Positions 1-64,000 of a DNA stretch of 64,000 nucleotides are shown piece by piece. Each line of letters opens with the position of its first letter. Within the stretch, counting starts at the first letter, position 1. The notes below the pieces were generated by a model. That model did no database searches and was not told where the DNA came from. It was given only the letters and a program-made list of their open reading frames with translations. The DNA comes from Rhizobium rosettiformans (GTDB lineage Bacteria > Pseudomonadota > Alphaproteobacteria > Rhizobiales > Rhizobiaceae), in the NCBI RefSeq assembly GCF_016806065.1, contig NZ_CP032405.1:2446001-2510000 (forward strand). The letters run 5' to 3'. Both the position numbers and the translations under genes were made by a program.

Positions 1-1
1 C

Positions 2-673
2 TCTCTCGTTGTGGACGATCGCCCGATCCGGGTTGCCGATCTCGGTGCTGGAGCAGGAGCCGCCGGTCTGGCTGTTGCCACCCGCCTTCCCGATGCTGCC
101 GTCGTGCTTGTCGAGCGCTCGAGCGACATGGCCGCCTTTGCCCGCAAGAGCCTCGCACTGCCGGAAAACGCGAAGTTCGCGCAGCGCGCCGAAGTGATCG
201 AGGCCGATGTCACCTTGACCGGTAAGGCGCGCTTCGCAGCGGGCCTTGCCGACGACAGCTTCCACCACGTCATCATGAACCCGCCTTTCAACGATCCCGG
301 CGACCGCAAGACGCCAGATGTCCTGAAGGCCGAGGCCCATGCGATGACGGAGAATCTGTTCGACCGCTGGATCCGAACCGCCGGCGCCATCACGACTCCC
401 GGCGGACAGCTGTCGCTTATCGCCAGACCACAGTCGATTGGCGAGATCATCGCCGCCTGCGGCCGGCGGTTCGGCGGCCTGGAGATCACGGCGATCCATC
501 CACGCGAGGGCGAAAATGCCACCCGTATCCTGGTCTCCGCGATCAAAGGCTCGCGGGCGAAGCTACAGCTGCGCGCGCCGCTCCTGATGCACGACAAACC
601 CGACAGTCACGCCTTCGCGACCTTTGTCGACAATCTGAGCAACGGTCGCGCCGGCTATCCGCGGCTGCGTTGA
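2..673 (+). CDS. Class I SAM-dependent methyltransferase (TrmN6-like), 5' truncated by the window edge
   Basis: The frame is already open at the first bases, so the N-terminus lies outside the window. Residues just inside the edge read VADLGAGAGAAGLA, a glycine-rich SAM-binding motif I. About 70 residues later comes NPPF, the catalytic signature of N6-adenine and other amino-methyltransferases. This combination is typical of the small TrmN6/YfiC group that methylates tRNA1(Val) A37 and of related rhizobial proteins. The substrate is inferred only from the family. The gene stops about 90 bp before the SppA-like gene on the same strand. Confidence 0.75.
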   Translation, partial: SLVVDDRPIRVADLGAGAGAAGLAVATRLPDAAVVLVERSSDMAAFARKSLALPENAKFAQRAEVIEADVTLTGKARFAAGLADDSFHHVIMNPPFNDPGDRKTPDVLKAEAHAMTENLFDRWIRTAGAITTPGGQLSLIARPQSIGEIIAACGRRFGGLEITAIHPREGENATRILVSAIKGSRAKLQLRAPLLMHDKPDSHAFATFVDNLSNGRAGYPRLR

Positions 674-766
674 AAACACTGATTTTTTGAGCAAACCATT
701 GTGTTTGCGTCGGCGCGTCTTACATCTCCGCTCAGAGTGAAGATCGTGAGGAGTTGAAACGCGACC

Positions 767-1630
767 ATGGCAGACTTTCTGAAACGGCTGGTTCCCAAGC
801 GCTTCCAGAAAAAGGGCGTCGTCATTCCGGTCGTCAGGCTGCACGGACCGATCATGAGCGGCGGCTCGCGGTTCCGCCCCGCGCTCAATCTCTCCTCGAT
901 TGCCGGCCAGCTGGAAAAGGCATTCGGCATGAAGGACAGCCCCGCCGTGGCGCTGTCGATCAACTCGCCGGGTGGTTCTCCCGTGCAGTCGCGTATGATC
1001 TACGACCGTATCCGCGCGCTGGCCGAGGAAAAGAATAAGCGTGTCCTCGTTTTCGTTGAGGATGTCGCAGCCTCCGGCGGCTACATGATTGCGATCGCAG
1101 GCGATGAGATTATTGCCGATGCGACCTCGATTGTCGGCTCGATCGGCGTCGTTTCTGGCGGTTTCGGCTTCCCCGAACTCCTGAAGAAGATCGGCGTCGA
1201 ACGCCGTGTCTATACAGCGGGTGAGAACAAGGTGATCCTCGATCCTTTCCAGCCGGAAAAGGAAAGCGACATCGAATACCTGAAGACGCTGCAGCTCGAG
1301 ATCCACGAAATCTTTATCGACATGGTCAAGGCGCGGCGCAGCACGGTGCTTGCAGACGATCCGACGCTGTTCTCCGGTCTGTTCTGGACGGGCCGCAAGG
1401 GCCTGGAACTCGGTCTCGTTGATCGCCTCGGCGGACTGCGCGAAGAGATCAAGACCCGCTACGGCAAGGATGCGCGCCTCGAACTGATTGGTGCCCAGAA
1501 GGGCCTTTTCGGTCGGCGGGCGCCTGGCATTGGTGCTTTTGCCGCGCCTGACCAGATTGCGGTCCAGGCGGTCGCCGGCCTTGCCGAAACGCTCGAAGAA
1601 AAGGCACTATGGGGCCGCTACGGTCTTTGA
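767..1630 (+). CDS. sppA: S49-family signal peptide peptidase (SppA/SohB-like)
   Basis: This 287-residue serine protease belongs to the SppA/SohB (S49) family, which degrades cleaved signal peptides at the inner membrane. The nucleophile is expected at Ser103 in AASGGYMIA and the general-base lysine at Lys155 in AGENKVILDPF. The oxyanion-region INSPGGSP lies at residues 65-72. There is no clear N-terminal membrane anchor, so it resembles short cytosolic or peripheral bacterial members. A GAGGAG sequence lies 13 bases before the ATG, a loose spacing. A tiny membrane protein gene follows 36 bp downstream, probably co-transcribed. Confidence 0.85.
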   Translation: MADFLKRLVPKRFQKKGVVIPVVRLHGPIMSGGSRFRPALNLSSIAGQLEKAFGMKDSPAVALSINSPGGSPVQSRMIYDRIRALAEEKNKRVLVFVEDVAASGGYMIAIAGDEIIADATSIVGSIGVVSGGFGFPELLKKIGVERRVYTAGENKVILDPFQPEKESDIEYLKTLQLEIHEIFIDMVKARRSTVLADDPTLFSGLFWTGRKGLELGLVDRLGGLREEIKTRYGKDARLELIGAQKGLFGRRAPGIGAFAAPDQIAVQAVAGLAETLEEKALWGRYGL

Positions 1631-1666
1631 CCGGCGTGGCGAAGAAGGGCTTAACGGCGAGGGGAC

Positions 1667-1861
1667 ATGGCGCAGCTGATATTTCTGACGATCCTGGTGG
1701 GTGGAGCCTGGTTGCTCTATCGCCGCTTCGTCGCGGATGCGGAGAAACTGGCGGCAAAATCGCGTGCCGAGGAAAAGGAGCGGGAGAACCAGGCGATCGG
1801 GACCCTCATTCAGGATCCCGAGACCGGAGAGTACCGCCCGCGTCGGGAGGATGATGATTGA
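1667..1861 (+). CDS. Small membrane protein of unknown function
   Basis: This 64-residue protein is preceded by GAGGGG at ribosome-binding distance from its ATG. The first ~17 residues are a hydrophobic membrane segment. The rest is strongly charged, rich in Glu, Lys and Arg, and ends in a run of Asp. The length, single N-terminal helix and position directly after the SppA-like gene suggest a small membrane accessory protein. I do not recognise a named family. Coding is supported by the ribosome-binding site and co-directional spacing. Confidence 0.6.
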   Translation: MAQLIFLTILVGGAWLLYRRFVADAEKLAAKSRAEEKERENQAIGTLIQDPETGEYRPRREDDD

Positions 1862-1971
1862 TCGACATGCTTGTGACTTGAGTTCAGCACGTCGAGCCGA
1901 TACCTAAGGAAACTCAGTGGCGTTCAGGGCGTTTCGAGCCCGCTTCGCGTATCGCCCAATCCCGGAGTCCC

Positions 1972-3111
1972 ATGAGCCAGACCATGCATTTTCTCGGTGT
2001 GCCGGGACGAGTGGCAGACGATATCAGTGCATTCGACTGGAGCAGCACATCGCTCGGGCCGCCCGAAACCTGGCCGCCCGCCTTGGTGACGACGCTTCGG
2101 CAGGTTCTCGCCACGCGTCAACCCATGTGCTTCTGGTGGGGAGACGATCTTCTCCAGTTCTACAACGACGCCTATCTGCCGATGCTTGCCGGTCGGGCGA
2201 CAAGCGCGCTCGGTCAGCCGTTTCGCGAGTATTGGGGCGATGTCTGGGACGGTGTCGAGCCATTCGTGCTGCGTGCCCAGGCGGGCGAGGGCACCTGGAT
2301 CGAGAACCTTCCCTTGCGCATCCTCCGCAACGGGGTCATGCAGGACAGCTTCTGGACCTTTTCCTACAGCCCTCTCTATGATGACCAGGGAGCGATTGCC
2401 GGCATCTTGAACGTGGTCACCGAGACCACGAGCGCGGTTTTGGACCGTCAGGCGCTGCAGCAGGCCTATCTCGAGGCGCAGAAGCATCTCGACGAGCGCG
2501 AACGGCATGAGGACGAACTCAAGCTCCTGAACCGCGAACTCGCGCACCGGATGAAAAATACGCTCGCCATGGTCCAGTCGATCGTTAGTCAGAGCCTGCG
2601 CGGCGCGACGTCGATTCCGGAAGCGGCAACCACGATCGGCGGACGCATCCAGACGCTGGCCAAGGCGCAGGACGTGCTGACCGGCATGAGTGTCACGGCC
2701 GCCGAGATCACCGCGATCGCACGAACGGCCGTTGCGCCCCATGTCGACGGCGACGACCGCATCTCGATTGTCGGCCCTCAGGTCTATCTCTCCGCCCAGC
2801 AGGCACTGGGTCTATCGCTCGCAATCCACGAGCTCGCCACCAATGCCACGAAATACGGCGCCCTTGCGCGACCGGAGGGCCGCATCAGCGTCCGCTGGAG
2901 CAAGGGCGAGGACAACCGTTTCACCTTCGACTGGCAGGAAAGCGGCGGCCCGCCGGTGACGGAGCCGAGCCGTCGCGGTTTCGGCTCTCGGTTGACCGAA
3001 CGTGTCGTTTCCGATCTCTTCCAGGGGCAGGCTGCGATCCTCTTCGAGCCCACGGGCGTGTCCTTTTCCCTGATCGGCAAACTGCACAATGCGGATGATC
3101 TCGACACGTGA
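1972..3111 (+). CDS. PAS-containing HWE-family sensor histidine kinase, orphan
   Basis: This 379-residue soluble kinase has a PAS-like N-terminal half (about residues 20-155), a short coiled linker and an HWE-type transmitter. The phospho-accepting His192 sits in ELAHRMKNTLAMVQ. The N-box histidine is His286 in HELATNATKYG, and the W-x-E signature is Trp321/Glu323. HWE kinases are abundant in rhizobia and often control general stress or light responses. No receiver domain is fused and no response regulator gene adjoins it, so the partner is encoded elsewhere. GGAG precedes the ATG at 1972. Confidence 0.85.
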   Translation: MSQTMHFLGVPGRVADDISAFDWSSTSLGPPETWPPALVTTLRQVLATRQPMCFWWGDDLLQFYNDAYLPMLAGRATSALGQPFREYWGDVWDGVEPFVLRAQAGEGTWIENLPLRILRNGVMQDSFWTFSYSPLYDDQGAIAGILNVVTETTSAVLDRQALQQAYLEAQKHLDERERHEDELKLLNRELAHRMKNTLAMVQSIVSQSLRGATSIPEAATTIGGRIQTLAKAQDVLTGMSVTAAEITAIARTAVAPHVDGDDRISIVGPQVYLSAQQALGLSLAIHELATNATKYGALARPEGRISVRWSKGEDNRFTFDWQESGGPPVTEPSRRGFGSRLTERVVSDLFQGQAAILFEPTGVSFSLIGKLHNADDLDT

Positions 3112-3200
3112 TCCTTCCGGGCTTGCAAAGCCAAGAGCCGAGACGCTTGACCCTTCCGCCCGCTCATGGCACCAGACGGGCCGCAAACTGAGCCAACCCG

Positions 3201-4169
3201 ATGGATAGCCCGATGACCACGCCCCTTGCCCCGCACATGGACCCCAAGCGCTCGTTCCAGGCGCTGATCCTGACGCTGCATGCCTATTGGGCAGACAAGG
3301 GTTGCGCGGTGCTGCAGCCCTACGACATGGAAGTGGGCGCCGGCACCTTCCATCCTGCGACCACGCTCAGGGCACTCGGTCCGAAGCCCTGGCGCGCCGC
3401 TTACGTCCAGCCTTCGCGCCGTCCGTCCGACGGCCGCTACGGCGAAAACCCGAACCGGTTGCAGCATTATTACCAGTACCAGGTGATCCTGAAGCCGAAC
3501 CCGTCCAACCTGCAGGAGCTTTACCTCGGCTCGCTGAAGGCGATCGGCCTTGATCCACTGCTGCATGATATCCGCTTCGTTGAAGACGACTGGGAAAGCC
3601 CGACGCTCGGCGCCTGGGGTCTCGGCTGGGAATGCTGGTGTGACGGCATGGAAGTCTCGCAGTTCACCTATTTTCAGGCCGTCTGCGGCATCGACTGCTC
3701 GCCGGTCGCGGGCGAACTGACCTATGGTCTCGAGCGCCTCGCCATGTATGTTCAGGGCGTCGACAGCATCTACGACATCAATTACAACGGGCGCGAAGGC
3801 GAAGAGAAGATCTCCTATGGGGACGTCTTCCTGCAGGCCGAGCAGGAATATTCCCGCCACAACTTCGAATTCGCCAATACCGAGATGCTGCATCGCCATT
3901 TCATCGATGCCGAGAAGGAATGTCAGGCCCTGCTCGCCGCCGGCGCGCCCTCGGATTCGGAAAACCAGCGCCTGCACAAATGCGTCTTCCCGGCCTATGA
4001 CCAGTGCATAAAGGCCTCCCACATCTTCAACCTGCTCGATGCCCGCGGCGTCATTTCGGTCACCGAACGCCAGGCCTATATCGGCCGCGTTCGTGCGCTG
4101 GCGAAAAGCTGCGGCGAGGCGTTCCTGCTGACCGATGCAGGTGGGGTGAACTTCGGCCGGGCTGCGTAA
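3201..4169 (+). CDS. glyQ: Glycyl-tRNA synthetase alpha subunit
   Basis: This is the catalytic alpha subunit of the heterotetrameric bacterial glycyl-tRNA synthetase, which activates glycine and charges tRNA(Gly) together with GlyS. The 322-residue sequence carries the family hallmarks throughout, including [19 protein letters not shown] and [18 protein letters not shown]. Two in-frame ATGs exist (3201 and 3213); neither has a strong ribosome-binding site and 3201 is kept. Its partner glyS lies 7.3 kb downstream instead of adjacent. The 3' end converges on the response regulator gene with only 3 bp between stops. Confidence 0.97.
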
Positions 4170-4172
4170 GGG

Positions 4173-4574
4173 CTAAAACTCCAGCCCCGCCGCTACCCGG
4201 TTTTCGATCCGGACCACCAGTCCGTGGATCTTGGCCATCAGCACATCGAAGTCGATCGGTTTGGTGAGGTAGCTTTCGGCGCCCGCGCCCAGTCCCTCGA
4301 TCATCTTGTCCCGGTCGGCGAGCGCCGTGAGGAAGAGGAAGGGCATGTTGGAGAGTTGCGGGTGGTTGATCTGCAGTTCGCCGAGCATGGAGATCCCGTC
4401 CATCTCCGGCATGGTGATGTCGGAAATCACGATGTCGGGCCGATGGGTGAGGATCTTGTCGAGGCCCTCCTTGCCGTTCTCCGCCTGCAGCACGCGGATG
4501 CCGGCCTCCTCGAGTTCCTCGGCGATCAGTTCGCGGACGTCTCTTTCGTCTTCGACGCAAAGCACGGTGATCAT
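4173..4574 (-). CDS. Single-domain response regulator (CheY-like receiver)
   Basis: The 133-residue protein is only a receiver domain. Acidic residues Glu8, Asp9 and Glu10 lead to the phospho-acceptor Asp52 in VISDITMPEMDG and the conserved Lys105 in SYLTKPID. There is no DNA-binding or enzymatic output domain, so it must act by protein-protein contact or phosphorelay. The gene lies 26 bp after the stop of the large histidine kinase on the same strand, so that kinase is the likely phospho-donor. Confidence 0.88.
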   Translation of the reverse strand: MITVLCVEDERDVRELIAEELEEAGIRVLQAENGKEGLDKILTHRPDIVISDITMPEMDGISMLGELQINHPQLSNMPFLFLTALADRDKMIEGLGAGAESYLTKPIDFDVLMAKIHGLVVRIENRVAAGLEF

Positions 4575-4600
4575 GGCAGTTATCCTTTCTGACCTATGGT

Positions 4601-6613
4601 TCAGGCGGCGCTGACCTCCGGCGCCGGTTCGGCAGTGTCTTTGGCTGCCGGTCCCTGGATCGGCAGCACAAGCGTGAAACAGGTACCCTTTCCCCGTTCG
4701 CTTTCGACAAAGATGTCGCCGTCATGCAGGGCTACGATCTGCTTGACGAGCGACAGGCCGATCCCCGTACCGGCAATGCCGGTCGAGGTGCGGGCGCGGA
4801 AATAGGGTTGGAAGAGTTTCGGCACATCCTCCGCGTCGATGCCGACGCCTTTGTCCTTGACTGAGAGAAAGACAAAGCCGTCCTCCTCCCAGCCGCGGAT
4901 GGTGATGTCGGGCGCGCGCGGCGCATATTTGACGGCGTTGGACAGCAGGTTGGTCAGTACCTGGGAAATCCCCAGCGCATCGCATCGAATGACGGACGGC
5001 AAAGCCTCGATTTCGGCATCGAAACGGTGATGCTGGGATGAGAGCTTCTGCCGCTTGATGGCCTGCTCGATCAACTTGTGCAGGGAGCAGTCGACCAGTG
5101 TCAGCTCGATCTTGCCGGTGTCCATGCGCCCGGCAGACAGGAAGCTTTCCATCAGCACCACCATGCGGGCAACGGCCGATCGGATCTGCTGCGTCTTGTC
5201 CGCGAGAAAGCGCGCTTCCATCTCGCCCTTCTTGCGCTGGATGCGCTGCGCAGCGCCGTCGATGATCGCGAGCGGCGTGCGGAATTCGTGGCTGGTCATC
5301 GCCACGAACTGCCGCTGCATCGCGTTGATGTTCTTCTCCTGCTGTAACGCCTCTTCCAGCGCTGCTGCCTGGGCGGCGATTTCGGCGGTGCGCTGATGGA
5401 CCGTTCTTTCGAGCGCGTCACGGTGGCGGATGAGATCCTTTTCGGCCCGCTTGCGCAGCGTGATGTCGGAGTAACTCAACACATAGCCGCCATTCGAAAG
5501 CGGCTCCGAGCGCACGGCGAGCACCTTGCCGCTCTTGCGCTCTCGCTCGAAGCTGTAGGGCAGTCCGAGAGCTGCCTGCTCCACCCGCTCGCGGACCATG
5601 GCTTCAGGGTCGCCATCGCCCCATTCTCCGCGGCTGGCATTGTAGCGGAGGATGTCTTCGAACTTGGAACCAGGTGGAAACATCTCCGGCGGAATGTTCA
5701 TCAGGTCATAGAGCCGCCGGTTTGCCATCAAGAGCCGCGAGCGATTGTCGAAGACGCCGATCCCGCCCGGAATGGCATCGAAGACTTGCTCCAGCAGCCC
5801 AAAGGCCTTGCGCTGGTCGGCGGTTGCGATTGCAACCTCGGCAAAGAGGTCGGAAGAGGGGCCGCGGATCCGCCAGACATGCACCTTGACCGGATAGACG
5901 GTCCCGTTTCGCCGCCGCTGGGTCGCGTCAAAGGTCACGCTCTGGGTGCTGCCCTCGACGAGCGGCATGAGCTTGGCGCGATAATCGAGTTCGGAGATGC
6001 CCACCTTGAGCGATGCGGGCGTCATGCCGTTCAGGGCTTCGCGCGCATAGCCCGTCCGGACACTCGCCGTCGCATTCGTCCGGCTGATCGTGAAGCGCTG
6101 CGGCTCGAAGATATAGATCTCGTCGGTCGAGAGCTCGACCATGTCGAGAAGGGACGACGTGCAGCCATTGCGCTGCTGGATGATCGGTCCGATGTCCTGA
6201 GTGAGCAGCCGCAGTGCAGACAGGCTCTCCAGGTTGATCGGTCTGTCGCTGCGGCTGAAGAAGACGCCGGTGCCGAAATCCGGATTGCCGGGCAGACTGA
6301 TGGGTATCCAGTAGGGATGGAGGTCTTCTCGATCCGCAATGCATTCGGGCATCCGTGCGCCCAGCGGCAGGTCAATCGGCAGTTCCAACTGGTCCGCCGT
6401 GTTGTGGTGCAGCAGCCGTTGCCGGTCCTGTCCTGCGTCGCGGATATAGATCGCCGCCATCTCCGAAAGATCGAGTTGCGGCAGCGCAGTGATGATCGAA
6501 AGAACATCCTTCAGCGTATCGCTGAGCCGTCGCTCCGGAAGCGCCGCTTTCAGGATGTCGCGGCTGGCGAGCAGGGCCCACGGGGGTAGAGAATTCCAGC
6601 TTATTGTCTGCAT
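4601..6613 (-). CDS. Multi-PAS sensor histidine kinase
   Basis: This 670-residue kinase has no clear membrane segments. An N-terminal GAF-like region (about 20-150) is followed by PAS-like domains (about 155-265 and 275-385; the latter contains PGGIGVFDN). A coiled-coil (about 385-430) leads to a classical HisKA/HATPase module with H-box His442 in MTSHEFRTPL, N-box Asn558 in LLSNAVKYA and a GTGIGLSLVKQI G-box. It is the first gene of a two-gene unit with the CheY-like receiver. The multiple sensory domains suggest redox, light or small-molecule sensing, but no cofactor ligand can be assigned by eye. Confidence 0.87.
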   Translation of the reverse strand: MQTISWNSLPPWALLASRDILKAALPERRLSDTLKDVLSIITALPQLDLSEMAAIYIRDAGQDRQRLLHHNTADQLELPIDLPLGARMPECIADREDLHPYWIPISLPGNPDFGTGVFFSRSDRPINLESLSALRLLTQDIGPIIQQRNGCTSSLLDMVELSTDEIYIFEPQRFTISRTNATASVRTGYAREALNGMTPASLKVGISELDYRAKLMPLVEGSTQSVTFDATQRRRNGTVYPVKVHVWRIRGPSSDLFAEVAIATADQRKAFGLLEQVFDAIPGGIGVFDNRSRLLMANRRLYDLMNIPPEMFPPGSKFEDILRYNASRGEWGDGDPEAMVRERVEQAALGLPYSFERERKSGKVLAVRSEPLSNGGYVLSYSDITLRKRAEKDLIRHRDALERTVHQRTAEIAAQAAALEEALQQEKNINAMQRQFVAMTSHEFRTPLAIIDGAAQRIQRKKGEMEARFLADKTQQIRSAVARMVVLMESFLSAGRMDTGKIELTLVDCSLHKLIEQAIKRQKLSSQHHRFDAEIEALPSVIRCDALGISQVLTNLLSNAVKYAPRAPDITIRGWEEDGFVFLSVKDKGVGIDAEDVPKLFQPYFRARTSTGIAGTGIGLSLVKQIVALHDGDIFVESERGKGTCFTLVLPIQGPAAKDTAEPAPEVSAA

Positions 6614-6814
6614 GCGTGGCTCCGCTGCAAAACCTTTCGGAATGTTACATTAGAAGACTCGGATTAACGGAACGGTTTTCGCATGCGTCGAATTTGACGC
6701 AATTTCCTCCGGCATTTTCCAGTCAGGCACCTGGGGATCCCCGGAAGTTCGGTCATGACTTTCTTTCGGTGACCCGCTAACGTGCGGCCAATTCAGCTGG
6801 GGAGCCCTCGCATT

Positions 6815-7366
6815 ATGTTCACGACACTTGCCATTCTTGCCGCCATCGGCGCCTATCTCGTCTTCATCTACAACGGCCTGGTGAAGGCCCGGCAGATGGC
6901 CGAGGAAGCCTGGTCGGGCATCGACGTGCAGCTGAAGCGCCGGGCAGACCTCATCCCCAACCTGATCGAGACGGTGAAGGGCTATGCCGGCCATGAGAAG
7001 GAGACGCTTGAGAACGTCGTCGAGCTGCGCAACAGGGCGCAGGCCGTGCCCGCGGGCGATGTTGCCGGTCGCGCGCAGGCCGAAGGTCTGCTCGGGGCAG
7101 CGCTCGGCAGGATCATCGCGCTGGCAGAAGCCTATCCGGATCTGAAAGCCAACGAGAATTTCCTTGAGCTGCAGCGTTCGCTGGAAACCGTCGAAGGCGA
7201 GCTCCAGATGTCGCGCCGCTATTACAATGGCGCGGCCCGCGATCTGAACGTCAAGGTCGAGAGCTTCCCCAACAACCTCGTCGCCGGCCAGTTCGGCTTC
7301 TCGAAGAAACCCTATTTCGAGATTGCCAACGAGGCCGACCGTGCGGTACCGACGGTCAAGTTCTGA
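6815..7366 (+). CDS. lemA: LemA family protein
   Basis: This 183-residue LemA protein has one N-terminal membrane helix (about residues 1-20) followed by helical coiled segments. The family signature KRRADLIPNLIETVKGYAGHE lies around residues 42-62. LemA proteins are membrane-tethered, of unclear biochemical role, and are frequently encoded beside DUF2207/TPM-type membrane proteins, as here with the gene at 8753. I chose ATG 6815, preceded by GGGGAG, over in-frame codons further upstream. The class I-like aroA gene sits between lemA and its DUF2207 partner. Confidence 0.9.
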   Translation: MFTTLAILAAIGAYLVFIYNGLVKARQMAEEAWSGIDVQLKRRADLIPNLIETVKGYAGHEKETLENVVELRNRAQAVPAGDVAGRAQAEGLLGAALGRIIALAEAYPDLKANENFLELQRSLETVEGELQMSRRYYNGAARDLNVKVESFPNNLVAGQFGFSKKPYFEIANEADRAVPTVKF

Positions 7367-7490
7367 CGTCCGTTCCAGCGGGTTCCGGAAAAGTGTTCCT
7401 CGGTTTCCCGACAAGAACCCGCGAGACAACAATAAACCAAGCAAGCTTCTTTTGAAGGCTGCTTAGGACGATGCATTGAGACTGGGATCC

Positions 7491-8756
7491 ATGACGACTG
7501 ACAGCGTGACCATCCTCCCGCCCGCCCATGCCCTGACCGGCAAGGTGAGCCCTCCGGGTTCGAAATCCATCACCAACCGTGCGCTTCTCTTGGCAGGCCT
7601 CGCCAAGGGCACCAGCCGCCTGACCGGCGCGCTGAAGAGCGACGACACCCGCTATATGGCCGAAGCGCTCCGCCAGATGGGCGTCACCGTCGAGGAGCCT
7701 GACGCCACCACCTTCGTCGTCACCAGCACGGGCGAGTTGAAGTCGCCAGCAGAACCGCTCTTCCTTGGCAACGCCGGCACCGCCACCCGCTTTCTCACCG
7801 CGGCCCTCGCGCTGGGCAAGGGCCGCTACGTCGTTGACGGCGATGAACACATGCGCAAGCGGCCGATCAAGCCGCTGGTCGAGGCGCTGCAGTCGCTCGG
7901 CGTGGCCATCGCCGCGCCCTCGGGGTGCCCGCCGGTCGCGATCGACGCCAATGGCGCCTTCAAGAAAAACCACGTCATCATCGATGCCGGCCTGTCGAGC
8001 CAGTATGTCTCGGCCCTGCAGATGGCAGCTGCCTGCGGTTCCGAGCCGTTCACCATCGAGCTTGCCGGTGCCGATATCGGCGCCCGCGGTTACATCGATC
8101 TGACGTTGTCGGCCATGCGTGCTTTCGGTGCCAAGGTCGAGCAACCGACGCCATCATCCTGGGTCATCCAGCCCACCGGTTATACCGCGACCGATTTTCA
8201 CATCGAGCCCGATGCCTCTGCCGCCACCTATCTCTGGGGCGCGGAAGTTCTGACCAAGGGCCAGATCGATATCGGCACGCCGTCTGACGCTTTCACCCAG
8301 CCGGACGCCAAGGCCTATGACGTGATCGCCCAGTTCCCGAACATGCCCGCCGTCATCGACGGCAGCCAGATGCAGGATGCGATCCCGACGATTGCCGTGC
8401 TGGCAGCCTTCAACGAGACGCCGGTGCGCTTCGTCGGCATCGAGAACCTCCGCGTCAAGGAATGCGACCGCATCCGCGCCGTCTCGACGGGGCTGAACAA
8501 CATCCGCGAGGGCCTTGCCAAGGAAGAGGGCGACGATCTCCTCGTCTTCTCTGACCCCTCGCTCGCAGGCCAGTCGCTGCCGGCTGACATCGACACCTTC
8601 GCCGATCACCGCATCGCCATGAGCTTTGCACTGGCGGGTCTCAAGATCCGCGACATCACCATCCTCGACCCCGGCTGCGTGGCCAAGACTTATCCCGCTT
8701 ACTGGGATGCGCTCGCCTCACTCGGCGTCGATCTCGTCAGGAACGACCCGAAATGA
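7491..8756 (+). CDS. aroA: 3-phosphoshikimate 1-carboxyvinyltransferase (EPSP synthase), class I-like
   Basis: EPSP synthase transfers the enolpyruvyl group of PEP to shikimate-3-phosphate in aromatic amino acid synthesis. Active-site elements are present: [10 protein letters not shown] (residues 21-30), [10 protein letters not shown] (92-101), [25 protein letters not shown] and GCVAKTYP. The motifs match the E. coli-like class I layout better than the CP4-like class II enzyme usual in Rhizobiaceae, so this may be a second EPSP synthase. Position 101, proline in the E. coli enzyme, is phenylalanine. ATG 7491 is used. The stop overlaps the next start as ATGA, implying translational coupling. 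Confidence 0.9.
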
Positions 8757-10690
8757 CTACGCTTCTTCGCCTCTGCTCCGCTTTCCTTCTCCTCATCTGG
8801 ATGGCATGCGGCGCGCAGGCCGAAGAGGTCATCCGCGAATACCACGCGGATATCACGGTCCTGCCCGATGCCACGATTGAGGTGACGGAAACGATCACCG
8901 TCAATGCCGAGGGCAACGAGATCAGGCGCGGCATTTTTCGCGACTTCCCGCTTTATGCGCGGGACGCGCGGGGCTTCCGCCAGAAGGTCGATTTCGAGCT
9001 GATTTCGGTGGAGCGGGACGGTCGGCCGGAGCCCAATCACACCGAATCCGTCTCCGGCGGCATCCGCATCTATACCGGCTCGGCCGACGTCTTCCTCCAG
9101 CCGGGCGAATACACCTACACCATCACCTATCGCACCGGTCGTCAGATCCGCTATTTCGAGGACCATGACGAACTCTACTGGAACGTGACCGGCAATGGCT
9201 GGCTCTTCCCGATCGATCGCGCGGGCGCGACCGTCACGCTGCCAGAAGGCGCGCTTCCGACGAGGACCACCGTCTACACCGGTCCCTCGGGGTCCACCGC
9301 CCAGAATGCTCGTGAAATTCCGGGATCGAATGGCCTCGAATTTGAGACCACACGACCGCTCGGCCCGAACGAGGGACTGACCATCGTGCTCGCCTTCGAC
9401 AAGGGCGTGGTCGCAGCACCCTCGTCGGAAGACAGCACCTGGTGGTTCATCCGCGACAACCTCAACACCATCATCGGCTTCGGCGGCCTGGCCGTCATTT
9501 TCCTCTACTACCTGCGTTCCTGGGCAGCCGTCGGCCGCGACCCGCCGAAGGGCGTCGTGGTCCCGCGCTGGGATCCGCCGGAGGGAATTTCACCGGCGCT
9601 CGTCAACTATATCGACAACAGGGGTTTCTCCGGAGCCGGCTGGACCGCACTTTCGGCCGCGGCACTCAATCTCGCCGTGGCTGGCTATGTCGAACTCGAT
9701 GATCTCGACAACAGCATTACCATCCGCCGCACGAAGAAGGCCGTCACCGGCAAGCTGCAGTCCGGTGAGGCCGCACTGATTGCGGAAATCCCGTCTGCCG
9801 GCGACGCGCTCATCATCGACAAGGCCAATGGCAAGAAGGTGCAATCGGTCGGCAATCGCTTTCGCCAGGCGATCGAAAAAGAACACCGCAACAAGTATTA
9901 CAAGGGCAATGCCGGCTACACGTCGCTCGGCATCGGCCTCTCGATCGCCGTCGTCGCCTCGCTCTTCATCTTCGGCGACCTCGACGAGGATGTCTATGCG
10001 CTGATCTTCGTGCCCACCTTCTTCTCGGTCTTCTTCGGTACTTTCACGATCGGGTTGGTCAACTCGTTCAGGCGGGGCCGCTCTCTGTTCAGCAAGATCA
10101 TCGCCATCCTGGCGCTGGCCCTGATCGGCTTTGTCGCGCTCTCCACCATGGGCCTGATGCTGATCTCCATGTGGATTGATCTCGAAGCCACCCACCAGTT
10201 CCCAGTGCTCATCGCCTTCGGCGGCATCCTTCTGGTCAACCTCCTCTTTTTCTTCCTGATGGGCGCGCCGACGCCGCTCGGGCGCAAGCTGATGGACGGC
10301 ATCGAGGGCCTGCGCATCTATCTGACACTCGCCGAGAAAGACCGGATGAACATGGCCGGCGCGCCGACCATGTCGCCCAGCCATTTCGAAAAGCTCCTGC
10401 CCTATGCCGTGGCGCTCGGCGTCGAAAAGCCATGGTCGCGTACCTTCGAAACCTGGCTCGCGACAGCCGCTGCCGGAGCCGCAGCCGCGACAGCTTACAA
10501 TCCGGCCTGGTACCACGGCAGCAATCGCGGCAATCTCGGCGACCGGATCGGCGGCTTCTCCTCCTCCATGGCCTCGACGATCGCCTCCACCATCCCGACA
10601 CCCCCTCCATCCAGCTCCTCGTCGTCGTCAGGCTTCTCCGGCGGCTCTTCCGGCGGCGGCGGTGGCGGCGGCGGCGGGGGAGGGTGGTAG
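8753..10690 (+). CDS. DUF2207 domain-containing membrane protein
   Basis: The 645-residue protein starts with a secretion signal ending near AQAEE (about residue 24). It has a large extracytoplasmic DUF2207 region with beta-rich [16 protein letters not shown], a membrane helix near residues 240-255 and more hydrophobic helices around 400-510. It ends in a serine run and then an unusual glycine tract finishing in Trp. This architecture matches the DUF2207 proteins that accompany LemA; their function is unknown but envelope-associated. The start overlaps the aroA stop by 4 bp, so the two are probably co-translated. Confidence 0.87.
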
Positions 10691-10700
10691 TCCTCGACAA

Positions 10701-10721
10701 ATGTATCGTGTGATGATACAT
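10701..10721. promoter_or_regulatory. Candidate HigA operator palindrome
   Basis: A perfect 7-bp inverted repeat, ATGTATC-N7-GATACAT, lies 21 bp before the higB start. HigA-type antitoxins usually repress their own operon by binding such palindromes over the promoter. The role is inferred from position and symmetry. Confidence 0.55.
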
Positions 10722-10742
10722 CTGTGATCTCTGAGGCACTAC

Positions 10743-11024
10743 ATGATCCGGTCTTATGCGAGTGCAATGACGGAGGCGGTGGCCTCTGGAAAAGCGCCTA
10801 AGGGCTTCCCCGCAGATCTTCTTAGGCGTGCAGTCGTCAAGTTGACACTGATCGACAATGCCACCTCCCTGACAGATCTGATGCGCCCACCCGGCAACCG
10901 GTTGGAAGCTTTGAAGGGCGACAGGGCTGGGCAACATTCGATCCGGATCAACGACCAATGGCGTATCTGCTTCGTCTGGTCCGACAACGGTGCCGAACAG
11001 GTTGAGATCGTCGACTGCCACTGA
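10743..11024 (+). CDS. higB: HigB/RelE-type toxin
   Basis: This 93-residue RelE/ParE-superfamily toxin is of the HigB 'plasmid maintenance killer' subtype. It contains the characteristic PPGNRLEALKGDRAGQHSIR followed by INDQWRICFVW. HigB toxins are ribosome-dependent mRNA interferases. GAGG precedes the ATG at 10743. The toxin gene comes before the antitoxin gene, the usual higBA order, with 14 bp between them. A perfect palindrome sits in the promoter region. The module lies between the DUF2207 gene and glyS. Confidence 0.9.
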   Translation: MIRSYASAMTEAVASGKAPKGFPADLLRRAVVKLTLIDNATSLTDLMRPPGNRLEALKGDRAGQHSIRINDQWRICFVWSDNGAEQVEIVDCH

Positions 11025-11038
11025 GAAGGAGACATGCC

Positions 11039-11344
11039 ATGACCATCGTCCTGCCGCCCGTCCATCCCGGTGAAATTCTGCGCGACGAATTCCTTGAGCC
11101 GCTGAACATGAGCGCTGGCGCCCTTGCGCGCCTCTTGAACGTGCCGCGCACCCGGATTGAGCGTCTTGTCGCAGAGCAGACGTCGTTGACGCCCGATACG
11201 GCTCTGCGCCTTGCCCGCTATTTCGATATGTCGCCTCAGTTCTGGATGAACCTTCAGACCAGCTACGACCTGAAGACGGAAGCGACGGCGAAAGCCGCCG
11301 AGCTGGCAACCATTCCGGTGCGAACAGATCTGACCGCCGCCTGA
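11039..11344 (+). CDS. higA: HigA antitoxin, XRE-family HTH
   Basis: This 101-residue antitoxin begins with the HigA signature HPGEILRDEFLEPLNMSAGA and has a helix-turn-helix (about residues 20-75) ending in ARYFDMSPQFWMNLQ. It neutralises HigB and should repress the operon by binding the palindrome upstream of higB. It is preceded by GAAGGAG. The next gene, glyS, starts about 100 bp later without an obvious terminator, so read-through from the toxin-antitoxin promoter into glyS is possible. Confidence 0.92.
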   Translation: MTIVLPPVHPGEILRDEFLEPLNMSAGALARLLNVPRTRIERLVAEQTSLTPDTALRLARYFDMSPQFWMNLQTSYDLKTEATAKAAELATIPVRTDLTAA

Positions 11345-11441
11345 TCCACCCGCCTTTTTGCACGCATCCATGGATGACTTTTGCCGCGCGGCTTGCTAAG
11401 TCCCGCGCAGCCTTTCGCAACAGTTCAAAAAGTCAGTCCCT

Positions 11442-13775
11442 ATGCCCGATCTCCTGCTCGAACTCCGCTCCGAAGAAATCCCGGCCCGTATGCAGCGCAA
11501 GGCGGCTGGCGATCTGAAGAAGATGGTCACCGATGCGCTTGTCGATGCCGGTCTGACCTATGAAGGCGCGCGCGAATACTGGACGCCGCGACGTCTGACA
11601 CTGGACATCCGTGGCCTCACAGCCCGCTCGGCCGATATCAAGGAAGAGAAGAAGGGCCCGAGCGTCTCGGCGCCTCAGGGTGCCATCGACGGCTTCCTGC
11701 GAGGTGCCGGCCTCACCTCGATCGAGCAGGCCATCATCAAGACCGATCCGAAGAAGGGCGATTTCTACGTCGCCTACATGGAAAAGCCCGGCCGTGCGGC
11801 GGAAGAGATCATCGCCGATGTCATGCCCGGCATCATCCGCACATTCCCCTGGCCGAAATCGATGCGCTCCGGTTTCGCCTCCATGCCCAAGGGCTCGGGC
11901 TATGGCGGCATTGAGGGCAAGGGCATGGAAAGCCTGCGCTGGGTGCGCCCGCTGCAGTCCATCGTCTGCACCTTCGGCCCCGAGCATGACGAAGTCCAGG
12001 TCATCCCCTTCGAGATCGATGGCATCGTCGCATCCAATATCACCTATGGTCACCGATTCCACGCGCCTGACGCCATCACCGTCCGCCGCTTCGACGACTA
12101 CGTGACGAGCCTGGAGCGCGCCAAGGTCATCCTCGACGCCGAGCGCCGCAAGGACATGATCCTGCACGATGCCCGCGACATCGCCTTTGCCAATGGCCTG
12201 GAACTCGTCGAGGACGACGGGCTGCTGGAGGAAGTCTCCGGCCTCGTCGAATGGCCGCAGGTTCTGCTCGGCACGTTTGAAGAGGACTATCTCTCGATCC
12301 CGGCCGAGATCATCCGCCTGACGATCAAGACCAACCAGAAGTGCTTCGTCGTGCGCCCGCAGGGCGAGAGCGACAAGCTCTCCAACCATTTCATCCTGAT
12401 CTCCAACATCCAGGCCACCGATGGCGGCCGTGAGATCATGCATGGCAATGGCAAGGTTGTGCGCGCCCGCCTCTCCGATGCCCTGCATTTCTGGAAGCGC
12501 GACCAGGGCGACCTGCCCGACCTCGACACGCTCAAGGCCTCCGCTGCCAAGTTCGATCTGGACTTGAGGAAGCCGCTCGACCAGCGCATGGCCAAGCTCG
12601 ATGCGCTGAACGTCACCTTCCACGCCAAGCTCGGCACGCAAGGGGAGCGCGTCGCGCGCATCCGCGAACTGGCCAAGGTGCTGACGCCTGTTGTCGGCGC
12701 CGATGCCGCCCTCGTTGACCGCGCCGTAGTGCTGGCGAAAGCAGACCTGCGCACCGAAGCCGTCGGCGAATTTCCCGAACTCCAGGGCGCGATGGGCCGC
12801 AAATATGCGCTCCTGCAGGGCGAAGACGCCTCTGTCGCCGCCGCCATCGAAGACCACTGGAAGCCGAACGGCCCCTCGGACCGTCTGCCGGAAGACAAGG
12901 TCGGTCTCACCGTCGCGCTCGCCGACAAGCTGGATACGCTCGTCGGCTTCTGGGCCATCGACGAAAAGCCGACCGGCTCGAAGGACCCCTATGCGCTGCG
13001 TCGTGCAGCGCTCGGCGTGGTGCGGATGATTTTGGAGAGGGGAGTCAGAGTAAAATTGGCCTCTCAGTTCGTGGCGCCGTTGCGCTTTTCTCGTATCCAC
13101 TCGAACATTGCAGAACAGAGAGTTCTCAGCGCAAAGCAAGCGAAGGATAACGACGCCACTTCAGCGCGCCTTAAGCAGCTAGCGGTAGAAGCTAATGAGA
13201 TCGGCAATCGCTTTCGCTTCGTTGCCTCCGTGCAAGCGGATGAGCGGTCGATTGTAGCCGACCTCCTCTCCTTCTTCCACGACCGCCTGAAAGTCTACCT
13301 GCGCGACCAGGGCGCCCGCCACGACATCATCGATGCCGTGCTGACGCCTGAAGCCGACGACCTGTTGATGGTTGCCCGCAAGGCCGAAGCCCTGACCGCC
13401 TTCATCACCTCGGAAGACGGCCTGAACCTGCTCGCCGGCACCAAGCGCGCCACCCAGCTTTTGGCTGCCGAAGAGAAGAAGGGCACCGTCGTCGCCGATG
13501 GCGTCTCGGACGCGCTGTTGAAGCTCGACGCCGAAAAGGCGCTCTTCGCCGCCATCCAGTCCGCCTCGAAATCGGCGGCTGAAGCCGTGGCATCGGAAGA
13601 CTTCCGCTCCGCCATGCAGGCACTCTCGACGCTCCGCAGCCCGGTCGACAAGTTCTTCGAGGATGTCCTGGTCAACGACGAAGACGCCGCCATCCGCGCC
13701 AACCGCCTGGCGCTCTTGAAGGCGATCCGCGAGGCGACGGCAACGGTCGCGGATTTCTCCAAGATCACAGGCTGA
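11442..13775 (+). CDS. glyS: Glycyl-tRNA synthetase beta subunit, with an internal insertion
   Basis: This is the tRNA-binding beta subunit of glycyl-tRNA synthetase. It opens with [18 protein letters not shown], carries [10 protein letters not shown] and [19 protein letters not shown] in the core, and has the C-terminal anticodon-binding domain. At 777 residues it is longer than the roughly 690-710 usual for the family. The extra ~60 residues fall at about 530-597, between [13 protein letters not shown] and [14 protein letters not shown]. That stretch has visibly different codon use (less GC-biased third positions) from its surroundings. The frame stays open and the rest is intact, so the protein is probably functional. 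Confidence 0.95.
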
Positions 13776-13783
13776 ATGTTTAG

Positions 13784-13806
13784 GACCCCGCTTCGGCGGG
13801 GTCTTT
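13784..13806 (+). terminator. Rho-independent terminator of glyS
   Basis: A perfect 8-bp stem, GACCCCGC / GCGGGGTC, with a TTCG tetraloop is followed by TTT, directly after the glyS stop. Confidence 0.9.
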
Positions 13807-13880
13807 CGTTTCACACAGCGAGTTTTCCGAAGTTGGCATCCTGTGCTAGACTGAACGAGCAGTCCAGAGGAAGCCACCCC

Positions 13881-14126
13881 ATGAACAAGCCCGTTCAGGT
13901 CACCATTGCCGAGCCCTATGACAGCTTCGTCGAGTCCCAGCTCGAAAGCGGTGCGTTCAAGTCTGCCGAAGACGTGGTCGAGGCCGGCCTCAAGCTTTTG
14001 AAGGAAGAGCAGGCGCGGATCGAATGGCTGCGCAATGCGTTGATCGAGGGTGAAAACAGCGGGCCGGCGCGTCCGGTTGATCGCGAGGAATTCAAAGCCC
14101 GCATGCGCGAGAAATACATGCGATGA
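13881..14126 (+). CDS. parD: ParD-like antitoxin (ribbon-helix-helix)
   Basis: This 81-residue protein is of the ParD type. An N-terminal ribbon-helix-helix (VQVTIAEPYDSFVESQLESG through SAEDVVEAGLKLLKEEQ) handles DNA binding, and a flexible acidic tail ending in FKARMREKYMR wraps the toxin. AGAGGA precedes ATG 13881. The stop overlaps the parE start (ATGA), the usual translational coupling of this module. It lies immediately downstream of the glyS terminator. Confidence 0.88.
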   Translation: MNKPVQVTIAEPYDSFVESQLESGAFKSAEDVVEAGLKLLKEEQARIEWLRNALIEGENSGPARPVDREEFKARMREKYMR

Positions 14127-14425
14127 GCGGCTACCGTTTGCGTCCCTCTGCCGAGGAGGACATGGATGCGATCTGGGATTATACGTGCCGCACGCGATCC
14201 CCAGCGCGGGCAGATCGGTATATCGACGATCTCTTCGATGCATTTGAACGCCTGGTCCAGACACCGGAGTTAGGGCCGCAGGCCTACATGGTCGCGAGCG
14301 GCTACCGGCGCCTGCGTGTCAATCACCACTTGATCTTTTATCGGAAAGTGGAGCTGGACGAGATCGAAGTCGTGCGAATTCTGCACGAAAAGAGCGACTT
14401 CCTGCGGCACCTCGGCGATCTCTGA
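14123..14425 (+). CDS. parE: ParE-like toxin
   Basis: This 100-residue RelE/ParE-superfamily protein has the ParE-type start YRLRPSAEEDMDAIWDYT and the core SGYRRLRVNHHLIFYRK, then VVRILHEKSD. ParE toxins poison DNA gyrase. The gene is translationally coupled to parD. Its stop abuts the damaged DUF523 gene: the only nearby ATG for that gene is at 14425. Confidence 0.88.
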   Translation: MSGYRLRPSAEEDMDAIWDYTCRTRSPARADRYIDDLFDAFERLVQTPELGPQAYMVASGYRRLRVNHHLIFYRKVELDEIEVVRILHEKSDFLRHLGDL

Positions 14426-14917
14426 TGCGCCAAAATCCTCATAAGCGCCTGTCTTCTCGGCCGCCCCGTCCGTTACGACGGCAAGGGCAAGCCGCTCGCT
14501 GATCCCCTGATCGAGCGTTGGAAGGCCGAGGGTCGCCTTGTCGGTTACTGCCCCGAACAGGCCGGCGGCCTGCCGACGCCACGTCCACCCGCGGAAATCG
14601 AAGGCGGCAAAAACGGTGACGATGTGCTTGCCGGTCGGGCCCGCGTGCTGGAAGTCACCGGTGGTGACGTGACAGAGGAATTCCTCGCCGGTGGCCGCAA
14701 GGCCGTCGCCTTTGCCCAGGAGCAGGGCTGCGAGATTGCGCTCCTCATCGACGGCAGCCCCTCCTGCGGTTCCAGCTTCATCTATGACGGCTCGTTTTCC
14801 GGCACGCGCCATCCCGGTTTCGGCGTCACCGCAGCCCTGATGCGTCAGGCCGGCATCGAAGTCTTCTCCGACCTGGAACTCGACAAGCTCGAAGCACACA
14901 TCAAAAGCATCCGCTGA
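14425..14917 (+). pseudogene. DUF523 family protein with start codon out of frame
   Basis: The frame from 14426 encodes a complete DUF523-like protein: KILISACLLGRPVRYDGK, then VGYCPEQAGGLP, then LLIDGSPSCGS with conserved cysteines. It has no ATG, GTG or TTG at its beginning. ATG 14425 is out of frame; removing one C after that ATG would give the expected M-A-K-I-L-I-S-A-C start. Either a one-base insertion has broken translation initiation, or there is a sequencing error or coupled re-initiation from parE. The first usable in-frame start is GTG 14624, which would discard the conserved N-terminus. Confidence 0.65.
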
Positions 14918-14924
14918 AACGAGA

Positions 14925-14952
14925 AAGGCCGCCCGATTGCTCCGGCGGCCTT
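14925..14952. terminator. Bidirectional hairpin between DUF523 and chemoreceptor genes
   Basis: Arms AAGGCCGCC and GGCGGCCTT, with a 10-base loop, lie between two convergent genes. The stem ends supply short T runs on both strands. Confidence 0.75.
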
Positions 14953-14975
14953 GTGTTCATGGAAGCGGTGTTCGC

Positions 14976-16796
14976 TCAGCTCGCCATGCGATACTGCGGC
15001 TGACCAGCACCAGCCTGGCTGGTCTTGAAGCTGCGGATCAGCTCGAGCAGGTCGCCGGTGTCATTGGCGAGAACCTCGGCGGACGCCGTGGTTTCCTCGG
15101 CCATCGCCGCATTCTGCTGGGTTGCCGTATCGAGCTGGTTGACCGCGGACGAGATCGACCGGAGCGTCGTGTCCTGTTCCTGGGCGCTGTGCGAGATCTT
15201 CGAAACGATGTCGTTGGCGCTGGCGATCTGGTCGGAGATGCGTTTCAGCGCTTCGCCGGTCTGGCCGACCAGCTGCACGCCCTGTTCGACCTGAGCCGAC
15301 GAGCGGGCGATCTGATCCTTGATCTCCTTGGCAGCCGCCGCCGAACGCTGGGCAAGCTCGCGAACTTCCTGTGCAACGACGGCAAAGCCCTTGCCGCTTT
15401 CGCCCGCACGCGCCGCCTCGACACCGGCGTTCAGTGCAAGGAGGTTGGTCTGGAAGGCGATTTCATCGATCACGCCGATGATCTTGGTGATCTCGGCGGA
15501 AGACTGCTCGATGCCGCTCATCGCGTTGATCGCCTTGGTGACGATCTCGTCGCTCTGACGGGCCTCATCGCTGACCGTGCCGACGCGATTGGCGGCTTCG
15601 CGGGCGCCATCCGCTGTCTGGCGGACCGCGACGGTGAGTTCGTCGAGGGCAGCAGACGTCTCTTCGAGATTGGCAGCCTGACGTTCGGTGCGGGTGGCAA
15701 GTTCACCCGAGGCGCGACGGATCTCTTCCTTCGACACGGCAATATCGTTGCCCTTCAGGTTGACGCGGGCCATGGCCTCTTCGAGGCGGGCCAGTGCATC
15801 GTTGAAGTTATCGCGGAGTGCCGCGTATTTCGGTCCGAGATCGGCGCAGCGTACGGTGAGGTCGCCGTCGGCGAGCTTTTCCAGCGACTGGCCGATGGTG
15901 GAGACGACATGCGCCTGCTGGCGCGCTTCAGCGAGCTGTGCTTCCGCGTTCTGGCTGCGCTCGCCGTCGAGTTCGCGCTGCTGCTCTTCCTGGCGGGCGG
16001 CGAGCGCATGACGCTCGCGCACCTTGTCCTGCAGGCTCTTCGTTGCCGTTGCCATCATGCCGATCTCGTTGCTGAGGTCGGTATGCGGGATGGCGATGTT
16101 GACATTCTCGTCGGCCACGGCCTCCAGCGCGTCATGGATGGCCTTGAGCGGCTTGGTGATATTGCGGATGACGAAATAGGCGGCGATCAGCGCAAGCACG
16201 AAGATGCCGGCGGACATGCCGACCGTCTTGATGATGCTGGAGCGGATCTCGGCCTTCAGGTCGTCGGTATAGAGGCCGGTGACGACGACGAGGTTCCAGG
16301 GCTCGAAGGCCTTGCCGTAAGCGGCCTTGGGGAAGCTGTAGTCGTTCGGATCCTGGCCTGGCTTGGGGCCGATGAATTCGACGAAGCCGCCACCGGCGCG
16401 ACCGAGCTTGACCAGTTCGTCGCGGTAGAGGAAGCCGTTCGTGTCGCCCTTGCCCTTGCTGGAATTGCCGACCAGCTTGGCGTTGGGGTGAAAGACCATC
16501 ACGACGTCGTAGTCATAGGCGAAGAAGTAGCCGTCCGGCTCGAAGCGCATCTTGCCGACCTGGCCGTAAGCGAGCTTCCGGGCCTCTTCGACGGAGAATT
16601 CGCCAGCCACGGCACGGTCATTGTAATCCTTCATGACCGAGAGCGCCGATTCCACCTGGGTTCTCAGGAGTTCGTAGCGCTGCTGGTAGATGGTCTCGGT
16701 GGAGGAGCGAACCTGCAGATAGGTGGCGGCGGCAAAGGCCGCCATCAGGCCACCGATCAGCAAGATCAGCTGGAGGGAAATCCGGAGGTTTTTCAT
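14976..16796 (-). CDS. Methyl-accepting chemotaxis protein with single Cache sensor
   Basis: The 606-residue chemoreceptor has membrane helix 1 (about 7-27) and a periplasmic sCache_2-type sensor (about 30-185, with [17 protein letters not shown]). Helix 2 (about 190-212), a HAMP domain and a cytoplasmic signalling tip follow. The tip carries the near-invariant [20 protein letters not shown] and [12 protein letters not shown] 16796 is used because it starts directly at the first membrane helix; the open frame extends further upstream without hydrophobic content. sCache_2 domains often bind small organic acids, but the ligand cannot be read from sequence. Confidence 0.92.
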
Positions 16797-16980
16797 GGGC
16801 GAGGGAGCTTTCGTCTGTCGTGCGGTTCGGGCGCTGGGGAGATGGATCAGTCGAACGGATCGGCACGTCATGTCCCGAAGACTTGCAGACAGTCTCGCCT
16901 TCAAAGATTGAAATGATTTTAAGCAGCCAAGTATATGGCGCTATGAGAATATACTGGTGATATTTAGGGGTGCCTTACGG

Positions 16981-17011
16981 CATAACGCCCGGGACTGGGC
17001 CGGGCGTTATG
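16981..17011. terminator. Strong hairpin downstream of the HPE1-like gene
   Basis: CATAACGCCCG and its exact complement form an 11-bp stem (12 with the next G-C pair) around a 7-9 base loop. It lies 3' of the minus-strand gene at 17068. There is no T run on either strand, so it is either a non-canonical terminator or a leader structure of the chemoreceptor gene. Confidence 0.5.
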
Positions 17012-17067
17012 TCCGTGTCGACCACGAGAGACCGCCGCGCCCGGATCGTTAGGCGGGCGGATGGGGA

Positions 17068-17520
17068 TCAGTCGAGGCGCAGGTCGAAGCCTGCGAGCAC
17101 CGGTGCCGTGTCGGCCTCTACCGGTGCGTCGACGGCGGCGGTCGTTGCGCCATGGTCGATTTCGTTGACAGCGGGCAGGCCACCCGCAACGATGGTCGAG
17201 CCATCAGTGGCCCAGCCTGTCGCGGATGTGTAGACCACGACGGGCGAGCCGCCGAGCCAGCTTTCCACCCGCTTCAGCTTCTTTTCACCATCGACATCGA
17301 CCACTTCGGCGGTCTGGCTGCCGGCGGGAACGGTGGGGACCTGGTAGGCCGTCCGGCCAACCCGTGCGGCCGGCGGCGGGCAGTGGGCGCAATCGATCGC
17401 AACAATGCTGGGCTGGGTCGCAGAAAGGCCCGTCACCGTCGAGATCGACCCGGCGTTGGCAGGCATTGCGAGAGCCGAGACGGCAAGGATCATGGATGTC
17501 GAAACGATGAGACGCATCAC
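17068..17520 (-). CDS. Secreted HPE1-like protein
   Basis: The 150-residue protein has an N-terminal signal peptide (first ~23 residues, cleavage after AMPANA). The mature part has IVAIDCAHCPPP, a two-cysteine C-x-x-C motif, then YQVPTVPAGSQTAEVVDVDG and ESWLGGSPVVVYTS. This pattern resembles rhizobial/agrobacterial proteins described as 'plant virulence effector HPE1-like'. That name comes from family knowledge and no effector role is shown here. The gene is monocistronic with its own upstream space. The function is unknown. Confidence 0.65.
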   Translation of the reverse strand: MMRLIVSTSMILAVSALAMPANAGSISTVTGLSATQPSIVAIDCAHCPPPAARVGRTAYQVPTVPAGSQTAEVVDVDGEKKLKRVESWLGGSPVVVYTSATGWATDGSTIVAGGLPAVNEIDHGATTAAVDAPVEADTAPVLAGFDLRLD

Positions 17521-17617
17521 GTTATTCCCCGATTGTTGGGATGAACATTAGCGAGTGTTTCTTTCGATCCGGTCAGGAGCTTTGGTAAAATTTGAACGAA
17601 TGATCGATTTCGTGCTC

Positions 17618-17638
17618 CAGGCGGTGCGAGACCGCCTG
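17618..17638 (-). terminator. Hairpin downstream of purD
   Basis: An 8-bp stem CAGGCGGT / ACCGCCTG with a GCGAG loop lies immediately 3' of the purD stop on the minus strand. The following T content is weak. Confidence 0.6.
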
Positions 17639-17642
17639 TGTC

Positions 17643-18914
17643 TCAGGCCTTCTCGCGCTCGATCGCCCGCCAGCCGATATCGCGACGGCAGAAGCCGTTC
17701 TCCCATTTTACGGCATCAACCAGGCCATAGGCTGCAGCCTGAGCCTCTGCAACGTTCGAGCCGCGGGCCGTGGCGTTGAGCACACGTCCACCGGTCGCAA
17801 CGAGCTGTCCGTCCTTCATCGCCGTGCCGGCATGGAAGACCTTGGCGCCATCAGCGGCGTCCGGCAGGGCCGCAATCGGCGTCGCCTTGTCATAGGCACC
17901 CGGATAGCCCTTCGACGCCAGAACCACGGTGAGCGCCGGATCGTCGCTCCACTCGGCTGTGACCTGATCCAGCGTGCCGGTGGCAGAAGCATGGAGGATC
18001 GCTAGAAGATCGCTTTTCAGCCGCATCATCAGCACCTGGCATTCCGGATCGCCGAAGCGGACATTGTATTCGATCAGTTCCGGACCCTTGGCCGTGATCA
18101 TCAGCCCGGCAAAGAACACGCCCTGGAAGGGATGACCCATCTCCGCCATGCCGCGCATGGTCGGCTCGATGATCTCCTTCATCGTCCGTTCGACCATCTC
18201 TGATGTCATGACCGGTGCCGGTGAATAGGCGCCCATGCCACCGGTATTCGGGCCGGTGTCGCCATCGCCGACACGCTTGTGGTCCTGAGCGGTCGCAAGC
18301 GGCAAAAGCGACTTGCCGTCGGAAAGGCAAAAGAAGCTCGCTTCCTCGCCGTCGAGAAAAGCTTCGACCACGACTTCCGCACCGGCCGCCCCAAAGGCGC
18401 CTTCGAAGCAATCGTCGATCGCGGCAAGCGCCTCATCCAGCGTCATGGCAACCGTGACGCCCTTGCCGGCGGCCAGGCCATCGGCCTTGATGACGATCGG
18501 CGCGCCCTGTTCGCGCACATAGGCTTTGGCCTTGGGCGCATTGTTGAAACGCTGATAGGCACCGGTTGGAATGTTGAAGCGGGCGCAGACATCCTTGGTG
18601 AAGCCCTTGGAACCCTCGAGCTGTGCTGCGGCCGCCGACGGTCCGAAAACCGCGATGTCGGCCTCGCGCAAACGATCGGCAATGCCGGCGACCAGCGGTG
18701 CTTCCGGCCCAACGACGACGAAGTCGATCGCCTTATCCTTGCAGAACTGTACGACGGCAGCGTGATCCTCGGTATCGAGCGAAACGAGTTCCGCCTCTTC
18801 CGCGATGCCGGGATTGCCGGGCGCTGCATAAAGCTTGGTCAGAAGCGGCGACTGGGCGATCTTCCAGGCCAGTGCATGTTCGCGTCCGCCCGACCCGATC
18901 AACAATACCTTCAT
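17643..18914 (-). CDS. purD: Phosphoribosylamine-glycine ligase (GAR synthetase)
   Basis: PurD joins glycine to phosphoribosylamine with ATP in step two of de novo purine synthesis. The 423-residue ATP-grasp enzyme begins with the diagnostic [18 protein letters not shown]. It contains [17 protein letters not shown], the [19 protein letters not shown] substrate loop and [14 protein letters not shown] [17 protein letters not shown]. The ATG at 18914 has GGAGG six bases upstream, which decides the start over the GTG one codon earlier. It stands alone on this strand. Confidence 0.97.
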
Positions 18915-19086
18915 CACCAGCCTCCAAAGCTCAAGGGAATGCCCGGCGGTTAAGGGGGAAGGGGAGAAAGGTCAAGCCGAATTGACTTCGGATGGCCCTG
19001 CTTTCCTGTGAAGTGGGCCGCATGCCCGTTGCCTTGCCGCATTCGCCCGCTATGGTCCGCCCTGAATCGAAATATGCGGAAGACCC

Positions 19087-21405
19087 ATGGCCGACGATAT
19101 CAGATCCATTGCTGCCCTCATCGCCACCGAGATCAATGCCCGCCCCGATCAGGTCACGGCGGCGGTCGGCCTGCTGGACGAGGGTGCCACAGTTCCCTTC
19201 ATCGCCCGCTACCGCAAGGAAGTGACCGGCGGTCTTGACGACACGCAGCTGCGCAATCTCGCCGAACGGCTGATCTACCTGCGTGAGCTTGCCGCTCGCC
19301 GCAAGTCGATCTTCGAGAGCATCAATGGCCAGGGCAAGATGACCGATGAGCTCGCCCGCAAGATCGCCCAGGTGACCACCAAGGCCGAGCTCGAAGATCT
19401 CTATCTGCCCTATAAGCCGAAGCGCCGCACCCGCGCCGAGATCGCCCGCGAAAAGGGTCTGCAGCCGCTCGCCGACGCGATCATGGCCGACCGCACGAGC
19501 GATCCGCAGAAGCTGGCGGAAGCCTATATCACCGCGGAAGTCCTCGACGTGAAGGCAGCGCTCGAAGGTGCTCGCGACATCATCGCCGAGCAGATCTCGG
19601 AAAATGCCGATCTGATTGGCCGGCTTCGCAATGACATGAAGGATCGCGCGATCCTCTATTCCAAGCTCGTCGACGGCAAGGCCGAGGCCGGCGCCAAGTT
19701 CGCCGACTATTTCGACCATTCCGAACGCTGGGCAACGGTCCCCGGCCACCGTGCGCTTGCGATGCTGCGCGGCTGGAACGAGGAATTTCTGTCACTGTCG
19801 ATCGAAGTCGACCGCGACGACACGTCCCCTGTCAAAACCAGCCAGCGCATGATCGCGGCTGCCTATCAGGTCGCCGGCAAAGGCCCTGCCGACCAGTGGC
19901 TGATGGACGTTGCTGGCTGGACCTGGCGCGTCAAGCTCTCTGTTTCCCTTTCGCTCGATCTGATGCGTGAATTGCGTGAGCGGGCCGAGGAAGAAGCCAT
20001 CCACGTCTTTGCGCGTAATCTGAAAGATCTGCTGCTCGCAGCGCCCGCAGGCTCCCGTCCGACCATGGGGCTCGACCCGGGCATCCGCACCGGCGTCAAG
20101 GTCGCCGTCGTCGATGGCACCGGCAAGGTGGTGGAAACGACGACCGTCTATCCCTTCCCGCCGAAGAACGACATTCGCGGCACCCAGGCCGAACTCGCCT
20201 CGCTGATCCGCAAGCACAAGGTCGAGCTGATCTCGATCGGTAACGGCACGGGCAGCCGCGAGACGGAAAAGCTGGTGGCCGACATGCTCGCCCAATTCCC
20301 GTCCACCGCGCCGAAGCCCACCAAGGTCATCGTCTCGGAAGCCGGCGCCTCCGTCTATTCAGCCTCGGAAACGGCGGCCAAGGAATTCCCCAATCTCGAC
20401 GTCTCTCTGCGTGGCGCCGTCTCGATTGCCCGGCGCCTGCAGGACCCGCTCGCCGAACTCGTCAAGATCGAGCCGAAGTCGATCGGCGTCGGCCAGTACC
20501 AGCACGACGTCGACCAGGGCCGCCTCGGCCGCTCGCTCGATGCCGTCGTCGAAGATGCGGTGAATGCCGTTGGCGTCGACGTGAATACGGCGTCCGCCCC
20601 GCTGCTCGCCCGCGTGTCGGGTCTCGGCAAGACGACGGCGGAAGCCATTGTCGCCCATCGCGACGAGACCGGACCTTTCGCCAGCCGCAAGGATCTCCTG
20701 AAAGTCCCGCGCCTCGGCGCCCGCACCTTTGAGCAATGCGCCGGCTTCCTGCGCATCCCGAACGGCAAGGAGCCGCTCGACGCCTCCTCCGTCCACCCGG
20801 AAGCTTACGGTGTGGCGAAGAAGATCGTCGCCGCCTGCGGACGTGACCTGCGCTCGCTGATGGGCGATAGCGCCACACTGAAGAGCCTCGACCCGAAGCG
20901 CTTCATCGATGAACAGTTTGGCCTGCCGACGGTCAAGGACATCCTCGCCGAACTCGAAAAGCCGGGTCGCGACCCGCGCCCGTCCTTCAAGACGGCGACC
21001 TTCGCAGAAGGGGTCGAGGAAATCACCGATCTCAAGGTCGGCATGACGCTGGAAGGGACCGTGACCAATGTCGCCGCCTTCGGCGCCTTCGTCGATATCG
21101 GCGTGCATCAGGATGGCCTCGTCCACGTCTCCCAGCTCGCCGATCGTTTCGTCAAGGACCCGCATGAGGTGGTGAAGGCCGGTGACGTGGTGAAGGTCCG
21201 CGTCGTCGAGGTCGACGTCAAGCGCAAGCGTATCGCGCTCACCATGCGGAAAGACGGCGGCGAGGCGCAACAGCCCTCGATGCGCGGCGATGCCAAAGGC
21301 AATGCCAGCGCCATGAAGCATTCGAACGCCCGCCCGCCGAAGCCGGAGCAGCCCGCAATGGGCGGTCTGGGCGCGGCCTTGGCCGAGGCCATGCGCAAGA
21401 AATAA
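19087..21405 (+). CDS. tex: Tex-like RNA-binding transcription accessory protein
   Basis: The 772-residue protein has the Tex architecture. A helical N-terminal region contains [18 protein letters not shown] YqgF/RNase H-like fold begins near residue 325 ([17 protein letters not shown]). A helix-hairpin-helix region holds [15 protein letters not shown] and [15 protein letters not shown], and a C-terminal S1 domain contains [20 protein letters not shown]. Tex binds nucleic acid and affects transcription and stress tolerance. The C-terminus ends in a low-complexity tail. A strong hairpin separates it from the convergent dksA-like gene. Confidence 0.95.
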
Positions 21406-21416
21406 CAAAAAAGAAA

Positions 21417-21443
21417 CAGGCCGGAGCTCATCACTCCGGCCTG
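21417..21443. terminator. Bidirectional terminator between tex and the dksA-like gene
   Basis: CAGGCCGGAG and CTCCGGCCTG form a perfect 10-bp stem with a 7-base loop. On the minus strand it is followed by a T-rich TTTCTTTTTTG, so it is a good intrinsic terminator for the uspA-dksA unit. Confidence 0.85.
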
Positions 21444-21468
21444 CCCATCGCCCCTCGAAAAGTACCTC

Positions 21469-21813
21469 TCAATGAGAGGCTGCACAGTCCTGGCAGAATG
21501 GCGTATGAGGCACGGCTTTCAGCCGCTCGATCGAAATCGGCTCACCGCATTTCATGCACTGACCATACCGTCCCTTGGCAATTCGGTCCAGAGCGGCGTC
21601 GATTGCCCTGAGTTCCTCTTCGCCGACCTGGCCGAATTCTTCCAGCACTTCGTCGTTTTCCGCCTCAGTGGCGCGTTCGGCGCTATCGGCGCTTTTCAGG
21701 GTGCCGAGATCGGTGTCGATCTTTTTCAGCCGCCGTTCGATCTCGTCCTTGCGGGCGAGTAGGATGCGTTCGAAATGCGCCGTGTCCATGGCTTGTACGG
21801 GGTTCTCCATCAT
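21469..21813 (-). CDS. DksA/TraR-type zinc-finger protein
   Basis: The 114-residue protein has an N-terminal coiled-coil (ARKDEIERRLKKIDTDLGTL). A C-terminal four-cysteine zinc finger follows (CMKCGEPISIERLKAV, then FCQDC). The DksA/TraR family binds the RNA polymerase secondary channel and modulates transcription with ppGpp; short members like this one may act without it. Paired ATGs at 21813/21810 follow a GTGAGG site. The start is 4 bp after the universal stress protein stop, so both form one operon under the FNR-type box at 22303. Confidence 0.85.
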   Translation of the reverse strand: MMENPVQAMDTAHFERILLARKDEIERRLKKIDTDLGTLKSADSAERATEAENDEVLEEFGQVGEEELRAIDAALDRIAKGRYGQCMKCGEPISIERLKAVPHTPFCQDCAASH

Positions 21814-21817
21814 GACC

Positions 21818-22228
21818 TCACCGAACGACCAGCACAGAGATCTTCGAGTGGCGCACCACCCGGTCTGCCGTCGCACCGATGAAGTAGTTCGAGAAATCGG
21901 GCACATGCGAACCGACGATGATCAGGTCTGCCTTGTGCTCCTCGGCTGTCGCCAGGATCTCGCGGGCAGGAGCACCGGAGCGGATCTCGAGATGGGCGCT
22001 GACACCGGTCTTTTCCTTAAGCGTGACGAGCTTGGCCTTGGCGTCGGTGATCGCGCCTTCGATGAGATCGACCGGAACGTCGATCGCCAGATAACCGGGG
22101 ATGTCCTCGATGATCGTCAGAAGCACGATCTCGCCGCCTGCATCGAGCAGGGACTTGGCCTTGGTCAGGATCGTCTCGCCGACCGCAATGGCTGCCGGAT
22201 CGACCGGAACGATGATCTTCTTGTACAT
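21818..22228 (-). CDS. Universal stress protein (UspA family)
   Basis: The 136-residue single-domain Usp protein starts YKKIIVPVD and has the ATP-binding-type C-terminal signature LIIVGSHVPDFSNYFIGATADRV, ending SKISVLVVR. Usp proteins bind ATP and support survival under energy or oxygen limitation. ATG 22228 has GGAGAG nearby, which favours it over an upstream in-frame codon. It leads a two-gene operon with the dksA-like gene. A perfect FNR/FixK palindrome lies 75-88 bp upstream, suggesting induction at low oxygen. Confidence 0.9.
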   Translation of the reverse strand: MYKKIIVPVDPAAIAVGETILTKAKSLLDAGGEIVLLTIIEDIPGYLAIDVPVDLIEGAITDAKAKLVTLKEKTGVSAHLEIRSGAPAREILATAEEHKADLIIVGSHVPDFSNYFIGATADRVVRHSKISVLVVR

Positions 22229-22302
22229 CTTGCTCTCCTTTATCACCCGCCGGGTGTTTCCTCTTTATGGCGGCAGAATGCGTCCGGCAGCGCTGTGGCG
22301 CA

Positions 22303-22316
22303 TTGATCAAGATCAA
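22303..22316. promoter_or_regulatory. FNR/FixK box (anaerobox)
   Basis: TTGAT-CAAG-ATCAA is an exact match to the TTGAT-N4-ATCAA consensus bound by FnrN/FixK in rhizobia. Its centre is about 81 bp upstream of the universal stress protein start on the minus strand. The VOC gene starts 120 bp away on the other strand and could also be affected. Confidence 0.8.
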
Positions 22317-22438
22317 CTTTGGGACGTGGTAGAGCGTCAATCTTTGTCGAACGATGTTTCGAGAAAATGTCATCTTTTGTGAACGACGGTTTTGTCCCAT
22401 ATCTCTGTTAAGAGGCCCCAGACGGCCGCAGGAGAAAC

Positions 22439-23323
22439 ATGATGACCCACGCCGATGACCAATCAGCATCCTTTGCCCTGAGCCGCCCCGTGCATGTCGG
22501 CCGGGCGCATCTTGTCGTGCGTGATCTGGAGATGATGGCGGGTTTCTACGAGAAGGCGCTCGGCTTGAAGCGCCTTGCGCATGGCCAAAGTGGTGTCGAT
22601 CTCGGCGCCGGTGACCGCGTTCTGCTGACGCTGACGACACGTAGCGATGCAGCCCCTGCACCCCGCAATGCCGCAGGTCTCTTTCACAATGCCTTCCTCA
22701 TGCCGGATCGCGCCGAGCTTGCCCATTGGCTGGTGCACGCTGCCCATCTTGGCCTCCAGTTCGACGGCGCCAGCGACCATCTGGTCAGCGAGGCGATCTA
22801 TCTTTCGGACCCAGAAGGCAACGGCATTGAGGTCTACCGGGATCGCCAGCCAAGCGAATGGACCTATCATCCAGACGGAACCGTCGAAATGGATACACGC
22901 CGGCTGGATCTGCAGGCGCTCTATGACAGTGCTCCGAAGACGCCGTGGGCGGGGATCTCTTCCGAGGCCGCGCTCGGCCACATTCATCTCCAGGTCGGCG
23001 ACGTACCGGAGGCGGACCGCTTCTATGAAGGCGTGCTGGGTCTGAAGAAGATGGCGAGCTATCCGGGCGCGAGTTTCTATGCCTCCGGCAACTATCATCA
23101 TCATGTGGCCGCCAACATCTGGAACAGCCGCAAGGCGCCGGCGCGCACAGGGGCGATGACCGGGCTCCAGGACTACGAACTCGCCTTCAACGATCACTCT
23201 GTCCTGAGCGGTGTGCTCGCCACGCTGGAGGGCCTGGAAATCAAGGTCGACCGCACCGCGCGCGGCTTCAGTCTCGCAGACCCATGGGGCATTGGTCTGA
23301 CGCTGGTTGCCCCTCAGGGCTGA
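22439..23323 (+). CDS. VOC-family (extradiol dioxygenase-like) protein
   Basis: The 294-residue protein has two vicinal-oxygen-chelate halves. The first (about 17-130) starts with HVGRAHLVVRDLEMMAGFYE and the second (about 175-292) with LGHIHLQVGDVPEADRFYE. SDPEGNGIEVYRDR closes the first half with a metal-ligand-type Glu. This layout matches CatE-like catechol 2,3-dioxygenases, although many such rhizobial proteins have unproven substrates. GGAG precedes the tandem ATGs at 22439/22442. The next gene begins 137 bp after its stop. Confidence 0.8.
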   Translation: MMTHADDQSASFALSRPVHVGRAHLVVRDLEMMAGFYEKALGLKRLAHGQSGVDLGAGDRVLLTLTTRSDAAPAPRNAAGLFHNAFLMPDRAELAHWLVHAAHLGLQFDGASDHLVSEAIYLSDPEGNGIEVYRDRQPSEWTYHPDGTVEMDTRRLDLQALYDSAPKTPWAGISSEAALGHIHLQVGDVPEADRFYEGVLGLKKMASYPGASFYASGNYHHHVAANIWNSRKAPARTGAMTGLQDYELAFNDHSVLSGVLATLEGLEIKVDRTARGFSLADPWGIGLTLVAPQG

Positions 23324-23367
23324 TTCGCCAGGTCCCAGGTGTCGACCATGGGTTTCCCGGTGGAACG

Positions 23368-23412
23368 GATATTGTTCCCGGGCGTTGAGAGACGTCGCGA
23401 GGGAACAATATC
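23368..23412. repeat. 12-bp perfect inverted repeat before the AI-2E-type permease gene
   Basis: GATATTGTTCCC and its exact complement GGGAACAATATC are separated by 21 bases. The repeat lies between the VOC stop and the permease start, about 48 bp before the start codon. It has no T tail, so it is more likely an operator or leader structure than a terminator. Confidence 0.65.
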
Positions 23413-23459
23413 ATGTCGCCATCTATCCGCCGAGAGAATTACCTGTCCGGGAGCGTCCG

Positions 23460-24536
23460 GTGAACGTCCAGGTCAACCATCGCAAAAGCCCTTCTCGCAA
23501 GGTCCGCTTCAAGAAGACCGGGCTCGACTATGTCGTGTCCTGGTCGGTGATCGGTCTTTTTCTGATCTTTGCGCTCGTTGCGCTGCATTTGGCCTCCTTC
23601 GTCCTCATCCCGCTGACCATGGCGATCGTGGTCGGCCTCATCCTCGGAATTGCGGCCGACCGTCTCGGCAATCTCGGCGTCCCGCCGACCGTAACGGCCA
23701 TCATTCTCTCCGGGCTCTTCCTCGTGCTGCTCATCGTTCTGACCAGCATCGTCTGGACACCGGTCAATATGTTGATCGAGAACGGCCCCGACATGGTCAA
23801 CCGGGTCATCGAATACCTGCAGAGCATTCCCTGGTTGGAACGCCCGATGGCGATCCTGTCTCGGGGGCCCGATTCCATGGAAACGATGCTGGAGAATTCG
23901 GGCTCCATTCTGTCGACCATTGCAACCGGCGTGACGCCAGCCTTGATCCAGCTGTTCATCTTCATCGCCGGCCTGTTGCTTTTCCTCTCCTGCCGTCTGG
24001 CACTGCGTCGGGAACTGATCCGCACCTTTTCAGACCGTGCCCGTCGGCTGAGGGCCATCCGTCTGTTCAACGAGGTTGAGGAAGCGCTGGGCTACTATTT
24101 CGCCACGGCCGTCGTCGTCTACGGCCTCTTCGGAGTTGTTGCCGCCATGGTGGCCTGGTTCGGTGGTCTGGGAACCCCAGCGCTGTGGGGCGTGGCGACC
24201 TTCCTCCTGAGCTTCATTCCGTTTATCGGCATCGCCACCGTAACCCTTGCCATGGCCTTTGGCGGTTTGCTGGCACATGAAGGCATATTGCTGGGCCTGC
24301 TGCCGGCGATCGTCTTTTTCATGCTCAACGGCCTGCTGGAAAATCTGCTGATCCCCGCCGTGATGGGCAAACGCCTGCAAATGAACGCTTTCATGCTGTT
24401 CGTCGCCATCGTCTTCTGGACCTGGCTATGGGGAGCGGTGGGGGCCATGCTGGCGGTCCCGCTGACGCTGATCTGCATCACGATTTATGGTGGCATCGTG
24501 CCGCCGACCCGGATCCAGCCGAATCTTCCTGACTGA
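23460..24536 (+). CDS. AI-2E family transporter (YdiK/PerM-like permease)
   Basis: The 358-residue protein has about eight membrane segments and the PerM/YdiK/AI-2E exporter layout. Two helices at about 24-70 are followed by a third near 85-105 and an extracytoplasmic loop at about 110-155. A C-terminal bundle carries LLSFIPFIGIATVTLAMAFG and LEN-LLIPAVMGKRLQMN. GTG 23460, preceded by GGGAG, is preferred. The open frame runs back to 23307, but that extension is non-hydrophobic and overlaps both the VOC gene and an inverted repeat. Substrates in this family are diverse and unassigned here. Confidence 0.85.
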   Translation: MNVQVNHRKSPSRKVRFKKTGLDYVVSWSVIGLFLIFALVALHLASFVLIPLTMAIVVGLILGIAADRLGNLGVPPTVTAIILSGLFLVLLIVLTSIVWTPVNMLIENGPDMVNRVIEYLQSIPWLERPMAILSRGPDSMETMLENSGSILSTIATGVTPALIQLFIFIAGLLLFLSCRLALRRELIRTFSDRARRLRAIRLFNEVEEALGYYFATAVVVYGLFGVVAAMVAWFGGLGTPALWGVATFLLSFIPFIGIATVTLAMAFGGLLAHEGILLGLLPAIVFFMLNGLLENLLIPAVMGKRLQMNAFMLFVAIVFWTWLWGAVGAMLAVPLTLICITIYGGIVPPTRIQPNLPD

Positions 24537-24601
24537 GCAACTGTCATTCAGCCGTCACGGCAAAGACCTATGCACCGTCGAAAACGGCAAACGGTGCATC
24601 C

Positions 24602-25498
24602 ATGACTAACGATCTCGCCCGCCTGCGGCTCGGCATCATCGCCGATCCCCAATATGCCGATCTCGATCCGGATCGCGAGCGAGGGCGCTACTTTCGCCGC
24701 TCGCTCGACAAGCTGGGAGAAGCCGTGGAGCATTTCAACGCCCAGAACCTCGATGCCGTGGTGGTGCTGGGTGACCTGATCGATCGTGGCTGGGATAATT
24801 TCCCACCCGTTCTCGATCTCCTCGAGACGCTGCAGGCGCCGCGCATCCTGCTGCCGGGCAATCACGACTTCATGGTCGACCCGGTGCATCTACCAGAGGT
24901 TTACGCGAGGCTCGGCATGCCGGCTCCCTACCATGCGGTGCAGATCAAGGGTCTTCGCCTACTTGTCACCGATGGCAATGAGATCTCGCTTTTCGCTCCG
25001 CCGGAGGGCGACCCTCGGCGGATAGAAGCCGAGCAGCGTCTTGCAGCAATGCGGGCAAAGGGCGCAACAAATGCAAACAGGTGGAATGCCGGCATCTCCG
25101 ATCGCCAGATGACCTGGATTGCCGATCAGCTGGCGGCCGCGGAGGAAAGCGGCGAAGACGTCATTCTTCTCGGACACTACCCCATCTATCCGCCATCCGA
25201 TCATGCGCTGTGGAGTGCCGAGGCTCTCTCTGATCTCATCGCCGATTCCCCCGCGGCCCTGGCCTATCTCTGCGGCCATCAGCACACCGGCAATTATGGC
25301 GAGAAGAACGGCGTTCACTTCGTCAACTTCCGCGGCATGGTCGATACGGAGCATCAGAACGCCTTCGCGATCCTTTCCGTCTTCGACGACCGGATCGAGA
25401 TCGCGGGACACGGACGCGAGCCTGACCGTAGCCTCCAGCTTCGTCTCGAAAAGCACCGTGCAGGCCTGTTCGCTGACAATTTGCTGACAGCCGACTGA
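24602..25498 (+). CDS. Calcineurin-like metallophosphoesterase (ADP-ribose/CDP-alcohol pyrophosphatase-like)
   Basis: The 298-residue enzyme has the complete metallophosphoesterase motif set in order: IADPQYAD (residues ~13-20), VVLGDLIDRG, LLPGNHDFM, LGHYPIYPP and LCGHQHTG. The D-x-Q-Y-A-D first motif resembles Mn-dependent ADP-ribose/CDP-alcohol diphosphatases, so cleavage of a nucleotide diphosphate conjugate is a reasonable guess. There is no signal peptide, so it is cytosolic. It stands alone between the permease and cytochrome c' genes. Confidence 0.82.
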   Translation: MTNDLARLRLGIIADPQYADLDPDRERGRYFRRSLDKLGEAVEHFNAQNLDAVVVLGDLIDRGWDNFPPVLDLLETLQAPRILLPGNHDFMVDPVHLPEVYARLGMPAPYHAVQIKGLRLLVTDGNEISLFAPPEGDPRRIEAEQRLAAMRAKGATNANRWNAGISDRQMTWIADQLAAAEESGEDVILLGHYPIYPPSDHALWSAEALSDLIADSPAALAYLCGHQHTGNYGEKNGVHFVNFRGMVDTEHQNAFAILSVFDDRIEIAGHGREPDRSLQLRLEKHRAGLFADNLLTAD

Positions 25499-25645
25499 CG
25501 TGAATTCGTTATAAATATCTGAAACTTGCCGGGGGCAGGACTCATCACTCCTTTGTGACTTCAATCGGATGTTCCAAGGCGTCAAACATAGGGTGCCCCG
25601 CTAACGATCGCCGGCGCGTCCGGCTGAGCCCCTGGAGAAAAGCTG

Positions 25646-26089
25646 ATGAAGTTGAAACTCGTTCTGTCTGCCGCGACGGCGATCTGTCTTGGCGTGACCG
25701 CAGCGATTGCTGCGGGGGAACCGCAGGCCGTCCGGCAGGAAGAAATGAAGAAGGTCGGCGGTGCCATGGGCGCGCTCGGCGCCATCGCCAAGGGCGAGAA
25801 GCCCTATGACGCGGAAGCGGTGACGGCTGCGCTGACCACGCTTGCCGAAGTTGGCAAGACCTTCCCCGATCACTTCCCGGCAGGCAGCGAAACCGGCATG
25901 GATTCAGAAGCCGCCCCCGCGATCTGGCAGAACATGGACGACTTCAAGGCCAAGTCCGCAAAGCTCGCTTCCGCTGCAGAAGCGCAACTTGCTACCCTGC
26001 CGGCCGATCAGGCGGGCGTTGCCGCCGCCATGCAGGCCGTCGGCGCCACCTGCGGCGATTGCCACCAGACCTACCGTCTGAAGAAATAA
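25646..26089 (+). CDS. Cytochrome c' (class II c-type cytochrome)
   Basis: The 147-residue periplasmic haem protein has a signal peptide of about 22 residues (ending AAIAA). It forms a four-helix bundle sequence with a single haem site, C136-G-D-C139-H140, close to the C-terminus, as in the cytochrome c' fold. Cytochromes c' bind NO and CO and buffer nitrosative stress. A dihaem cytochrome c gene follows 86 bp later on the same strand, with a large hairpin between them. Confidence 0.92.
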   Translation: MKLKLVLSAATAICLGVTAAIAAGEPQAVRQEEMKKVGGAMGALGAIAKGEKPYDAEAVTAALTTLAEVGKTFPDHFPAGSETGMDSEAAPAIWQNMDDFKAKSAKLASAAEAQLATLPADQAGVAAAMQAVGATCGDCHQTYRLKK

Positions 26090-26097
26090 GGCCTTCC

Positions 26098-26134
26098 CGG
26101 CGGGCGTCCTTCCGGATTGCCGGATCGCCCGCCG
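26098..26134 (+). terminator. Nested hairpin between the two cytochrome genes
   Basis: A 9-bp stem CGGCGGGCG / CGCCCGCCG encloses a second stem TCCGG-ATTG-CCGGA. It lies just after the cytochrome c' stop without a T run, so it may be an mRNA-stabilising or partial-termination structure. Confidence 0.5.
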
Positions 26135-26175
26135 AACAGTTGCCCGCAGGGCACTATCAGACATTGGAGGCCTAG

Positions 26176-27093
26176 ATGGCGTCGACTTGGATCAAGGGGC
26201 TCGGCACGCTCGCCGTGCTCGGTGCAGCCGGTTTCGGCACGTTCCTTTTCATCACCGCGCCTCAGCGCCAGGACCCTGCGGTCTGGGCCAATCTAGGTGA
26301 ACCGGATCTCGCGCATGGTCGTGAGGTCTTCTTCGCCGGCGGCTGCGCCAGTTGCCATGCACCGGCAGGCGCCACGGGGGATGCCCGGCTGGTGCTGTCA
26401 GGCGGCGCGCCGCTCAAGAGTGATTTCGGCACCTTCCATGCGCCAAACATCTCCAGCGACCCGGAAGCCGGGATCGGCGCCTGGACACTCGCAGAATTCG
26501 GCGATGCCATGACCCGTGGGGTCGGTCGCGACGGCGAACACCTCTACCCGTCCTTCCCCTATGGCTCCTATGCGCGCATGACGCCCAAGGATATCAACGA
26601 CCTCTACGGTTTCATGAAGACGCTGCCGGCGAGTGATGCCGTAGCACCTGCGCATGAGCTGGGCTTCCCCTTCAACCAGCGTGTCGTGCTGGGCGGCTGG
26701 AAGTTCCTCTACTATAGCGATGCGCCTCGGGTCGAACTGGCTGACGCCTCCGACATGGTGAAGCGCGGGCAATATCTCGTCGAAGGTCCCGGCCATTGCG
26801 GCGAATGCCACACACCACGCAACGCGCTTGGCGGTTTCCTGGCAGGCCAGTGGCTCGCGGGCGGTCCGAACCCTGAAGGCGAGGGATCGATTCCCAATAT
26901 TACCCCGGGTTCCAGAAGCATGGGCTCCTGGAGCGAGGGCGACATCGTCAACTATCTGGAGACCGGCTTCACACCCGACTACGACAGCGTCGGCGGCTCC
27001 ATGGTCGAAGTGCAGAAGAACATGGCGGAGCTTCCCGCCGCCGATAGAGAGGCAATCGCTGCCTACCTGAAGGCCATTCCGGCGGTGCAATAA
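26176..27093 (+). CDS. Dihaem cytochrome c
   Basis: The 305-residue protein has an N-terminal membrane anchor/signal (about 6-27) and two c-type haem domains. Haem sites are C57-A-S-C60-H61 and C208-G-E-C211-H212. Candidate distal methionines lie later in each domain (MTRG, MVEVQ). The arrangement resembles the dihaem electron-transfer subunits paired with membrane dehydrogenases such as alcohol or gluconate dehydrogenase, but no dehydrogenase gene is adjacent. GGAGG precedes the ATG. It probably shares transcription with cytochrome c'. Confidence 0.88.
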   Translation: MASTWIKGLGTLAVLGAAGFGTFLFITAPQRQDPAVWANLGEPDLAHGREVFFAGGCASCHAPAGATGDARLVLSGGAPLKSDFGTFHAPNISSDPEAGIGAWTLAEFGDAMTRGVGRDGEHLYPSFPYGSYARMTPKDINDLYGFMKTLPASDAVAPAHELGFPFNQRVVLGGWKFLYYSDAPRVELADASDMVKRGQYLVEGPGHCGECHTPRNALGGFLAGQWLAGGPNPEGEGSIPNITPGSRSMGSWSEGDIVNYLETGFTPDYDSVGGSMVEVQKNMAELPAADREAIAAYLKAIPAVQ

Positions 27094-27169
27094 CGGGCGT
27101 CAGGCCTGTTCAGCATCGCGCAAGCCTTGCCTGTCATCTTTCCGTCGTCGAACTGACTGCGGAGGGGAT

Positions 27170-27394
27170 ATGAGCATTGAACGACGGCGGATGGAGTATG
27201 CGCTCCAATCCCTGCTCGACAATTATCCCGATCCGGCCTTGCATCGCTGGGTGGACGAGACGGTTCGCGCCTTCGAAAAACGTCTTTCTGCAATTGTGGA
27301 TCCTCGCGAGCGCGATCACGCGCAGCAAGCGGCTCTCATCCTGATCAAGACGACGCTGCAGAAATGGTCGGAAAACCCGCCCGTTCGCCACTGA
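27170..27394 (+). CDS. Small hypothetical protein
   Basis: The 74-residue, mainly helical, charged protein has a textbook GGAGGGG ribosome-binding site before ATG 27170. It has no signal peptide, membrane helix or cysteines. It contains LLDNYPDPALHRWVDETVRAFEKRL and ends near PPVRH. I do not recognise the family. It is co-directional with the cytochromes but has its own 76-bp upstream gap. Confidence 0.65.
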   Translation: MSIERRRMEYALQSLLDNYPDPALHRWVDETVRAFEKRLSAIVDPRERDHAQQAALILIKTTLQKWSENPPVRH

Positions 27395-27409
27395 CCCCAA
27401 GGGACTCAT

Positions 27410-27979
27410 TCAGCGGCGGTGTTCGGCGGCAAAGTCCGCCAGCTCTGCTTCCGCTTCGGGTCCGTAAAGACCAAGCGCTTTCAACACCTCGACGGTAAAC
27501 GTATCCGGCGCAGTGCCGGCGGCCGTCACGATTGTGCCATCGCGCATCGCTTGCGGCTGGTCGACATAGCGCGCTTCGCCGCGATAGGCGGGATGCTTCT
27601 TGTGCGAAGCGAGCGAGTTGCCTGTATGCGCCACGTCATCGAGAACACCCGTTGCCGCCAGCGCGCTCGCGGCCGCACAGATCCCGCCGAGAACCTTGCC
27701 TTTGTCACGAAACGCCGTGGCGAGCGCTGTGAAGTCAAACGACACACCTTTTTCCCAGGCATAACCGCCGGGAATGATCAGCGCATCGAACTGCTCGGCA
27801 TCGATGGCGTAAAAGCCGATATCGGGCGTCACCTTCAGCCCGCCCATGGAGGTAACCGGCTTGCCATCCGGGCTTGCCGTCACCACTTCACAGTCGAGCC
27901 AATAACGCGTTGCCGCCATCAGAAGTGCGGGCTCCCAATCGGCATAGTCATTCTGAAGCGCAATCACGATACGGGGCAT
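27410..27979 (-). CDS. DJ-1/PfpI family protein (class I glutamine amidotransferase-like)
   Basis: The 189-residue DJ-1/PfpI-fold protein has the nucleophile-elbow cysteine in GGICAAASALA (about residue 95) and the preceding IIPGGYAWEKG. Members include glyoxalase III-like deglycases and general stress chaperones; this one most resembles small bacterial 'type 1 glutamine amidotransferase' proteins such as YdeA/YraA. ATG 27979 gives the canonical MPRIVIALQ start. The gene follows the GNAT acetyltransferase on the same strand with a 31-bp gap, probably in one operon. Confidence 0.85.
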   Translation of the reverse strand: MPRIVIALQNDYADWEPALLMAATRYWLDCEVVTASPDGKPVTSMGGLKVTPDIGFYAIDAEQFDALIIPGGYAWEKGVSFDFTALATAFRDKGKVLGGICAAASALAATGVLDDVAHTGNSLASHKKHPAYRGEARYVDQPQAMRDGTIVTAAGTAPDTFTVEVLKALGLYGPEAEAELADFAAEHRR

Positions 27980-28010
27980 CAAACGTCTCCTCGCGTCTCT
28001 CAAGTAAGGC

Positions 28011-28502
28011 TCAGCTCAAGGCCTGCAGGTAACGCATGCCGGTGACCGGGCGCGGAATGAAATCCATGTTTTCGTAGAAGCGGTGTGCGGCGAAATTGCC
28101 GGTGGCGGCAGAGACAGAGAGGAAGTCGCAGCCTGCAGCGCGGGCGATCTGGCGGGCCCGGTCGACGAGATGCTGGCCGATGCCGTTGCCGCGCTGTCCG
28201 TCGCGCACGAAGAGATGATGCAACTCCATGCCGCGCTTGCCTTCCTGCGCCTTGTAGAGCGGAACGAGGATGGCGTAGCCGATCAAGCCTTCTTCGCCGC
28301 TGTCGGCGACCAGCGCCTGGATCCAGGGCATCGGTCCGAACAGATCGCGCTCAAGGACATCGGGCGTCATCGCCGAAGCATCGCCGTGATGCTGCGCGAG
28401 CGCCAGGATCATTGCGTTGAGTTCCGGCAGGTCGCGCGGCTTTGCATGGCGAATGGCCACGATCGGCGGGCGGGGGAGGGTGAGATCAGTATCTTCGGTC
28501 AT
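28011..28502 (-). CDS. GNAT family N-acetyltransferase
   Basis: The 163-residue single-domain GNAT acetyltransferase has the acetyl-CoA pyrophosphate-binding motif A: LHHLFVRDGQRGNGIGQHLV (Q/R-x-x-G-x-G/A). It is followed by LSVSAATGNFAAHRFYENMDF. The substrate is unknown. ATG 28502 has GGGAAA upstream. It appears to head a two-gene unit with the PfpI-like gene. A terminator-like hairpin lies 60 bp upstream of the start. Confidence 0.85.
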   Translation of the reverse strand: MTEDTDLTLPRPPIVAIRHAKPRDLPELNAMILALAQHHGDASAMTPDVLERDLFGPMPWIQALVADSGEEGLIGYAILVPLYKAQEGKRGMELHHLFVRDGQRGNGIGQHLVDRARQIARAAGCDFLSVSAATGNFAAHRFYENMDFIPRPVTGMRYLQALS

Positions 28503-28561
28503 GTTGCTTTCCCTTGGTCTCATTTCGTGCCGTCAGGGGGAAAGTCGTCCGGAAAACAACA

Positions 28562-28581
28562 AGGCCGCCTGACGGCGGCCT
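28562..28581 (-). terminator. Terminator-like hairpin upstream of the GNAT gene
   Basis: AGGCCGCC-TGAC-GGCGGCCT forms an 8-bp stem. On the minus strand it is followed by a T-rich stretch (TTGTTGTTTTCC), so it looks like an intrinsic terminator. No minus-strand gene now lies directly upstream, so it may be a relic from before the toxin-antitoxin pair arrived. Confidence 0.5.
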
Positions 28582-28724
28582 GTTGACAATGTGATCTTGT
28601 CGGGCCGCCGGTTACCGGTAGGCCCAAAAATACGTGCAGGTGATGTTTGCGCGAATGTCGATCATGGCCGGTGTGATGCGCCAGTTTAAATCGATTGTCA
28701 ACGGCGATCTTTTCGGACGGCCGG

Positions 28725-28744
28725 TGATGGAGTAGAGTCCATCA
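28725..28744. promoter_or_regulatory. Candidate operator of the TumE/TumA-type module
   Basis: A perfect inverted repeat TGATGGA-N6-TCCATCA lies 18 bp before the expected toxin start at 28763. Toxin-antitoxin operons are commonly autoregulated at such sites. The role is inferred. Confidence 0.45.
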
Positions 28745-28802
28745 ATGACCGTGAGGTGAGGGATGGCGAATGCGACGTTGATCCGTAGGATGCGCAGCTT
28801 TT

Positions 28803-29063
28803 GTGCGCGACGGGCTTTTCGTCGAGGTCTTGATTTGGCATGTCCCGGTTGTCGTCCGGGGTAGCCTTCATGAGTTCAAATACAGCCTCGCCCTGGTTTC
28901 CGAAGGTGTATGCGTGTTGCGTTATGACAATGAGGCTGGGAAGGGTGATCACCGGCATATTGGAGCGATTGAAACTCCTTACGCGTTTAGTGGCATAGAC
29001 CAATTGACTGCGGATTTTCTGGCAGACGTGGAAGGGTGGTTGGATGACAACGCTCAAGGTTAA
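28803..29063 (+). CDS. TumE-like toxin (DUF6516), apparently frameshifted at its 5' end
   Basis: The open frame encodes RDGLFVEVLIWHVPVVVRGS, then EFKYSLALV and CVLRYDNEAGKGDHRH. This is the pattern of TumE (DUF6516) toxins, whose partner is a winged-helix TumA antitoxin. The only well-placed start is ATG 28763 behind GAGGTGAGGG. It reads MANATLIRRMRSF and then runs into another frame at a four-T run (28799-28802). Deleting one T would restore a continuous protein of about 99 residues. As it stands, the toxin must start at GTG 28803 without a ribosome-binding site, so it is probably inactive or weakly made. The 3' end overlaps the antitoxin gene by 20 bp. Confidence 0.7.
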   Translation: MRDGLFVEVLIWHVPVVVRGSLHEFKYSLALVSEGVCVLRYDNEAGKGDHRHIGAIETPYAFSGIDQLTADFLADVEGWLDDNAQG

Positions 29064-29403
29064 GATCGAAAGTCTCGATGAGACAATGGAAGTGCTCGCC
29101 GATGCCATGAAGGCTGCTACGGGGCAGTCGGCACCACGCAGCGAGTGCAGCTTCAGTTTCCCCTCTTGGGAAGCAATGCATCGGGTTTTGACACCCAAAA
29201 GGCTTGAGATCATGAAGGTCATGACAGGGCAGGGTCCGCTGACCAAGCGCGAAGTCGCTCGACGTGTCGGTCGCGACTTCAAGGCCGTTCATGCCGATCT
29301 TGAGACCCTCTTGAACAGCGGTGTTATCGACAGGTCAGATGAAGGTGTCGTCTTCCCCTATGACCGGGTCCACTTCGAGTTCGAAATCGAGTCGGCTGCG
29401 TGA
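29044..29403 (+). CDS. TumA-like antitoxin, winged-helix DNA-binding protein (HVO_A0114 family)
   Basis: The 119-residue protein has a winged helix at about residues 50-100: RLEIMKVMTGQGPLTKREVA, then VHADLETLLNSGVIDRS. This is typical of HVO_A0114-type regulators that serve as TumA antitoxins. It overlaps the TumE-like frame by 20 bp, implying translational coupling. The frame is intact while the toxin frame is damaged, as expected if loss of toxin is tolerated and loss of antitoxin is not. Base composition here is lower in GC than in neighbouring genes, consistent with acquisition. Confidence 0.75.
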   Translation: MTTLKVKIESLDETMEVLADAMKAATGQSAPRSECSFSFPSWEAMHRVLTPKRLEIMKVMTGQGPLTKREVARRVGRDFKAVHADLETLLNSGVIDRSDEGVVFPYDRVHFEFEIESAA

Positions 29404-29447
29404 TCGAGCCGATCACGGTGTGAGCGACGGGAGCTGAAAGAGCTTCC

Positions 29448-29861
29448 TCAATGCTCGTGATCGCACAAGCCGTGGTCGGACAGCGCCCTGATCACATAGC
29501 AATCGCCCACCGTATGGCACCCGTCATGCGATACGATCCGCGCCAGTTCCGCCTCCAGCTTCTTCAGCCGCGTAATCTTCTCCCTGACGTCGTCGAGCTG
29601 TTCCCGGGCGATGTGGTCTGCCCGTTCGCAGGGCTCCTCCGGGTGGCGGCTGAGTGTCAGGAGCTCCCGGATCGCCTCGATCGGGAAGCCGAGATCGCGG
29701 GCATGGCGGATGAAGGTCAGTCGCTCCAGGTCGCTTTTCTCGTAGCGCCTCTGATTGCCTTCCGTGCGGTCGGGCGCCGAGATCAGCCCCATCTGCTCGT
29801 AGTAACGGATGGTTGGCACCTTCACACCGGCGCGCCGCGACAGATCCCCGATCGAAAACAT
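29448..29861 (-). CDS. MerR-family metal-responsive regulator (ZntR/CadR-like)
   Basis: The 137-residue MerR protein begins MFSIGDLSRRAGVKVPTIRY and has the N-terminal winged helix, then a dimerisation coiled-coil. Metal-binding cysteines lie near residues 78 (EEPCERAD) and in the C-terminal CHTVGDC loop, the arrangement used by Zn(II)/Cd(II)/Pb(II) sensors. The C-terminus has additional Cys and His (GLCDHEH). GAGG precedes the ATG. It is divergent from the cation exporter gene, and between them lies a promoter with the 19-bp spacer diagnostic of MerR control. Confidence 0.88.
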   Translation of the reverse strand: MFSIGDLSRRAGVKVPTIRYYEQMGLISAPDRTEGNQRRYEKSDLERLTFIRHARDLGFPIEAIRELLTLSRHPEEPCERADHIAREQLDDVREKITRLKKLEAELARIVSHDGCHTVGDCYVIRALSDHGLCDHEH

Positions 29862-29872
29862 GAAAAAACCTC

Positions 29873-29903
29873 TTGAACCTCTAGTCGCTAGAGATCCTAA
29901 GGT
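29873..29903 (+). promoter_or_regulatory. MerR-type promoter with 19-bp spacer and operator
   Basis: A -35 TTGAAC (29873-29878) and a -10 TAAGGT (29898-29903) are separated by 19 bp instead of 17. The spacer holds the perfect dyad CTCTAG-TCG-CTAGAG. This over-long spacer with a central palindrome is the hallmark of MerR-activated metal-efflux promoters. It reads toward the cation exporter at 29942. Confidence 0.85.
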
Positions 29904-29941
29904 GGATGCAGGACCACATCAAGATCTGAAGGATTCTGGAA

Positions 29942-30673
29942 ATGAGTGCTGCCTGCGGCCATGATCACGCGCCTTTCGACGGCATGTCCGACACCTACAA
30001 GCGCCGGCTCTGGCTGGTGATCGCCATCAATGCCGCCATGTTCGCCGTCGAGATGACCGCCGGCCAGCTCGCCCGTTCCCAGGCGCTGCAGGCCGATGCG
30101 CTGGATTTCTTCGCCGATGCCGTAACCTACGGTATCTCGCTCGCCGTTATCGGCGCCTCGCTGAAAACCCGCAGCATGGCCGCTGCCGCCAAGGGTATCA
30201 GCCTCTTCCTCATGGGCCTCTGGGTCTTCGGCTCCACCATCTGGCGTGTCTTCCAGGGTGGTGTGCCTGAGGCGCCGGTCATGGGTCTCATCGGCTTTCT
30301 GGCGCTCGCCGCCAACGTCGCCAGCGTGCTTCTCCTGATGTCCTACAAGGATGGAGACGCCAATGTCCGCTCCGTCTGGCTCTGCTCGCGCAACGATGCG
30401 ATCGGCAATGTCATCGTCATGATCGCAGCCCTTGGCGTCTGGGGCACCGCGACTGCCTGGCCCGACCTGATCGTCGCCGGTATCATGGCGGGCCTCTTCC
30501 TCAATTCTTCTGTCCAGATCCTCAGTCAGAGCTACCGGGAGTGGCGAGCAGGAGAAACAATCACCCTGTCATCGTCCTGCTGTGGGACGGGGAAGGCGTC
30601 CTGCGAGGAGGCGCATGGTCATGATCACGCTCACCATGGGCACGGCGCAGATCATGCGCATCAACACCCCTAA
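29942..30673 (+). CDS. Cation diffusion facilitator-like metal exporter
   Basis: The 243-residue membrane protein has about six helices. Intramembrane acidic residues lie in ALDFFADAVTY (helix 2) and SRNDAIGN (helix 5), matching the metal site of CDF exporters. The N-terminus (ACGHDHAPF) and the C-terminus (HGHDHAHHGHGADHAHQHP) are histidine-rich, and CC pairs lie nearby. It is shorter than usual CDFs and lacks the ferredoxin-like C-terminal domain. The MerR regulator and 19-bp promoter next to it support Zn/Cd/Co export. Confidence 0.85.
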   Translation: MSAACGHDHAPFDGMSDTYKRRLWLVIAINAAMFAVEMTAGQLARSQALQADALDFFADAVTYGISLAVIGASLKTRSMAAAAKGISLFLMGLWVFGSTIWRVFQGGVPEAPVMGLIGFLALAANVASVLLLMSYKDGDANVRSVWLCSRNDAIGNVIVMIAALGVWGTATAWPDLIVAGIMAGLFLNSSVQILSQSYREWRAGETITLSSSCCGTGKASCEEAHGHDHAHHGHGADHAHQHP

Positions 30674-30688
30674 GGGAATGCCCAGACG

Positions 30689-30727
30689 CAAGAAGGCCGG
30701 CCAGGCATCATGCCGGCCGGCCTTCTT
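30689..30727. terminator. Bidirectional terminator after the exporter gene
   Basis: AAGAAGGCCGGCC and its complement GGCCGGCCTTCTT form a 13-bp stem between convergent genes. Its A/T-rich ends supply T runs on both strands. Confidence 0.8.
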
Positions 30728-30742
30728 GACCGCATCGTCTCA

Positions 30743-31060
30743 TCAGAATTCCTGATAGGGCGAAGGGGCTATCTCGTATTCCCGGTAGGCGGCTTCCACC
30801 ATCTGCACCCGGGAATCGGCGGGCTGGCGATCCCGGTTCGGGCTATTGCCGATGTCGACGATCGCCTTGCGCGATCCTTCGACGGTCCAGAGCGCCGAAG
30901 CCAGCTGGTTCGACAGAAGCGTGCTCGAAAACGTGCTGGCGCCGCTCGCGCGGGGCGCGCTGGTGTTGGACGTTTCGGGGGCAGCATCCTCCGAGCCGGT
31001 CGTATTTGGCACGTACCGGCTTTGGTAGGAGTAGCCGCTCAGGCCGCTATCGATCCTCAT
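30743..31060 (-). CDS. Small hypothetical protein behind a CtrA-type box
   Basis: The 105-residue soluble protein is rich in Ser, Ala and Thr at its N-terminus (MRIDSGLSGYSYQSRYVPN). A more conserved-looking C-terminal half contains LSNQLASALWTVEGSRKAIVDIG and VEAAYREYE. It has no signal peptide, membrane helix or cysteine. ATG 31060 has GAGG eight bases upstream. A perfect TTAA-N7-TTAA box lies 23 bp upstream, so cell-cycle or motility control by CtrA is plausible. I do not recognise the family. Confidence 0.65.
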   Translation of the reverse strand: MRIDSGLSGYSYQSRYVPNTTGSEDAAPETSNTSAPRASGASTFSSTLLSNQLASALWTVEGSRKAIVDIGNSPNRDRQPADSRVQMVEAAYREYEIAPSPYQEF

Positions 31061-31082
31061 GGCGGACACCTCAGTTGAAGAA

Positions 31083-31097
31083 TTAACCTTTTGTTAA
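31083..31097. promoter_or_regulatory. CtrA-type box
   Basis: TTAA-CCTTTTG-TTAA matches the full CtrA consensus TTAA-N7-TTAA. It lies 23 bp upstream of the small hypothetical gene on the minus strand. Confidence 0.65.
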
Positions 31098-31280
31098 CCT
31101 TTCAACCTTGCGCGAAGCTTGCGCTAGCGATGTCGCTATAAGAATTGCCCCTTGCGCAATGTCGCGACTGAAAGTACGGGCCGCGAATCAAGACCTTGAG
31201 GCGTGGCTGTTTAAGGCATTGCCGAAGCAATGCCAAAAACGCACCCGTTATTGCTTGGAGCCTGCGACCGCGCTGCCGCT

Positions 31281-33389
31281 TTAGACCTTCCCCGCCACCT
31301 TGATCGCATAGGCATATTCAAAGGCGATCTCTTCCAATCGCTGGAAGCGCCCGGACTTGCCGCCATGGCCTGCGGCCATGTTGGTCTTCAGCAGGAACGG
31401 TCCAGCCTCAGGCGCCGTCTCGCGCAGCTTGGCGATCCACTTGGTCGGCTCCCAATAGGTCACGCGCGGGTCGGTGAGGCCTGACAATGCGATGATCGGC
31501 GGGTAAGGCTTCTTCTCGACATTGTCGTAAGGGCTATAGGCCGCGATCCAGCGATATTCCTCTTCCGACTCGATCGGGTTGCCCCATTCCGGCCATTCCG
31601 GCGGGGTGAGCGGCAGGGTGTCGTCGAGCATGGTGTTGAGCACGTCGACGAAGGGCACGGCGGCGATAATGCCGGCGAACTTCTCCGGCGCCATGTTGGC
31701 GACGGCCCCCATCAGCATGCCGCCGGCAGATCCGCCTTCGGCGATGATCCGGTCGTAGGCGGTAAAGCCCTCTTTCACCAGGTGGTCGGCAGCCGAGATG
31801 AAGTCCTTGAAGGTGTTGACCTTCTTTTCCATCTTTCCGTCTTTATACCAGGAAAATCCCTTGTCCTTGCCGCCGCGGATATGGGCGATGGCATAGACGA
31901 AGCCGCGATCGGCGAGTGACAGGCAATTGGTGTTGAAGCCGGCCGGAATGGTGATGCCATAGGCCCCGTAGCCGTAGAGCAGGCAGGGTGCAGAGCCGTC
32001 GAGCTTGGTGTCGCGGCGATAGAGCAGGGTGACCGGCACCTTCTCGCCGTCATGCGCTTCGGCGAACACCCGGCGGGTGACGTAGTACTCCGGCTTGTGA
32101 CCCGAGGGCACTTCCTGGGTCTTCAGAAGCGTGCGCTCGCGCGTTGCCATGTTGTAGTCGAAGAGCTGGGAGGGCGTCGTCATCGACGAATAGGAAAAGC
32201 GGATGACATCCGTCTCGTATTCGGCTGCCCCCTGAAGCCCGAGCGAATAGGCTTCTTCCGCAAAGGCGATCGAATGCTCTTCGCCCGACTTGCGGTCGCG
32301 GATCATGATGACCGGCAGACCCTCGCGACGTTCCAGCCAGACGAGGTGGCGGGCAAAGGCCATGTGGTTGAGGATCAGACGGCCCGGCTCATGCGGCACC
32401 ACCTCTTTCCAGTTCTCCTTGCCGGGAGCAGTCACCGGCGCCTCGACGATCTTGAAGTCCTTGGCATCATCGGCATTGGTCAGGATGTAGAAAACGTCTC
32501 CGCCTTCCGTCATCGAATATTCGACGCCTTCCTCGCGTTCTGCGACCAGCACCGGCTCGGCCATCAGGTCCTTGGTCGAAAGCAGGCGGTATTCGGATGT
32601 CTCGTGGTCATGAATGTCGATGAAGATGAAGTCATCGAGCAGCGAACCGCCGACGCCCATGAAGAAGCCGGGGTCCTTCTCCTCGTAGACGAGCCGGTCG
32701 GACGACTGCGGCTGACCCACGATATGGTGGAAGACCTTGGACGGACGGTGGTTCTCGTCCTGCAGCGTATAGAAGAAGCTCTTGCCGTCGGGCGCCCAGA
32801 CGCCGCCGCCGGCGGTGTTTTCCAAGATGTCGTCGAGATCCTGCTTCGTGGAGAGATCGCGGATGCGCAGCGTGTAGTATTCCGAGCCCTTGTCGTCGTA
32901 ACCCCAGATGCCGAAGGCGTGGTCAGTCGTGTGGTCGATGCCGGACAGGCGGAAATAGTCCTTACCCGTTGCCTCCTTGTCGCCGTCGAGCAGCAGCTCG
33001 CGGATCGTCTCGTCCTTCGGATTGCCGTCCCGCGGAATGCGGAAATAGCGCGGCTGCTCGCCGCCGGTGACGAAGGCCGAGCCATAGGCAAACGGCCCGT
33101 CCTTCATCGGGATGGAGGAATCGTCTTCCTTGATGCGACCCTTCATCTCGGCAAACAGCGTCTTCTGCAGCTCTTTGGTGTCCGCCATCGCCGCTTCCAT
33201 GTAGGCGTTTTCGGCCTCCAGGTAGGAGCGGATATCCGGATCGAGGATCGAGGTGTCCTTGAACATTGCCTGCCAGTTGTCGGCGCGCAGCCAGGCGTAA
33301 TCGTCCGTGCGTGTGATGCCATGACGGGTATCGGAAACGGGCTTCTTTGCGACGACGGGCGGGGAGGGCAGGTTCTTGAAGACGGACAA
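31281..33389 (-). CDS. ptrB: Oligopeptidase B (S9 family)
   Basis: The 702-residue prolyl-oligopeptidase-fold enzyme cleaves peptides after basic residues in the cytosol. It has an N-terminal beta-propeller (about 80-410) and a C-terminal alpha/beta hydrolase domain. The nucleophile is Ser in IIAEGGSAGGMLMG, LLYGYGAYG forms the oxyanion region, and the catalytic His is near the C-terminus in NMAAGHGGKSGR. The likely start is TTG 33389 with AAGGA six bases upstream. It is 113 bp downstream of the aminotransferase gene on the same strand. Confidence 0.93.
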   Translation of the reverse strand: MSVFKNLPSPPVVAKKPVSDTRHGITRTDDYAWLRADNWQAMFKDTSILDPDIRSYLEAENAYMEAAMADTKELQKTLFAEMKGRIKEDDSSIPMKDGPFAYGSAFVTGGEQPRYFRIPRDGNPKDETIRELLLDGDKEATGKDYFRLSGIDHTTDHAFGIWGYDDKGSEYYTLRIRDLSTKQDLDDILENTAGGGVWAPDGKSFFYTLQDENHRPSKVFHHIVGQPQSSDRLVYEEKDPGFFMGVGGSLLDDFIFIDIHDHETSEYRLLSTKDLMAEPVLVAEREEGVEYSMTEGGDVFYILTNADDAKDFKIVEAPVTAPGKENWKEVVPHEPGRLILNHMAFARHLVWLERREGLPVIMIRDRKSGEEHSIAFAEEAYSLGLQGAAEYETDVIRFSYSSMTTPSQLFDYNMATRERTLLKTQEVPSGHKPEYYVTRRVFAEAHDGEKVPVTLLYRRDTKLDGSAPCLLYGYGAYGITIPAGFNTNCLSLADRGFVYAIAHIRGGKDKGFSWYKDGKMEKKVNTFKDFISAADHLVKEGFTAYDRIIAEGGSAGGMLMGAVANMAPEKFAGIIAAVPFVDVLNTMLDDTLPLTPPEWPEWGNPIESEEEYRWIAAYSPYDNVEKKPYPPIIALSGLTDPRVTYWEPTKWIAKLRETAPEAGPFLLKTNMAAGHGGKSGRFQRLEEIAFEYAYAIKVAGKV

Positions 33390-33489
33390 GGGAGATCCTT
33401 CCGAAAATGGAAACAGTCAGTTCAGCGAGAGATAGAGAGGCGAGGGGCCGCGATCAAGCGGCCCAGAGGGGAAGGTCGGGGCGCGCCGA

Positions 33490-34377
33490 TCAGCCGTCCG
33501 TGCCGGCCGTCGATTTTGCCCAGTCCATGTAGAGTTCCAGGGCCTTGCGCGTCACCGGCCCTTCCTGGAACTGCGCATCGTCGAGACGTGTCACCGGAAC
33601 GACCTTGGAATAATTCCCGGTCTGGAAGATTTCGTCGGCATTCATGAAGTCCTCGACCGAGAGCGTCACCTCGCGCACCTCGAAGCCTGCCTGGCGCAGA
33701 AGGCCCATGACGCGGGCGCGGGTAATGCCGGCAAGGAAGGTGCGATTGGCGGCAGGGGTGAAGACCACGCCATCTTTCACCATGAAGACGTTGGAGGAGG
33801 CCGTCTCGACCACATTGCCGTTCATGTCGCGCACCAGCGCATTGTCGAAGCCGCGATTGCGGGCATCGATGATCATGCGGCCGGAATTCGGATAGAGGCT
33901 GCCGGTCTTGGCATCCGTCATTGCGCATTCGGGCGTCGGACGCCGGAAGGGCGATACCGTCAGCGAGGAGGGCTTTGCCGTGTGCATCGGGGCTTCGAAC
34001 AGGCAGAGCGCAAAGCGCGTCGATTCCGGATCGGCGGCGACAACCGAGCCTGCCTGACCATGCTCGGCCCAATACATCGGCTTGATGTAGATTGCCGTCT
34101 TGCCATCGAACTTCGCGACGCCTTCCCAGGCGAGGCGTTCGATTTCCTCGGCCTCCATAGTCGCCTTCATGCCCATATTGGCGGCCGAGCGATTGACTCG
34201 CTGGCAATGCAGGTCGAGATCGGGGGCGATACCGTCGAACCAGCGCGCCCCGTCGAACACCGTCGACCCCAGCCACATAGCATGCGAGACCGGCCCGATC
34301 AGCGGCGGGTTGCCGGCAAACCATTCGCCGTCGACATAGGTGAAGGTGGGGGTGCGGGCGGATGTATCGACGGCCAT
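33490..34377 (-). CDS. ilvE: Branched-chain amino acid aminotransferase
   Basis: The 295-residue fold-type IV PLP enzyme contains FTYVDGEWFAGNPPLIGPVSH at the start. GSLYPNSGRMI with its upstream lysine, GFDNALVRDMNGNVVETASSN and the PLP-phosphate region TFLAGITRARVM follow. It interconverts leucine, isoleucine and valine with their keto acids; a D-amino-acid or 4-amino-4-deoxychorismate lyase relative cannot be fully excluded by eye. ATG 34377 follows GGAGA and gives the usual family N-terminus. Confidence 0.88.
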   Translation of the reverse strand: MAVDTSARTPTFTYVDGEWFAGNPPLIGPVSHAMWLGSTVFDGARWFDGIAPDLDLHCQRVNRSAANMGMKATMEAEEIERLAWEGVAKFDGKTAIYIKPMYWAEHGQAGSVVAADPESTRFALCLFEAPMHTAKPSSLTVSPFRRPTPECAMTDAKTGSLYPNSGRMIIDARNRGFDNALVRDMNGNVVETASSNVFMVKDGVVFTPAANRTFLAGITRARVMGLLRQAGFEVREVTLSVEDFMNADEIFQTGNYSKVVPVTRLDDAQFQEGPVTRKALELYMDWAKSTAGTDG

Positions 34378-34678
34378 GACGGGTCTCCTGTTCTCGTTGC
34401 TTCGCAGCAAAGTCGCCTCGGGCCCCAAGGTCAAGGCGAAACACGCCCTCAGGACACGATTTGGCAAACATCCGGTTCAAAGCCGCCGATCGACAAGGAT
34501 TTCCACATGAATCCAGAAGCTTGGCTGATGGATCGATCAGTGCGCCTGATGGTCGTGACAGGCAAGCGGTCCGTGCACGCCGACGTGGTTAAAGATCCTG
34601 TAACAGATTCCTGAAATATTGAAGGAAGTTGAGATCGCGATCTTCGGTCTTGTGTACTGCGTTTTCTTGGGGGTCTTC
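34378..34678. other. Intergenic region without a recognised gene
   Basis: About 300 bp lie between the divergent aminotransferase and MipA/OmpV-like genes. It should hold both promoters. I see no convincing small gene, palindrome or RNA motif in it. Confidence 0.5.
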
Positions 34679-35476
34679 ATGCACAGGCTGCGTATCATCG
34701 CCCTGCTGTCCGCATCGGTTGCGGTCTCGTCTTCGCCGGCATTTGCGGATGGTCTCTTCTCCGGAAACTGGTATGTCACCCTCGGCGGCGCTGGCATCTC
34801 CGCGCCGACCTTCGAAGGCTCCAAGAACCGCAAGCTCTTTTTCCAGCCGATCATTTCGGTCGGTCGTGGCGGGGCGCCGCGCTTCTCTTCGCGCAACGAC
34901 AATCCGTCTTTCGCGATCTACAACACCGACGTGCTGCGTGCAGGGGTCGTCGGCAAATTCGTGCCCTCGCGCGACGCTGGCACTGACGATGCGTTGCGGG
35001 GTCTCTCCGAGGTCAAGTGGGGCGGCGAGCTCGGCGGTTTCGCCGATGTCTATGTTACCGACTGGATGCGTGGCCGCGCCGAAGTCCGCCAGGGCATCCG
35101 CGCCCATGATGGCCTTGTCGCCGATATCGCCGTCGATGCCTTTACAGATATCGCGCCCGATCTCAGGGTCTCGGCCGGTCCGCGCATGACCTTCGCCACC
35201 AGCGGTTACACCAACGCCTATTACGGCGTGGACGCTGCCGAATCTGCCGCGTCGGGGCTGAGCCAATACAATCCGGACGGTGGCGTCACCTCTTATGGTG
35301 CGGGCGGGGCGATCACCTGGAACGCCACCGACAAGATCACGATGAGCGCCTTCACCGAATACAAGCGGCTCGCCGGCCCGGCTGCCGATTCGAGCCTGGT
35401 GCAGGAACGCGGCACCAAGAATCAGCTGATGTTCGGCGTCTCCGCCAGCTACAAGTTCGGCGTCAGCTTCAACTGA
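34679..35476 (+). CDS. MipA/OmpV family outer membrane protein
   Basis: The 265-residue protein has a signal peptide of about 22 residues (ending SSSPAFA), then a beta-barrel pattern of alternating short strands. It starts WYVTLGGAGISAPTFEGS, a MipA/OmpV signature, and ends with the outer-membrane-type C-terminal aromatic strand SASYKFGVSFN. The family includes MltA-interacting scaffold proteins and outer membrane porin-like proteins. ATG 34679, preceded by GGGG, starts directly at the signal peptide. Confidence 0.85.
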   Translation: MHRLRIIALLSASVAVSSSPAFADGLFSGNWYVTLGGAGISAPTFEGSKNRKLFFQPIISVGRGGAPRFSSRNDNPSFAIYNTDVLRAGVVGKFVPSRDAGTDDALRGLSEVKWGGELGGFADVYVTDWMRGRAEVRQGIRAHDGLVADIAVDAFTDIAPDLRVSAGPRMTFATSGYTNAYYGVDAAESAASGLSQYNPDGGVTSYGAGGAITWNATDKITMSAFTEYKRLAGPAADSSLVQERGTKNQLMFGVSASYKFGVSFN

Positions 35477-35557
35477 CGAAAAGGCCGCAGCCGATTTTGC
35501 GGCGTCGATGGGAGCGGGCGGTTTTCTTGAACCCGCCCATGCTCTATCAGTTTGACC

Positions 35558-36511
35558 ATGAGCACCACTGAGCCGAACATCGACCGCGTCATCGACGCGC
35601 CCTCCGACAACTTCGTCTATCGCATCCTGCCGCGATGGCTTTGGCCGCATGCCCAGCTCGCGCGCTGGGATAGGCCAATCGGCTGGCAGCTCCTGATGTG
35701 GCCCTGCTTCTGGTCCTCGGCGCTTGCCGCCAACGCGCTCGCCGCCGAGGGGCGCCTCGGCCTCGGCCTCTTCGTCTTCCATCTTTTCTTGTTCTTCGTC
35801 GGCTCGGTCGCCATGCGCGGTGCGGGCTGCACCTACAACGATCTCGTCGACCACGAGATCGACAACATGGTCGCGCGCACGCGCTCGCGTCCACTGCCGT
35901 CGGGGCGCATCTCGCGCCGCAATGCCAAGATCTTCATGGTGGTGCAGTCGCTGGTCGGACTTGCCGTGCTCTTGTGCTTCAACAGCTTCTCGATCGTGCT
36001 TGGCATCCTGTCGCTCGCCGTCGTTGCGATCTATCCCTTCGCCAAGCGCTTCACCGACTGGCCGCAATTCTTCCTCGGGCTCGCCTTCTCCTGGGGCGGC
36101 CTCATGGGCTGGGCCGGCCTGCACGGCAATCTCTCGCTGGCGGCGATCCTCGTTTATGTCGGCGCGGTCGCCTGGACGATCGGCTACGACACGATCTACG
36201 CCCATCAGGACCGCGAAGACGATGCGCTGGTCGGAGTGCGCTCGACGGCGCGCCTCTTCGATCGCGACACCAAGATCTGGCTGAGCGGGCTTTATGGGCT
36301 GACGCTGGTCCTGCTTCTGTCTGCCTTCATAGCGGCGGGGGCGGCTTTCCCTGCAATCATAGGTCTCTTGATTGCAGCCGGGCTTTTCGCCTGGCAGATC
36401 AAGGTGCTCGACATTGATGACGGAGCGCAGTGCCTGGCGCTGTTCAAGTCGAACAACCGCGTCGGCCTGATCATTTTCTTAGGCCTCGTCGCCGCCATTC
36501 CCTTCGCCTGA
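35558..36511 (+). CDS. ubiA: 4-hydroxybenzoate polyprenyltransferase
   Basis: UbiA attaches the polyprenyl tail to 4-hydroxybenzoate in ubiquinone synthesis. The 317-residue integral membrane protein has about eight to nine helices and both Asp-rich motifs: N94-D-L-V-D98-x-x-x-D102 followed by RTRSRPLPSG, and YDTIYAHQDREDD near residue 210. ATG 35558 is preferred over the TTG two codons earlier. It ends at a very strong bidirectional terminator shared with the convergent DUF6101 gene. Confidence 0.95.
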   Translation: MSTTEPNIDRVIDAPSDNFVYRILPRWLWPHAQLARWDRPIGWQLLMWPCFWSSALAANALAAEGRLGLGLFVFHLFLFFVGSVAMRGAGCTYNDLVDHEIDNMVARTRSRPLPSGRISRRNAKIFMVVQSLVGLAVLLCFNSFSIVLGILSLAVVAIYPFAKRFTDWPQFFLGLAFSWGGLMGWAGLHGNLSLAAILVYVGAVAWTIGYDTIYAHQDREDDALVGVRSTARLFDRDTKIWLSGLYGLTLVLLLSAFIAAGAAFPAIIGLLIAAGLFAWQIKVLDIDDGAQCLALFKSNNRVGLIIFLGLVAAIPFA

Positions 36512-36586
36512 GCTTTGTTCAGGCGGCGCTAATCAACGCGACGATCTCGTTCCATTTCGAGACGCCTACAGCCGATATCCCTCAAA

Positions 36587-36624
36587 AGCCAGAGGCCCGG
36601 AAGTTGCCTTCCGGGCCTCTGGCT
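36587..36624. terminator. Bidirectional terminator between ubiA and the DUF6101 gene
   Basis: A perfect 17-bp stem begins AGCCAGAGGCCC and closes on a TTGC loop (36604-36607). It lies between convergent genes and is the longest perfect hairpin of its kind in the window. Confidence 0.85.
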
Positions 36625-36643
36625 GTTCAGTCTTGGGACGCAA

Positions 36644-37216
36644 TCAGTTGCGTGCGATGATTTCCTTTCCGGAAATCTTCATGGTTACACCCAGCTTGCC
36701 GGTGGTGCGGCGCACCAGGAAGCGCGGCCGACGCTCGGCGAAATAGGAGTGGCGGCGACGCGGCTGCGTCTCCTTGGTGCGCACATCGCCGAGGTGGTCT
36801 TCGAGCGGGCGGGCAACGCCGTCGGCCTCGACCATCAGCATCGGGATGCGGAAGGCATCTGCCCAGCCGCGCCAGTCAGCGGCGATATCGCAGAGATCAT
36901 GCGCGACCAGGAGCGGAATGCACAGATCCGGATCCTCGTGATGCAGTTCGAGCGTCACGGTGACTTCGCCGTCGCCATGGTCGATGGCCCGAGCGGCAAC
37001 GCCCTTGAAGGCGCGCGTTGGAAGAGCGAAGGAAAGCGGCAGGCCGCTACCCGGAAGGACCTTGCGCAGAACGGCACCGCGCTCATCTATGGTGATTGTG
37101 ACGTCGCCCAGAGCGCCCCGCAAAGCGTAAGTCACCTGCTGGGGGAACCGCGAGGGATCCAGACGCAGAGTGGCGCCGGCCCATGCTGGCTTCAAAACCG
37201 TGTTCGTCATCTTCAT
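36644..37216 (-). CDS. DUF6101 family protein
   Basis: The 190-residue protein has no signal peptide or membrane helix. It carries LRLDPSRFPQQVTYALRGALG near the start and ETQPRRRHSYFAERRPRFLVRR, a strongly basic stretch, near the end. This matches the rhizobial DUF6101 family as I know it. The function is unknown. AAGGG precedes the ATG at 37216. It is monocistronic, facing a large upstream intergenic region. Confidence 0.75.
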   Translation of the reverse strand: MKMTNTVLKPAWAGATLRLDPSRFPQQVTYALRGALGDVTITIDERGAVLRKVLPGSGLPLSFALPTRAFKGVAARAIDHGDGEVTVTLELHHEDPDLCIPLLVAHDLCDIAADWRGWADAFRIPMLMVEADGVARPLEDHLGDVRTKETQPRRRHSYFAERRPRFLVRRTTGKLGVTMKISGKEIIARN

Positions 37217-37562
37217 GCTACCCTTGTTTTACCCGAGAGCGCGTCATGTGCTCGTCTGTTCGGGACTTTTCGTCCTCTGTGGGGGCAAGATAGCCAGCCG
37301 CTGTTGGAGACAGCTTAAAAGACGCGGTAAAGAAAACCTTGCGAGGTCAAATGGTTAGTTTTGTCGTACCGGTCACGGTTTCGAAAAGGTGAAAGTCCGT
37401 ACCGATCTGTTCCGACACGAAACGGATCCTGCCCGAGTGGGCTGCGCATCGACATTAGAGCGCAGAAACAACCTGAGGCTTCTTCATGAATTCATAAAGC
37501 TTGAGGCAAGGAATTTGCGCCATACTGTGATTCGCGCGCGCTGTGTTCTCTAAGGAATTCTG
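37217..37562. other. Intergenic region between the DUF6101 and DUF1217 genes
   Basis: About 345 bp separate two divergent genes. Close to the DUF1217 start it contains AGGCAAG-GAAT-TTGCG (37504-37519), which has GG-N10-GC spacing reminiscent of a sigma-54 promoter but poor matches outside the core. No small gene or RNA is evident. Confidence 0.4.
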
Positions 37563-39746
37563 ATGGTCTCGACCTATCTGAGCTACAATCTCGTCAACCG
37601 TGACATCAAGGGGAGCATCAACCGCACCGCTTCCGATCCGCTCGTCGCGCGCCAGACCGAGTACTTTAAAGAGAACATCGGCAAGGTCACGACGCTTGAG
37701 GGCTTCCTCGACGACTACCAGCTCTATTCCTATGCGATGAAAGCACATGGTCTCGAAGAGATGACCTATGCCAAGGCTTTCATGAAGAAGGTGCTGGAAA
37801 GCGATCTGTCGGATGAAAAGAGCTTTGCCAACCAGCTGACGGACGAGCGCTACCGCAACTTCGCCGCCTCTTTCCAGTTCTCGGTGGAAAAGACTGATCT
37901 GCAGACCGATTCCCAGCAGGCAAGATTGCTCGAGAAATACGAAGCCTCGCTTGCCGCCCAGAGCGACACGCTGGAGGCGGAAGCCTTCTATTACGAGTCG
38001 ATGATCGACAAGGTCACGAATGTCAGCGGGCTGGTCAACAACAGCCGCCTGATGACATTTGCGCTCGATGCCTATGGCATCGACGGCACGTATTACACCA
38101 AGGATCATCTGACCAAGGTGCTCACCAGCGACACGTCCGATCCGGACAGCTACGTCAATCAATTGGTCGCGAATGGTGCAGCAAATGCAGCGAGCTTCCT
38201 CAAGCTCGCCCAGGCTTTCAGCTTCAATGCCGACGGTTCGCTGTCGGGCGCAACCGCCCAAACTGCCGCCCAGAAGGAGGCAACTGTCTCGCTCTATGTC
38301 GACGAAGAGCAGATCTACGTCACCGACTACTATCGTCAGCGTGAGCGCGCCTATTACGAATCCAAGATCTCGACCTTGACCTCGGTCGATGAGCTGACCG
38401 CCGATACGCGTCTGTTCAACTATGTCCGGACGGCGTTCGAGCTCGGCTCGATGACTGCCTCGACCTTCAAGCAGATCGTGACGAGCGACACCTCCGATCC
38501 GGACAGCTATGCCGCCACGAATGGTGGCGATGCCTGGGTCGCGATTGCCGGCAAGTTCAACTTCGCCAGCGATGGCACGGTGGAATCAGGCATGACTGCC
38601 CAGGGCTCGACCCAGCTCGCATCGACCCATTCCGGCTTTGCAACCTTCTATGACGATGCGGACCAAGAGCGGAAGGAAGCGCTCATCGATCTCTTCAAGA
38701 CGAGGATCGCCGATGTTCAGAATGTCGACAAGCTTTTGGCTGACACGACGATGCGTCTCGTCCTGCAGCGCACCTTCGGCTTCGAGGCCAACGAGTTCTC
38801 GACCCGCGACCTGAAGCGCGCGCTTACCAGCGATTTCACCGATCCGAACAGCTTTGCCAACAAGTCCAAGGACACGCGCCTGATCGAAATGTCGAAGCTC
38901 TTCAACTTCGACAGCGAAGGCAATGCCGGCGTGCCGCTTGCGCCGCACAACACCCTGACGGCGACAATGATCGCCAAGCAGTTCGTCATCAATGAGGTCC
39001 GCTTCCTTGATGCAAACGAGAAGACGGCCGCACGGGAAGCTGCGACCAAGAAGGCCGAGGTCTACCAGGAGCGCATCCAGTCGATCGGTACCGTCAAGGA
39101 GCTTCTGGCCGATCGCGAAGTGCTCGATGTCGTCATCGGCGCCTATGGGCTCGATCCCAAGGACGTCACCGACGACTTCCTCAAGCAGGCTTTCGGTTCG
39201 GACCTCTCCGACCGCAAGAGCTTCGTCAATCAGCAGCCGGACAGCCGCTGGGCCGAACTCGTCGCTTCCTTCAACTTTGATGCCAATGGCAATCTCACCC
39301 GCGAGACGATGGGCACGATCCAGCAGCGCGGCGAGACCATGGAAACGGTCAACAAATATCTCCGGCAGACGCTGGAAGAGGCCGAAGGGGCGAGCAACGA
39401 GGCGGTGCGCCTGGCGCTCTACTTCCAGCGCGCCGCGCCCAACATCACCGATGCCTATGGCCTCATCGCCGACGACGCGCTCATGGCGGTCTTCCGGACG
39501 ACCTTCGGCTTCTCGGACGAATTCTCCAATATGGATGTCGACCAGCAGGCACGTATCATCAACGAAAACCTCAAGCTCGCCGATCTCCAGGACCCGACCA
39601 AACTCGAGCGGTTCCTGCAGCGCTACACGGCGATGTACGATACGCAAAACAATGTCGGAGCCTCTTCTGCGGCCACCATTCTGGCGGGCGGAGGCGGCAC
39701 CATCTCGGCCGATCTGCTGTTCAGTCTGGCGCAGCTGAAGGCCTGA
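37563..39746 (+). CDS. DUF1217 protein with five repeated modules
   Basis: The 727-residue protein is built from about five copies of a ~125-140-residue helical module. Each includes a variant of 'S-D-x-S/T-D-x-x-S-F/Y' such as VLESDLSDEKSFANQL, VLTSDTSDPDSYVNQL, IVTSDTSDPDSYA, ALTSDFTDPNSFANK and AFGSDLSDRKSFVNQ. Each copy is followed by a 'F-N-F-D-x-x-G' strand. It has no signal peptide. DUF1217 proteins occur in rhizobia, commonly in flagellar gene clusters, so a filament- or export-related role is possible but unproven. AAGGA precedes the ATG. An intrinsic terminator follows. Confidence 0.82.
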   Translation: MVSTYLSYNLVNRDIKGSINRTASDPLVARQTEYFKENIGKVTTLEGFLDDYQLYSYAMKAHGLEEMTYAKAFMKKVLESDLSDEKSFANQLTDERYRNFAASFQFSVEKTDLQTDSQQARLLEKYEASLAAQSDTLEAEAFYYESMIDKVTNVSGLVNNSRLMTFALDAYGIDGTYYTKDHLTKVLTSDTSDPDSYVNQLVANGAANAASFLKLAQAFSFNADGSLSGATAQTAAQKEATVSLYVDEEQIYVTDYYRQRERAYYESKISTLTSVDELTADTRLFNYVRTAFELGSMTASTFKQIVTSDTSDPDSYAATNGGDAWVAIAGKFNFASDGTVESGMTAQGSTQLASTHSGFATFYDDADQERKEALIDLFKTRIADVQNVDKLLADTTMRLVLQRTFGFEANEFSTRDLKRALTSDFTDPNSFANKSKDTRLIEMSKLFNFDSEGNAGVPLAPHNTLTATMIAKQFVINEVRFLDANEKTAAREAATKKAEVYQERIQSIGTVKELLADREVLDVVIGAYGLDPKDVTDDFLKQAFGSDLSDRKSFVNQQPDSRWAELVASFNFDANGNLTRETMGTIQQRGETMETVNKYLRQTLEEAEGASNEAVRLALYFQRAAPNITDAYGLIADDALMAVFRTTFGFSDEFSNMDVDQQARIINENLKLADLQDPTKLERFLQRYTAMYDTQNNVGASSAATILAGGGGTISADLLFSLAQLKA

Positions 39747-39764
39747 TCACGCGGTTTCAAAGCG

Positions 39765-39796
39765 ACCCGCCGGCCTCTTGTCGGCGGGTTTGTTTT
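39765..39796 (+). terminator. Rho-independent terminator of the DUF1217 gene
   Basis: ACCCGCCG and CGGCGGGT form an 8-bp stem followed by TTGTTTTTG. Confidence 0.85.
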
Positions 39797-39802
39797 TGAC
39801 TA

Positions 39803-39828
39803 TCGATATATCCCAAGAGATATATCGA
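39803..39828. promoter_or_regulatory. ModE-type operator upstream of modA
   Basis: A perfect 10-bp inverted repeat, TCGATATATC-N6-GATATATCGA, matches the CG-x-TATAT...ATATA-x-CG pattern bound by ModE in proteobacteria. It ends 2 bp before ATG 39830 and 14 bp before GTG 39842, so molybdate-bound regulator would block transcription or initiation of modABC. Confidence 0.8.
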
Positions 39829-39841
39829 AATGGAGTTCCCC

Positions 39842-40639
39842 GTGGTCCGGGTTCTGAAAACGGCAGTGTTCGCGGTCACCGCGCTGATCGCCGTGGCCGC
39901 AGCAAGCCTGCCCTTGACGGCGGCCCGCGCCGAGGAGCCCGTTACCGTCTTCGCAGCTGCCAGTCTGAAAGAGAGCATCGAACAGGTTGCCGCCGCCTGG
40001 AAGCAAGCGGGTGGCACGGAGGTCCGGCTGTCCCTGGCCGGCAGTTCGGCCCTGGCGCGGCAGATCGAGCAGGGCGCGCCTGCAGACCTCTTCATCTCCG
40101 CCGACCTCAGATGGATGGACCACCTGGAACAGGCGGGCCACATCAAGGCGGATACCCGGATCAACCTTCTCGGCAACAGGCTCGTACTGGTTGCGCCGGA
40201 GAACTCGACCGTGACCACGACCATCGCCAATGGCTTCCCGCTCGCAAGCCTTCTCGGCAATGAACGTCTGGCCATGGCCAATGTCGATGCCGTGCCCGCC
40301 GGCTCCTATGGCAAAGCGGCGCTGGAAAGCCTCGGCGTATGGGAGAGCGTCAAGGACAAGGTCGCCCAGGCGGAGAATGTCCGCGCTGCCCTGCTGCTCG
40401 TTTCGCGCGGCGAAGTACCACTCGGCATAGTTTACGAGACGGATGCCAGGGTCGAGTCCAGTGTGAAGATCCTCGACCGCTTCCCCGAGGAGAGCCATCC
40501 CGCCATTGTCTACCCGGCGGCGCTCACGACCGAGAGCGAAAACCCGCGCGCTGCCGACTTTCTCGCTTACTTGCAGGGCGCAGACGCCCATGCCATCTTC
40601 ACCGCTGCCGGCTTCACCGTGCTCGCCAAGACCAACTGA
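39842..40639 (+). CDS. modA: Molybdate ABC transporter substrate-binding protein
   Basis: ModA is the periplasmic molybdate receptor. The protein has a signal peptide (RVLKTAVFAVTALIAVAAAS, cleaved near AARAEE) and the family start VTVFAAASLKESIEQVAAAW. Oxyanion-binding segments SLAGSSALARQIEQGAPADL and VDAVPAGSYGKAALES follow. Two starts are possible: ATG 39830 abuts the ModE operator, while GTG 39842 has GGAG at ideal spacing and a cleaner signal peptide, so I prefer it (265 residues). It is the first gene of modABC. Confidence 0.95.
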   Translation: MVRVLKTAVFAVTALIAVAAASLPLTAARAEEPVTVFAAASLKESIEQVAAAWKQAGGTEVRLSLAGSSALARQIEQGAPADLFISADLRWMDHLEQAGHIKADTRINLLGNRLVLVAPENSTVTTTIANGFPLASLLGNERLAMANVDAVPAGSYGKAALESLGVWESVKDKVAQAENVRAALLLVSRGEVPLGIVYETDARVESSVKILDRFPEESHPAIVYPAALTTESENPRAADFLAYLQGADAHAIFTAAGFTVLAKTN

Positions 40640-40678
40640 AGCCAGAACCGCCATGACCAAGCATCCGGGATACCACAT

Positions 40679-41371
40679 TTGACCCTGACGGCCGAAGAAT
40701 GGACCGCGATGCTCTTGAGCCTGAAGGTCGCGGCCGTCGCCGTCACCTTCTCGCTGCCGCTGGGTCTGCTGGTGGCCTGGCTGCTGTCGCGCAAGGAGTT
40801 CTGGGGCAAGTCGCTTCTGAACGGCCTCGTGCATCTGCCGCTGATCCTGCCGCCTGTCGTCACGGGTTACCTTCTTCTCATCACCTTCGGCAGACGGGGC
40901 ACGGTCGGCGCCTTCCTGGAGCACAGCTTCGGCCTTGTCTTCTCCTTCCGCTGGACCGGGGCAGCACTCGCTGCGGCCGTGATGGGCTTTCCGCTGCTCG
41001 TCCGCTCCATCCGTCTGTCACTCGATGCCGTCGATCGCCGCCTGGAGGCCGCCGCCGCCACGCTCGGCGCACCACCAGCTTACGTCTTCTTCACGGTGAC
41101 CCTGCCGCTCATCCTGCCTGGAGTTGCCGCCGGCGTCATCCTCGCCTTCGCCAAGGCGATGGGCGAATTCGGAGCCACGATCACCTTCGTCTCCAACATT
41201 CCCGGTGAGACCCAGACACTCGCCTCGGCAATCTACACCTATACCCAAGTGCCCGGCGGTGACCTCGCCGCCATGCGCCTCACCGTCATCTCGATCGTCC
41301 TGTCGCTCGGTGCCCTCATCGCTTCCGAGTTTCTGTCGCGCCGCATCGCCGCTCGCGTGGGAGCCGCCTGA
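40679..41371 (+). CDS. modB: Molybdate ABC transporter permease
   Basis: The 230-residue inner-membrane permease has five to six helices and the ABC-coupling 'EAA' loop AAATLGAPPAYVFFTVTLPL. It also has GVILAFAKAMGEFGATITFVSN, typical of ModB/CysT proteins. The only plausible start matching the family N-terminus (LTLTAEEWTAMLLSLKVA) is TTG 40679 with GGGA upstream; a nearby ATG at 40653 runs into a stop. It overlaps modC at ATGA-type stop/start (41371). Confidence 0.94.
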   Translation: MTLTAEEWTAMLLSLKVAAVAVTFSLPLGLLVAWLLSRKEFWGKSLLNGLVHLPLILPPVVTGYLLLITFGRRGTVGAFLEHSFGLVFSFRWTGAALAAAVMGFPLLVRSIRLSLDAVDRRLEAAAATLGAPPAYVFFTVTLPLILPGVAAGVILAFAKAMGEFGATITFVSNIPGETQTLASAIYTYTQVPGGDLAAMRLTVISIVLSLGALIASEFLSRRIAARVGAA

Positions 41372-42456
41372 TGCTGGAGCTGTCGATCCGCCATCGTCAG
41401 GGTGATTTCACGCTCGAGGCCGATCTCGTGCTGGGCGAGGGCCTGACGGCGCTGTTCGGCGCTTCCGGCTCCGGCAAGACGACGCTGATCAACATCGTCG
41501 CTGGCCTGATCCGTCCTGAGGCCGGCAATGTCAGCTTCAATGGCGAAACATGGAGCGACGCCTCGATCTTCCTGCCGCCACATCGCCGGCGCATCGGCTA
41601 CGTCTTCCAGGAGGGACGCCTCTTTCCGCACCTGACCGTTGTGCAAAACCTCCGCTATGGCGAACGCCTGCTTCCCCGCGCCGAACGCCGCGAAGACCTC
41701 GATCGTATCGCCTCCTTGCTCGGCATCACCGATCTGCTCGCCCGTCGCCCGTCCCATCTCTCCGGCGGCGAAAAGCAGCGCGTGGCCCTTGGCCGCGCGC
41801 TGATGGCAAGCCCGAAGCTGCTTCTGATGGACGAGCCGCTATCGGCGCTCGATGGCGCGCTGAAGGCGCAGATCCTGCCCTATATTGAGCGCATACGCGA
41901 CGAGTTCGGCGTGCCGATCCTCTATGTCAGCCACTCCGTCGAGGAGGTGGCACGGCTGGCGACGGCCGTCGTCACCTTCGACGCCGGCAGGGCAACTGCC
42001 GTCGGGCGCCCCGATGAGGCACTGGCGATCGTGTCTCAGGCTTCAGGCGAGCTTCCGGCAGGCAATTTCATCGAAGCCGAGATCACGGGTCACCATGAGG
42101 ACGACGGCCTGACGGGAGCGCTGTCGCGTGCTGGCCCGATCCTGCTGCGGCGCAGTTCGCTGCCGGTTGGCACCCATGTCCGCGTTTTCGTCCCCGTCTC
42201 CGATATCGTCGTCGCGACCGAGGCTGGCGAGGGGCTTTCGGCGCTCAACCGCCTCTCGGGTCACATCGTCGATCTTGCGGAGCGCGATGGAGGCAGCGTG
42301 ACACTGACCGTCAATTGCCACGGCCAGCCCCTAATCGCCGAGGTCACCTGGCGCTCGTGCCGCCAACTCGCCCTCGCGCCTGGAATGCGCGTGCATCTGC
42401 TGTTCAAGACCGTCTCGATCGCTTCGGAAGGTCTGTTTCGCCAGGCTCCACGCTGA
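41371..42456 (+). CDS. modC: Molybdate ABC transporter ATP-binding protein
   Basis: The 361-residue ATPase energises molybdate import. It shows Walker A GASGSGKTT, signature HLSGGEKQRVALGRALM, Walker B LLLMDEPLSALD and the switch His in LYVSHSVEEV. The C-terminal third (about 285-355) is a Mop/TOBE oxyanion-binding domain. Its start overlaps the modB stop, so translation is coupled. The modE-like gene is convergent, 4 bp beyond its stop. Confidence 0.95.
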   Translation: MLELSIRHRQGDFTLEADLVLGEGLTALFGASGSGKTTLINIVAGLIRPEAGNVSFNGETWSDASIFLPPHRRRIGYVFQEGRLFPHLTVVQNLRYGERLLPRAERREDLDRIASLLGITDLLARRPSHLSGGEKQRVALGRALMASPKLLLMDEPLSALDGALKAQILPYIERIRDEFGVPILYVSHSVEEVARLATAVVTFDAGRATAVGRPDEALAIVSQASGELPAGNFIEAEITGHHEDDGLTGALSRAGPILLRRSSLPVGTHVRVFVPVSDIVVATEAGEGLSALNRLSGHIVDLAERDGGSVTLTVNCHGQPLIAEVTWRSCRQLALAPGMRVHLLFKTVSIASEGLFRQAPR

Positions 42457-42460
42457 GGCC

Positions 42461-42844
42461 TCAGCCTTCGTCATCGCCCTTTCGACCGCCGGCGAACTCC
42501 ACTGACTGCATGCTCTCAAGCCATGCGAGATCGGTCTGGAGTGCTTTCCGGCTTTCTGCATCCATGCGCCGGCATGCACCGAGCAAAGTCTCGCCGAACG
42601 GTGTCAGTCCGGCTCCACCGCCGCTTCTGCCGCCATGCCGGGTGAAGATCGACGGCTCCTTGAACATCCGGTTGATCTCGTCGGCTAGCAGCCAGGCCCG
42701 CCGATAGGACATGCCCATGGCGGCTCCTGCAGCGCGGATCGATCCGTGTTCTTCGATCAGCGCCAGCAGCTGCGCCTTGCCCGGCCCCAGTCGCGCACCA
42801 TTGGAAAGATCGATCCGCAGCGAGAGGCGAGGGGAGCCGGTCAT
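42461..42844 (-). CDS. modE: ModE-like winged-helix regulator lacking the molybdate-binding domain
   Basis: The 127-residue protein corresponds to the ModE N-terminal DNA-binding domain: GPGKAQLLALIEEHGSIRAA, then MGMSYRRAWLLADEINRMF and GGAGLTPFGE. The two C-terminal Mop domains of full-length ModE are absent. It may sense molybdate through another protein or act as a constitutive or competing regulator. It faces modABC tail-to-tail and probably acts at the palindrome before modA. It lies 4 bp upstream of the FAD oxidase stop region and could be co-transcribed with nothing else. Confidence 0.82.
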   Translation of the reverse strand: MTGSPRLSLRIDLSNGARLGPGKAQLLALIEEHGSIRAAGAAMGMSYRRAWLLADEINRMFKEPSIFTRHGGRSGGGAGLTPFGETLLGACRRMDAESRKALQTDLAWLESMQSVEFAGGRKGDDEG

Positions 42845-42848
42845 GGGC

Positions 42849-44285
42849 TCAGCCGATCACCTTGCCGGGGTTCATGATACCGGCGGGGTCGAAGGCCTGC
42901 TTGATGCGCCGCATCAGCTCGGTTTCGATCGCCGGTCGGCTCGCAGCCAATTCGTCGCGCTTCAGCTGACCCACGCCATGCTCCGCCGAAATCGAGCCCG
43001 TATGCTTGTGCACGACCGCATGTACGACGGCATTCACTTCGCGCCAGCGGGCGATAAAGGCCGCCTTGTCGGCGCCGACGGGCTGGCTGATGTTGTAATG
43101 GATATTGCCGTCGCCGAGATGGCCGAAGGCACAGATACGGGCATCCGGCATCAGCGCATGCACGGCGGCATCCGCTTCCGCGAGGAAGGCCGGAATGCTC
43201 GAGACAGGCACGGATACGTCATGCTTGATCGATCCGCCCTCCGGCCGCTGGGCCTCGGACATGCTTTCGCGCAGATGCCAGAAGGCCTTCTGCTGGGCGA
43301 GTGAACTGGCGATCGCTGCATCCGACACGAGACCTATCTCATGCGCTTCTGCCAAAAGCTCATGCATCATCGTATCTGCAGACTCGGCCGAATCCGATGT
43401 CGAGATGTCGACAAGCGCATACCAGGGATGAACCGAGGTGAGCGGGTCGCGCACGCCGGCAATATGCTTCGTGGTGAATTCGATGCCGATCCTCGGCATC
43501 AGCTCGAAGCCTGTGAGCGCCGAGCCGCAGCGCTGCGAGGCCTTTTCGAACAGCTTGAGGGCGGCTTCCGGCGAGGCGAGCCCGACATAGGCCACCTGTC
43601 GCCCGCGCGGACGCGGCACCATCTTCAGCACTGCGCCTGTGATCACACCCAGCGTGCCCTCCGCGCCGATGAAGAGGTCGCGCAGGTCGTAACCGCTATT
43701 GTCCTTCTTCAGGCGCCTAAGGCCATCCCAGATCTCGCCCGTCGGCAGCACGACTTCGAGCCCGAGGCAGAGCTGGCGCATATTGCCATAGGCAAGCACG
43801 GCCGTGCCTCCGGCATTGGTCGCGAGATTGCCGCCGATCCGGCAGGAGCCTTCCGAGCCGAGCGACAGCGGGAACAGCCGGTCATGCGCCTCGGCCGCCT
43901 TCTGCACGTCGGCAAGTATGGCGCCGCCATCGGCGACGATCACGTCGGCGACCGGATCGACTTCCCGGATCCTGTTCATCCGCTCGAGGGAGAGCAGAAC
44001 GTCCTGCCCGTCCTCGCGCGGCACCTGTCCGCCGACAAGGCCCGTGCGGCCGCTGACCGGCACGATCGATGTGCCCGTCTCGGAGGCGAGCTTGAGGATG
44101 GCTGAAACCTCCTGGGTCGAGCCCGGCTTCAGCACCAGCGGCGAGGCGCCGTGATAGAGGCCCCGGTTCTCCGTCAGATAGGGTTTGATATCAGCAGTCG
44201 CGGTCAACGCATTGGCCTCGCCGACGATATCGACGAAGGCGCGCAGCCGGTCCGCAAGGCTCATGGTCACATTCATGCTTGTCAT
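42849..44285 (-). CDS. FAD-linked oxidase (D-lactate/D-2-hydroxyglutarate dehydrogenase-like)
   Basis: The 478-residue flavoprotein has a PCMH-type FAD domain (PVSGRTGLVGGQVP; GSEGSCRIGGNLATNAGGT; FIGAEGTLGVIT). A C-terminal FAD-oxidase_C domain follows, with ICAFGHLGDGNIHYNISQP and the final HKHTGSISAEHGVGQLKRD. The layout fits D-2-hydroxyacid dehydrogenases such as D-2-hydroxyglutarate or D-lactate dehydrogenase. ATG 44285 overlaps the stop of the upstream Sua5-type gene as ATGA; ATG 44276 is an alternative. Confidence 0.87.
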   Translation of the reverse strand: MTSMNVTMSLADRLRAFVDIVGEANALTATADIKPYLTENRGLYHGASPLVLKPGSTQEVSAILKLASETGTSIVPVSGRTGLVGGQVPREDGQDVLLSLERMNRIREVDPVADVIVADGGAILADVQKAAEAHDRLFPLSLGSEGSCRIGGNLATNAGGTAVLAYGNMRQLCLGLEVVLPTGEIWDGLRRLKKDNSGYDLRDLFIGAEGTLGVITGAVLKMVPRPRGRQVAYVGLASPEAALKLFEKASQRCGSALTGFELMPRIGIEFTTKHIAGVRDPLTSVHPWYALVDISTSDSAESADTMMHELLAEAHEIGLVSDAAIASSLAQQKAFWHLRESMSEAQRPEGGSIKHDVSVPVSSIPAFLAEADAAVHALMPDARICAFGHLGDGNIHYNISQPVGADKAAFIARWREVNAVVHAVVHKHTGSISAEHGVGQLKRDELAASRPAIETELMRRIKQAFDPAGIMNPGKVIG

Positions 44286-45274
44286 CCCTCCGTGCCACGC
44301 GGTGCTGCCGCCCGCATCAGCCGGTCATTGATCGCCTCGCCCAAACCCTCGTCGGGGATTTGCATGACGGCAATACCCGCAGCCCCGCTCGCATCCGCGC
44401 GCTTCAGATAGTCGAAGAGATTGCTGGCCGCCTCGGTAAGGTCTGCCGTCGGGCTCAGGTTGAAAACCGCATGCGCGGCCGCCGCGCCGGATATGTCGCC
44501 GGGACCAAAGGCGATCAAGGCTTCCCTATGGGACACCTCTGTCGCATTCAGCCGCACGGCAGCATTGGGTGCATAATGCGAAGCGAGCATGCCCGGCGCC
44601 TCGATCGCTGCCGTTCCCGTAGCCTTGGGACGAACGACCTGCTTGCCGGTGACGGACTCGATCGCTTCGACGGCGATGCCGCCCGGTCGGAGCAATCGGA
44701 TCTCGCTGTCCTCCACCTTCACGATCGTCGATTCCACGCCGACAGGGCAGGGGCCGCCATCGACGATCACCTCGATCTTCTGGCCGAGATCGGCGTCCAC
44801 ATGCTCTGCTGTCGTCGGGCTGATCCGCCCGGAGGAATTGGCGCTCGGAGCCGCAAGCGGTCGGCCGAGACTGCGGATGAGCTCTGCCGTAAATCCGACC
44901 GGGACGCGTATGCCGACCGTGTCGAGCCCGGCGGTCGCAAGCGGATGAATGCCGGAATGTTCGTTAAGCGGCAGAACCAGCGTCAAAGGCCCTGGCCAGA
45001 AGGCCTCGGCCAGCTTGCGCGAGATCGGGTCGAACACGGCGTAGCGTTCCGCCATGGCGAGATCCGCCATGTGGCAGATCAGCGGATTGAAGCGCGGCCG
45101 CCCCTTGGTCTCGTAAATGGACGTAATGGCAGTCGGATGGGTTGCGTCGGCTGCAAGCCCGTAGACGGTCTCGGTGGGGATCGCCACCGGAAGATGCCGC
45201 AGAAGCACCTCGGTCGCTGCCGAAATTGCCTCCGCCTTGTCCGTGTCGTGAGCGATCGGGATGATCCGCGCCAT
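44282..45274 (-). CDS. tsaC: Threonylcarbamoyl-AMP synthase (Sua5-type)
   Basis: The enzyme makes threonylcarbamoyl-AMP for the t6A37 modification of tRNAs decoding ANN codons. The 330-residue protein has the YrdC domain (AIPTETVYGLAADA, then KGRPRFNPLICH, then SANSSGRISPTTAEHV) and a C-terminal Sua5 extension (about 225-330), so it is the long Sua5 form rather than short TsaC. ATG 45274 has GGAAGG upstream. It is coupled to the FAD oxidase gene by a 4-bp overlap. Confidence 0.93.
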   Translation of the reverse strand: MARIIPIAHDTDKAEAISAATEVLLRHLPVAIPTETVYGLAADATHPTAITSIYETKGRPRFNPLICHMADLAMAERYAVFDPISRKLAEAFWPGPLTLVLPLNEHSGIHPLATAGLDTVGIRVPVGFTAELIRSLGRPLAAPSANSSGRISPTTAEHVDADLGQKIEVIVDGGPCPVGVESTIVKVEDSEIRLLRPGGIAVEAIESVTGKQVVRPKATGTAAIEAPGMLASHYAPNAAVRLNATEVSHREALIAFGPGDISGAAAAHAVFNLSPTADLTEAASNLFDYLKRADASGAAGIAVMQIPDEGLGEAINDRLMRAAAPRGTEG

Positions 45275-45491
45275 TTTCGAGAGCCTTCCAGTCTGCCTGC
45301 GATCGTCCTTATCGCGTGCGGAACGAGGCGGCAAACCTCTTTTTCAGCGCAGCCAGGGGCAGTTTCCACCCTAATTTTTAAAGGGGGAGGCGAAATCGTT
45401 CGAATTTTAACTACCGACGTAACTGAAAGAAAGAATTGTTCGCCTATGGTCCAGATAAGAGACGGAAAGCCTCACTCGGGGAAATGGACAG

Positions 45492-46571
45492 ATGCAGCAA
45501 GTCAAGAATCCGGCCGCCAGCATTGCGCTTCGTGTCGCGACCGCCATGCATCAGATGGGCATCGACGGTCTGCCGCGCAATTACGAGCTGGTCTATGAGG
45601 CCTATTCAGGCAGCAATCCCGAACTGGTGCGTGAGTTCATCGCGCTCGGCAAGGTGAAGACCCAGGAAGCCCTCGACGAACTCGGCCGTAAATATCTGCC
45701 GCATCACCATGAAGACGGGCTTCTGAGCCGCCAGAATGGCCAGGTTCGCGCCGAGATGAGCAATTTCATCAGCCTGCTGAACGAAGAGAAGATTTCGCTC
45801 ACCGATTACGGCCGCGTCATCGGCCATGCCTCCAAGACCATCCTGACTGAAGCCGATCTCGAAGGCACGCCGCTCGGCCAGTCGATCAAGATGCTGAAGG
45901 CCGCGACCGAAAAGCGCGCCCACCAGAACAGCAATGTCGTGCGCGCGGTGGTCGACAAGACGGCATCGCTCGCCGACCTCCAGCGCGAGGCCGAAGAGGC
46001 CGAAGCCGCGAAGTTCGTCGATCCGGTTACCCGCCTTGCCTCCCGCCGCGCCTTCAACAAGGCCGTTGCCAAGATCTACGTCAACCCGGAAATGCCGGTG
46101 CTCTGCGGCGTCGCGATCGGCGAGATCGACGACTATGCCCGAATCCAGGAGCAGATGGGCCCGGCGGTCGCCGAGCGGTTCCTGATGCAGGTCGCCAAGG
46201 TGCTGGAAGCCGTCTCCGGCGGTGGCGATCTCGCCTGCCGCTTCGATGCAGGCCGCTTTGGTCTGCTGCTCTACACGTCCGACCAGGAAGAGATCAGCCG
46301 CGTCGTCGAACTCGTCCGCGCCAAGCTCAAGGCCACCAATTTCGTCGGCTCGTCGACGGGTGCGCGCATGGGCCAACTCGGCATGTCCTTTGGCATCTGC
46401 TATTCCGAACAGGCCCCGAACGCCTTCGACTTCACCAACTTCGCCGAAAAGGCGCTCGCCACATCCAAGGCAGCCGGCGGCGATACCGTGACGATCTACG
46501 GTGCAAGCGATTATGTCTCGAAGGATTGGCTGCTCTACAAGAAGAAGCCGGTCGGCGGTTTCGGCGCCTGA
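45492..46571 (+). CDS. GGDEF-domain protein with degenerate active site
   Basis: The 359-residue protein has a helical N-terminal domain (about 1-165, LRVATAMHQMGIDGLPRNYE) and a GGDEF-fold domain (about 176-345, starting VDPVTRLASRRAFNKA). The catalytic signature is DAGRF (residues 252-256) in place of GGDEF. The metal-binding Glu and substrate Gly-Gly are thus lost, and it cannot be a normal diguanylate cyclase. It may act as a regulatory or nucleotide-binding scaffold. GGGGA precedes the ATG. It converges on the DUF6656-like gene. Confidence 0.88.
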   Translation: MQQVKNPAASIALRVATAMHQMGIDGLPRNYELVYEAYSGSNPELVREFIALGKVKTQEALDELGRKYLPHHHEDGLLSRQNGQVRAEMSNFISLLNEEKISLTDYGRVIGHASKTILTEADLEGTPLGQSIKMLKAATEKRAHQNSNVVRAVVDKTASLADLQREAEEAEAAKFVDPVTRLASRRAFNKAVAKIYVNPEMPVLCGVAIGEIDDYARIQEQMGPAVAERFLMQVAKVLEAVSGGGDLACRFDAGRFGLLLYTSDQEEISRVVELVRAKLKATNFVGSSTGARMGQLGMSFGICYSEQAPNAFDFTNFAEKALATSKAAGGDTVTIYGASDYVSKDWLLYKKKPVGGFGA

Positions 46572-46587
46572 GCGTCGAAGTCCACTT

Positions 46588-47193
46588 TCAAAGTTTTGCG
46601 ATGATCTTCCTGAGCTCGGCGTCTCGTGCGCCGAGCATCAGCACGTTTCGCAGCGCCTCTTTCGGATCCACGGTCTGGAACAGCAGCCCGTTGTCGCGGA
46701 CTGAACGGTCGATGGTCATCGACTTGGCCTCTGCTTCCGGCTTGATCGCCACGGCGAAATACATTCGTCCGTAATTCTGCTTGATCTGCTCGAAGAACAC
46801 CTCTTCGCCACCGAGTTCGGCAAAGAAGTTGGCGATGTAGAAGGCCCATTTGACATCGGCATACTGCGCGAAGTTCGTGCGCGCCGCCGTCACGTGACAG
46901 TAGCCCAGATGCGGGCTGTTGTTTAGCGTGCGGTGGAAAATGACCTTGGGAAACTTGATCGAGCGATGGAAGGCGTTGATCCGCTCATGCGTCGTCTCGG
47001 CGGCCCGCTCGAGCCGGCGCCCGGTACGCGCAGCCACTTCCTCGTAGGTCAGATACCGGCGTTCGTCCGGCAGCCAATCCTCGCGGCTGCGCGAAATCCG
47101 TCCGGTTCGAAGGAATTCGGTATGGACGGCCTTGGATGGCGACGGCGGCTTCGTTTCCGCTTTCGGAGCCGCGTAGTATCTGAGTTTCTGCAT
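46588..47193 (-). CDS. Hypothetical protein, probably DUF6656-like
   Basis: The protein of about 201 residues contains VHTEFLRTGRISRSREDW, then RYLTYEEVAARTGRRLERAA, and VIFHRTLNNSPHLGYCHVTA. It ends in VLMLGARDAELRKIIAKL. It looks soluble, with no signal peptide. The pattern resembles a rhizobial family I know as DUF6656; its function is unknown. The start is uncertain: ATG 47193 (MQKLRYYAAPK) fits the conserved part, but the frame stays open upstream to 47391 with further ATGs, and none has a clear ribosome-binding site. Confidence 0.65.
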   Translation of the reverse strand: MQKLRYYAAPKAETKPPSPSKAVHTEFLRTGRISRSREDWLPDERRYLTYEEVAARTGRRLERAAETTHERINAFHRSIKFPKVIFHRTLNNSPHLGYCHVTAARTNFAQYADVKWAFYIANFFAELGGEEVFFEQIKQNYGRMYFAVAIKPEAEAKSMTIDRSVRDNGLLFQTVDPKEALRNVLMLGARDAELRKIIAKL

Positions 47194-47504
47194 CTTGACG
47201 CTCTGACGGTACCCGGACTGATTGCTTGAGCTTAACGCAGCATGGTTAATCATGATTTGATGGTATTCTACATCGGCGAGATTTCGCGAGGCTTGCCGCA
47301 GTGCAATTCCGGAGAATGGCCTTGAATCGCCCGTTTGCGCCATGATTTCAGCGGCCGGAAAGATGCCGCCGCCACACCCTTCGGAAAACAATGGGAAATT
47401 CCCGAAATCTCTCCCCTAGATCGCCATCTGTGCGATGTCGCAAACGATTTGGGCCGTGTCGTTCCGCAATGCAGCGCAGCCCTGCGCCCTGTGATTAGAT
47501 GCAG

Positions 47505-47690
47505 GCAAGCTCGAGGTGCTGCCCTGCTAGGGAGGGTGGGAAATCGGGAAGCCGGTCAAAATCCGGCGCTGCCCCCGCAACGGTGGTGGAGAATGCGTTT
47601 TGGCACAAGGCCACTGGGGGCAACCCTGGGAAGGCGCCGACGCGGTCCGCAAATGGACCACTCCTGAGCCCGGAAACCAGCCTCGGCAGA
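47505..47690 (+). ncRNA. Cobalamin (AdoCbl) riboswitch
   Basis: The classical B12-element blocks appear in order. GAGGTGCTGCC comes near the 5' end. Next is GGGAA, then GGTCAAAATCC closed by GCCGG/CCGGC, and the highly conserved B12 box GCTGCCCCCGCAACGG at 47568-47583. Then come CACTGG...CCTGGGAAGGCG and GAGCCCGGAAACCAGCCT at 47665-47682. The aptamer points toward the gbcA-like gene 109 bp downstream. Behind it are two small hairpins (47703-47719 and 47738-47754) that could form the expression platform. No other gene lies between, so GbcAB expression should respond to cobalamin. Confidence 0.92.
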
Positions 47691-47798
47691 CGGACATTTG
47701 AGGTTGCGGAGGGCGACCGGAGATAGCCATGCACACCGCCTTCTTAAGGCGGGCGCTGTGCTCTCTTCTCCCCCGAATTTTTGAAACACGAGGACGAC

Positions 47799-49043
47799 AT
47801 GGACCTGCAGGCCAACGTGCTGCGCCAGCTGAAGAACCGCCGCGAGGGTTTCTCCCTTGAGCAACCATTCTACATCGACCAGGACTATTTCAAGCTCGAC
47901 ATGGAGATGATCTGGTATCGCGACTGGCTGTTCATCGGCCATGACTGCGAGATCCCGCGCGCCGGCAACTATTTCACCGCCCAGATCGGCGACTATCCCG
48001 TCGTCATCGTGCGCGGCAAGGATCAGGTCATCCGGGCCTTCCACAACACCTGTCGCCACCGCGGCCACCGCGTCTGCACCAAGGACAAGGGCGCTGCGGC
48101 GAAGCTCGTCTGCCCTTATCACAACTGGACCTATGACCTTGACGGTTCGCTGGTCTTCGCCCGCCAGATGGGCGAGACTTTCGACAAGGCCGAATTCGGC
48201 CTGAAGACCTTGCATTGCGAAAGCGTCGGCGGCTACATCTTCGTCTGCCTCGCCAATGAGCCTGCCGATTTCGCGCCCGTCCGCGCTTCCATCGAGCCTT
48301 ATCTCCGACCGCATCGCCTCTGGGAAGCCAAGGTCGCCCACAAGAACACGATCATCGAAAAGGGCAACTGGAAGCTCGTCTGGGAAAACAACCGCGAATG
48401 CTACCACTGCGCCGGCAACCATCCGGAGCTCTGCCGTACCTATCCGGAAGCCCCGACTGCAACCGGCGTCCAGGGTGCAGGCGATGATCCGTTCATTTCC
48501 GAGCACTGGGCGCGCTGCGAAGCCGCAGGCCTGCCGTCCACGTTCAACATGGACCCGTCGGGCCAGTTCCGCACCGCCCGCATGCCGCTGATAGAGGATG
48601 CCGAGAGCTACACCATGTCCGGCAAGCGCGCCGTGAAGAAGCCGCTCTCCGCCGATGTGCCGATCAGCCATATCGGCACCATGCTGCTCTTCCACTATCC
48701 GACGACCTGGAACCACATTCTCGGCGACCACGCGATCTCCTTCCGCGTCCTGCCGATCTCGGCGGAGGAAACCGCCGTCACCACCACCTGGCTGGTCAAC
48801 AAGGATGCGGTCGAAGGCGTCGATTACGACTTGGAAGAGCTGACCCATGTCTGGAACATGACCAACGACCAGGACCGCTCGATCGTTGAAGAGAACGCCT
48901 TTGGTATCCGCTCGCCGGCCTATGAGCCCGGTCCCTATTCCGTCGATCACGAAGGTGGCGTCATGCAGTTCGTCGAATGGTATTCCAACTTCATGATGGG
49001 CCGCCTGCAGGGCGACAAGGCCCGCCTGTCCGTGGTGGCGTGA
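47799..49043 (+). CDS. gbcA: Rieske oxygenase, glycine betaine demethylase-like (GbcA-like)
   Basis: The 414-residue terminal oxygenase has a Rieske [2Fe-2S] site, C85-R-H87 and C105-x-x-H108. The mononuclear iron site holds H203-x4-H208 (NRECYHCAGNHPEL). The middle and C-terminal regions (NRECYHC..., TNDQDRSIVEEN, YEPGPYS) match GbcA, which demethylates glycine betaine to dimethylglycine plus formaldehyde. Stachydrine- and carnitine-type Rieske demethylases are close relatives and cannot be excluded. ATG 47799 has GAGG five bases upstream. It is the first gene behind the cobalamin riboswitch and is followed 1 bp later by its reductase. Confidence 0.88.
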   Translation: MDLQANVLRQLKNRREGFSLEQPFYIDQDYFKLDMEMIWYRDWLFIGHDCEIPRAGNYFTAQIGDYPVVIVRGKDQVIRAFHNTCRHRGHRVCTKDKGAAAKLVCPYHNWTYDLDGSLVFARQMGETFDKAEFGLKTLHCESVGGYIFVCLANEPADFAPVRASIEPYLRPHRLWEAKVAHKNTIIEKGNWKLVWENNRECYHCAGNHPELCRTYPEAPTATGVQGAGDDPFISEHWARCEAAGLPSTFNMDPSGQFRTARMPLIEDAESYTMSGKRAVKKPLSADVPISHIGTMLLFHYPTTWNHILGDHAISFRVLPISAEETAVTTTWLVNKDAVEGVDYDLEELTHVWNMTNDQDRSIVEENAFGIRSPAYEPGPYSVDHEGGVMQFVEWYSNFMMGRLQGDKARLSVVA

Positions 49044-49044
49044 G

Positions 49045-50130
49045 ATGAACATCGCCGTCACCCAGTATCGCCATGTCGATGAGATGCGCCCCTGGTCCGA
49101 CCGAGAGCATCTCTTGGAATGCGTCGCCGTCACGCCGGAAGCTGCCGACGTGATGACCTTCACCTTCAAGCCGAACAAGCCGGGCCTCTGGTTCCGTTAT
49201 CTGCCCGGCCAGTTCGTGACGCTCGAGATCCCCGTCGGGCCAGAGCCGGTCATGCGCACCTACACGCTCTCCTCCAGCCCCTCGCGTCCCTATACTGTGG
49301 CCGTGACTGTCAAGGCGCAGAAGGAGAGCATCGGCACCCGCTGGATGCTCGACAATCTGAAGCCCGGCATGGCGCTGAAGGCCTTCGGCCCGCTCGGCGA
49401 CTTCTCCTATGCCAAGTATCCGGGCAAAAAGTATCTGTTCATTTCGGCCGGCTCCGGCATCACGCCGATGATGTCGATGACCCGTGATCTGAGCGACCGT
49501 GCGCCCGACAGCGACATCACCTTCCTCAACTGTGCTCGTTCGCCCGACGATATCATCTTCCGCTGGGAGCTGGAGGCCAAGGCACGTGATATGCCGAACT
49601 TCCAGCTCGGCTTCATCATTGAGCAACTGGGGCGCGGCCAGCTCTGGTCTGGCCTGAAGGGCCGCATCGACAAGGCGAAGATCGCGCTACTCGCCCCAGA
49701 TTTCCTCGAGCGTACCGTCTTCTGCTGCGGTCCGGCCCCCTTCATGGCGACCGTGCGCGAGGCGCTGGAAGGGGCAGGCTTCGACATGAAGCAGTATCAT
49801 GAGGAGGCCTTCCAGCCGGTCAAGTCCGAGCCCTTGGTCGTGGTCGCTGACCATGCCGATGGCGAGCAGGCCACCAAGGTCACCTTCGCCATGTCGGGCA
49901 AGGACGGCCTCTGCGCTCCCGGTCATACGGTTCTGCAGGCGGCCCGCGCCGCCGGTGTCCGCATCGGCGCTGCCTGCGAATCTGGCCTTTGCGGCACCTG
50001 CAAGGTCATGAAGCTCTCGGGCGAAGTCGAGATGGACCACAATGGCGGCATCCTCGATGACGAGATCGACGAGGGCTACATCCTCGCCTGCTGTTCGCGG
50101 CCGAAGGGCGATATTGAGATCGAAGCCTAA
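49045..50130 (+). CDS. gbcB: Ferredoxin-NAD(P) reductase partner of the Rieske oxygenase (GbcB-like)
   Basis: The 361-residue electron-transfer subunit has a flavin domain (RTYTLSS, residues 71-77) and an NAD(P)H domain (LFISAGSGITPMMSM; FCCGPAPFM). A C-terminal plant-type [2Fe-2S] ferredoxin carries C311-x4-C316-x2-C319 and a final cysteine at 349/350. It passes electrons from NAD(P)H to the oxygenase. The gene starts 1 bp after the gbcA-like stop, so the two are expressed together under the riboswitch. The order and fusion type match GbcB. Confidence 0.9.
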   Translation: MNIAVTQYRHVDEMRPWSDREHLLECVAVTPEAADVMTFTFKPNKPGLWFRYLPGQFVTLEIPVGPEPVMRTYTLSSSPSRPYTVAVTVKAQKESIGTRWMLDNLKPGMALKAFGPLGDFSYAKYPGKKYLFISAGSGITPMMSMTRDLSDRAPDSDITFLNCARSPDDIIFRWELEAKARDMPNFQLGFIIEQLGRGQLWSGLKGRIDKAKIALLAPDFLERTVFCCGPAPFMATVREALEGAGFDMKQYHEEAFQPVKSEPLVVVADHADGEQATKVTFAMSGKDGLCAPGHTVLQAARAAGVRIGAACESGLCGTCKVMKLSGEVEMDHNGGILDDEIDEGYILACCSRPKGDIEIEA

Positions 50131-50355
50131 GCGTCGGACAAGACATCAATTGACCGTGAAGCGAGGGCGGGTCCGGAGTGGGCTCGCCCTCCTGCCTTTC
50201 TGCGGGGTCTCGCCATCCCTTAACCCCTTGCAGCGCAGGCCCTTGCGGTTTAGCATCCTCTGATGGAGGCTTGCGATCGCCACATGCGATCGGATCTGGC
50301 CTCGGCCATGAAGGCCGGCTGGTCGACGGTGTCTCCGGGTCAAGGGGGATCACGC

Positions 50356-50775
50356 ATGAAGCTTGTCTCTGCTTTCGCCGTCGCATGCCTGGCTTTGGCC
50401 GGGGTCATGACATCCGGGACCGACGTCCGCGCCGGCGGCATCGAAGTCCGCATCTATCAAAGCCATACCAGCTACCGTCACTACGAGCGCGTGACAGTCT
50501 ACTCGCGCCACCACGTCTATCGTGGCCATGGGCACCGGCTGCATCGGCCGGGCTATGTCTATCGCAACGGGCTCTGGTTCTCGCCGCGCTCTATGCGAGC
50601 CGGCGTGATTGTCGACAGGCCGGTGCCGCGCCGCCACGTCGTGCAATATAGTGCGGGCATCAACCCGAAGCACTACAGCTGGTGCGCCGAACGCTACCGC
50701 TCCTATCACTGGCGCAGCAACAGCTTCCAGCCGTATCACGGGCCGCGCCGGACCTGCCTGTCACCCTATTACTGA
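50356..50775 (+). CDS. BA14K family secreted protein (copy 1)
   Basis: The 139-residue protein has a signal peptide of about 24 residues. A His/Arg/Tyr-rich middle is followed by the C-terminal BA14K block HYSWCAERYRSYHWRS, then SFQPYHGPRRTCLSPYY. BA14K proteins are known as lectin-like immunoreactive envelope proteins in Brucella and relatives. GGGGG precedes ATG 50356. A paralogue follows 207 bp downstream with nearly the same C-terminus. Confidence 0.83.
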   Translation: MKLVSAFAVACLALAGVMTSGTDVRAGGIEVRIYQSHTSYRHYERVTVYSRHHVYRGHGHRLHRPGYVYRNGLWFSPRSMRAGVIVDRPVPRRHVVQYSAGINPKHYSWCAERYRSYHWRSNSFQPYHGPRRTCLSPYY

Positions 50776-50982
50776 GCCGTTCGGGAACAATTGGCCTCTC
50801 CCTCCGTTGACGGGCACTTGTGCGCGAGAACGGTCGCTGGACCGTTGCGCGCGGAACGCGAAGCATGAACACGGTGTTAATCCTGAGTTCAGGCTCGCCT
50901 CACTAACTTATGTCTCAAGGTCGAGGACCGGGCGTAACCGTCCGTTTCGGTCGACCCTGATAAACATGCAGGGAGAAGCATC

Positions 50983-51465
50983 ATGAAGACTGCATTGAAG
51001 ACGACCGCCGTGGCAGCACTCGCGTCCATCATGGCAATTACAGGCATGATCCCGGCCCAGGCCCAGGTCATCCGCCCGGTCGCGTCGATCGCGTCCACCA
51101 CAGATGCCACCAATGTTCAGTACCGAGATCGCTACGATCGTCGTTATGACCGCCGTGTCGACCGTCGCATCGATCGCTACGAGCGCGCCCGCTACTACAA
51201 TGGCCATCGTGGCTATCGTGAGCGCCGCGCCGGCTACCGTTACCACAACGGTTACTGGTATCCGCTCGCAGCCTTTGCGGCCGGTGCGATCATCGGCGGC
51301 GCGATTGCCCAGCCGCGTCCGGCCCCCGTCGCGCCACGCGCAGCCGGTCTCAACCCGCGCCACTACGACTGGTGCAATGCCCGCTACCGCTCCTACGATA
51401 GCCGCTCGAACACCTTCCAGCCGTATAACGGCCCCCGTCAGCAGTGCCTGTCGCCCTATTATTGA
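50983..51465 (+). CDS. BA14K family secreted protein (copy 2)
   Basis: The 160-residue protein has a signal peptide (about 27 residues, ending IPAQAQ). A striking Arg/Asp/Tyr-rich segment follows (about 48-90, [20 protein letters not shown]). A glycine/alanine hydrophobic stretch ([15 protein letters not shown]) leads to the C-terminal BA14K block [16 protein letters not shown], then [25 protein letters not shown] precedes the ATG. The tandem copy upstream shares the last ~35 residues. Terminators follow directly. Confidence 0.87.
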
Positions 51466-51482
51466 TCGACAGGGCCCACTGC

Positions 51483-51505
51483 TCCGGCTCCCACAAGGAG
51501 CCGGA
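51483..51505 (+). terminator. Hairpin after the second BA14K gene
   Basis: TCCGGCTCC-CACAA-GGAGCCGGA forms a perfect 9-bp stem 17 bp after the stop. No strong T run follows; a second, canonical terminator lies just beyond. Confidence 0.65.
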
Positions 51506-51518
51506 AAGGGTTAACATC

Positions 51519-51553
51519 AAGCCGCCCCGGTGCTCGCCGCGGGCGGCTTTTTT
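51519..51553 (+). terminator. Rho-independent terminator before minC
   Basis: AAGCCGCCC and GGGCGGCTT form a 9-bp stem ending in a run of six or more T. It insulates minCDE from the BA14K genes. Confidence 0.9.
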
Positions 51554-51594
51554 ACATTCCGATCCGTCTGTTTCCTAACGGCAAATTCGCCGCG

Positions 51595-51609
51595 TTAACC
51601 ATTTGTTAA
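51595..51609. promoter_or_regulatory. CtrA-type box upstream of minC
   Basis: TTAA-CCATTTG-TTAA is a full TTAA-N7-TTAA match, including the common TTAACCAT form. It lies 43 bp before the minC start. CtrA control of min genes has been reported in Sinorhizobium meliloti, which supports the call. Confidence 0.8.
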
Positions 51610-51652
51610 CCAAATCGGCCGTACTTCTTTCGTCAACGATTTGTTTACATAG

Positions 51653-52423
51653 ATGACCAAAGTGCTAACCGAACCTCGCTCCATCCGCATCAAGGGTAGA
51701 TCCTTCCTGGCCGTCGTACTGACGCCGGATCCGCCATTCGACGACTGGCTCGTCCGTCTCGATGATCTCGCGGCCCGCTCGGCCGGGTTCTTCCTCGGTC
51801 GCCCCGTCGTGCTCGACGTGTCCGACATCGAGATCGACCGTCCGCAATTGAAAGCACTGATCGCCGAACTCGCGGCGCGCAATGTCTCGATCATGGGCAT
51901 CGAAGGCGGCCGCCCCTCGCTGGTTGAGCCCGGCATGCCGCCGCAGCTCAAGGGCGGCAAGCCGGCCGCCGACTACGAGGTACCACGCAACGAGGCGGGC
52001 GAATCGGAGAAGGCCACCGGCACGGAAGAGGCCGCACGCGAGCATGCAGGGCAGGCAGCCCCCCAGGTCGTGGTGCAGCAGAGCCCGGTCTCGGCCCCGT
52101 CGATGATCGTGCGCGAAACCATCCGCTCTGGTCAGTCGGTCATCTATACCCAGGGCGATGTCACGGTCATCGGTTCGGTTCAGTCGGGTGCCGAAGTGAT
52201 CGCCGGTGGCTCCGTCCATATCTACGGTGCGCTGCGCGGCAGAGCGCTCGCCGGATGCGTTGGCAATGCCGACGCAAGGATCTTCTGTCGTAAGTTCGAA
52301 TCCGAGCTGGTTGCGATCGACGGCGTCTACGCGATGACCGACGATATGGATCCAGAATTGAAGGGGCATCCTGTCCAGCTTTGGCTGGAGGGGGATGCAA
52401 TCATGACAGAGAGAATGACGTGA
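51653..52423 (+). CDS. minC: Septum site-determining protein MinC
   Basis: MinC inhibits FtsZ assembly away from midcell. The 256-residue protein has the MinC_N domain (about 8-90, IRIKGRSFLAVVLTPDPPFD), an acidic/Ala-rich linker (about 95-150) and the C-terminal beta-helix dimerisation domain (RSGQSVIYTQGDVTVIGSV; AGGSVHIYGALRGRALAGC). It is the first gene of minCDE. A CtrA box lies just upstream, and the ribosome-binding site before ATG 51653 is weak. Confidence 0.96.
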   Translation: MTKVLTEPRSIRIKGRSFLAVVLTPDPPFDDWLVRLDDLAARSAGFFLGRPVVLDVSDIEIDRPQLKALIAELAARNVSIMGIEGGRPSLVEPGMPPQLKGGKPAADYEVPRNEAGESEKATGTEEAAREHAGQAAPQVVVQQSPVSAPSMIVRETIRSGQSVIYTQGDVTVIGSVQSGAEVIAGGSVHIYGALRGRALAGCVGNADARIFCRKFESELVAIDGVYAMTDDMDPELKGHPVQLWLEGDAIMTERMT

Positions 52424-52452
52424 ACTTGAGCGGGGATAGACAGGAGAACCAC

Positions 52453-53268
52453 ATGGGCAAGGTGATAGTCGTGACATCCGGCAAGGGCGGGGTCGGCAAG
52501 ACCACCTCGACGGCCGCTCTCGGTGCAGCGCTGGCACAGCGCAATGAAAAGGTCGTCGTCGTCGATTTCGACGTAGGCCTTCGCAATCTCGATCTGGTGA
52601 TGGGTGCCGAGCGCCGCGTCGTCTACGATCTCGTCAATGTGATCCAGGGCGACGCCAAGCTGCCCCAGGCTCTCATCCGCGACAAGCGGCTGGAAACGCT
52701 CTTCCTGCTGCCGGCCTCGCAGACCCGCGACAAGGACAACCTGACCGCCGAAGGCGTCGAGCAGGTCATCAACGAGCTGAAGAAGTATTTCGACTGGATC
52801 ATCTGCGACAGCCCGGCCGGCATCGAACGTGGTGCAACGCTTGCCATGCGCCATGCCGACATGGCCGTCGTCGTCACCAATCCGGAAGTCTCCTCGGTAC
52901 GCGACTCGGACCGCATCATCGGTCTGCTCGATTCCAAGACGCTGAAGGCCGAGCGCGGCGAGCGCATGGAGAAGCATCTTCTGCTGACGCGCTACGACGC
53001 CAATCGCGCCCAGCGCGGCGACATGCTGAAGGTCGATGACGTGCTCGAGATCCTGTCGATCCCGCTGCTCGGCATCATTCCGGAAAGCATGGACGTCCTG
53101 CGCGCTTCGAACATCGGCGCCCCGGTCACGCTTGCCGACGCCCGCAGCGCGCCGGCCATGGCCTATTTCGACGCTGCCCGTCGTCTGGCCGGCGAGAATG
53201 TTCCAATCACCATTCCTGGCGAGAAGCGCGGCTTCCTCGACAAGATCTTCGCGCGGAGGGCCGCATGA
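52453..53268 (+). CDS. minD: Septum site-determining ATPase MinD
   Basis: MinD is the membrane-cycling ATPase that carries MinC and is driven by MinE. The 271-residue ParA/MinD-family protein has the deviant Walker [19 protein letters not shown] with the signature lysine, then [17 protein letters not shown] and [11 protein letters not shown]. The C-terminal amphipathic membrane helix is [15 protein letters not shown] 52453, preceded by AGGAGAA, is the start. It overlaps minE by 4 bp. Confidence 0.98.
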
Positions 53269-53525
53269 GCATTTTCTCTCTGTTCCGCAAACAGCGGTCC
53301 GCACCAATGGCGCGGGAACGCCTGCAGGTTCTGCTCGCCCATGAGCGCGCCTCGCTCGAAAGCGATCTGGTGGCCATCCTGCGCGAGGAAATTCTCGCCG
53401 TGATCGCCAAGCATGTCGAATTCGACCGTGACAAGGTGCAGATCAAGATGGACCGCGACGAAGACGTCTCGATCCTGGAGATCGATGTCGAGATCCCGCG
53501 CAACGCCCAGCGCCTCGCCGCCTGA
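53265..53525 (+). CDS. minE: Cell division topological specificity factor MinE
   Basis: The 86-residue protein stimulates MinD ATPase and sets the division site. An N-terminal amphipathic segment ([20 protein letters not shown]) provides membrane and MinD contact. The C-terminal domain ([20 protein letters not shown], then [15 protein letters not shown] [10 protein letters not shown]) provides topological specificity. The start overlaps the minD stop, so it is translationally coupled. A clear terminator follows. Confidence 0.97.
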
Positions 53526-53549
53526 TCGATCAGGTCTCCACACACGAGA

Positions 53550-53585
53550 AAGGCCGCCGCCGGTATCCCCGGTCGGCGGCCTTCT
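53550..53585 (+). terminator. Terminator of the minCDE operon
   Basis: AAGGCCGCC and GGCGGCCTT form a 9-bp outer stem with a small inner CCGG/CCGG pairing and a short T-rich tail. It may also serve the convergent phoX gene. Confidence 0.8.
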
Positions 53586-53636
53586 TCGTTTGGAGTGAGG
53601 GCAGGGCAGATCACATCCGCCCTGCCGACCGAACCG

Positions 53637-55547
53637 TCAGCCCACGAGAGCGTTGTCGTCGCGCTTGATCGCCACGATCGTCGAGCGCGGCAGCTTGCCT
53701 TCTCCGTCCGGGAAGGGCGCGTCGGGATGCTGGATGCCGGCAAACATGGTCCGCTTGTCGGCAGACCAGGTGAGGCCGGTAACTTCCGAGCCCTTCGGGC
53801 CGGTCATGAAACGCTCGATGCGACCGGTGACCGGATCGCCGGCGAGCATCTGGTTGTTGCCCTGACCAGCGAACTCGCCTTCGTTCGAGTCTTCGCCGTC
53901 GGTCTGAATCCAGACGAGACCGGTCGAATCGAACATCATGCCATCGGGCGAGTTGAACATGTTGCCTTCGTTGATGTTCGACGAGCCGGCATAAGCGCCA
54001 TCCTTGTGCACGGCCGGATTGCCGGCCATGGCGAACAGGTCCCAGCTGAAGGTCGAATCGGTGTGGTCGTCATTGGCCGGATACCAGCGAACGATCTGGC
54101 CGTATTCGTTCTTCTCACGCGGATTGGCCGCGTTGACGGCCATCTCGTCGCCGCCGGCATTGGTGCGCAGCTTGCCGTCCTTGACTTCGCCGCGACGGCT
54201 GTTGTTGGTCAGGCAGCAATAGGCTTCGACCGCAACCGGATTGACCGCAACCCATTCCGGGCGGTCCATGGTGGTGGCACCAACCTTGGAGGCCGCCTGA
54301 CGGGTGAACACGGCGATCTCGTCCGCCTTCATGCCGGTGGTTTCTTCGGTGAGAGCCAGCCACTCGCCCGTGCCTTCGTCGGAGAACTTGGCGACGTGGA
54401 GCGTGCCTTCGTCGAGCAGCTTGGAGGTGTCGCCACCCGGCACATAGATCCCGTTGGAGACGAACTTGTAGAGGAACTCGCCACGCTCGTCGTCGCCCAT
54501 ATAGACAACCACGCGACCATCGCGTGCGATGACGACGGCAGCGTTTTCATGCTTGATGCGGCCAAGTGCCGTGCGCTTGATCGGCGTCGAGGAGGCGTCC
54601 GACGGATCGATCTCGACCACGTAACCGGCGCGGCGCGGCTCGTTCGGGTTCTTCGAAACGTCGAAGCGCTCGTCGAACTTCTCGTAGCCGTAGCGGGTCT
54701 CGGCGACGATGCCGTAGCGCTTGTAGTCCTCAGGCATTTCGAACTCGGCATTGGTCGAGCCGAAGTAGCCGTTGAAGTTCTCTTCGCAGGTGAGGTAGGT
54801 GCCCCACGGCGTCTTGCCGGCGCCGCAGTTGTTGAAGGTCCCGAGACAGTCGACACCAGCGGGATCGGCAGCCGTCTTGACGAGCTCGGAGCCGGCAGCC
54901 GGACCCGAAAGCTTCATCGGCGTGTTGTGGTGGATGCGGCGGTTGAACTTGCTGTCGACGACGATCGCCCAGCCATTTTCGCCTTCGGCCACTTCCATGA
55001 CGGTGACGCCCTGCATGTTCTGCAGGATCTTCACGTCGTCGAGCGACTGCGGCATGCCTTCCGGCGCGTGCGGCAGGTTCGTTTCGTTGTTGACGTATTC
55101 GTGGTTGACGGCAATCACCTGGGCACCGCCGATGACGAAGAGTTCCATACCGTCGGTGTTTTCACCGAAGACCTTGTCGGAATTCTCCAGCGACACACCC
55201 TTCATCGGATCGATGTCGGAAGCCGTGGAGAACAGCGGCTCACCCCAACGGGCGAGCGGCTTCCAGTTGTAGCCTTCCGGCACATGGATGGTGTTGTCGG
55301 TCGCAATGTCGATCGGCTTGAAGGCGAAGCGCGAGGCGGCTTCCTGCGCCTGGGCCGAGGTCGAGCTCATCAGGTTGCCGACGGAGCCCATGGCAACCGC
55401 AGCCGAACCCATGGCCAGCACGCTAAGAAAACCGCGGCGAGAGATGGCGCGTTCGACGACGCGGTCGAAGTCGGTCACGGCCGGCGGCGGATTGTGCAGC
55501 TCGTCCCACTCGTCCCAGGAAAGATGATTGGTGTTGGTGTCGGTCAT
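53637..55547 (-). CDS. phoX: PhoX-family alkaline phosphatase, Tat-exported
   Basis: The 636-residue protein has a twin-arginine signal (S-R-R-G-F-L-S at residues 36-42, followed by a hydrophobic stretch to ~65) after a long cytoplasmic lead. It then shows DUF839/PhoX features: FGTWLTCEENFNGYF-type WGTYLTCEENFNGYF, VVYMGDDERGEFLYKF, CCLTNNSRRG and SPDGMMFDSTGLVWIQTDG. PhoX enzymes are Ca/Fe-dependent periplasmic phosphatases made under phosphate starvation. A Pho-box-like sequence lies about 50 bp upstream of the start. Confidence 0.9.
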   Translation of the reverse strand: MTDTNTNHLSWDEWDELHNPPPAVTDFDRVVERAISRRGFLSVLAMGSAAVAMGSVGNLMSSTSAQAQEAASRFAFKPIDIATDNTIHVPEGYNWKPLARWGEPLFSTASDIDPMKGVSLENSDKVFGENTDGMELFVIGGAQVIAVNHEYVNNETNLPHAPEGMPQSLDDVKILQNMQGVTVMEVAEGENGWAIVVDSKFNRRIHHNTPMKLSGPAAGSELVKTAADPAGVDCLGTFNNCGAGKTPWGTYLTCEENFNGYFGSTNAEFEMPEDYKRYGIVAETRYGYEKFDERFDVSKNPNEPRRAGYVVEIDPSDASSTPIKRTALGRIKHENAAVVIARDGRVVVYMGDDERGEFLYKFVSNGIYVPGGDTSKLLDEGTLHVAKFSDEGTGEWLALTEETTGMKADEIAVFTRQAASKVGATTMDRPEWVAVNPVAVEAYCCLTNNSRRGEVKDGKLRTNAGGDEMAVNAANPREKNEYGQIVRWYPANDDHTDSTFSWDLFAMAGNPAVHKDGAYAGSSNINEGNMFNSPDGMMFDSTGLVWIQTDGEDSNEGEFAGQGNNQMLAGDPVTGRIERFMTGPKGSEVTGLTWSADKRTMFAGIQHPDAPFPDGEGKLPRSTIVAIKRDDNALVG

Positions 55548-55596
55548 GGCAGAGCCTCCTATTGGTTGAAGTCCACCCTCCGACTAGTCAGCGCGG

Positions 55597-55614
55597 GTAA
55601 CAGTGATGTGACGA
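55597..55614 (-). promoter_or_regulatory. Pho-box-like site upstream of phoX
   Basis: On the minus strand, TCGTCAC-ATCA-CTGTTAC has two 7-bp half-sites with 4-bp spacing, each matching the CTGTCAT/C Pho box at five of seven positions. It lies 50-67 bp upstream of the phoX start. Confidence 0.5.
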
Positions 55615-55844
55615 AAGCGGGGCAGGCCGATAGTTGTGAGAACTCTCAATTAGGTATTCCCGCGAAGGCCCCGCCGGTCGTCGTTTTAAGTCATTGGCGC
55701 ATCTTGGGTTTGCTTTGGAGGCTGCCGTTCTCTCCCGAAGCGAGGCGTCTGACCGCTCACGCATCTATATTGCGGCGGTAATCTTCACCTCGACATTCAC
55801 CTGCATGGCACCGGGAACGAGGCCTCCTGTCGCATGCAAAAGAT

Positions 55845-55866
55845 TTGACGTTTACGTAAAAATCAA
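55845..55866. promoter_or_regulatory. Candidate operator upstream of the acyl-CoA dehydrogenase gene
   Basis: A 22-bp near-palindrome centred on TTTACGTAAA, with outer TTGA...TCAA arms, matches itself at 18 of 22 positions on reversal. It lies about 85 bp before the start. Its look resembles MerR-family LiuR-type sites of fatty-acid/branched-chain catabolism genes. Confidence 0.45.
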
Positions 55867-55950
55867 TTAGCCAGAAGTGAGAATGAGCCGCGCCTCCTGG
55901 GTGGGAGTCTGGGCGTGGCATGAAGCATACGCCAGATGGAGGAGCACGTC

Positions 55951-57729
55951 ATGTACAAGGCGCCCGTAGAAGAGATCGCGTTCACCCTGAAGCACGTCGC
56001 TGGCCTCACCAAGTCTATCGAAGACGGCAAGCTGGGCGAGCTGAGCGACGACCTCGTTGATGCCATCCTCTCCGAAGCCGGCCGTTTCGCCAGTGACGAA
56101 GTCGCACCGCTCGCCGAAATCGGCGACAGGCAGGGCGCCCGCATGGTCGACGGCAAGGTCGTGGTGCCCGATGGCTGGGACAATCTCTACCGCGCCTGGG
56201 CCGAAGGCGGCTGGAACTCCCTGACCGCGGCGGAAGATTTCGGCGGGCAGGGGCTTCCCCATATGCTCAACGTCGCGGCCTTGGAAATGTGGAACTCCGG
56301 CTCCATGGGCTTCGCGCTCGGGCCGACGCTGACCATGGGTGCGGTCGACGCCGTCACCGCCCACGGCTCTGAGGACCTGAAGGCTAAATACCTGCCCAAG
56401 ATGGTCTCCGGCGAATGGACCGGCACCATGAACCTGACCGAGCCGCATGCCGGCTCTGACCTCGGCGTCATGAAATCCCGCGCCGAGCGCCGCGATGACG
56501 GCACCTACCGCATCTTCGGCCAGAAGATCTACATCACCTGGGGCGAACACGAGATCACCGAGAACATCATCCATCTGGTTCTCGCGCGTCTTCCCGATGC
56601 CCCCGCCGGCACGCGCGGCATCTCGCTCTTCCTCGTGCCCAAGTATCTCGTCAACGACGACGGCTCGATCGGCGCCCGCAACGACCTGCATTGTCATTCG
56701 CTGGAGCACAAGGTCGGCATCCACGGCTCGCCGACCTGCACTATGATCTATGGCGACGGCAAATATGGCGATGAAGCCGGCGCGATCGGCTATCTGATCG
56801 GCGAGGAGAACAAGGGCCTCGCCTGCATGTTCACCATGATGAACAATGCCCGCCTCGCGGTCGGCATGCAGGGTGTCGCCATCTGCGAAGCCGCCACCCA
56901 GAAGGCCGTGCAATACGCCAAGGACCGCACGCAAGGGAAGGCGCCAGGCTGGACCGGCCAGGGCATGTCGCCGATCATCGAACATCCCGATGTCGCGCGC
57001 ATGCTGGTGACCATGAAGGCGCTGACCCAAGGCTCGCGCGCCATCTGCTATGTCTGCGCCCACGCCACCGACATGAGCCATCACGCGGATGGTGACGAAG
57101 CCCGCCATTGGGCCGAGCGCGCAGCTCTGCTGACCCCGATTGCCAAATCCTTTGCAACCGATGCCGGCGTTGACGTCGCCTCGCTTGGCATCCAGACCCA
57201 TGGCGGCATGGGCTTCATTGAGGAAACCGGGGCTGCCCGCTTCTGGCGCGACAGCCGCATTGCCCCGATCTACGAAGGCACCAACGGCATTCAGGCCGCC
57301 GACCTCGTCACCCGCAAGCTGCCGCTCTCCAACGGCAATCATATCAGGGGCTACATCACCGAGCTGAAGCAGATCGTGAATGCGGTGCGCGGCTCCAATC
57401 TCGACGGCTTCGGCGAGACCGCTGATCGCCTCGACGCGAGCCTGGTCGACCTCGAAGACGCCACCGAATGGCTGCTTTCGCAGATGGCCGCCGGCAATGC
57501 CTCCGCAGCACTCGCGGGTGCCACACCCTATCAGCGTCTTTTTGGCCTTGTCCTGACCGGCGTCTATCTCGCCAAGGGCGCCCTTGCCGATGAGGACCAC
57601 GGCCGCGACAACCGCCTGGCGCTCTGCCGCTTCGCCGCCGAAAACCTGATCGCCGAGACCGCAGCGCTGAAGGACCGCGTCGTCAACGGTGCAGCGAGCC
57701 TGGAAGCGGCACGCGCACTGTTTGCCTGA
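55951..57729 (+). CDS. Acyl-CoA dehydrogenase
   Basis: The 592-residue flavoenzyme performs the first oxidation of acyl-CoA beta-oxidation. It contains MNLTEPHAGSDLGVMKSRAE and the FAD/substrate segment QKIYITWGEHE. LIGEENKGLACMFTMMNNAR and FIEETGAARFWRDSRI, then YEGTNGIQAADL with the catalytic-region Glu, follow. It is the long (~600-residue) bacterial form with an additional C-terminal domain. ATG 55951 has GGAGGAG upstream. The enoyl-CoA hydratase gene follows, separated by a palindromic repeat. Confidence 0.93.
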   Translation: MYKAPVEEIAFTLKHVAGLTKSIEDGKLGELSDDLVDAILSEAGRFASDEVAPLAEIGDRQGARMVDGKVVVPDGWDNLYRAWAEGGWNSLTAAEDFGGQGLPHMLNVAALEMWNSGSMGFALGPTLTMGAVDAVTAHGSEDLKAKYLPKMVSGEWTGTMNLTEPHAGSDLGVMKSRAERRDDGTYRIFGQKIYITWGEHEITENIIHLVLARLPDAPAGTRGISLFLVPKYLVNDDGSIGARNDLHCHSLEHKVGIHGSPTCTMIYGDGKYGDEAGAIGYLIGEENKGLACMFTMMNNARLAVGMQGVAICEAATQKAVQYAKDRTQGKAPGWTGQGMSPIIEHPDVARMLVTMKALTQGSRAICYVCAHATDMSHHADGDEARHWAERAALLTPIAKSFATDAGVDVASLGIQTHGGMGFIEETGAARFWRDSRIAPIYEGTNGIQAADLVTRKLPLSNGNHIRGYITELKQIVNAVRGSNLDGFGETADRLDASLVDLEDATEWLLSQMAAGNASAALAGATPYQRLFGLVLTGVYLAKGALADEDHGRDNRLALCRFAAENLIAETAALKDRVVNGAASLEAARALFA

Positions 57730-57732
57730 TCT

Positions 57733-57872
57733 CACACCTCCCCCTTGAGGGGGGAGGTCGCCGCAAGGCGGCGGGTGGGGGTGACTCCGCCAAGTCCAGC
57801 ATATGTCGTTGATTACCCCATCCCGGAGCTGCGCTCCGACCCTCCCCCTCAAGGGGAGGGTGGGGACCACCC
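57733..57872. repeat. Rhizobial-type palindromic intergenic repeat
   Basis: The gap between two metabolic genes is filled by a mosaic of inverted segments. CTCCCCCTTGAGGGGGGAG stands at the left, GTCGCCGCAAGGCGGCGGGTG comes next, and CCCTCCCCCTCAAGGGGAGGG lies at the right. The flanks are mutually complementary, so the whole could fold into a long hairpin. This is typical of dispersed non-coding elements in Rhizobiales (RIME/REP-like); copy number cannot be judged from one window. Confidence 0.7.
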
Positions 57873-57884
57873 GAGGAAGCCGAG

Positions 57885-58646
57885 ATGACCGACCACATTG
57901 AGATCACCCGCCCGGAAGCCCATCCCGGCGTCCTCGTCCTGCGCTTCAACCGCCCGGACAAGAAGAATGCCATCACGCAGGCCATGTACCAGAAGCTCAC
58001 CGCAGGTCTGCTGGAGGGCGAGCAGGACGACACGATCCGCGCCATCGTCTTCCTGGGCACCGAGGGATGTTTCTCCGCTGGCAATGACATGGCCGACTTT
58101 CTCGGTTTCGCCATGGCCGGCGCCGTCGGCGAACCCGCAGCCTTTGGCCTTCTCAAGGCCCTCACCGAAGTCACCAAGCCTCTGGTCTCCGGCGTCGATG
58201 GTCTGGCAATCGGCATCGGCACGACGCTGCACATGCATTGCGACCTGACCGTTGCCTCCGATCGTAGCCTGTTCAAGACCCCCTTCGTCGATCTGGCGCT
58301 CGTCCCGGAAGCCGCCTCAAGCCTGATCGCCCCGCGCGTCATGGGTCACCAGCGCGCCTTTGCAATGCTGGCGGCCAGCGAAGGCTTCTCCGCCGAACAG
58401 GCTCGCGAGGCTGGTCTCATCTGGAAGGTGGTCTCACCGGATCAGGTCGAGACGGAGACCCTGAAGATCGCGTCCTCGCTCGCCTCCAAGCCGCCGGCCG
58501 CGATGAAGATCGCCCGGGCGCTGGTCAAGGGCAGCCCCGACGAGGTCCGCTCCCGCATGCAGGAAGAGCTCGTTCACTTCGTCGCGCAGCTGAAAAGCGC
58601 CGAGGCCCGCGCTGCCTTTGAAGCCTTCATGAAAGGACGCGGATGA
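57885..58646 (+). CDS. Enoyl-CoA hydratase/isomerase family protein
   Basis: The 253-residue crotonase-fold enzyme has LRFNRPDKKNAITQAMYQKL and the oxyanion-hole loop GCFSAGNDMADFLGF. GVDGLAIGIGTTLHMHCDLTVAS and FVDLALVPEAASSLI, carrying a catalytic-region Glu, follow. It hydrates or isomerises enoyl-CoA in beta-oxidation. It lies downstream of the acyl-CoA dehydrogenase on the same strand and probably acts in the same pathway. The intervening palindromic repeat may limit or uncouple co-expression. Confidence 0.9.
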   Translation: MTDHIEITRPEAHPGVLVLRFNRPDKKNAITQAMYQKLTAGLLEGEQDDTIRAIVFLGTEGCFSAGNDMADFLGFAMAGAVGEPAAFGLLKALTEVTKPLVSGVDGLAIGIGTTLHMHCDLTVASDRSLFKTPFVDLALVPEAASSLIAPRVMGHQRAFAMLAASEGFSAEQAREAGLIWKVVSPDQVETETLKIASSLASKPPAAMKIARALVKGSPDEVRSRMQEELVHFVAQLKSAEARAAFEAFMKGRG

Positions 58647-58686
58647 AAGGCCCGTACGTAGAGCTTACGAGCTCTTTCGGTTCTTC

Positions 58687-58701
58687 TTAATTACCCATTA
58701 A
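58687..58701. promoter_or_regulatory. CtrA-type box upstream of a chemoreceptor gene
   Basis: TTAA-TTACCCA-TTAA matches the TTAA-N7-TTAA CtrA consensus. It lies about 130 bp before the likely GTG start of the chemoreceptor gene. Confidence 0.55.
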
Positions 58702-58829
58702 ATCCTGCAGGCTAAACATGGAGAGGCGGTGATTTCCCCGTCTCCTCACCATGATGGTGTCGTAAACACACAATGCCCCATGACGTCCTCGCGCCGAAGT
58801 TGCGCGGAGAGTTTTTGCAGGACCGTATC

Positions 58830-60920
58830 GTGAAGACCAGTTCCAATCTGATGACGAAGATCCTGGTGGTCGCTTCCCTCGTGGTCGTGGCCGCCCTTAC
58901 CGGTTTCTCTTTCTATATCGACAGCCTTCAGCGCAATGCGACGAGTGCCGCGGTCAAGAGTGAGATCGACAGTTCCGGTCTCCAGGCGTCTCAGAGCATT
59001 GCCAACTGGCTCGGCGCGCGCGTCATGCTGACGGAACTGGCGGGCAATGCGGCAGCCAAGGCGCCTGATGCCGCTGCCATCACCGCAGCCTTCGACAACC
59101 CCGTGCTGATCCGCGAATTCATGTCGACCTATGTCGGCGATGAACAAGGCGTCTTTACCAGCGTTCCCAACCAGCCGCTGCCGGAGGGCTACGATCCGCG
59201 CAAGCGCCCGTGGTACCAGGACGCGGTCAAGGCCGACAAGATGGTGCTGACAGACCCTTACGCCGACGCTTCGACCGGCAATCTGATCATCAGCGCCGCC
59301 ATTCCGGTCAAGAAGGACGGCAAGCTCTATGGCGTGGCGGCTTCTGACTTCTCACTGACTTCGCTTGTCGACATGGTCAACTCGGTCGACATGGGCGGCA
59401 AGGGTTCGGCCTTCCTCGTCAAGCAGGACGGCACGATCCTCGTGCATCGTGACGGCAACCTCGTCACCAAGACGCTGAAGGACGCCTTCCCGGCAAATAC
59501 GCCGGCCATCGGCTCAGGCATCACCGAAACCACCTTCGCCGATACCAATGTCCTCGTCTCCTTCCTGCCGATCAAGGGTCTGCCGCGCGAAGACTGGTAT
59601 CTCGGCGTGCAGATCGATCGCGATCTCGCATTCGCTGCGATCGGCGAGTTCCGCACGGCGGCTGCCGTCGCCACGCTGGTCGGCGTGGTCGCCATGATTG
59701 GCATCCTTGCAGCCCTCCTGTCGCGCCTTGTCGTCCGCCCCGTTGTCGATATGACCGGTGTCATGGGCAAGCTTGCCGGCGGTGACGTATCGGCTGAAAT
59801 TCCGGGCACGGCCCGCACCGACGAAATCGGCCAGATGGCCGCAGCCGTCGCCGTCTTCCGCGACAACATCATCGAGCGCGGACGCCTCGCCCGCGAAGCC
59901 GATGAAACCCGCACCATGACCGAACAGGAACGCCGCGAACGCGAAGCCGCCAAGGCCCGTGAAGCCGAACAGGTTTCCTTTGCGGTCCACTCCTTGGCCG
60001 ACGGTCTCGGCCGCCTCGCCAATGGCGACCTCGTCTCGCGCATCGAGACCCCGTTCGCCGGTGACCTCGACCGTCTGCGCGTCGACTTCAATGCTTCCGT
60101 CGAGAAGCTGCATGACGCGCTCGCCACTGTCGGCCGTAATGCCCGTGCTATCGACGGCGGTGCAGCCGAAATCCGCTCCTCTGCCGACAACCTCGCCCGC
60201 CGCACCGAGCAGCAGGCCGCCTCAGTCGAAGAGACGGCAGCAGCACTTGAGGAAATCACCACCACGGTCAAGGACAGCGCCCGCCGCGCCGAAGAAGTCG
60301 GCCAGTTGGTCACCCGCGCCCGCGCCGGTGCCGAAAAGTCCGGCGAGATCGTCGAAAAGGCCGTCGGTGCCATGCAGGGCATCGAGAAGTCTTCGGGCGA
60401 GATCTCCAACATCATCGGCGTGATCGACGAGATCGCCTTCCAGACAAACCTGCTCGCCTTGAATGCCGGGGTTGAGGCCGCACGCGCCGGTGAAGCCGGC
60501 AAGGGCTTCGCCGTCGTTGCTCAGGAAGTCCGCGAACTTGCTCAGCGCTCCGCGAATGCTGCGAAGGAGATTAAGGCCCTGATCAGCGCCTCCGGCGACC
60601 AGGTCAAGGTTGGCGTCGATCTGGTCAACGAGACCGGCAAGGCGCTCGACGTCATCGTCCGCGAGGTCCAGGAGATCAATGGCCACGTCAACGCCATCGT
60701 GACCGCCTCGCGCGAACAGTCGACCGGCCTGCAGGAGATCAACACGGCTGTGAACACCATGGACCAGGGCACCCAGCAGAACGCCGCCATGGTCGAGGAA
60801 CAGACGGCAGCCAGCCACGGCCTTGCCCAGGAAGCGGCAGCGCTCACGGCTCTGCTCAACCAGTTCCGCATTGATGAGCGCTCGACAAGCACATCGTCCG
60901 GTCAGCGTCGCGCCGCCTGA
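58830..60920 (+). CDS. Methyl-accepting chemotaxis protein with double Cache sensor
   Basis: The chemoreceptor of about 696 residues has helix 1 (about 10-30) and a large periplasmic dCache_1 domain (about 35-275), which contains [19 protein letters not shown]. Helix 2 (about 278-300), HAMP segments and a signalling tip with [20 protein letters not shown] follow. Double Cache domains often bind amino acids or related amines. GTG 58830, preceded by AGGA, starts near the first helix; the frame is open back to ATG 58773. The C-terminal tail lacks a clear CheR-tethering pentapeptide. Confidence 0.9.
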
Positions 60921-60946
60921 TCGGGCGACCCGTAGTCTACAGAATG

Positions 60947-60972
60947 AACGGCGCCCCTGCGGCGCCGTTTTT
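60947..60972 (+). terminator. Rho-independent terminator of the chemoreceptor gene
   Basis: AACGGCGCC-CCTGC-GGCGCCGTT is a perfect 9-bp stem followed by TTTTT. Confidence 0.92.
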
Positions 60973-61129
60973 CGTTAATGGTTGCGAGGGTTCAGCCTGT
61001 GTTCAGTGTTTGGCTCTAATCTCTGCAACCATGTCGGCGCTCGACCGTTCGGATCTTGTCCGCGACGGCCCGAAGGTCGTCATCTGCGAAATCCAGCTGT
61101 CAGCTGCTACCCGTCTTGCCGAGGTTCTC

Positions 61130-61435
61130 ATGTTGCGTTTGTTTTGTGTCGCACTCAGCCTGCTTTTCATCGTCGCGCCGGCTTCAGCCGAAATGGCCAT
61201 AAGCCCTTCGCTCCCTCTCGTGCTGGTCAATGATGCCGACGGCGCGATCAGCGAGAGCCAGAATACCCCTCGCCAGACCCGGCCGGCCCGCCCACAGCGT
61301 TATATCTGCGTCATCGACCAGTCCGGCAGCATCGGCGGTGGCGGGCAGGTGTCCTGCCCGGCCAACCCGGGCCGCGTCGGTGGCCGGTGCCGTTGCGCAA
61401 ATGTGACGGGATCCGGCACGCTTCTGACCTACTGA
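61130..61435 (+). CDS. Small secreted cysteine-containing protein
   Basis: The 101-residue protein has a signal peptide of about 21 residues (LRLFCVALSLLFIVAPASAE), a proline/arginine linker and a C-terminal block with four cysteines (YICVIDQSG; VSCPAN; GRCRCANV). It may be disulfide-bonded in the periplasm. ATG 61130 has GAGG upstream; the frame continues further 5' without secretion features. Its last 7 bp overlap the convergent haem peroxidase gene. I do not recognise the family. Confidence 0.65.
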   Translation: MLRLFCVALSLLFIVAPASAEMAISPSLPLVLVNDADGAISESQNTPRQTRPARPQRYICVIDQSGSIGGGGQVSCPANPGRVGGRCRCANVTGSGTLLTY

Positions 61436-63033
61436 GCGGGCTTTTCCTCGAGCACCACCCCGACGCCGTCGCCGACCGGATTGATGTCGCCGACGAAGGT
61501 GATCAGGTCCGCCATGGTGAAATGCCCTGGCGTCTTGGACGGTAGGTGCGGCGTCCAGTTGGTTCTCCGTCCGAGAAACGAGTTGTCGTCTCCGTGGATC
61601 AGCCCGAGAAAGGTCTCGGCGACGATTGTCGAGCCGACCGGTCCGAGCCTCAGCCCGTCATGCAACTGCTCGGCTTCCTTCAGGATGTAGTACCAGAGCG
61701 GTGTCGCCTTGTGGAAGCCGTGCTTTGCGGCAGCGTCGCCGTCTCTACCTTGGGAAAGCTGGGTGTCGCTGAGCGGCTCGAAACCCATGGCGCGGGCAAC
61801 ATCTTGGCCCGATGGCAGGCCGATTTGTGAACCGCGCCTGAGGTTGCGGAAGGGCAGGACGAACTGCCGCGCGGCAATCGTCGTCATGTCTTCGGGATGA
61901 TCGGGCAGAGTATGCAGGGCCGGCACGATCAGGGGATCCAGGCGGCGGGCATGGTTGAGCGTGAAATTGTCTTCAGGAGGTGTTTCCAGATCGAAGAAGC
62001 GACGCCAGTCGATCACCCAGTTGGATGGCAGCGTATGATGCGGCCCAAGCGGTGAGGGAGGGGTCTCCGGCGCAAGGTCTCCTGCGATCAGACCGGATTT
62101 GCCCGTGAAGTTGAACATGAATTCGAGTGTACCGTCGGCAAGGCCGCCGGGACGGAAAACGGCGTTGTGGCTGTAGGTCTCCCGGACCATCGAATGCCCC
62201 AGCCGGTAGGCGGCGGCCGCAAATTCGGCCGGCATATAGGGCCGGCTGCGGAAACGATAGAAGCGCCGTCCCTCATGCTTGATCCTGCGGATCAGCCCAG
62301 GCTCGGTCAGGCGTTCGACGAAATCGAACAGCACGATCCATTGATAGTGCCAGGTGACGATCAGTCGTGCCTCCGCGAACAGCTCCGGATCTTTCAGGCC
62401 GGTCGTCGTCTTCTTGAGATGATCCACCACTGCGTTATGGAACTTCAGCATCAGCAAGTGGAACTGCGCCACCAGCAGGTTTTCGTCATTGCGCTCGTCA
62501 AAGATCAGGGCGCGGCCATGGGCATTGCGCGGTAGGTCGTTGTCGAGCTCGGGGATCTTCCTATCTGGTCCCCCGTCTCGTCGGGGAAGTGCGTCGGAAA
62601 CCTGTGCCTTGCCGATTAGGAATTTCGGCCCCGGCAGCTTCCGGACACCCTCCTTGGCATAGAGATATGGGTGCAGGCCCGGCCCATCCCCATACAGGGA
62701 ATCGAGGTCCAGCGCCGGCGTGCGGAAGTTCTGTGTGGCCAACGGATCGGCGCGCTGCTTGTCGAGCGGGGTCGTGTCGAGCGTAATGTCGTGATCGACG
62801 AACTGGCCGAGATAGGTATAGCCGGCCGGCAAATTGGGATGATCGCCCTCCGCCCCCTTCTCGTCGCGCATGGCCTTCGCGAGCTCAAAAAGCGCATCAT
62901 CCTCGGCATGTAGCGGCGCGAGACGCGGAAACATTTTGCCGAACTTCCCGGGATCGGCATTGCCGGCAAGCGCCTGCAGGGATTCACGGCTCATGCCACG
63001 AACGCCATGTCCGTGGGCTGCGACTTCAGACAT
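61429..63033 (-). CDS. Animal-type haem peroxidase (cyclooxygenase/peroxidase superfamily)
   Basis: The 534-residue protein belongs to the animal haem peroxidase superfamily. The distal histidine is expected at His81 in GQFVDHDITLD, whose Asp would be the haem-linking acid. The proximal His lies in AYRLGHSMVRETYSH near residue 280. It has no signal peptide. Such bacterial peroxidases produce hypohalous or other oxidants or oxygenate lipids, but the substrate here is unknown. ATG 63033 has GGGGG seven bases upstream, preferred over ATG 63039. A perfect 15-bp inverted repeat lies in its leader. Confidence 0.88.
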   Translation of the reverse strand: MSEVAAHGHGVRGMSRESLQALAGNADPGKFGKMFPRLAPLHAEDDALFELAKAMRDEKGAEGDHPNLPAGYTYLGQFVDHDITLDTTPLDKQRADPLATQNFRTPALDLDSLYGDGPGLHPYLYAKEGVRKLPGPKFLIGKAQVSDALPRRDGGPDRKIPELDNDLPRNAHGRALIFDERNDENLLVAQFHLLMLKFHNAVVDHLKKTTTGLKDPELFAEARLIVTWHYQWIVLFDFVERLTEPGLIRRIKHEGRRFYRFRSRPYMPAEFAAAAYRLGHSMVRETYSHNAVFRPGGLADGTLEFMFNFTGKSGLIAGDLAPETPPSPLGPHHTLPSNWVIDWRRFFDLETPPEDNFTLNHARRLDPLIVPALHTLPDHPEDMTTIAARQFVLPFRNLRRGSQIGLPSGQDVARAMGFEPLSDTQLSQGRDGDAAAKHGFHKATPLWYYILKEAEQLHDGLRLGPVGSTIVAETFLGLIHGDDNSFLGRRTNWTPHLPSKTPGHFTMADLITFVGDINPVGDGVGVVLEEKPAQ

Positions 63034-63044
63034 CGTCATTCCCC

Positions 63045-63081
63045 CTCTGATCACGTCATTTTCTGGATGACGTGATCAGAG
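63045..63081. repeat. 15-bp perfect inverted repeat in the peroxidase leader
   Basis: CTCTGATCACGTCAT and its exact complement ATGACGTGATCAGAG are separated by seven bases. One arm ends next to the GGGGG ribosome-binding site of the peroxidase gene. It could be an operator or an mRNA hairpin controlling initiation. Confidence 0.8.
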
Positions 63082-63130
63082 ATGATTATCCGGAGTGGCG
63101 CAACAAATCACACGCAACCAAAAGGTGCAT

Positions 63131-64000
63131 TTAAGTCTTGTTCTTGCTGAGCGTTGCAACCGCCTCGACATGCGGCGACCAGAGGAACTGGTCGATCGGC
63201 GTCACCTCGTCGACCCGGTAGCCGCCAGCGATCAGGATCGAGAGGTCGCGGGCAAGCGTCAGCGGGTTGCAGCTGATCGCGACCACCTTCTTCACCTGGC
63301 TTTTCGCCAGTTCCGCACACTGGGCCTCGGCACCCGCCCGTGGCGGATCGAAGACGACGGCGTCGAACGTCTTGAACTCGGATGTCATCAGCGGCCTGCG
63401 GAAGAGGTCACGCCGCTCGACGGTCACCGGTTTCAGCCCCTGCGTGTTGCGGGCGGCAAAGTCGAGAGACTTTACGGCCTTCTCGTCGGACTCCACCGCG
63501 AGCACGGAGGAAGCGCGGGCAAGCCGCAGCGCGAAGGTGCCGACGCCGGAAAACAGATCGACGACTTTCTTCGCCTTACCGATATGGGCAATCGCAAGCG
63601 CCGCCATATGCTCTTCCGCCTCATGCGTCGCCTGGGTGAATCCACCCGGCGGCAGCACGACGCGAGCACCGGCGAAATCCAGCAGCGGCTTGTGCGGCTC
63701 GATGATGATCTCGCCATTGGCCGAGACGCGGGCAATGTTCTTGAGCCTGAGGACGGCATTGGTGACCGCCCGCCGTTCCTGGTCGCCGAGCCCGCCACGC
63801 AGCCCGTCGAGCGAAATGTCGAGGCCGGTGGTGGTCTCGGTCACGGTGACGCGGAAATGCTCGGCACCACAGGCATTGGCGATGGTCTTGATCGCGTCCA
63901 GCCGGGAGATCAGCCCGTCCGACGCGATGGGACATTCCTCGACCGGCACGACATGATGCGTCTCCGCCTGCATGAAGCCCATGACCAGGCCCTGTTCACG
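63131..64000 (-). CDS. TrmA/RlmCD-family RNA (uracil-5-)-methyltransferase, 5' truncated by the window edge
   Basis: The C-terminal ~290 residues of a class I RNA methyltransferase of the TrmA/RlmC/RlmD family are present. VVDLFSGVGTFALRLA is SAM motif I. VVFDPPRAGAEAQC precedes the catalytic cysteine in VVAISCNPLTLARDLSIL, and EVTPIDQFLWSPHVEAVATL is the C-terminal signature with its general-base Glu. The enzyme methylates C5 of a uridine in rRNA or tRNA; which one cannot be decided. The open frame continues beyond the window end, so the N-terminus (often a TRAM domain and Fe-S cysteines) is not visible. Confidence 0.9.
   Translation of the reverse strand, partial: REQGLVMGFMQAETHHVVPVEECPIASDGLISRLDAIKTIANACGAEHFRVTVTETTTGLDISLDGLRGGLGDQERRAVTNAVLRLKNIARVSANGEIIIEPHKPLLDFAGARVVLPPGGFTQATHEAEEHMAALAIAHIGKAKKVVDLFSGVGTFALRLARASSVLAVESDEKAVKSLDFAARNTQGLKPVTVERRDLFRRPLMTSEFKTFDAVVFDPPRAGAEAQCAELAKSQVKKVVAISCNPLTLARDLSILIAGGYRVDEVTPIDQFLWSPHVEAVATLSKNKT

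Follow-up and report, generated by a model that had tools for sequence, protein, structure and literature searches.

In Rhizobium rosettiformans, a cobalamin riboswitch very probably turns a Rieske oxygenase operon off at high B12, and the encoded demethylase would be made mainly when a predicted MtgB-MtgC-MtgD set is short of cofactor. The riboswitch and the operon lie in the 64,000-nt stretch of DNA analyzed here (hereafter, the window). In the relatives examined, the switch was found only alongside the predicted B12-using set, and these bacteria therefore likely change their method of demethylation with the B12 level.

A full-length cobalamin riboswitch precedes the oxygenase operon

An Rfam covariance-model scan of the whole window returned a single match at or above the gathering score, the Cobalamin riboswitch RF00174 at 47497–47699 on the forward strand (98.3 bits, E 2.6e-23; gathering threshold 31.5 bits). 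This significant match confirmed the original prediction of a riboswitch in front of an oxygenase/reductase operon, for which such a scan had been proposed as the test. The aptamer had been described as nearly complete and as starting at 47505; it is in fact complete, with the match spanning model positions 1–189 of 189, and begins 8 nt earlier. Its sequence contains the core GCTGCCCCCGCAAC as well as the B12 box, GCCACTG, and the core columns are conserved in an alignment of the window and 15 relatives. A family-specific covariance model (R1), trained on 16 rows with the window among them, scores the aptamer at 221 bits. Its ligand is presumably adenosylcobalamin.

The aptamer ends 99 nt upstream of the gene (47799–49043, forward strand) for a 414-aa Rieske non-haem iron oxygenase, assigned to the GbcA/Stc2 type by Pfam, homology and tree position. 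The ATG at 47799 is preceded by the Shine-Dalgarno sequence GAGGA (47790–47794, forward strand), which is conserved among close relatives, and the protein carries the Rieske (PF00355) and Ring_hydroxyl_A (PF00848) domains of a Rieske oxygenase alpha subunit, both over the Pfam cut-offs. After a gap of 1 nt follows the gene for a 361-aa GbcB-like reductase (49045–50130, forward strand; FAD, NAD and 2Fe-2S by Pfam). It is the only close homologue that a search of the genome returned. The nearest neighbours scanned are one diguanylate-cyclase-like gene, one DUF6656 gene and two BA14K genes, so that no cobalamin gene is adjacent, as had been claimed. A role of the riboswitch as leader of the divergent DUF6656 gene was rejected because of the wrong strand.

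Enzyme identity and substrate class

Both proteins were originally called GbcA/GbcB-like. This naming stands as homology along nearly the whole length but not at the level of the curated NCBIfam cut-offs, since the oxygenase reaches 507.3 bits against GbcA (NF058607, cut-off 670) and the reductase 381.7 bits against GbcB (NF058606, cut-off 500). The oxygenase shares 55% identity with Stc2 and about 46% with proteins that exceed the GbcA cut-off; at the sequence level, it is nearer to Stc2 and 3n0q than to the latter proteins. A reference tree, from which L146 was left out as an empty row, places it in a clade that is sister to the Stc2/3n0q clade, apart from the proteins over the GbcA cut-off; three of the 19 riboswitch-led proteins (L120, L121, L129) fall inside the Stc2/3n0q clade itself. 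The label “betaine-type” is therefore best kept broad. Here, we take PDB entry 3vca, titled as a ring-hydroxylating dioxygenase, to be the stachydrine demethylase Stc2.

The same genome encodes a predicted corrinoid-dependent demethylase set

Scoring 150 of 365 first-look candidates revealed at least five cobalamin riboswitches in the window's genome. Of the five found, only the one before gbcA leads a gene with no B12- or cobalt-related role. The remaining four stand ahead of a CbiM-like gene, a BtuCDF-like ABC transporter whose best models score under their cut-offs, a nitroreductase-family gene read as BluB, and a cluster with CobN and a gene read as CobW.

The genome also carries an Mtg-type corrinoid demethylase set (C1:3590451–3601707) with PF06253, B12-binding, DUF1638, MTHFR, Pterin_bind and RACo domains. 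By Pfam, it comprises an MttB-family protein (PF06253), a stand-alone corrinoid protein (PF02310/PF02607), DUF1638, pterin-binding (PF00809) and RACo reactivator domains, and the MtgC-type protein scores 211.6 and 179.6 bits against NCBIfam NF047996 and NF047995, under the cut-offs of 370 and 310. As in MetE-type isozyme pairs, a B12-dependent counterpart, represented by MtgB-, MtgC-, MtgD- and RACo-type proteins as classed by Pfam, is thus predicted in the same genome, which supports the original view of GbcAB as a B12-independent alternative to a corrinoid route.

The closeness to Stc2 and the three riboswitch-led proteins inside the Stc2/3n0q clade would also suit an oxygenase whose substrate differs from that of MtgB, for instance stachydrine only, with B12 control reflecting some other B12-dependent partner, such as the second MttB-family protein, whose gene neighbours one for an old yellow enzyme. 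Such a pairing of an MttB-family gene with an old-yellow-enzyme (OYE)-type flavoenzyme gene is seen at L011. However, among the 11 genomes with a single MttB-family protein, which in each case adjoins mtgC, nine keep the riboswitch (G008, G012, G014, G031, G032, G039, G054, G055 and G065; it is missing in G010 and G013). We regard this alternative as unlikely; because only its second clause, a different B12-dependent partner, is incompatible with our preferred explanation, the probabilities of the two overlap. Under the preferred explanation, both routes would share a substrate, presumably glycine betaine or a closely related quaternary amine.

The riboswitch co-occurs with the Mtg set across relatives

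The comparison drew on the top 80 among 587 confirmed stretches, and these 80 genomes are therefore near relatives. The 46 of them that have MtgB are exactly those that have MtgC. One locus with only 41 bp of upstream sequence (L048) was excluded from every riboswitch count, leaving 79 testable relatives. RF00174 was detected before gbcA in 41/45 testable Mtg+ relatives versus 0/34 Mtg− relatives; the element thus does not lie upstream of a different gene in all relatives, the outcome that had been named as speaking against the original prediction.

At the order level, we took the 40 best-scoring of 73 non-window GbcA places and removed L099 as the same locus as L075; tests repeated without it gave an unchanged result. 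The remaining 39 wider loci were sorted by MtgC, with G216 and G310 contributing two rows each, and the riboswitch precedes gbcA in 19/26 MtgC+ versus 0/13 MtgC− loci. Pooled over the window, the 79 relatives and the 39 wider loci, it is present in 61/72 Mtg+ and 0/47 Mtg− loci, where absence was determined by Rfam for 34 relatives and 11 wider loci and by model R1 only for L137 and L138. As expected of a MetE-type isozyme, the riboswitch is thus missing where the counterpart is missing.

The gate is not obligatory, since Rfam finds no gbcA riboswitch in four Mtg+ relatives (L030, L034, L037, L040) and since it is also lacking in 7/26 wider MtgC+ loci. That the four relatives had been missed by the motif search as false negatives was rejected, as Rfam finds no riboswitch there either, though L040 has one GCCACTG.

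In the Mtg− loci, the oxygenase gene remains while the aptamer is absent or apparently decayed. L049, which lacks the Mtg set, has lost the aptamer core at the same spot where its Mtg+ sister is intact, and L049 and L050 (likewise without the set) probably hold relic aptamers in front of gbcA. A MetH-sized corrinoid protein is kept in 34/34 Mtg− genomes. Together, the restriction of the riboswitch to those of the 79 testable relatives that have MtgB and MtgC, and its absence or apparent decay where the oxygenase gene, the operator-like repeat (see below) and the MetH-sized protein stay, support the proposal that GbcAB acts as a B12-independent isozyme. Comparative genomics strongly supports this reading.

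A different explanation would be a B12-supply operon, in which betaine is converted at low B12 to glycine and one-carbon units for the 5-aminolevulinate and SAM used in corrin synthesis. B12 fermentations are known to be supplemented with betaine. Since the products would feed corrin synthesis, the riboswitch would then be ordinary feedback on B12 synthesis, in keeping with the four other cobalamin riboswitches found in the genome, all of which stand before genes assigned to B12 or cobalt. However, such an operon should keep its riboswitch wherever gbcAB and B12 synthesis are kept, whereas none of the 34 Mtg− relatives has it. Three MtgC− genomes of the same family (G101, G249, G334) retain four to five other cobalamin riboswitches each among the matches listed, a count of riboswitches and not of synthesis genes. 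Taken together, these data make a supply function very unlikely.

The co-occurrence could also reflect shared ancestry, with a few lineages having lost the riboswitch and the Mtg set by chance and no functional link between them. MtgC changes only five times on the 81-row gbcAB tree and nine times on the 119-row tree, and sign tests on independent pairs were not significant (median p 0.25 for 80 rows and 0.0625 for 119 rows). Against this, in random independent pairs on the gbcAB tree the riboswitch never changes in the direction opposite to MtgC, and each of the five Mtg− clades in the 81-row tree is without an aptamer. A Pagel-type test preferred the dependent model (LR 31.3, p 2.6e-6), in a fit on a gene tree with rates at their bounds. 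In view of this result, the core deletion in L049 beside an intact Mtg+ sister and the 0/47 Mtg− loci, chance loss appears very improbable.

The leader combines an operator-like repeat with a conserved hairpin

Upstream of the aptamer, the window contains an operator-like tandem repeat, TGTCGC-N15-TGTCGT, with a 21-bp period (47436–47462, forward strand), which resembles tandem ArgR boxes of the AraC/XylS family (consensus taken from the accessible part of PMC10963909). Counting the window and 79 loci without L048, 71/80 loci have a TGTCGY-N13-22-TGTCGY pair in the 480 bp before gbcA, compared with 4/1600 Markov resamples, and the spacer is 15 in 69 of these 71. The repeat is kept in 37/38 loci without the riboswitch. 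Genome-wide, the bare pattern is not enriched (six matches vs five in the control); of the five other exact-pattern matches in the genome, the three inspected (L160, L163, L164) lie in or among genes without evident link. A motif search before five mtg-related gene starts of the window's genome did not find it. We infer a second input to the operon through an upstream ArgR/GbdR-type operator.

Directly 3′ of the aptamer, a P13-like hairpin (GGTTGC-GGAGG-GCGACC, 47702–47718, forward strand) marks the predicted start of the expression platform. Its core motif is found in 60/61 riboswitch-bearing loci including the window, with L121 as the exception, and its three outer pairs, left free in the motif used for searching, form in 59, 56 and 53 of 60 loci with compensatory pair types. 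The platform folds no more strongly than shuffled sequences and shows no stable single fold, and searches near the aptamer yielded neither an intrinsic terminator nor a sigma-70 promoter. A complement search for a shared Shine-Dalgarno sequestrator succeeded in some groups only, with no partner in L057, L060 and L096. The window's best complement pairing does not involve its Shine-Dalgarno sequence, and sequestration of the latter is only a possibility. Sequence complementary to the P13 loop (GGNGG), inspected by eye as a potential pairing partner, was seen in some loci but not all, and this candidate was dropped.

The polarity of control is not readable with certainty from the window sequence, and activating corrinoid riboswitches have been reported (in the available part of PMC10653944). 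The riboswitch might thus activate the operon when corrinoid is present, with both demethylases made together at high B12. Co-inducing an enzyme that needs no B12 would bring no obvious benefit, and the known isozyme cases are repressed, as far as described in the available sections of PMC2211319 and PMC9600662. Activation is accordingly highly improbable in our view, and repression is presumably the direction of control.

Proposed mechanism and implications

With plentiful B12, the riboswitch would shut the two-gene Rieske oxygenase operon, and the methyl group would pass to tetrahydrofolate. With scarce B12, MtgB-MtgC-MtgD would lack its cofactor and the predicted O2-dependent betaine-type demethylase would be made; the methyl group would then leave as formaldehyde, costing O2 and NADH. 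We consider it likely that, across the order Hyphomicrobiales, the riboswitch picks between two unrelated chemistries for one methyl (methyl-tetrahydrofolate via MtgBCD or formaldehyde via the Rieske enzyme), and that the aptamer, placed between the gene and a conserved activator site, behaves as a removable module that decays whenever the B12-dependent route is lost.

If true, riboswitch-gated B12-independent isozymes, known from MetE and others, would extend to the catabolism of a common osmolyte in plant-associated and environmental Alphaproteobacteria, and B12 supply would be tied to oxygen use and to whether betaine carbon ends up as methyl-THF or formaldehyde. The pattern of joint loss of riboswitch and Mtg set offers a natural genetic test of function. 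More generally, a gene whose cobalamin riboswitch is confined to genomes encoding a particular corrinoid enzyme would be a candidate B12-independent substitute for that enzyme.

Comparison with known systems

Like the GbcAB monooxygenase of Pseudomonas and Chromohalobacter, the system combines a Rieske oxygenase with a flavin/2Fe-2S reductase, homologous over nearly the full length, but its proteins are below the equivalog cut-offs, its oxygenase falls in a clade separate from the proteins over the cut-off, and the operon is riboswitch-led. With Stc2 (3vca), the oxygenase shares membership in the quaternary-amine Rieske enzyme family along with the 55% identity, whereas it falls in the sister clade and its substrate assignment is putative. 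The aerobic cobalamin-dependent glycine betaine demethylase MtgBCD of Ruegeria (PMC12478193) has a matching gene set in the window's genome, the proposed partner of the switch; in the available part of that paper, however, no riboswitch is linked to GbcAB, and the word occurs once, in a reference title.

In Sinorhizobium meliloti, a cobalamin riboswitch in front of the likely dioxygenase gene smc00982 was listed in 2007 from Rfam (PMC2245857, PMC2848018, PMC2573895). It is possibly the same arrangement as in the window, but was listed without a proposed function in the accessible portions of these papers. If smc00982 is an orthologue, our results would bear on the second S. meliloti betaine-degrading system discussed in the available text of PMC12478193. 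Beyond the papers cited, our literature search found none tying a cobalamin riboswitch to GbcAB or Mtg.

The closest parallel in logic is the cobalamin riboswitch before metE in genomes with MetH, described in PMC2211319 and PMC9600662: the riboswitch family is the same, and a B12-independent enzyme is gated where a B12-dependent one coexists. Unlike MetE, the gated enzyme of the window is catabolic, needs O2 and would yield formaldehyde, not methyl-THF.

Riboswitch and operon

The cobalamin riboswitch RF00174 was the sole Rfam family matched across the 64-kb window. Applying the Rfam model placed it in the leader region at 47497-47699 on the forward strand (98.3 bits, E 2.6e-23), and the aptamer, described as nearly complete in the original prediction, proved complete, with the whole model aligned. 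It is followed on the same strand by the Rieske oxygenase gene (47799-49043, ATG preceded by GAGGA) and, after a gap of 1 nt, by the reductase gene (49045-50130). The match and the gene layout together confirm a riboswitch in front of an oxygenase/reductase operon; the riboswitch finding is real. Directly downstream of the operon, two BA14K-family proteins are encoded in tandem (50356-50775 and 50983-51465).

The oxygenase carries Rieske and Ring_hydroxyl_A domains and the reductase FAD, NAD and 2Fe-2S domains (Pfam). The top NCBIfam models were GbcA and GbcB, respectively, with scores below the curated cut-offs (507/670 and 382/500 bits). The solved structures nearest to the oxygenase are 3n0q, 3vca and 4qup; identity is 55-56% to 3n0q and to 3vca, which we take to be the stachydrine demethylase Stc2, and ~46% to three proteins passing the GbcA cut-off. 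In a 50-row tree, 16 of 19 riboswitch-led proteins, including that of the window, share one clade with unswitched relatives. Its sister group is the Stc2/3n0q clade, where the other three (L120, L121 and L129) fall; the proteins over the GbcA cut-off lie apart from the window's clade. Based on domains, NCBIfam scores, identities and tree position, the window oxygenase is by family a predicted quaternary-ammonium Rieske demethylase. No second close homologue was detected in the R. rosettiformans genome.

Predicted corrinoid-dependent routes in the same genome

Scoring 150 of 365 first-look candidates revealed at least five cobalamin riboswitches in this genome, the one before the oxygenase gene included. 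The four others precede a CbiM-like transporter gene, a BtuCDF-like transporter (models below cut-offs), a nitroreductase-family gene read as BluB, and a cluster containing CobN and a gene read as CobW. The genome further encodes a MetH-sized protein (1257-aa frame) and three MttB-family proteins. One of these three belongs to a cluster (C1:3590451-3601707) that also encodes a corrinoid protein standing alone, DUF1638, two methylene-THF reductase proteins, a methyltransferase with a pterin-binding domain and a corrinoid activator of the RACo type. The cluster matches the gene set behind aerobic, cobalamin-dependent demethylation of glycine betaine in Ruegeria, as shown in the excerpted text of Mausz et al. 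2025 (PMC12478193). Since the corrinoid protein matches the NCBIfam MtgC models below their cut-offs, we refer to the set as "Mtg-type".

Some 68 kb from the window's oxygenase (L011:9974-13574, C1:2422675-2426275), a further gene for an MttB-family methyltransferase stands ahead of one for an old-yellow-enzyme-type flavoenzyme; the divergent gene preceding them is read as LysR-type, and the pair is a possible corrinoid route for proline betaine. Homocysteine methyltransferase-family proteins are encoded at C1:2516980-2517861 (PF02574, 327-aa frame, ~7 kb beyond the window end; candidate MtgE/Bmt) and at C1:3519456-3520292.

Co-occurrence of riboswitch and Mtg-type set

A riboswitch that gates a substitute for the Mtg route would be expected to persist only in genomes with this route. 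The comparison used 80 gbcA loci, one per genome, which were the best 80 of 587 confirmed stretches; all 80 genomes (50 + 30) were searched in full for MtgC. MtgC (88-99% identity) was present in 46 and absent from 34 of these genomes, where the top match was a corrinoid domain of ~35% identity inside a MetH-sized frame. The identical 46 genomes, and none of the 34 others, had MtgB (PF06253 at E <=1e-50). The Rfam scan covered the 79 testable loci, leaving out L048 with only 41 bp upstream, and RF00174 preceded gbcA in 41/45 testable loci with the Mtg-type set versus 0/34 without it. The four exceptions (L030 and L034; L037 and L040) are two pairs of near relatives keeping MtgBC and the oxygenase. 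A family-specific model trained on the window plus 15 of these loci gave the same division, which is circular for its own training rows. One locus from a record titled MAG Arenimonas sp. (L032) falls inside Ciceribacter in the gbcAB tree, probably a binning or naming error.

Across the order, 64/297 genomes, the window's own counted, showed a GbcA match at E <=1e-100, and 29 of the 63 others also had MtgC at E <=1e-40. From the 40 best of 73 non-window GbcA places, 39 loci remained (L099 duplicates L075), with a riboswitch upstream in 19/26 MtgC-positive versus 0/13 MtgC-negative cases. Combining near relatives, window and wider loci (best 80 of 587; 40 best of 73) gives 61/72 versus 0/47. Together with the genome's own Mtg-type set, this pattern backs the proposal of a B12-independent substitute.

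Were the operon instead to serve B12 supply under ordinary riboswitch feedback, the riboswitch should be kept wherever B12 is made; yet three MtgC-negative genomes of the same family (G101, G249 and G334) have at least 4-5 other cobalamin riboswitches each and none before gbcA, and we consider this role very unlikely. A different B12-dependent partner in place of the core MtgB is less likely, given that 9/11 genomes (within the best 80 of 587) whose single MttB is the one beside mtgC still bear the riboswitch.

Second cobalamin riboswitches were also seen: a full one ~1.5 kb past the oxygenase gene end on the opposite strand (L046:7760-7968, -, 106.4 bits), and two divergent ones back to back with the gbcA riboswitch (L112:3020-3200, G216:C22:211688-211885; L118:92-323, G137:C22:51413-51617).

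Shared ancestry and probable relic aptamers

On the gbcAB DNA tree (81 rows), MtgC requires 5 and the riboswitch 6 changes, which never ran in opposite directions in random pairings along independent paths; the pair test was not significant (median p 0.25) because there were too few pairs. The 119-row protein tree gave 9 and 11 changes and a median p of 0.0625, the same with a duplicate row. A Pagel-type comparison favoured dependent over independent evolution (lnL -46.9 vs -62.5, LR 31.3, p 2.6e-6, 4 df), with a gene tree in place of the species tree, a quick tree search, several rates at bounds and a uniform root prior.

The Mtg-negative R. lusitanum leader (L049) aligns on both flanks to that of its Mtg-positive sister L047; the aptamer core lacks ~104 nt, CCCCCGCAAC and the B12 box among them, and the P13-like hairpin region is retained in altered form. 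A 122-nt stretch in another Mtg-negative locus, L050 (26.4 bits with the family-specific model, under the Rfam threshold), looks like a degraded aptamer. Elsewhere, leaders without riboswitch are shorter by about one aptamer: the median distance from the operator-like repeat to the start is 160 nt in 37 such loci versus 366 nt in 34 with riboswitch.

Predicted expression platform and putative operator

A hairpin with the loop GGNGG directly follows the aptamer in 60/61 riboswitch-bearing loci, and three outer pairs of this P13-like hairpin, outside the search motif, are paired in 59, 56 and 53 of 60, with changes on both sides. A Shine-Dalgarno sequence lies 3' of it near the start, preceded in several groups by a complementary pyrimidine stretch; this pairing is absent from some groups and is not the best in the window. 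The platform folds were no stronger than shuffles, and a search for a terminator found none. Translational repression would be the most likely mode of the B12 riboswitch, and a switch that activates the operon when corrinoid is present appears very unlikely.

Upstream of the leader, a conserved pair of TGTCGY repeats (TGTCGY-N15-TGTCGY at window 47436-47462) occurs in 71/80 loci (34/42 with and 37/38 without riboswitch), with a 15-nt spacer in 69/71; the bare pattern showed no whole-genome enrichment over control. The pair has the 21-bp period that the excerpted source gives for tandem ArgR boxes of AraC/XylS regulators (PMC10963909), which suggests dual control by an inducer-dependent activator at this putative operator and a B12 gate.

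Comparison with known systems

B12-independent isozymes behind cobalamin riboswitches are already known, as excerpts of earlier papers describe (PMC2211319, PMC3766115, PMC9600662). A cobalamin riboswitch ahead of S. meliloti smc00982 ("likely encoding a dioxygenase") has been on record for years, without interpretation in the excerpted parts of PMC2573895, PMC2848018 and PMC2245857. Among open-licence papers, we found none that connects Mtg or a Rieske betaine demethylase with a cobalamin riboswitch. Our data back the operon as a predicted catabolic, O2-dependent substitute for a corrinoid methyltransferase within this known regulatory type. If this reading is true, the new element is the extension of riboswitch-isozyme regulation to such a substitute.
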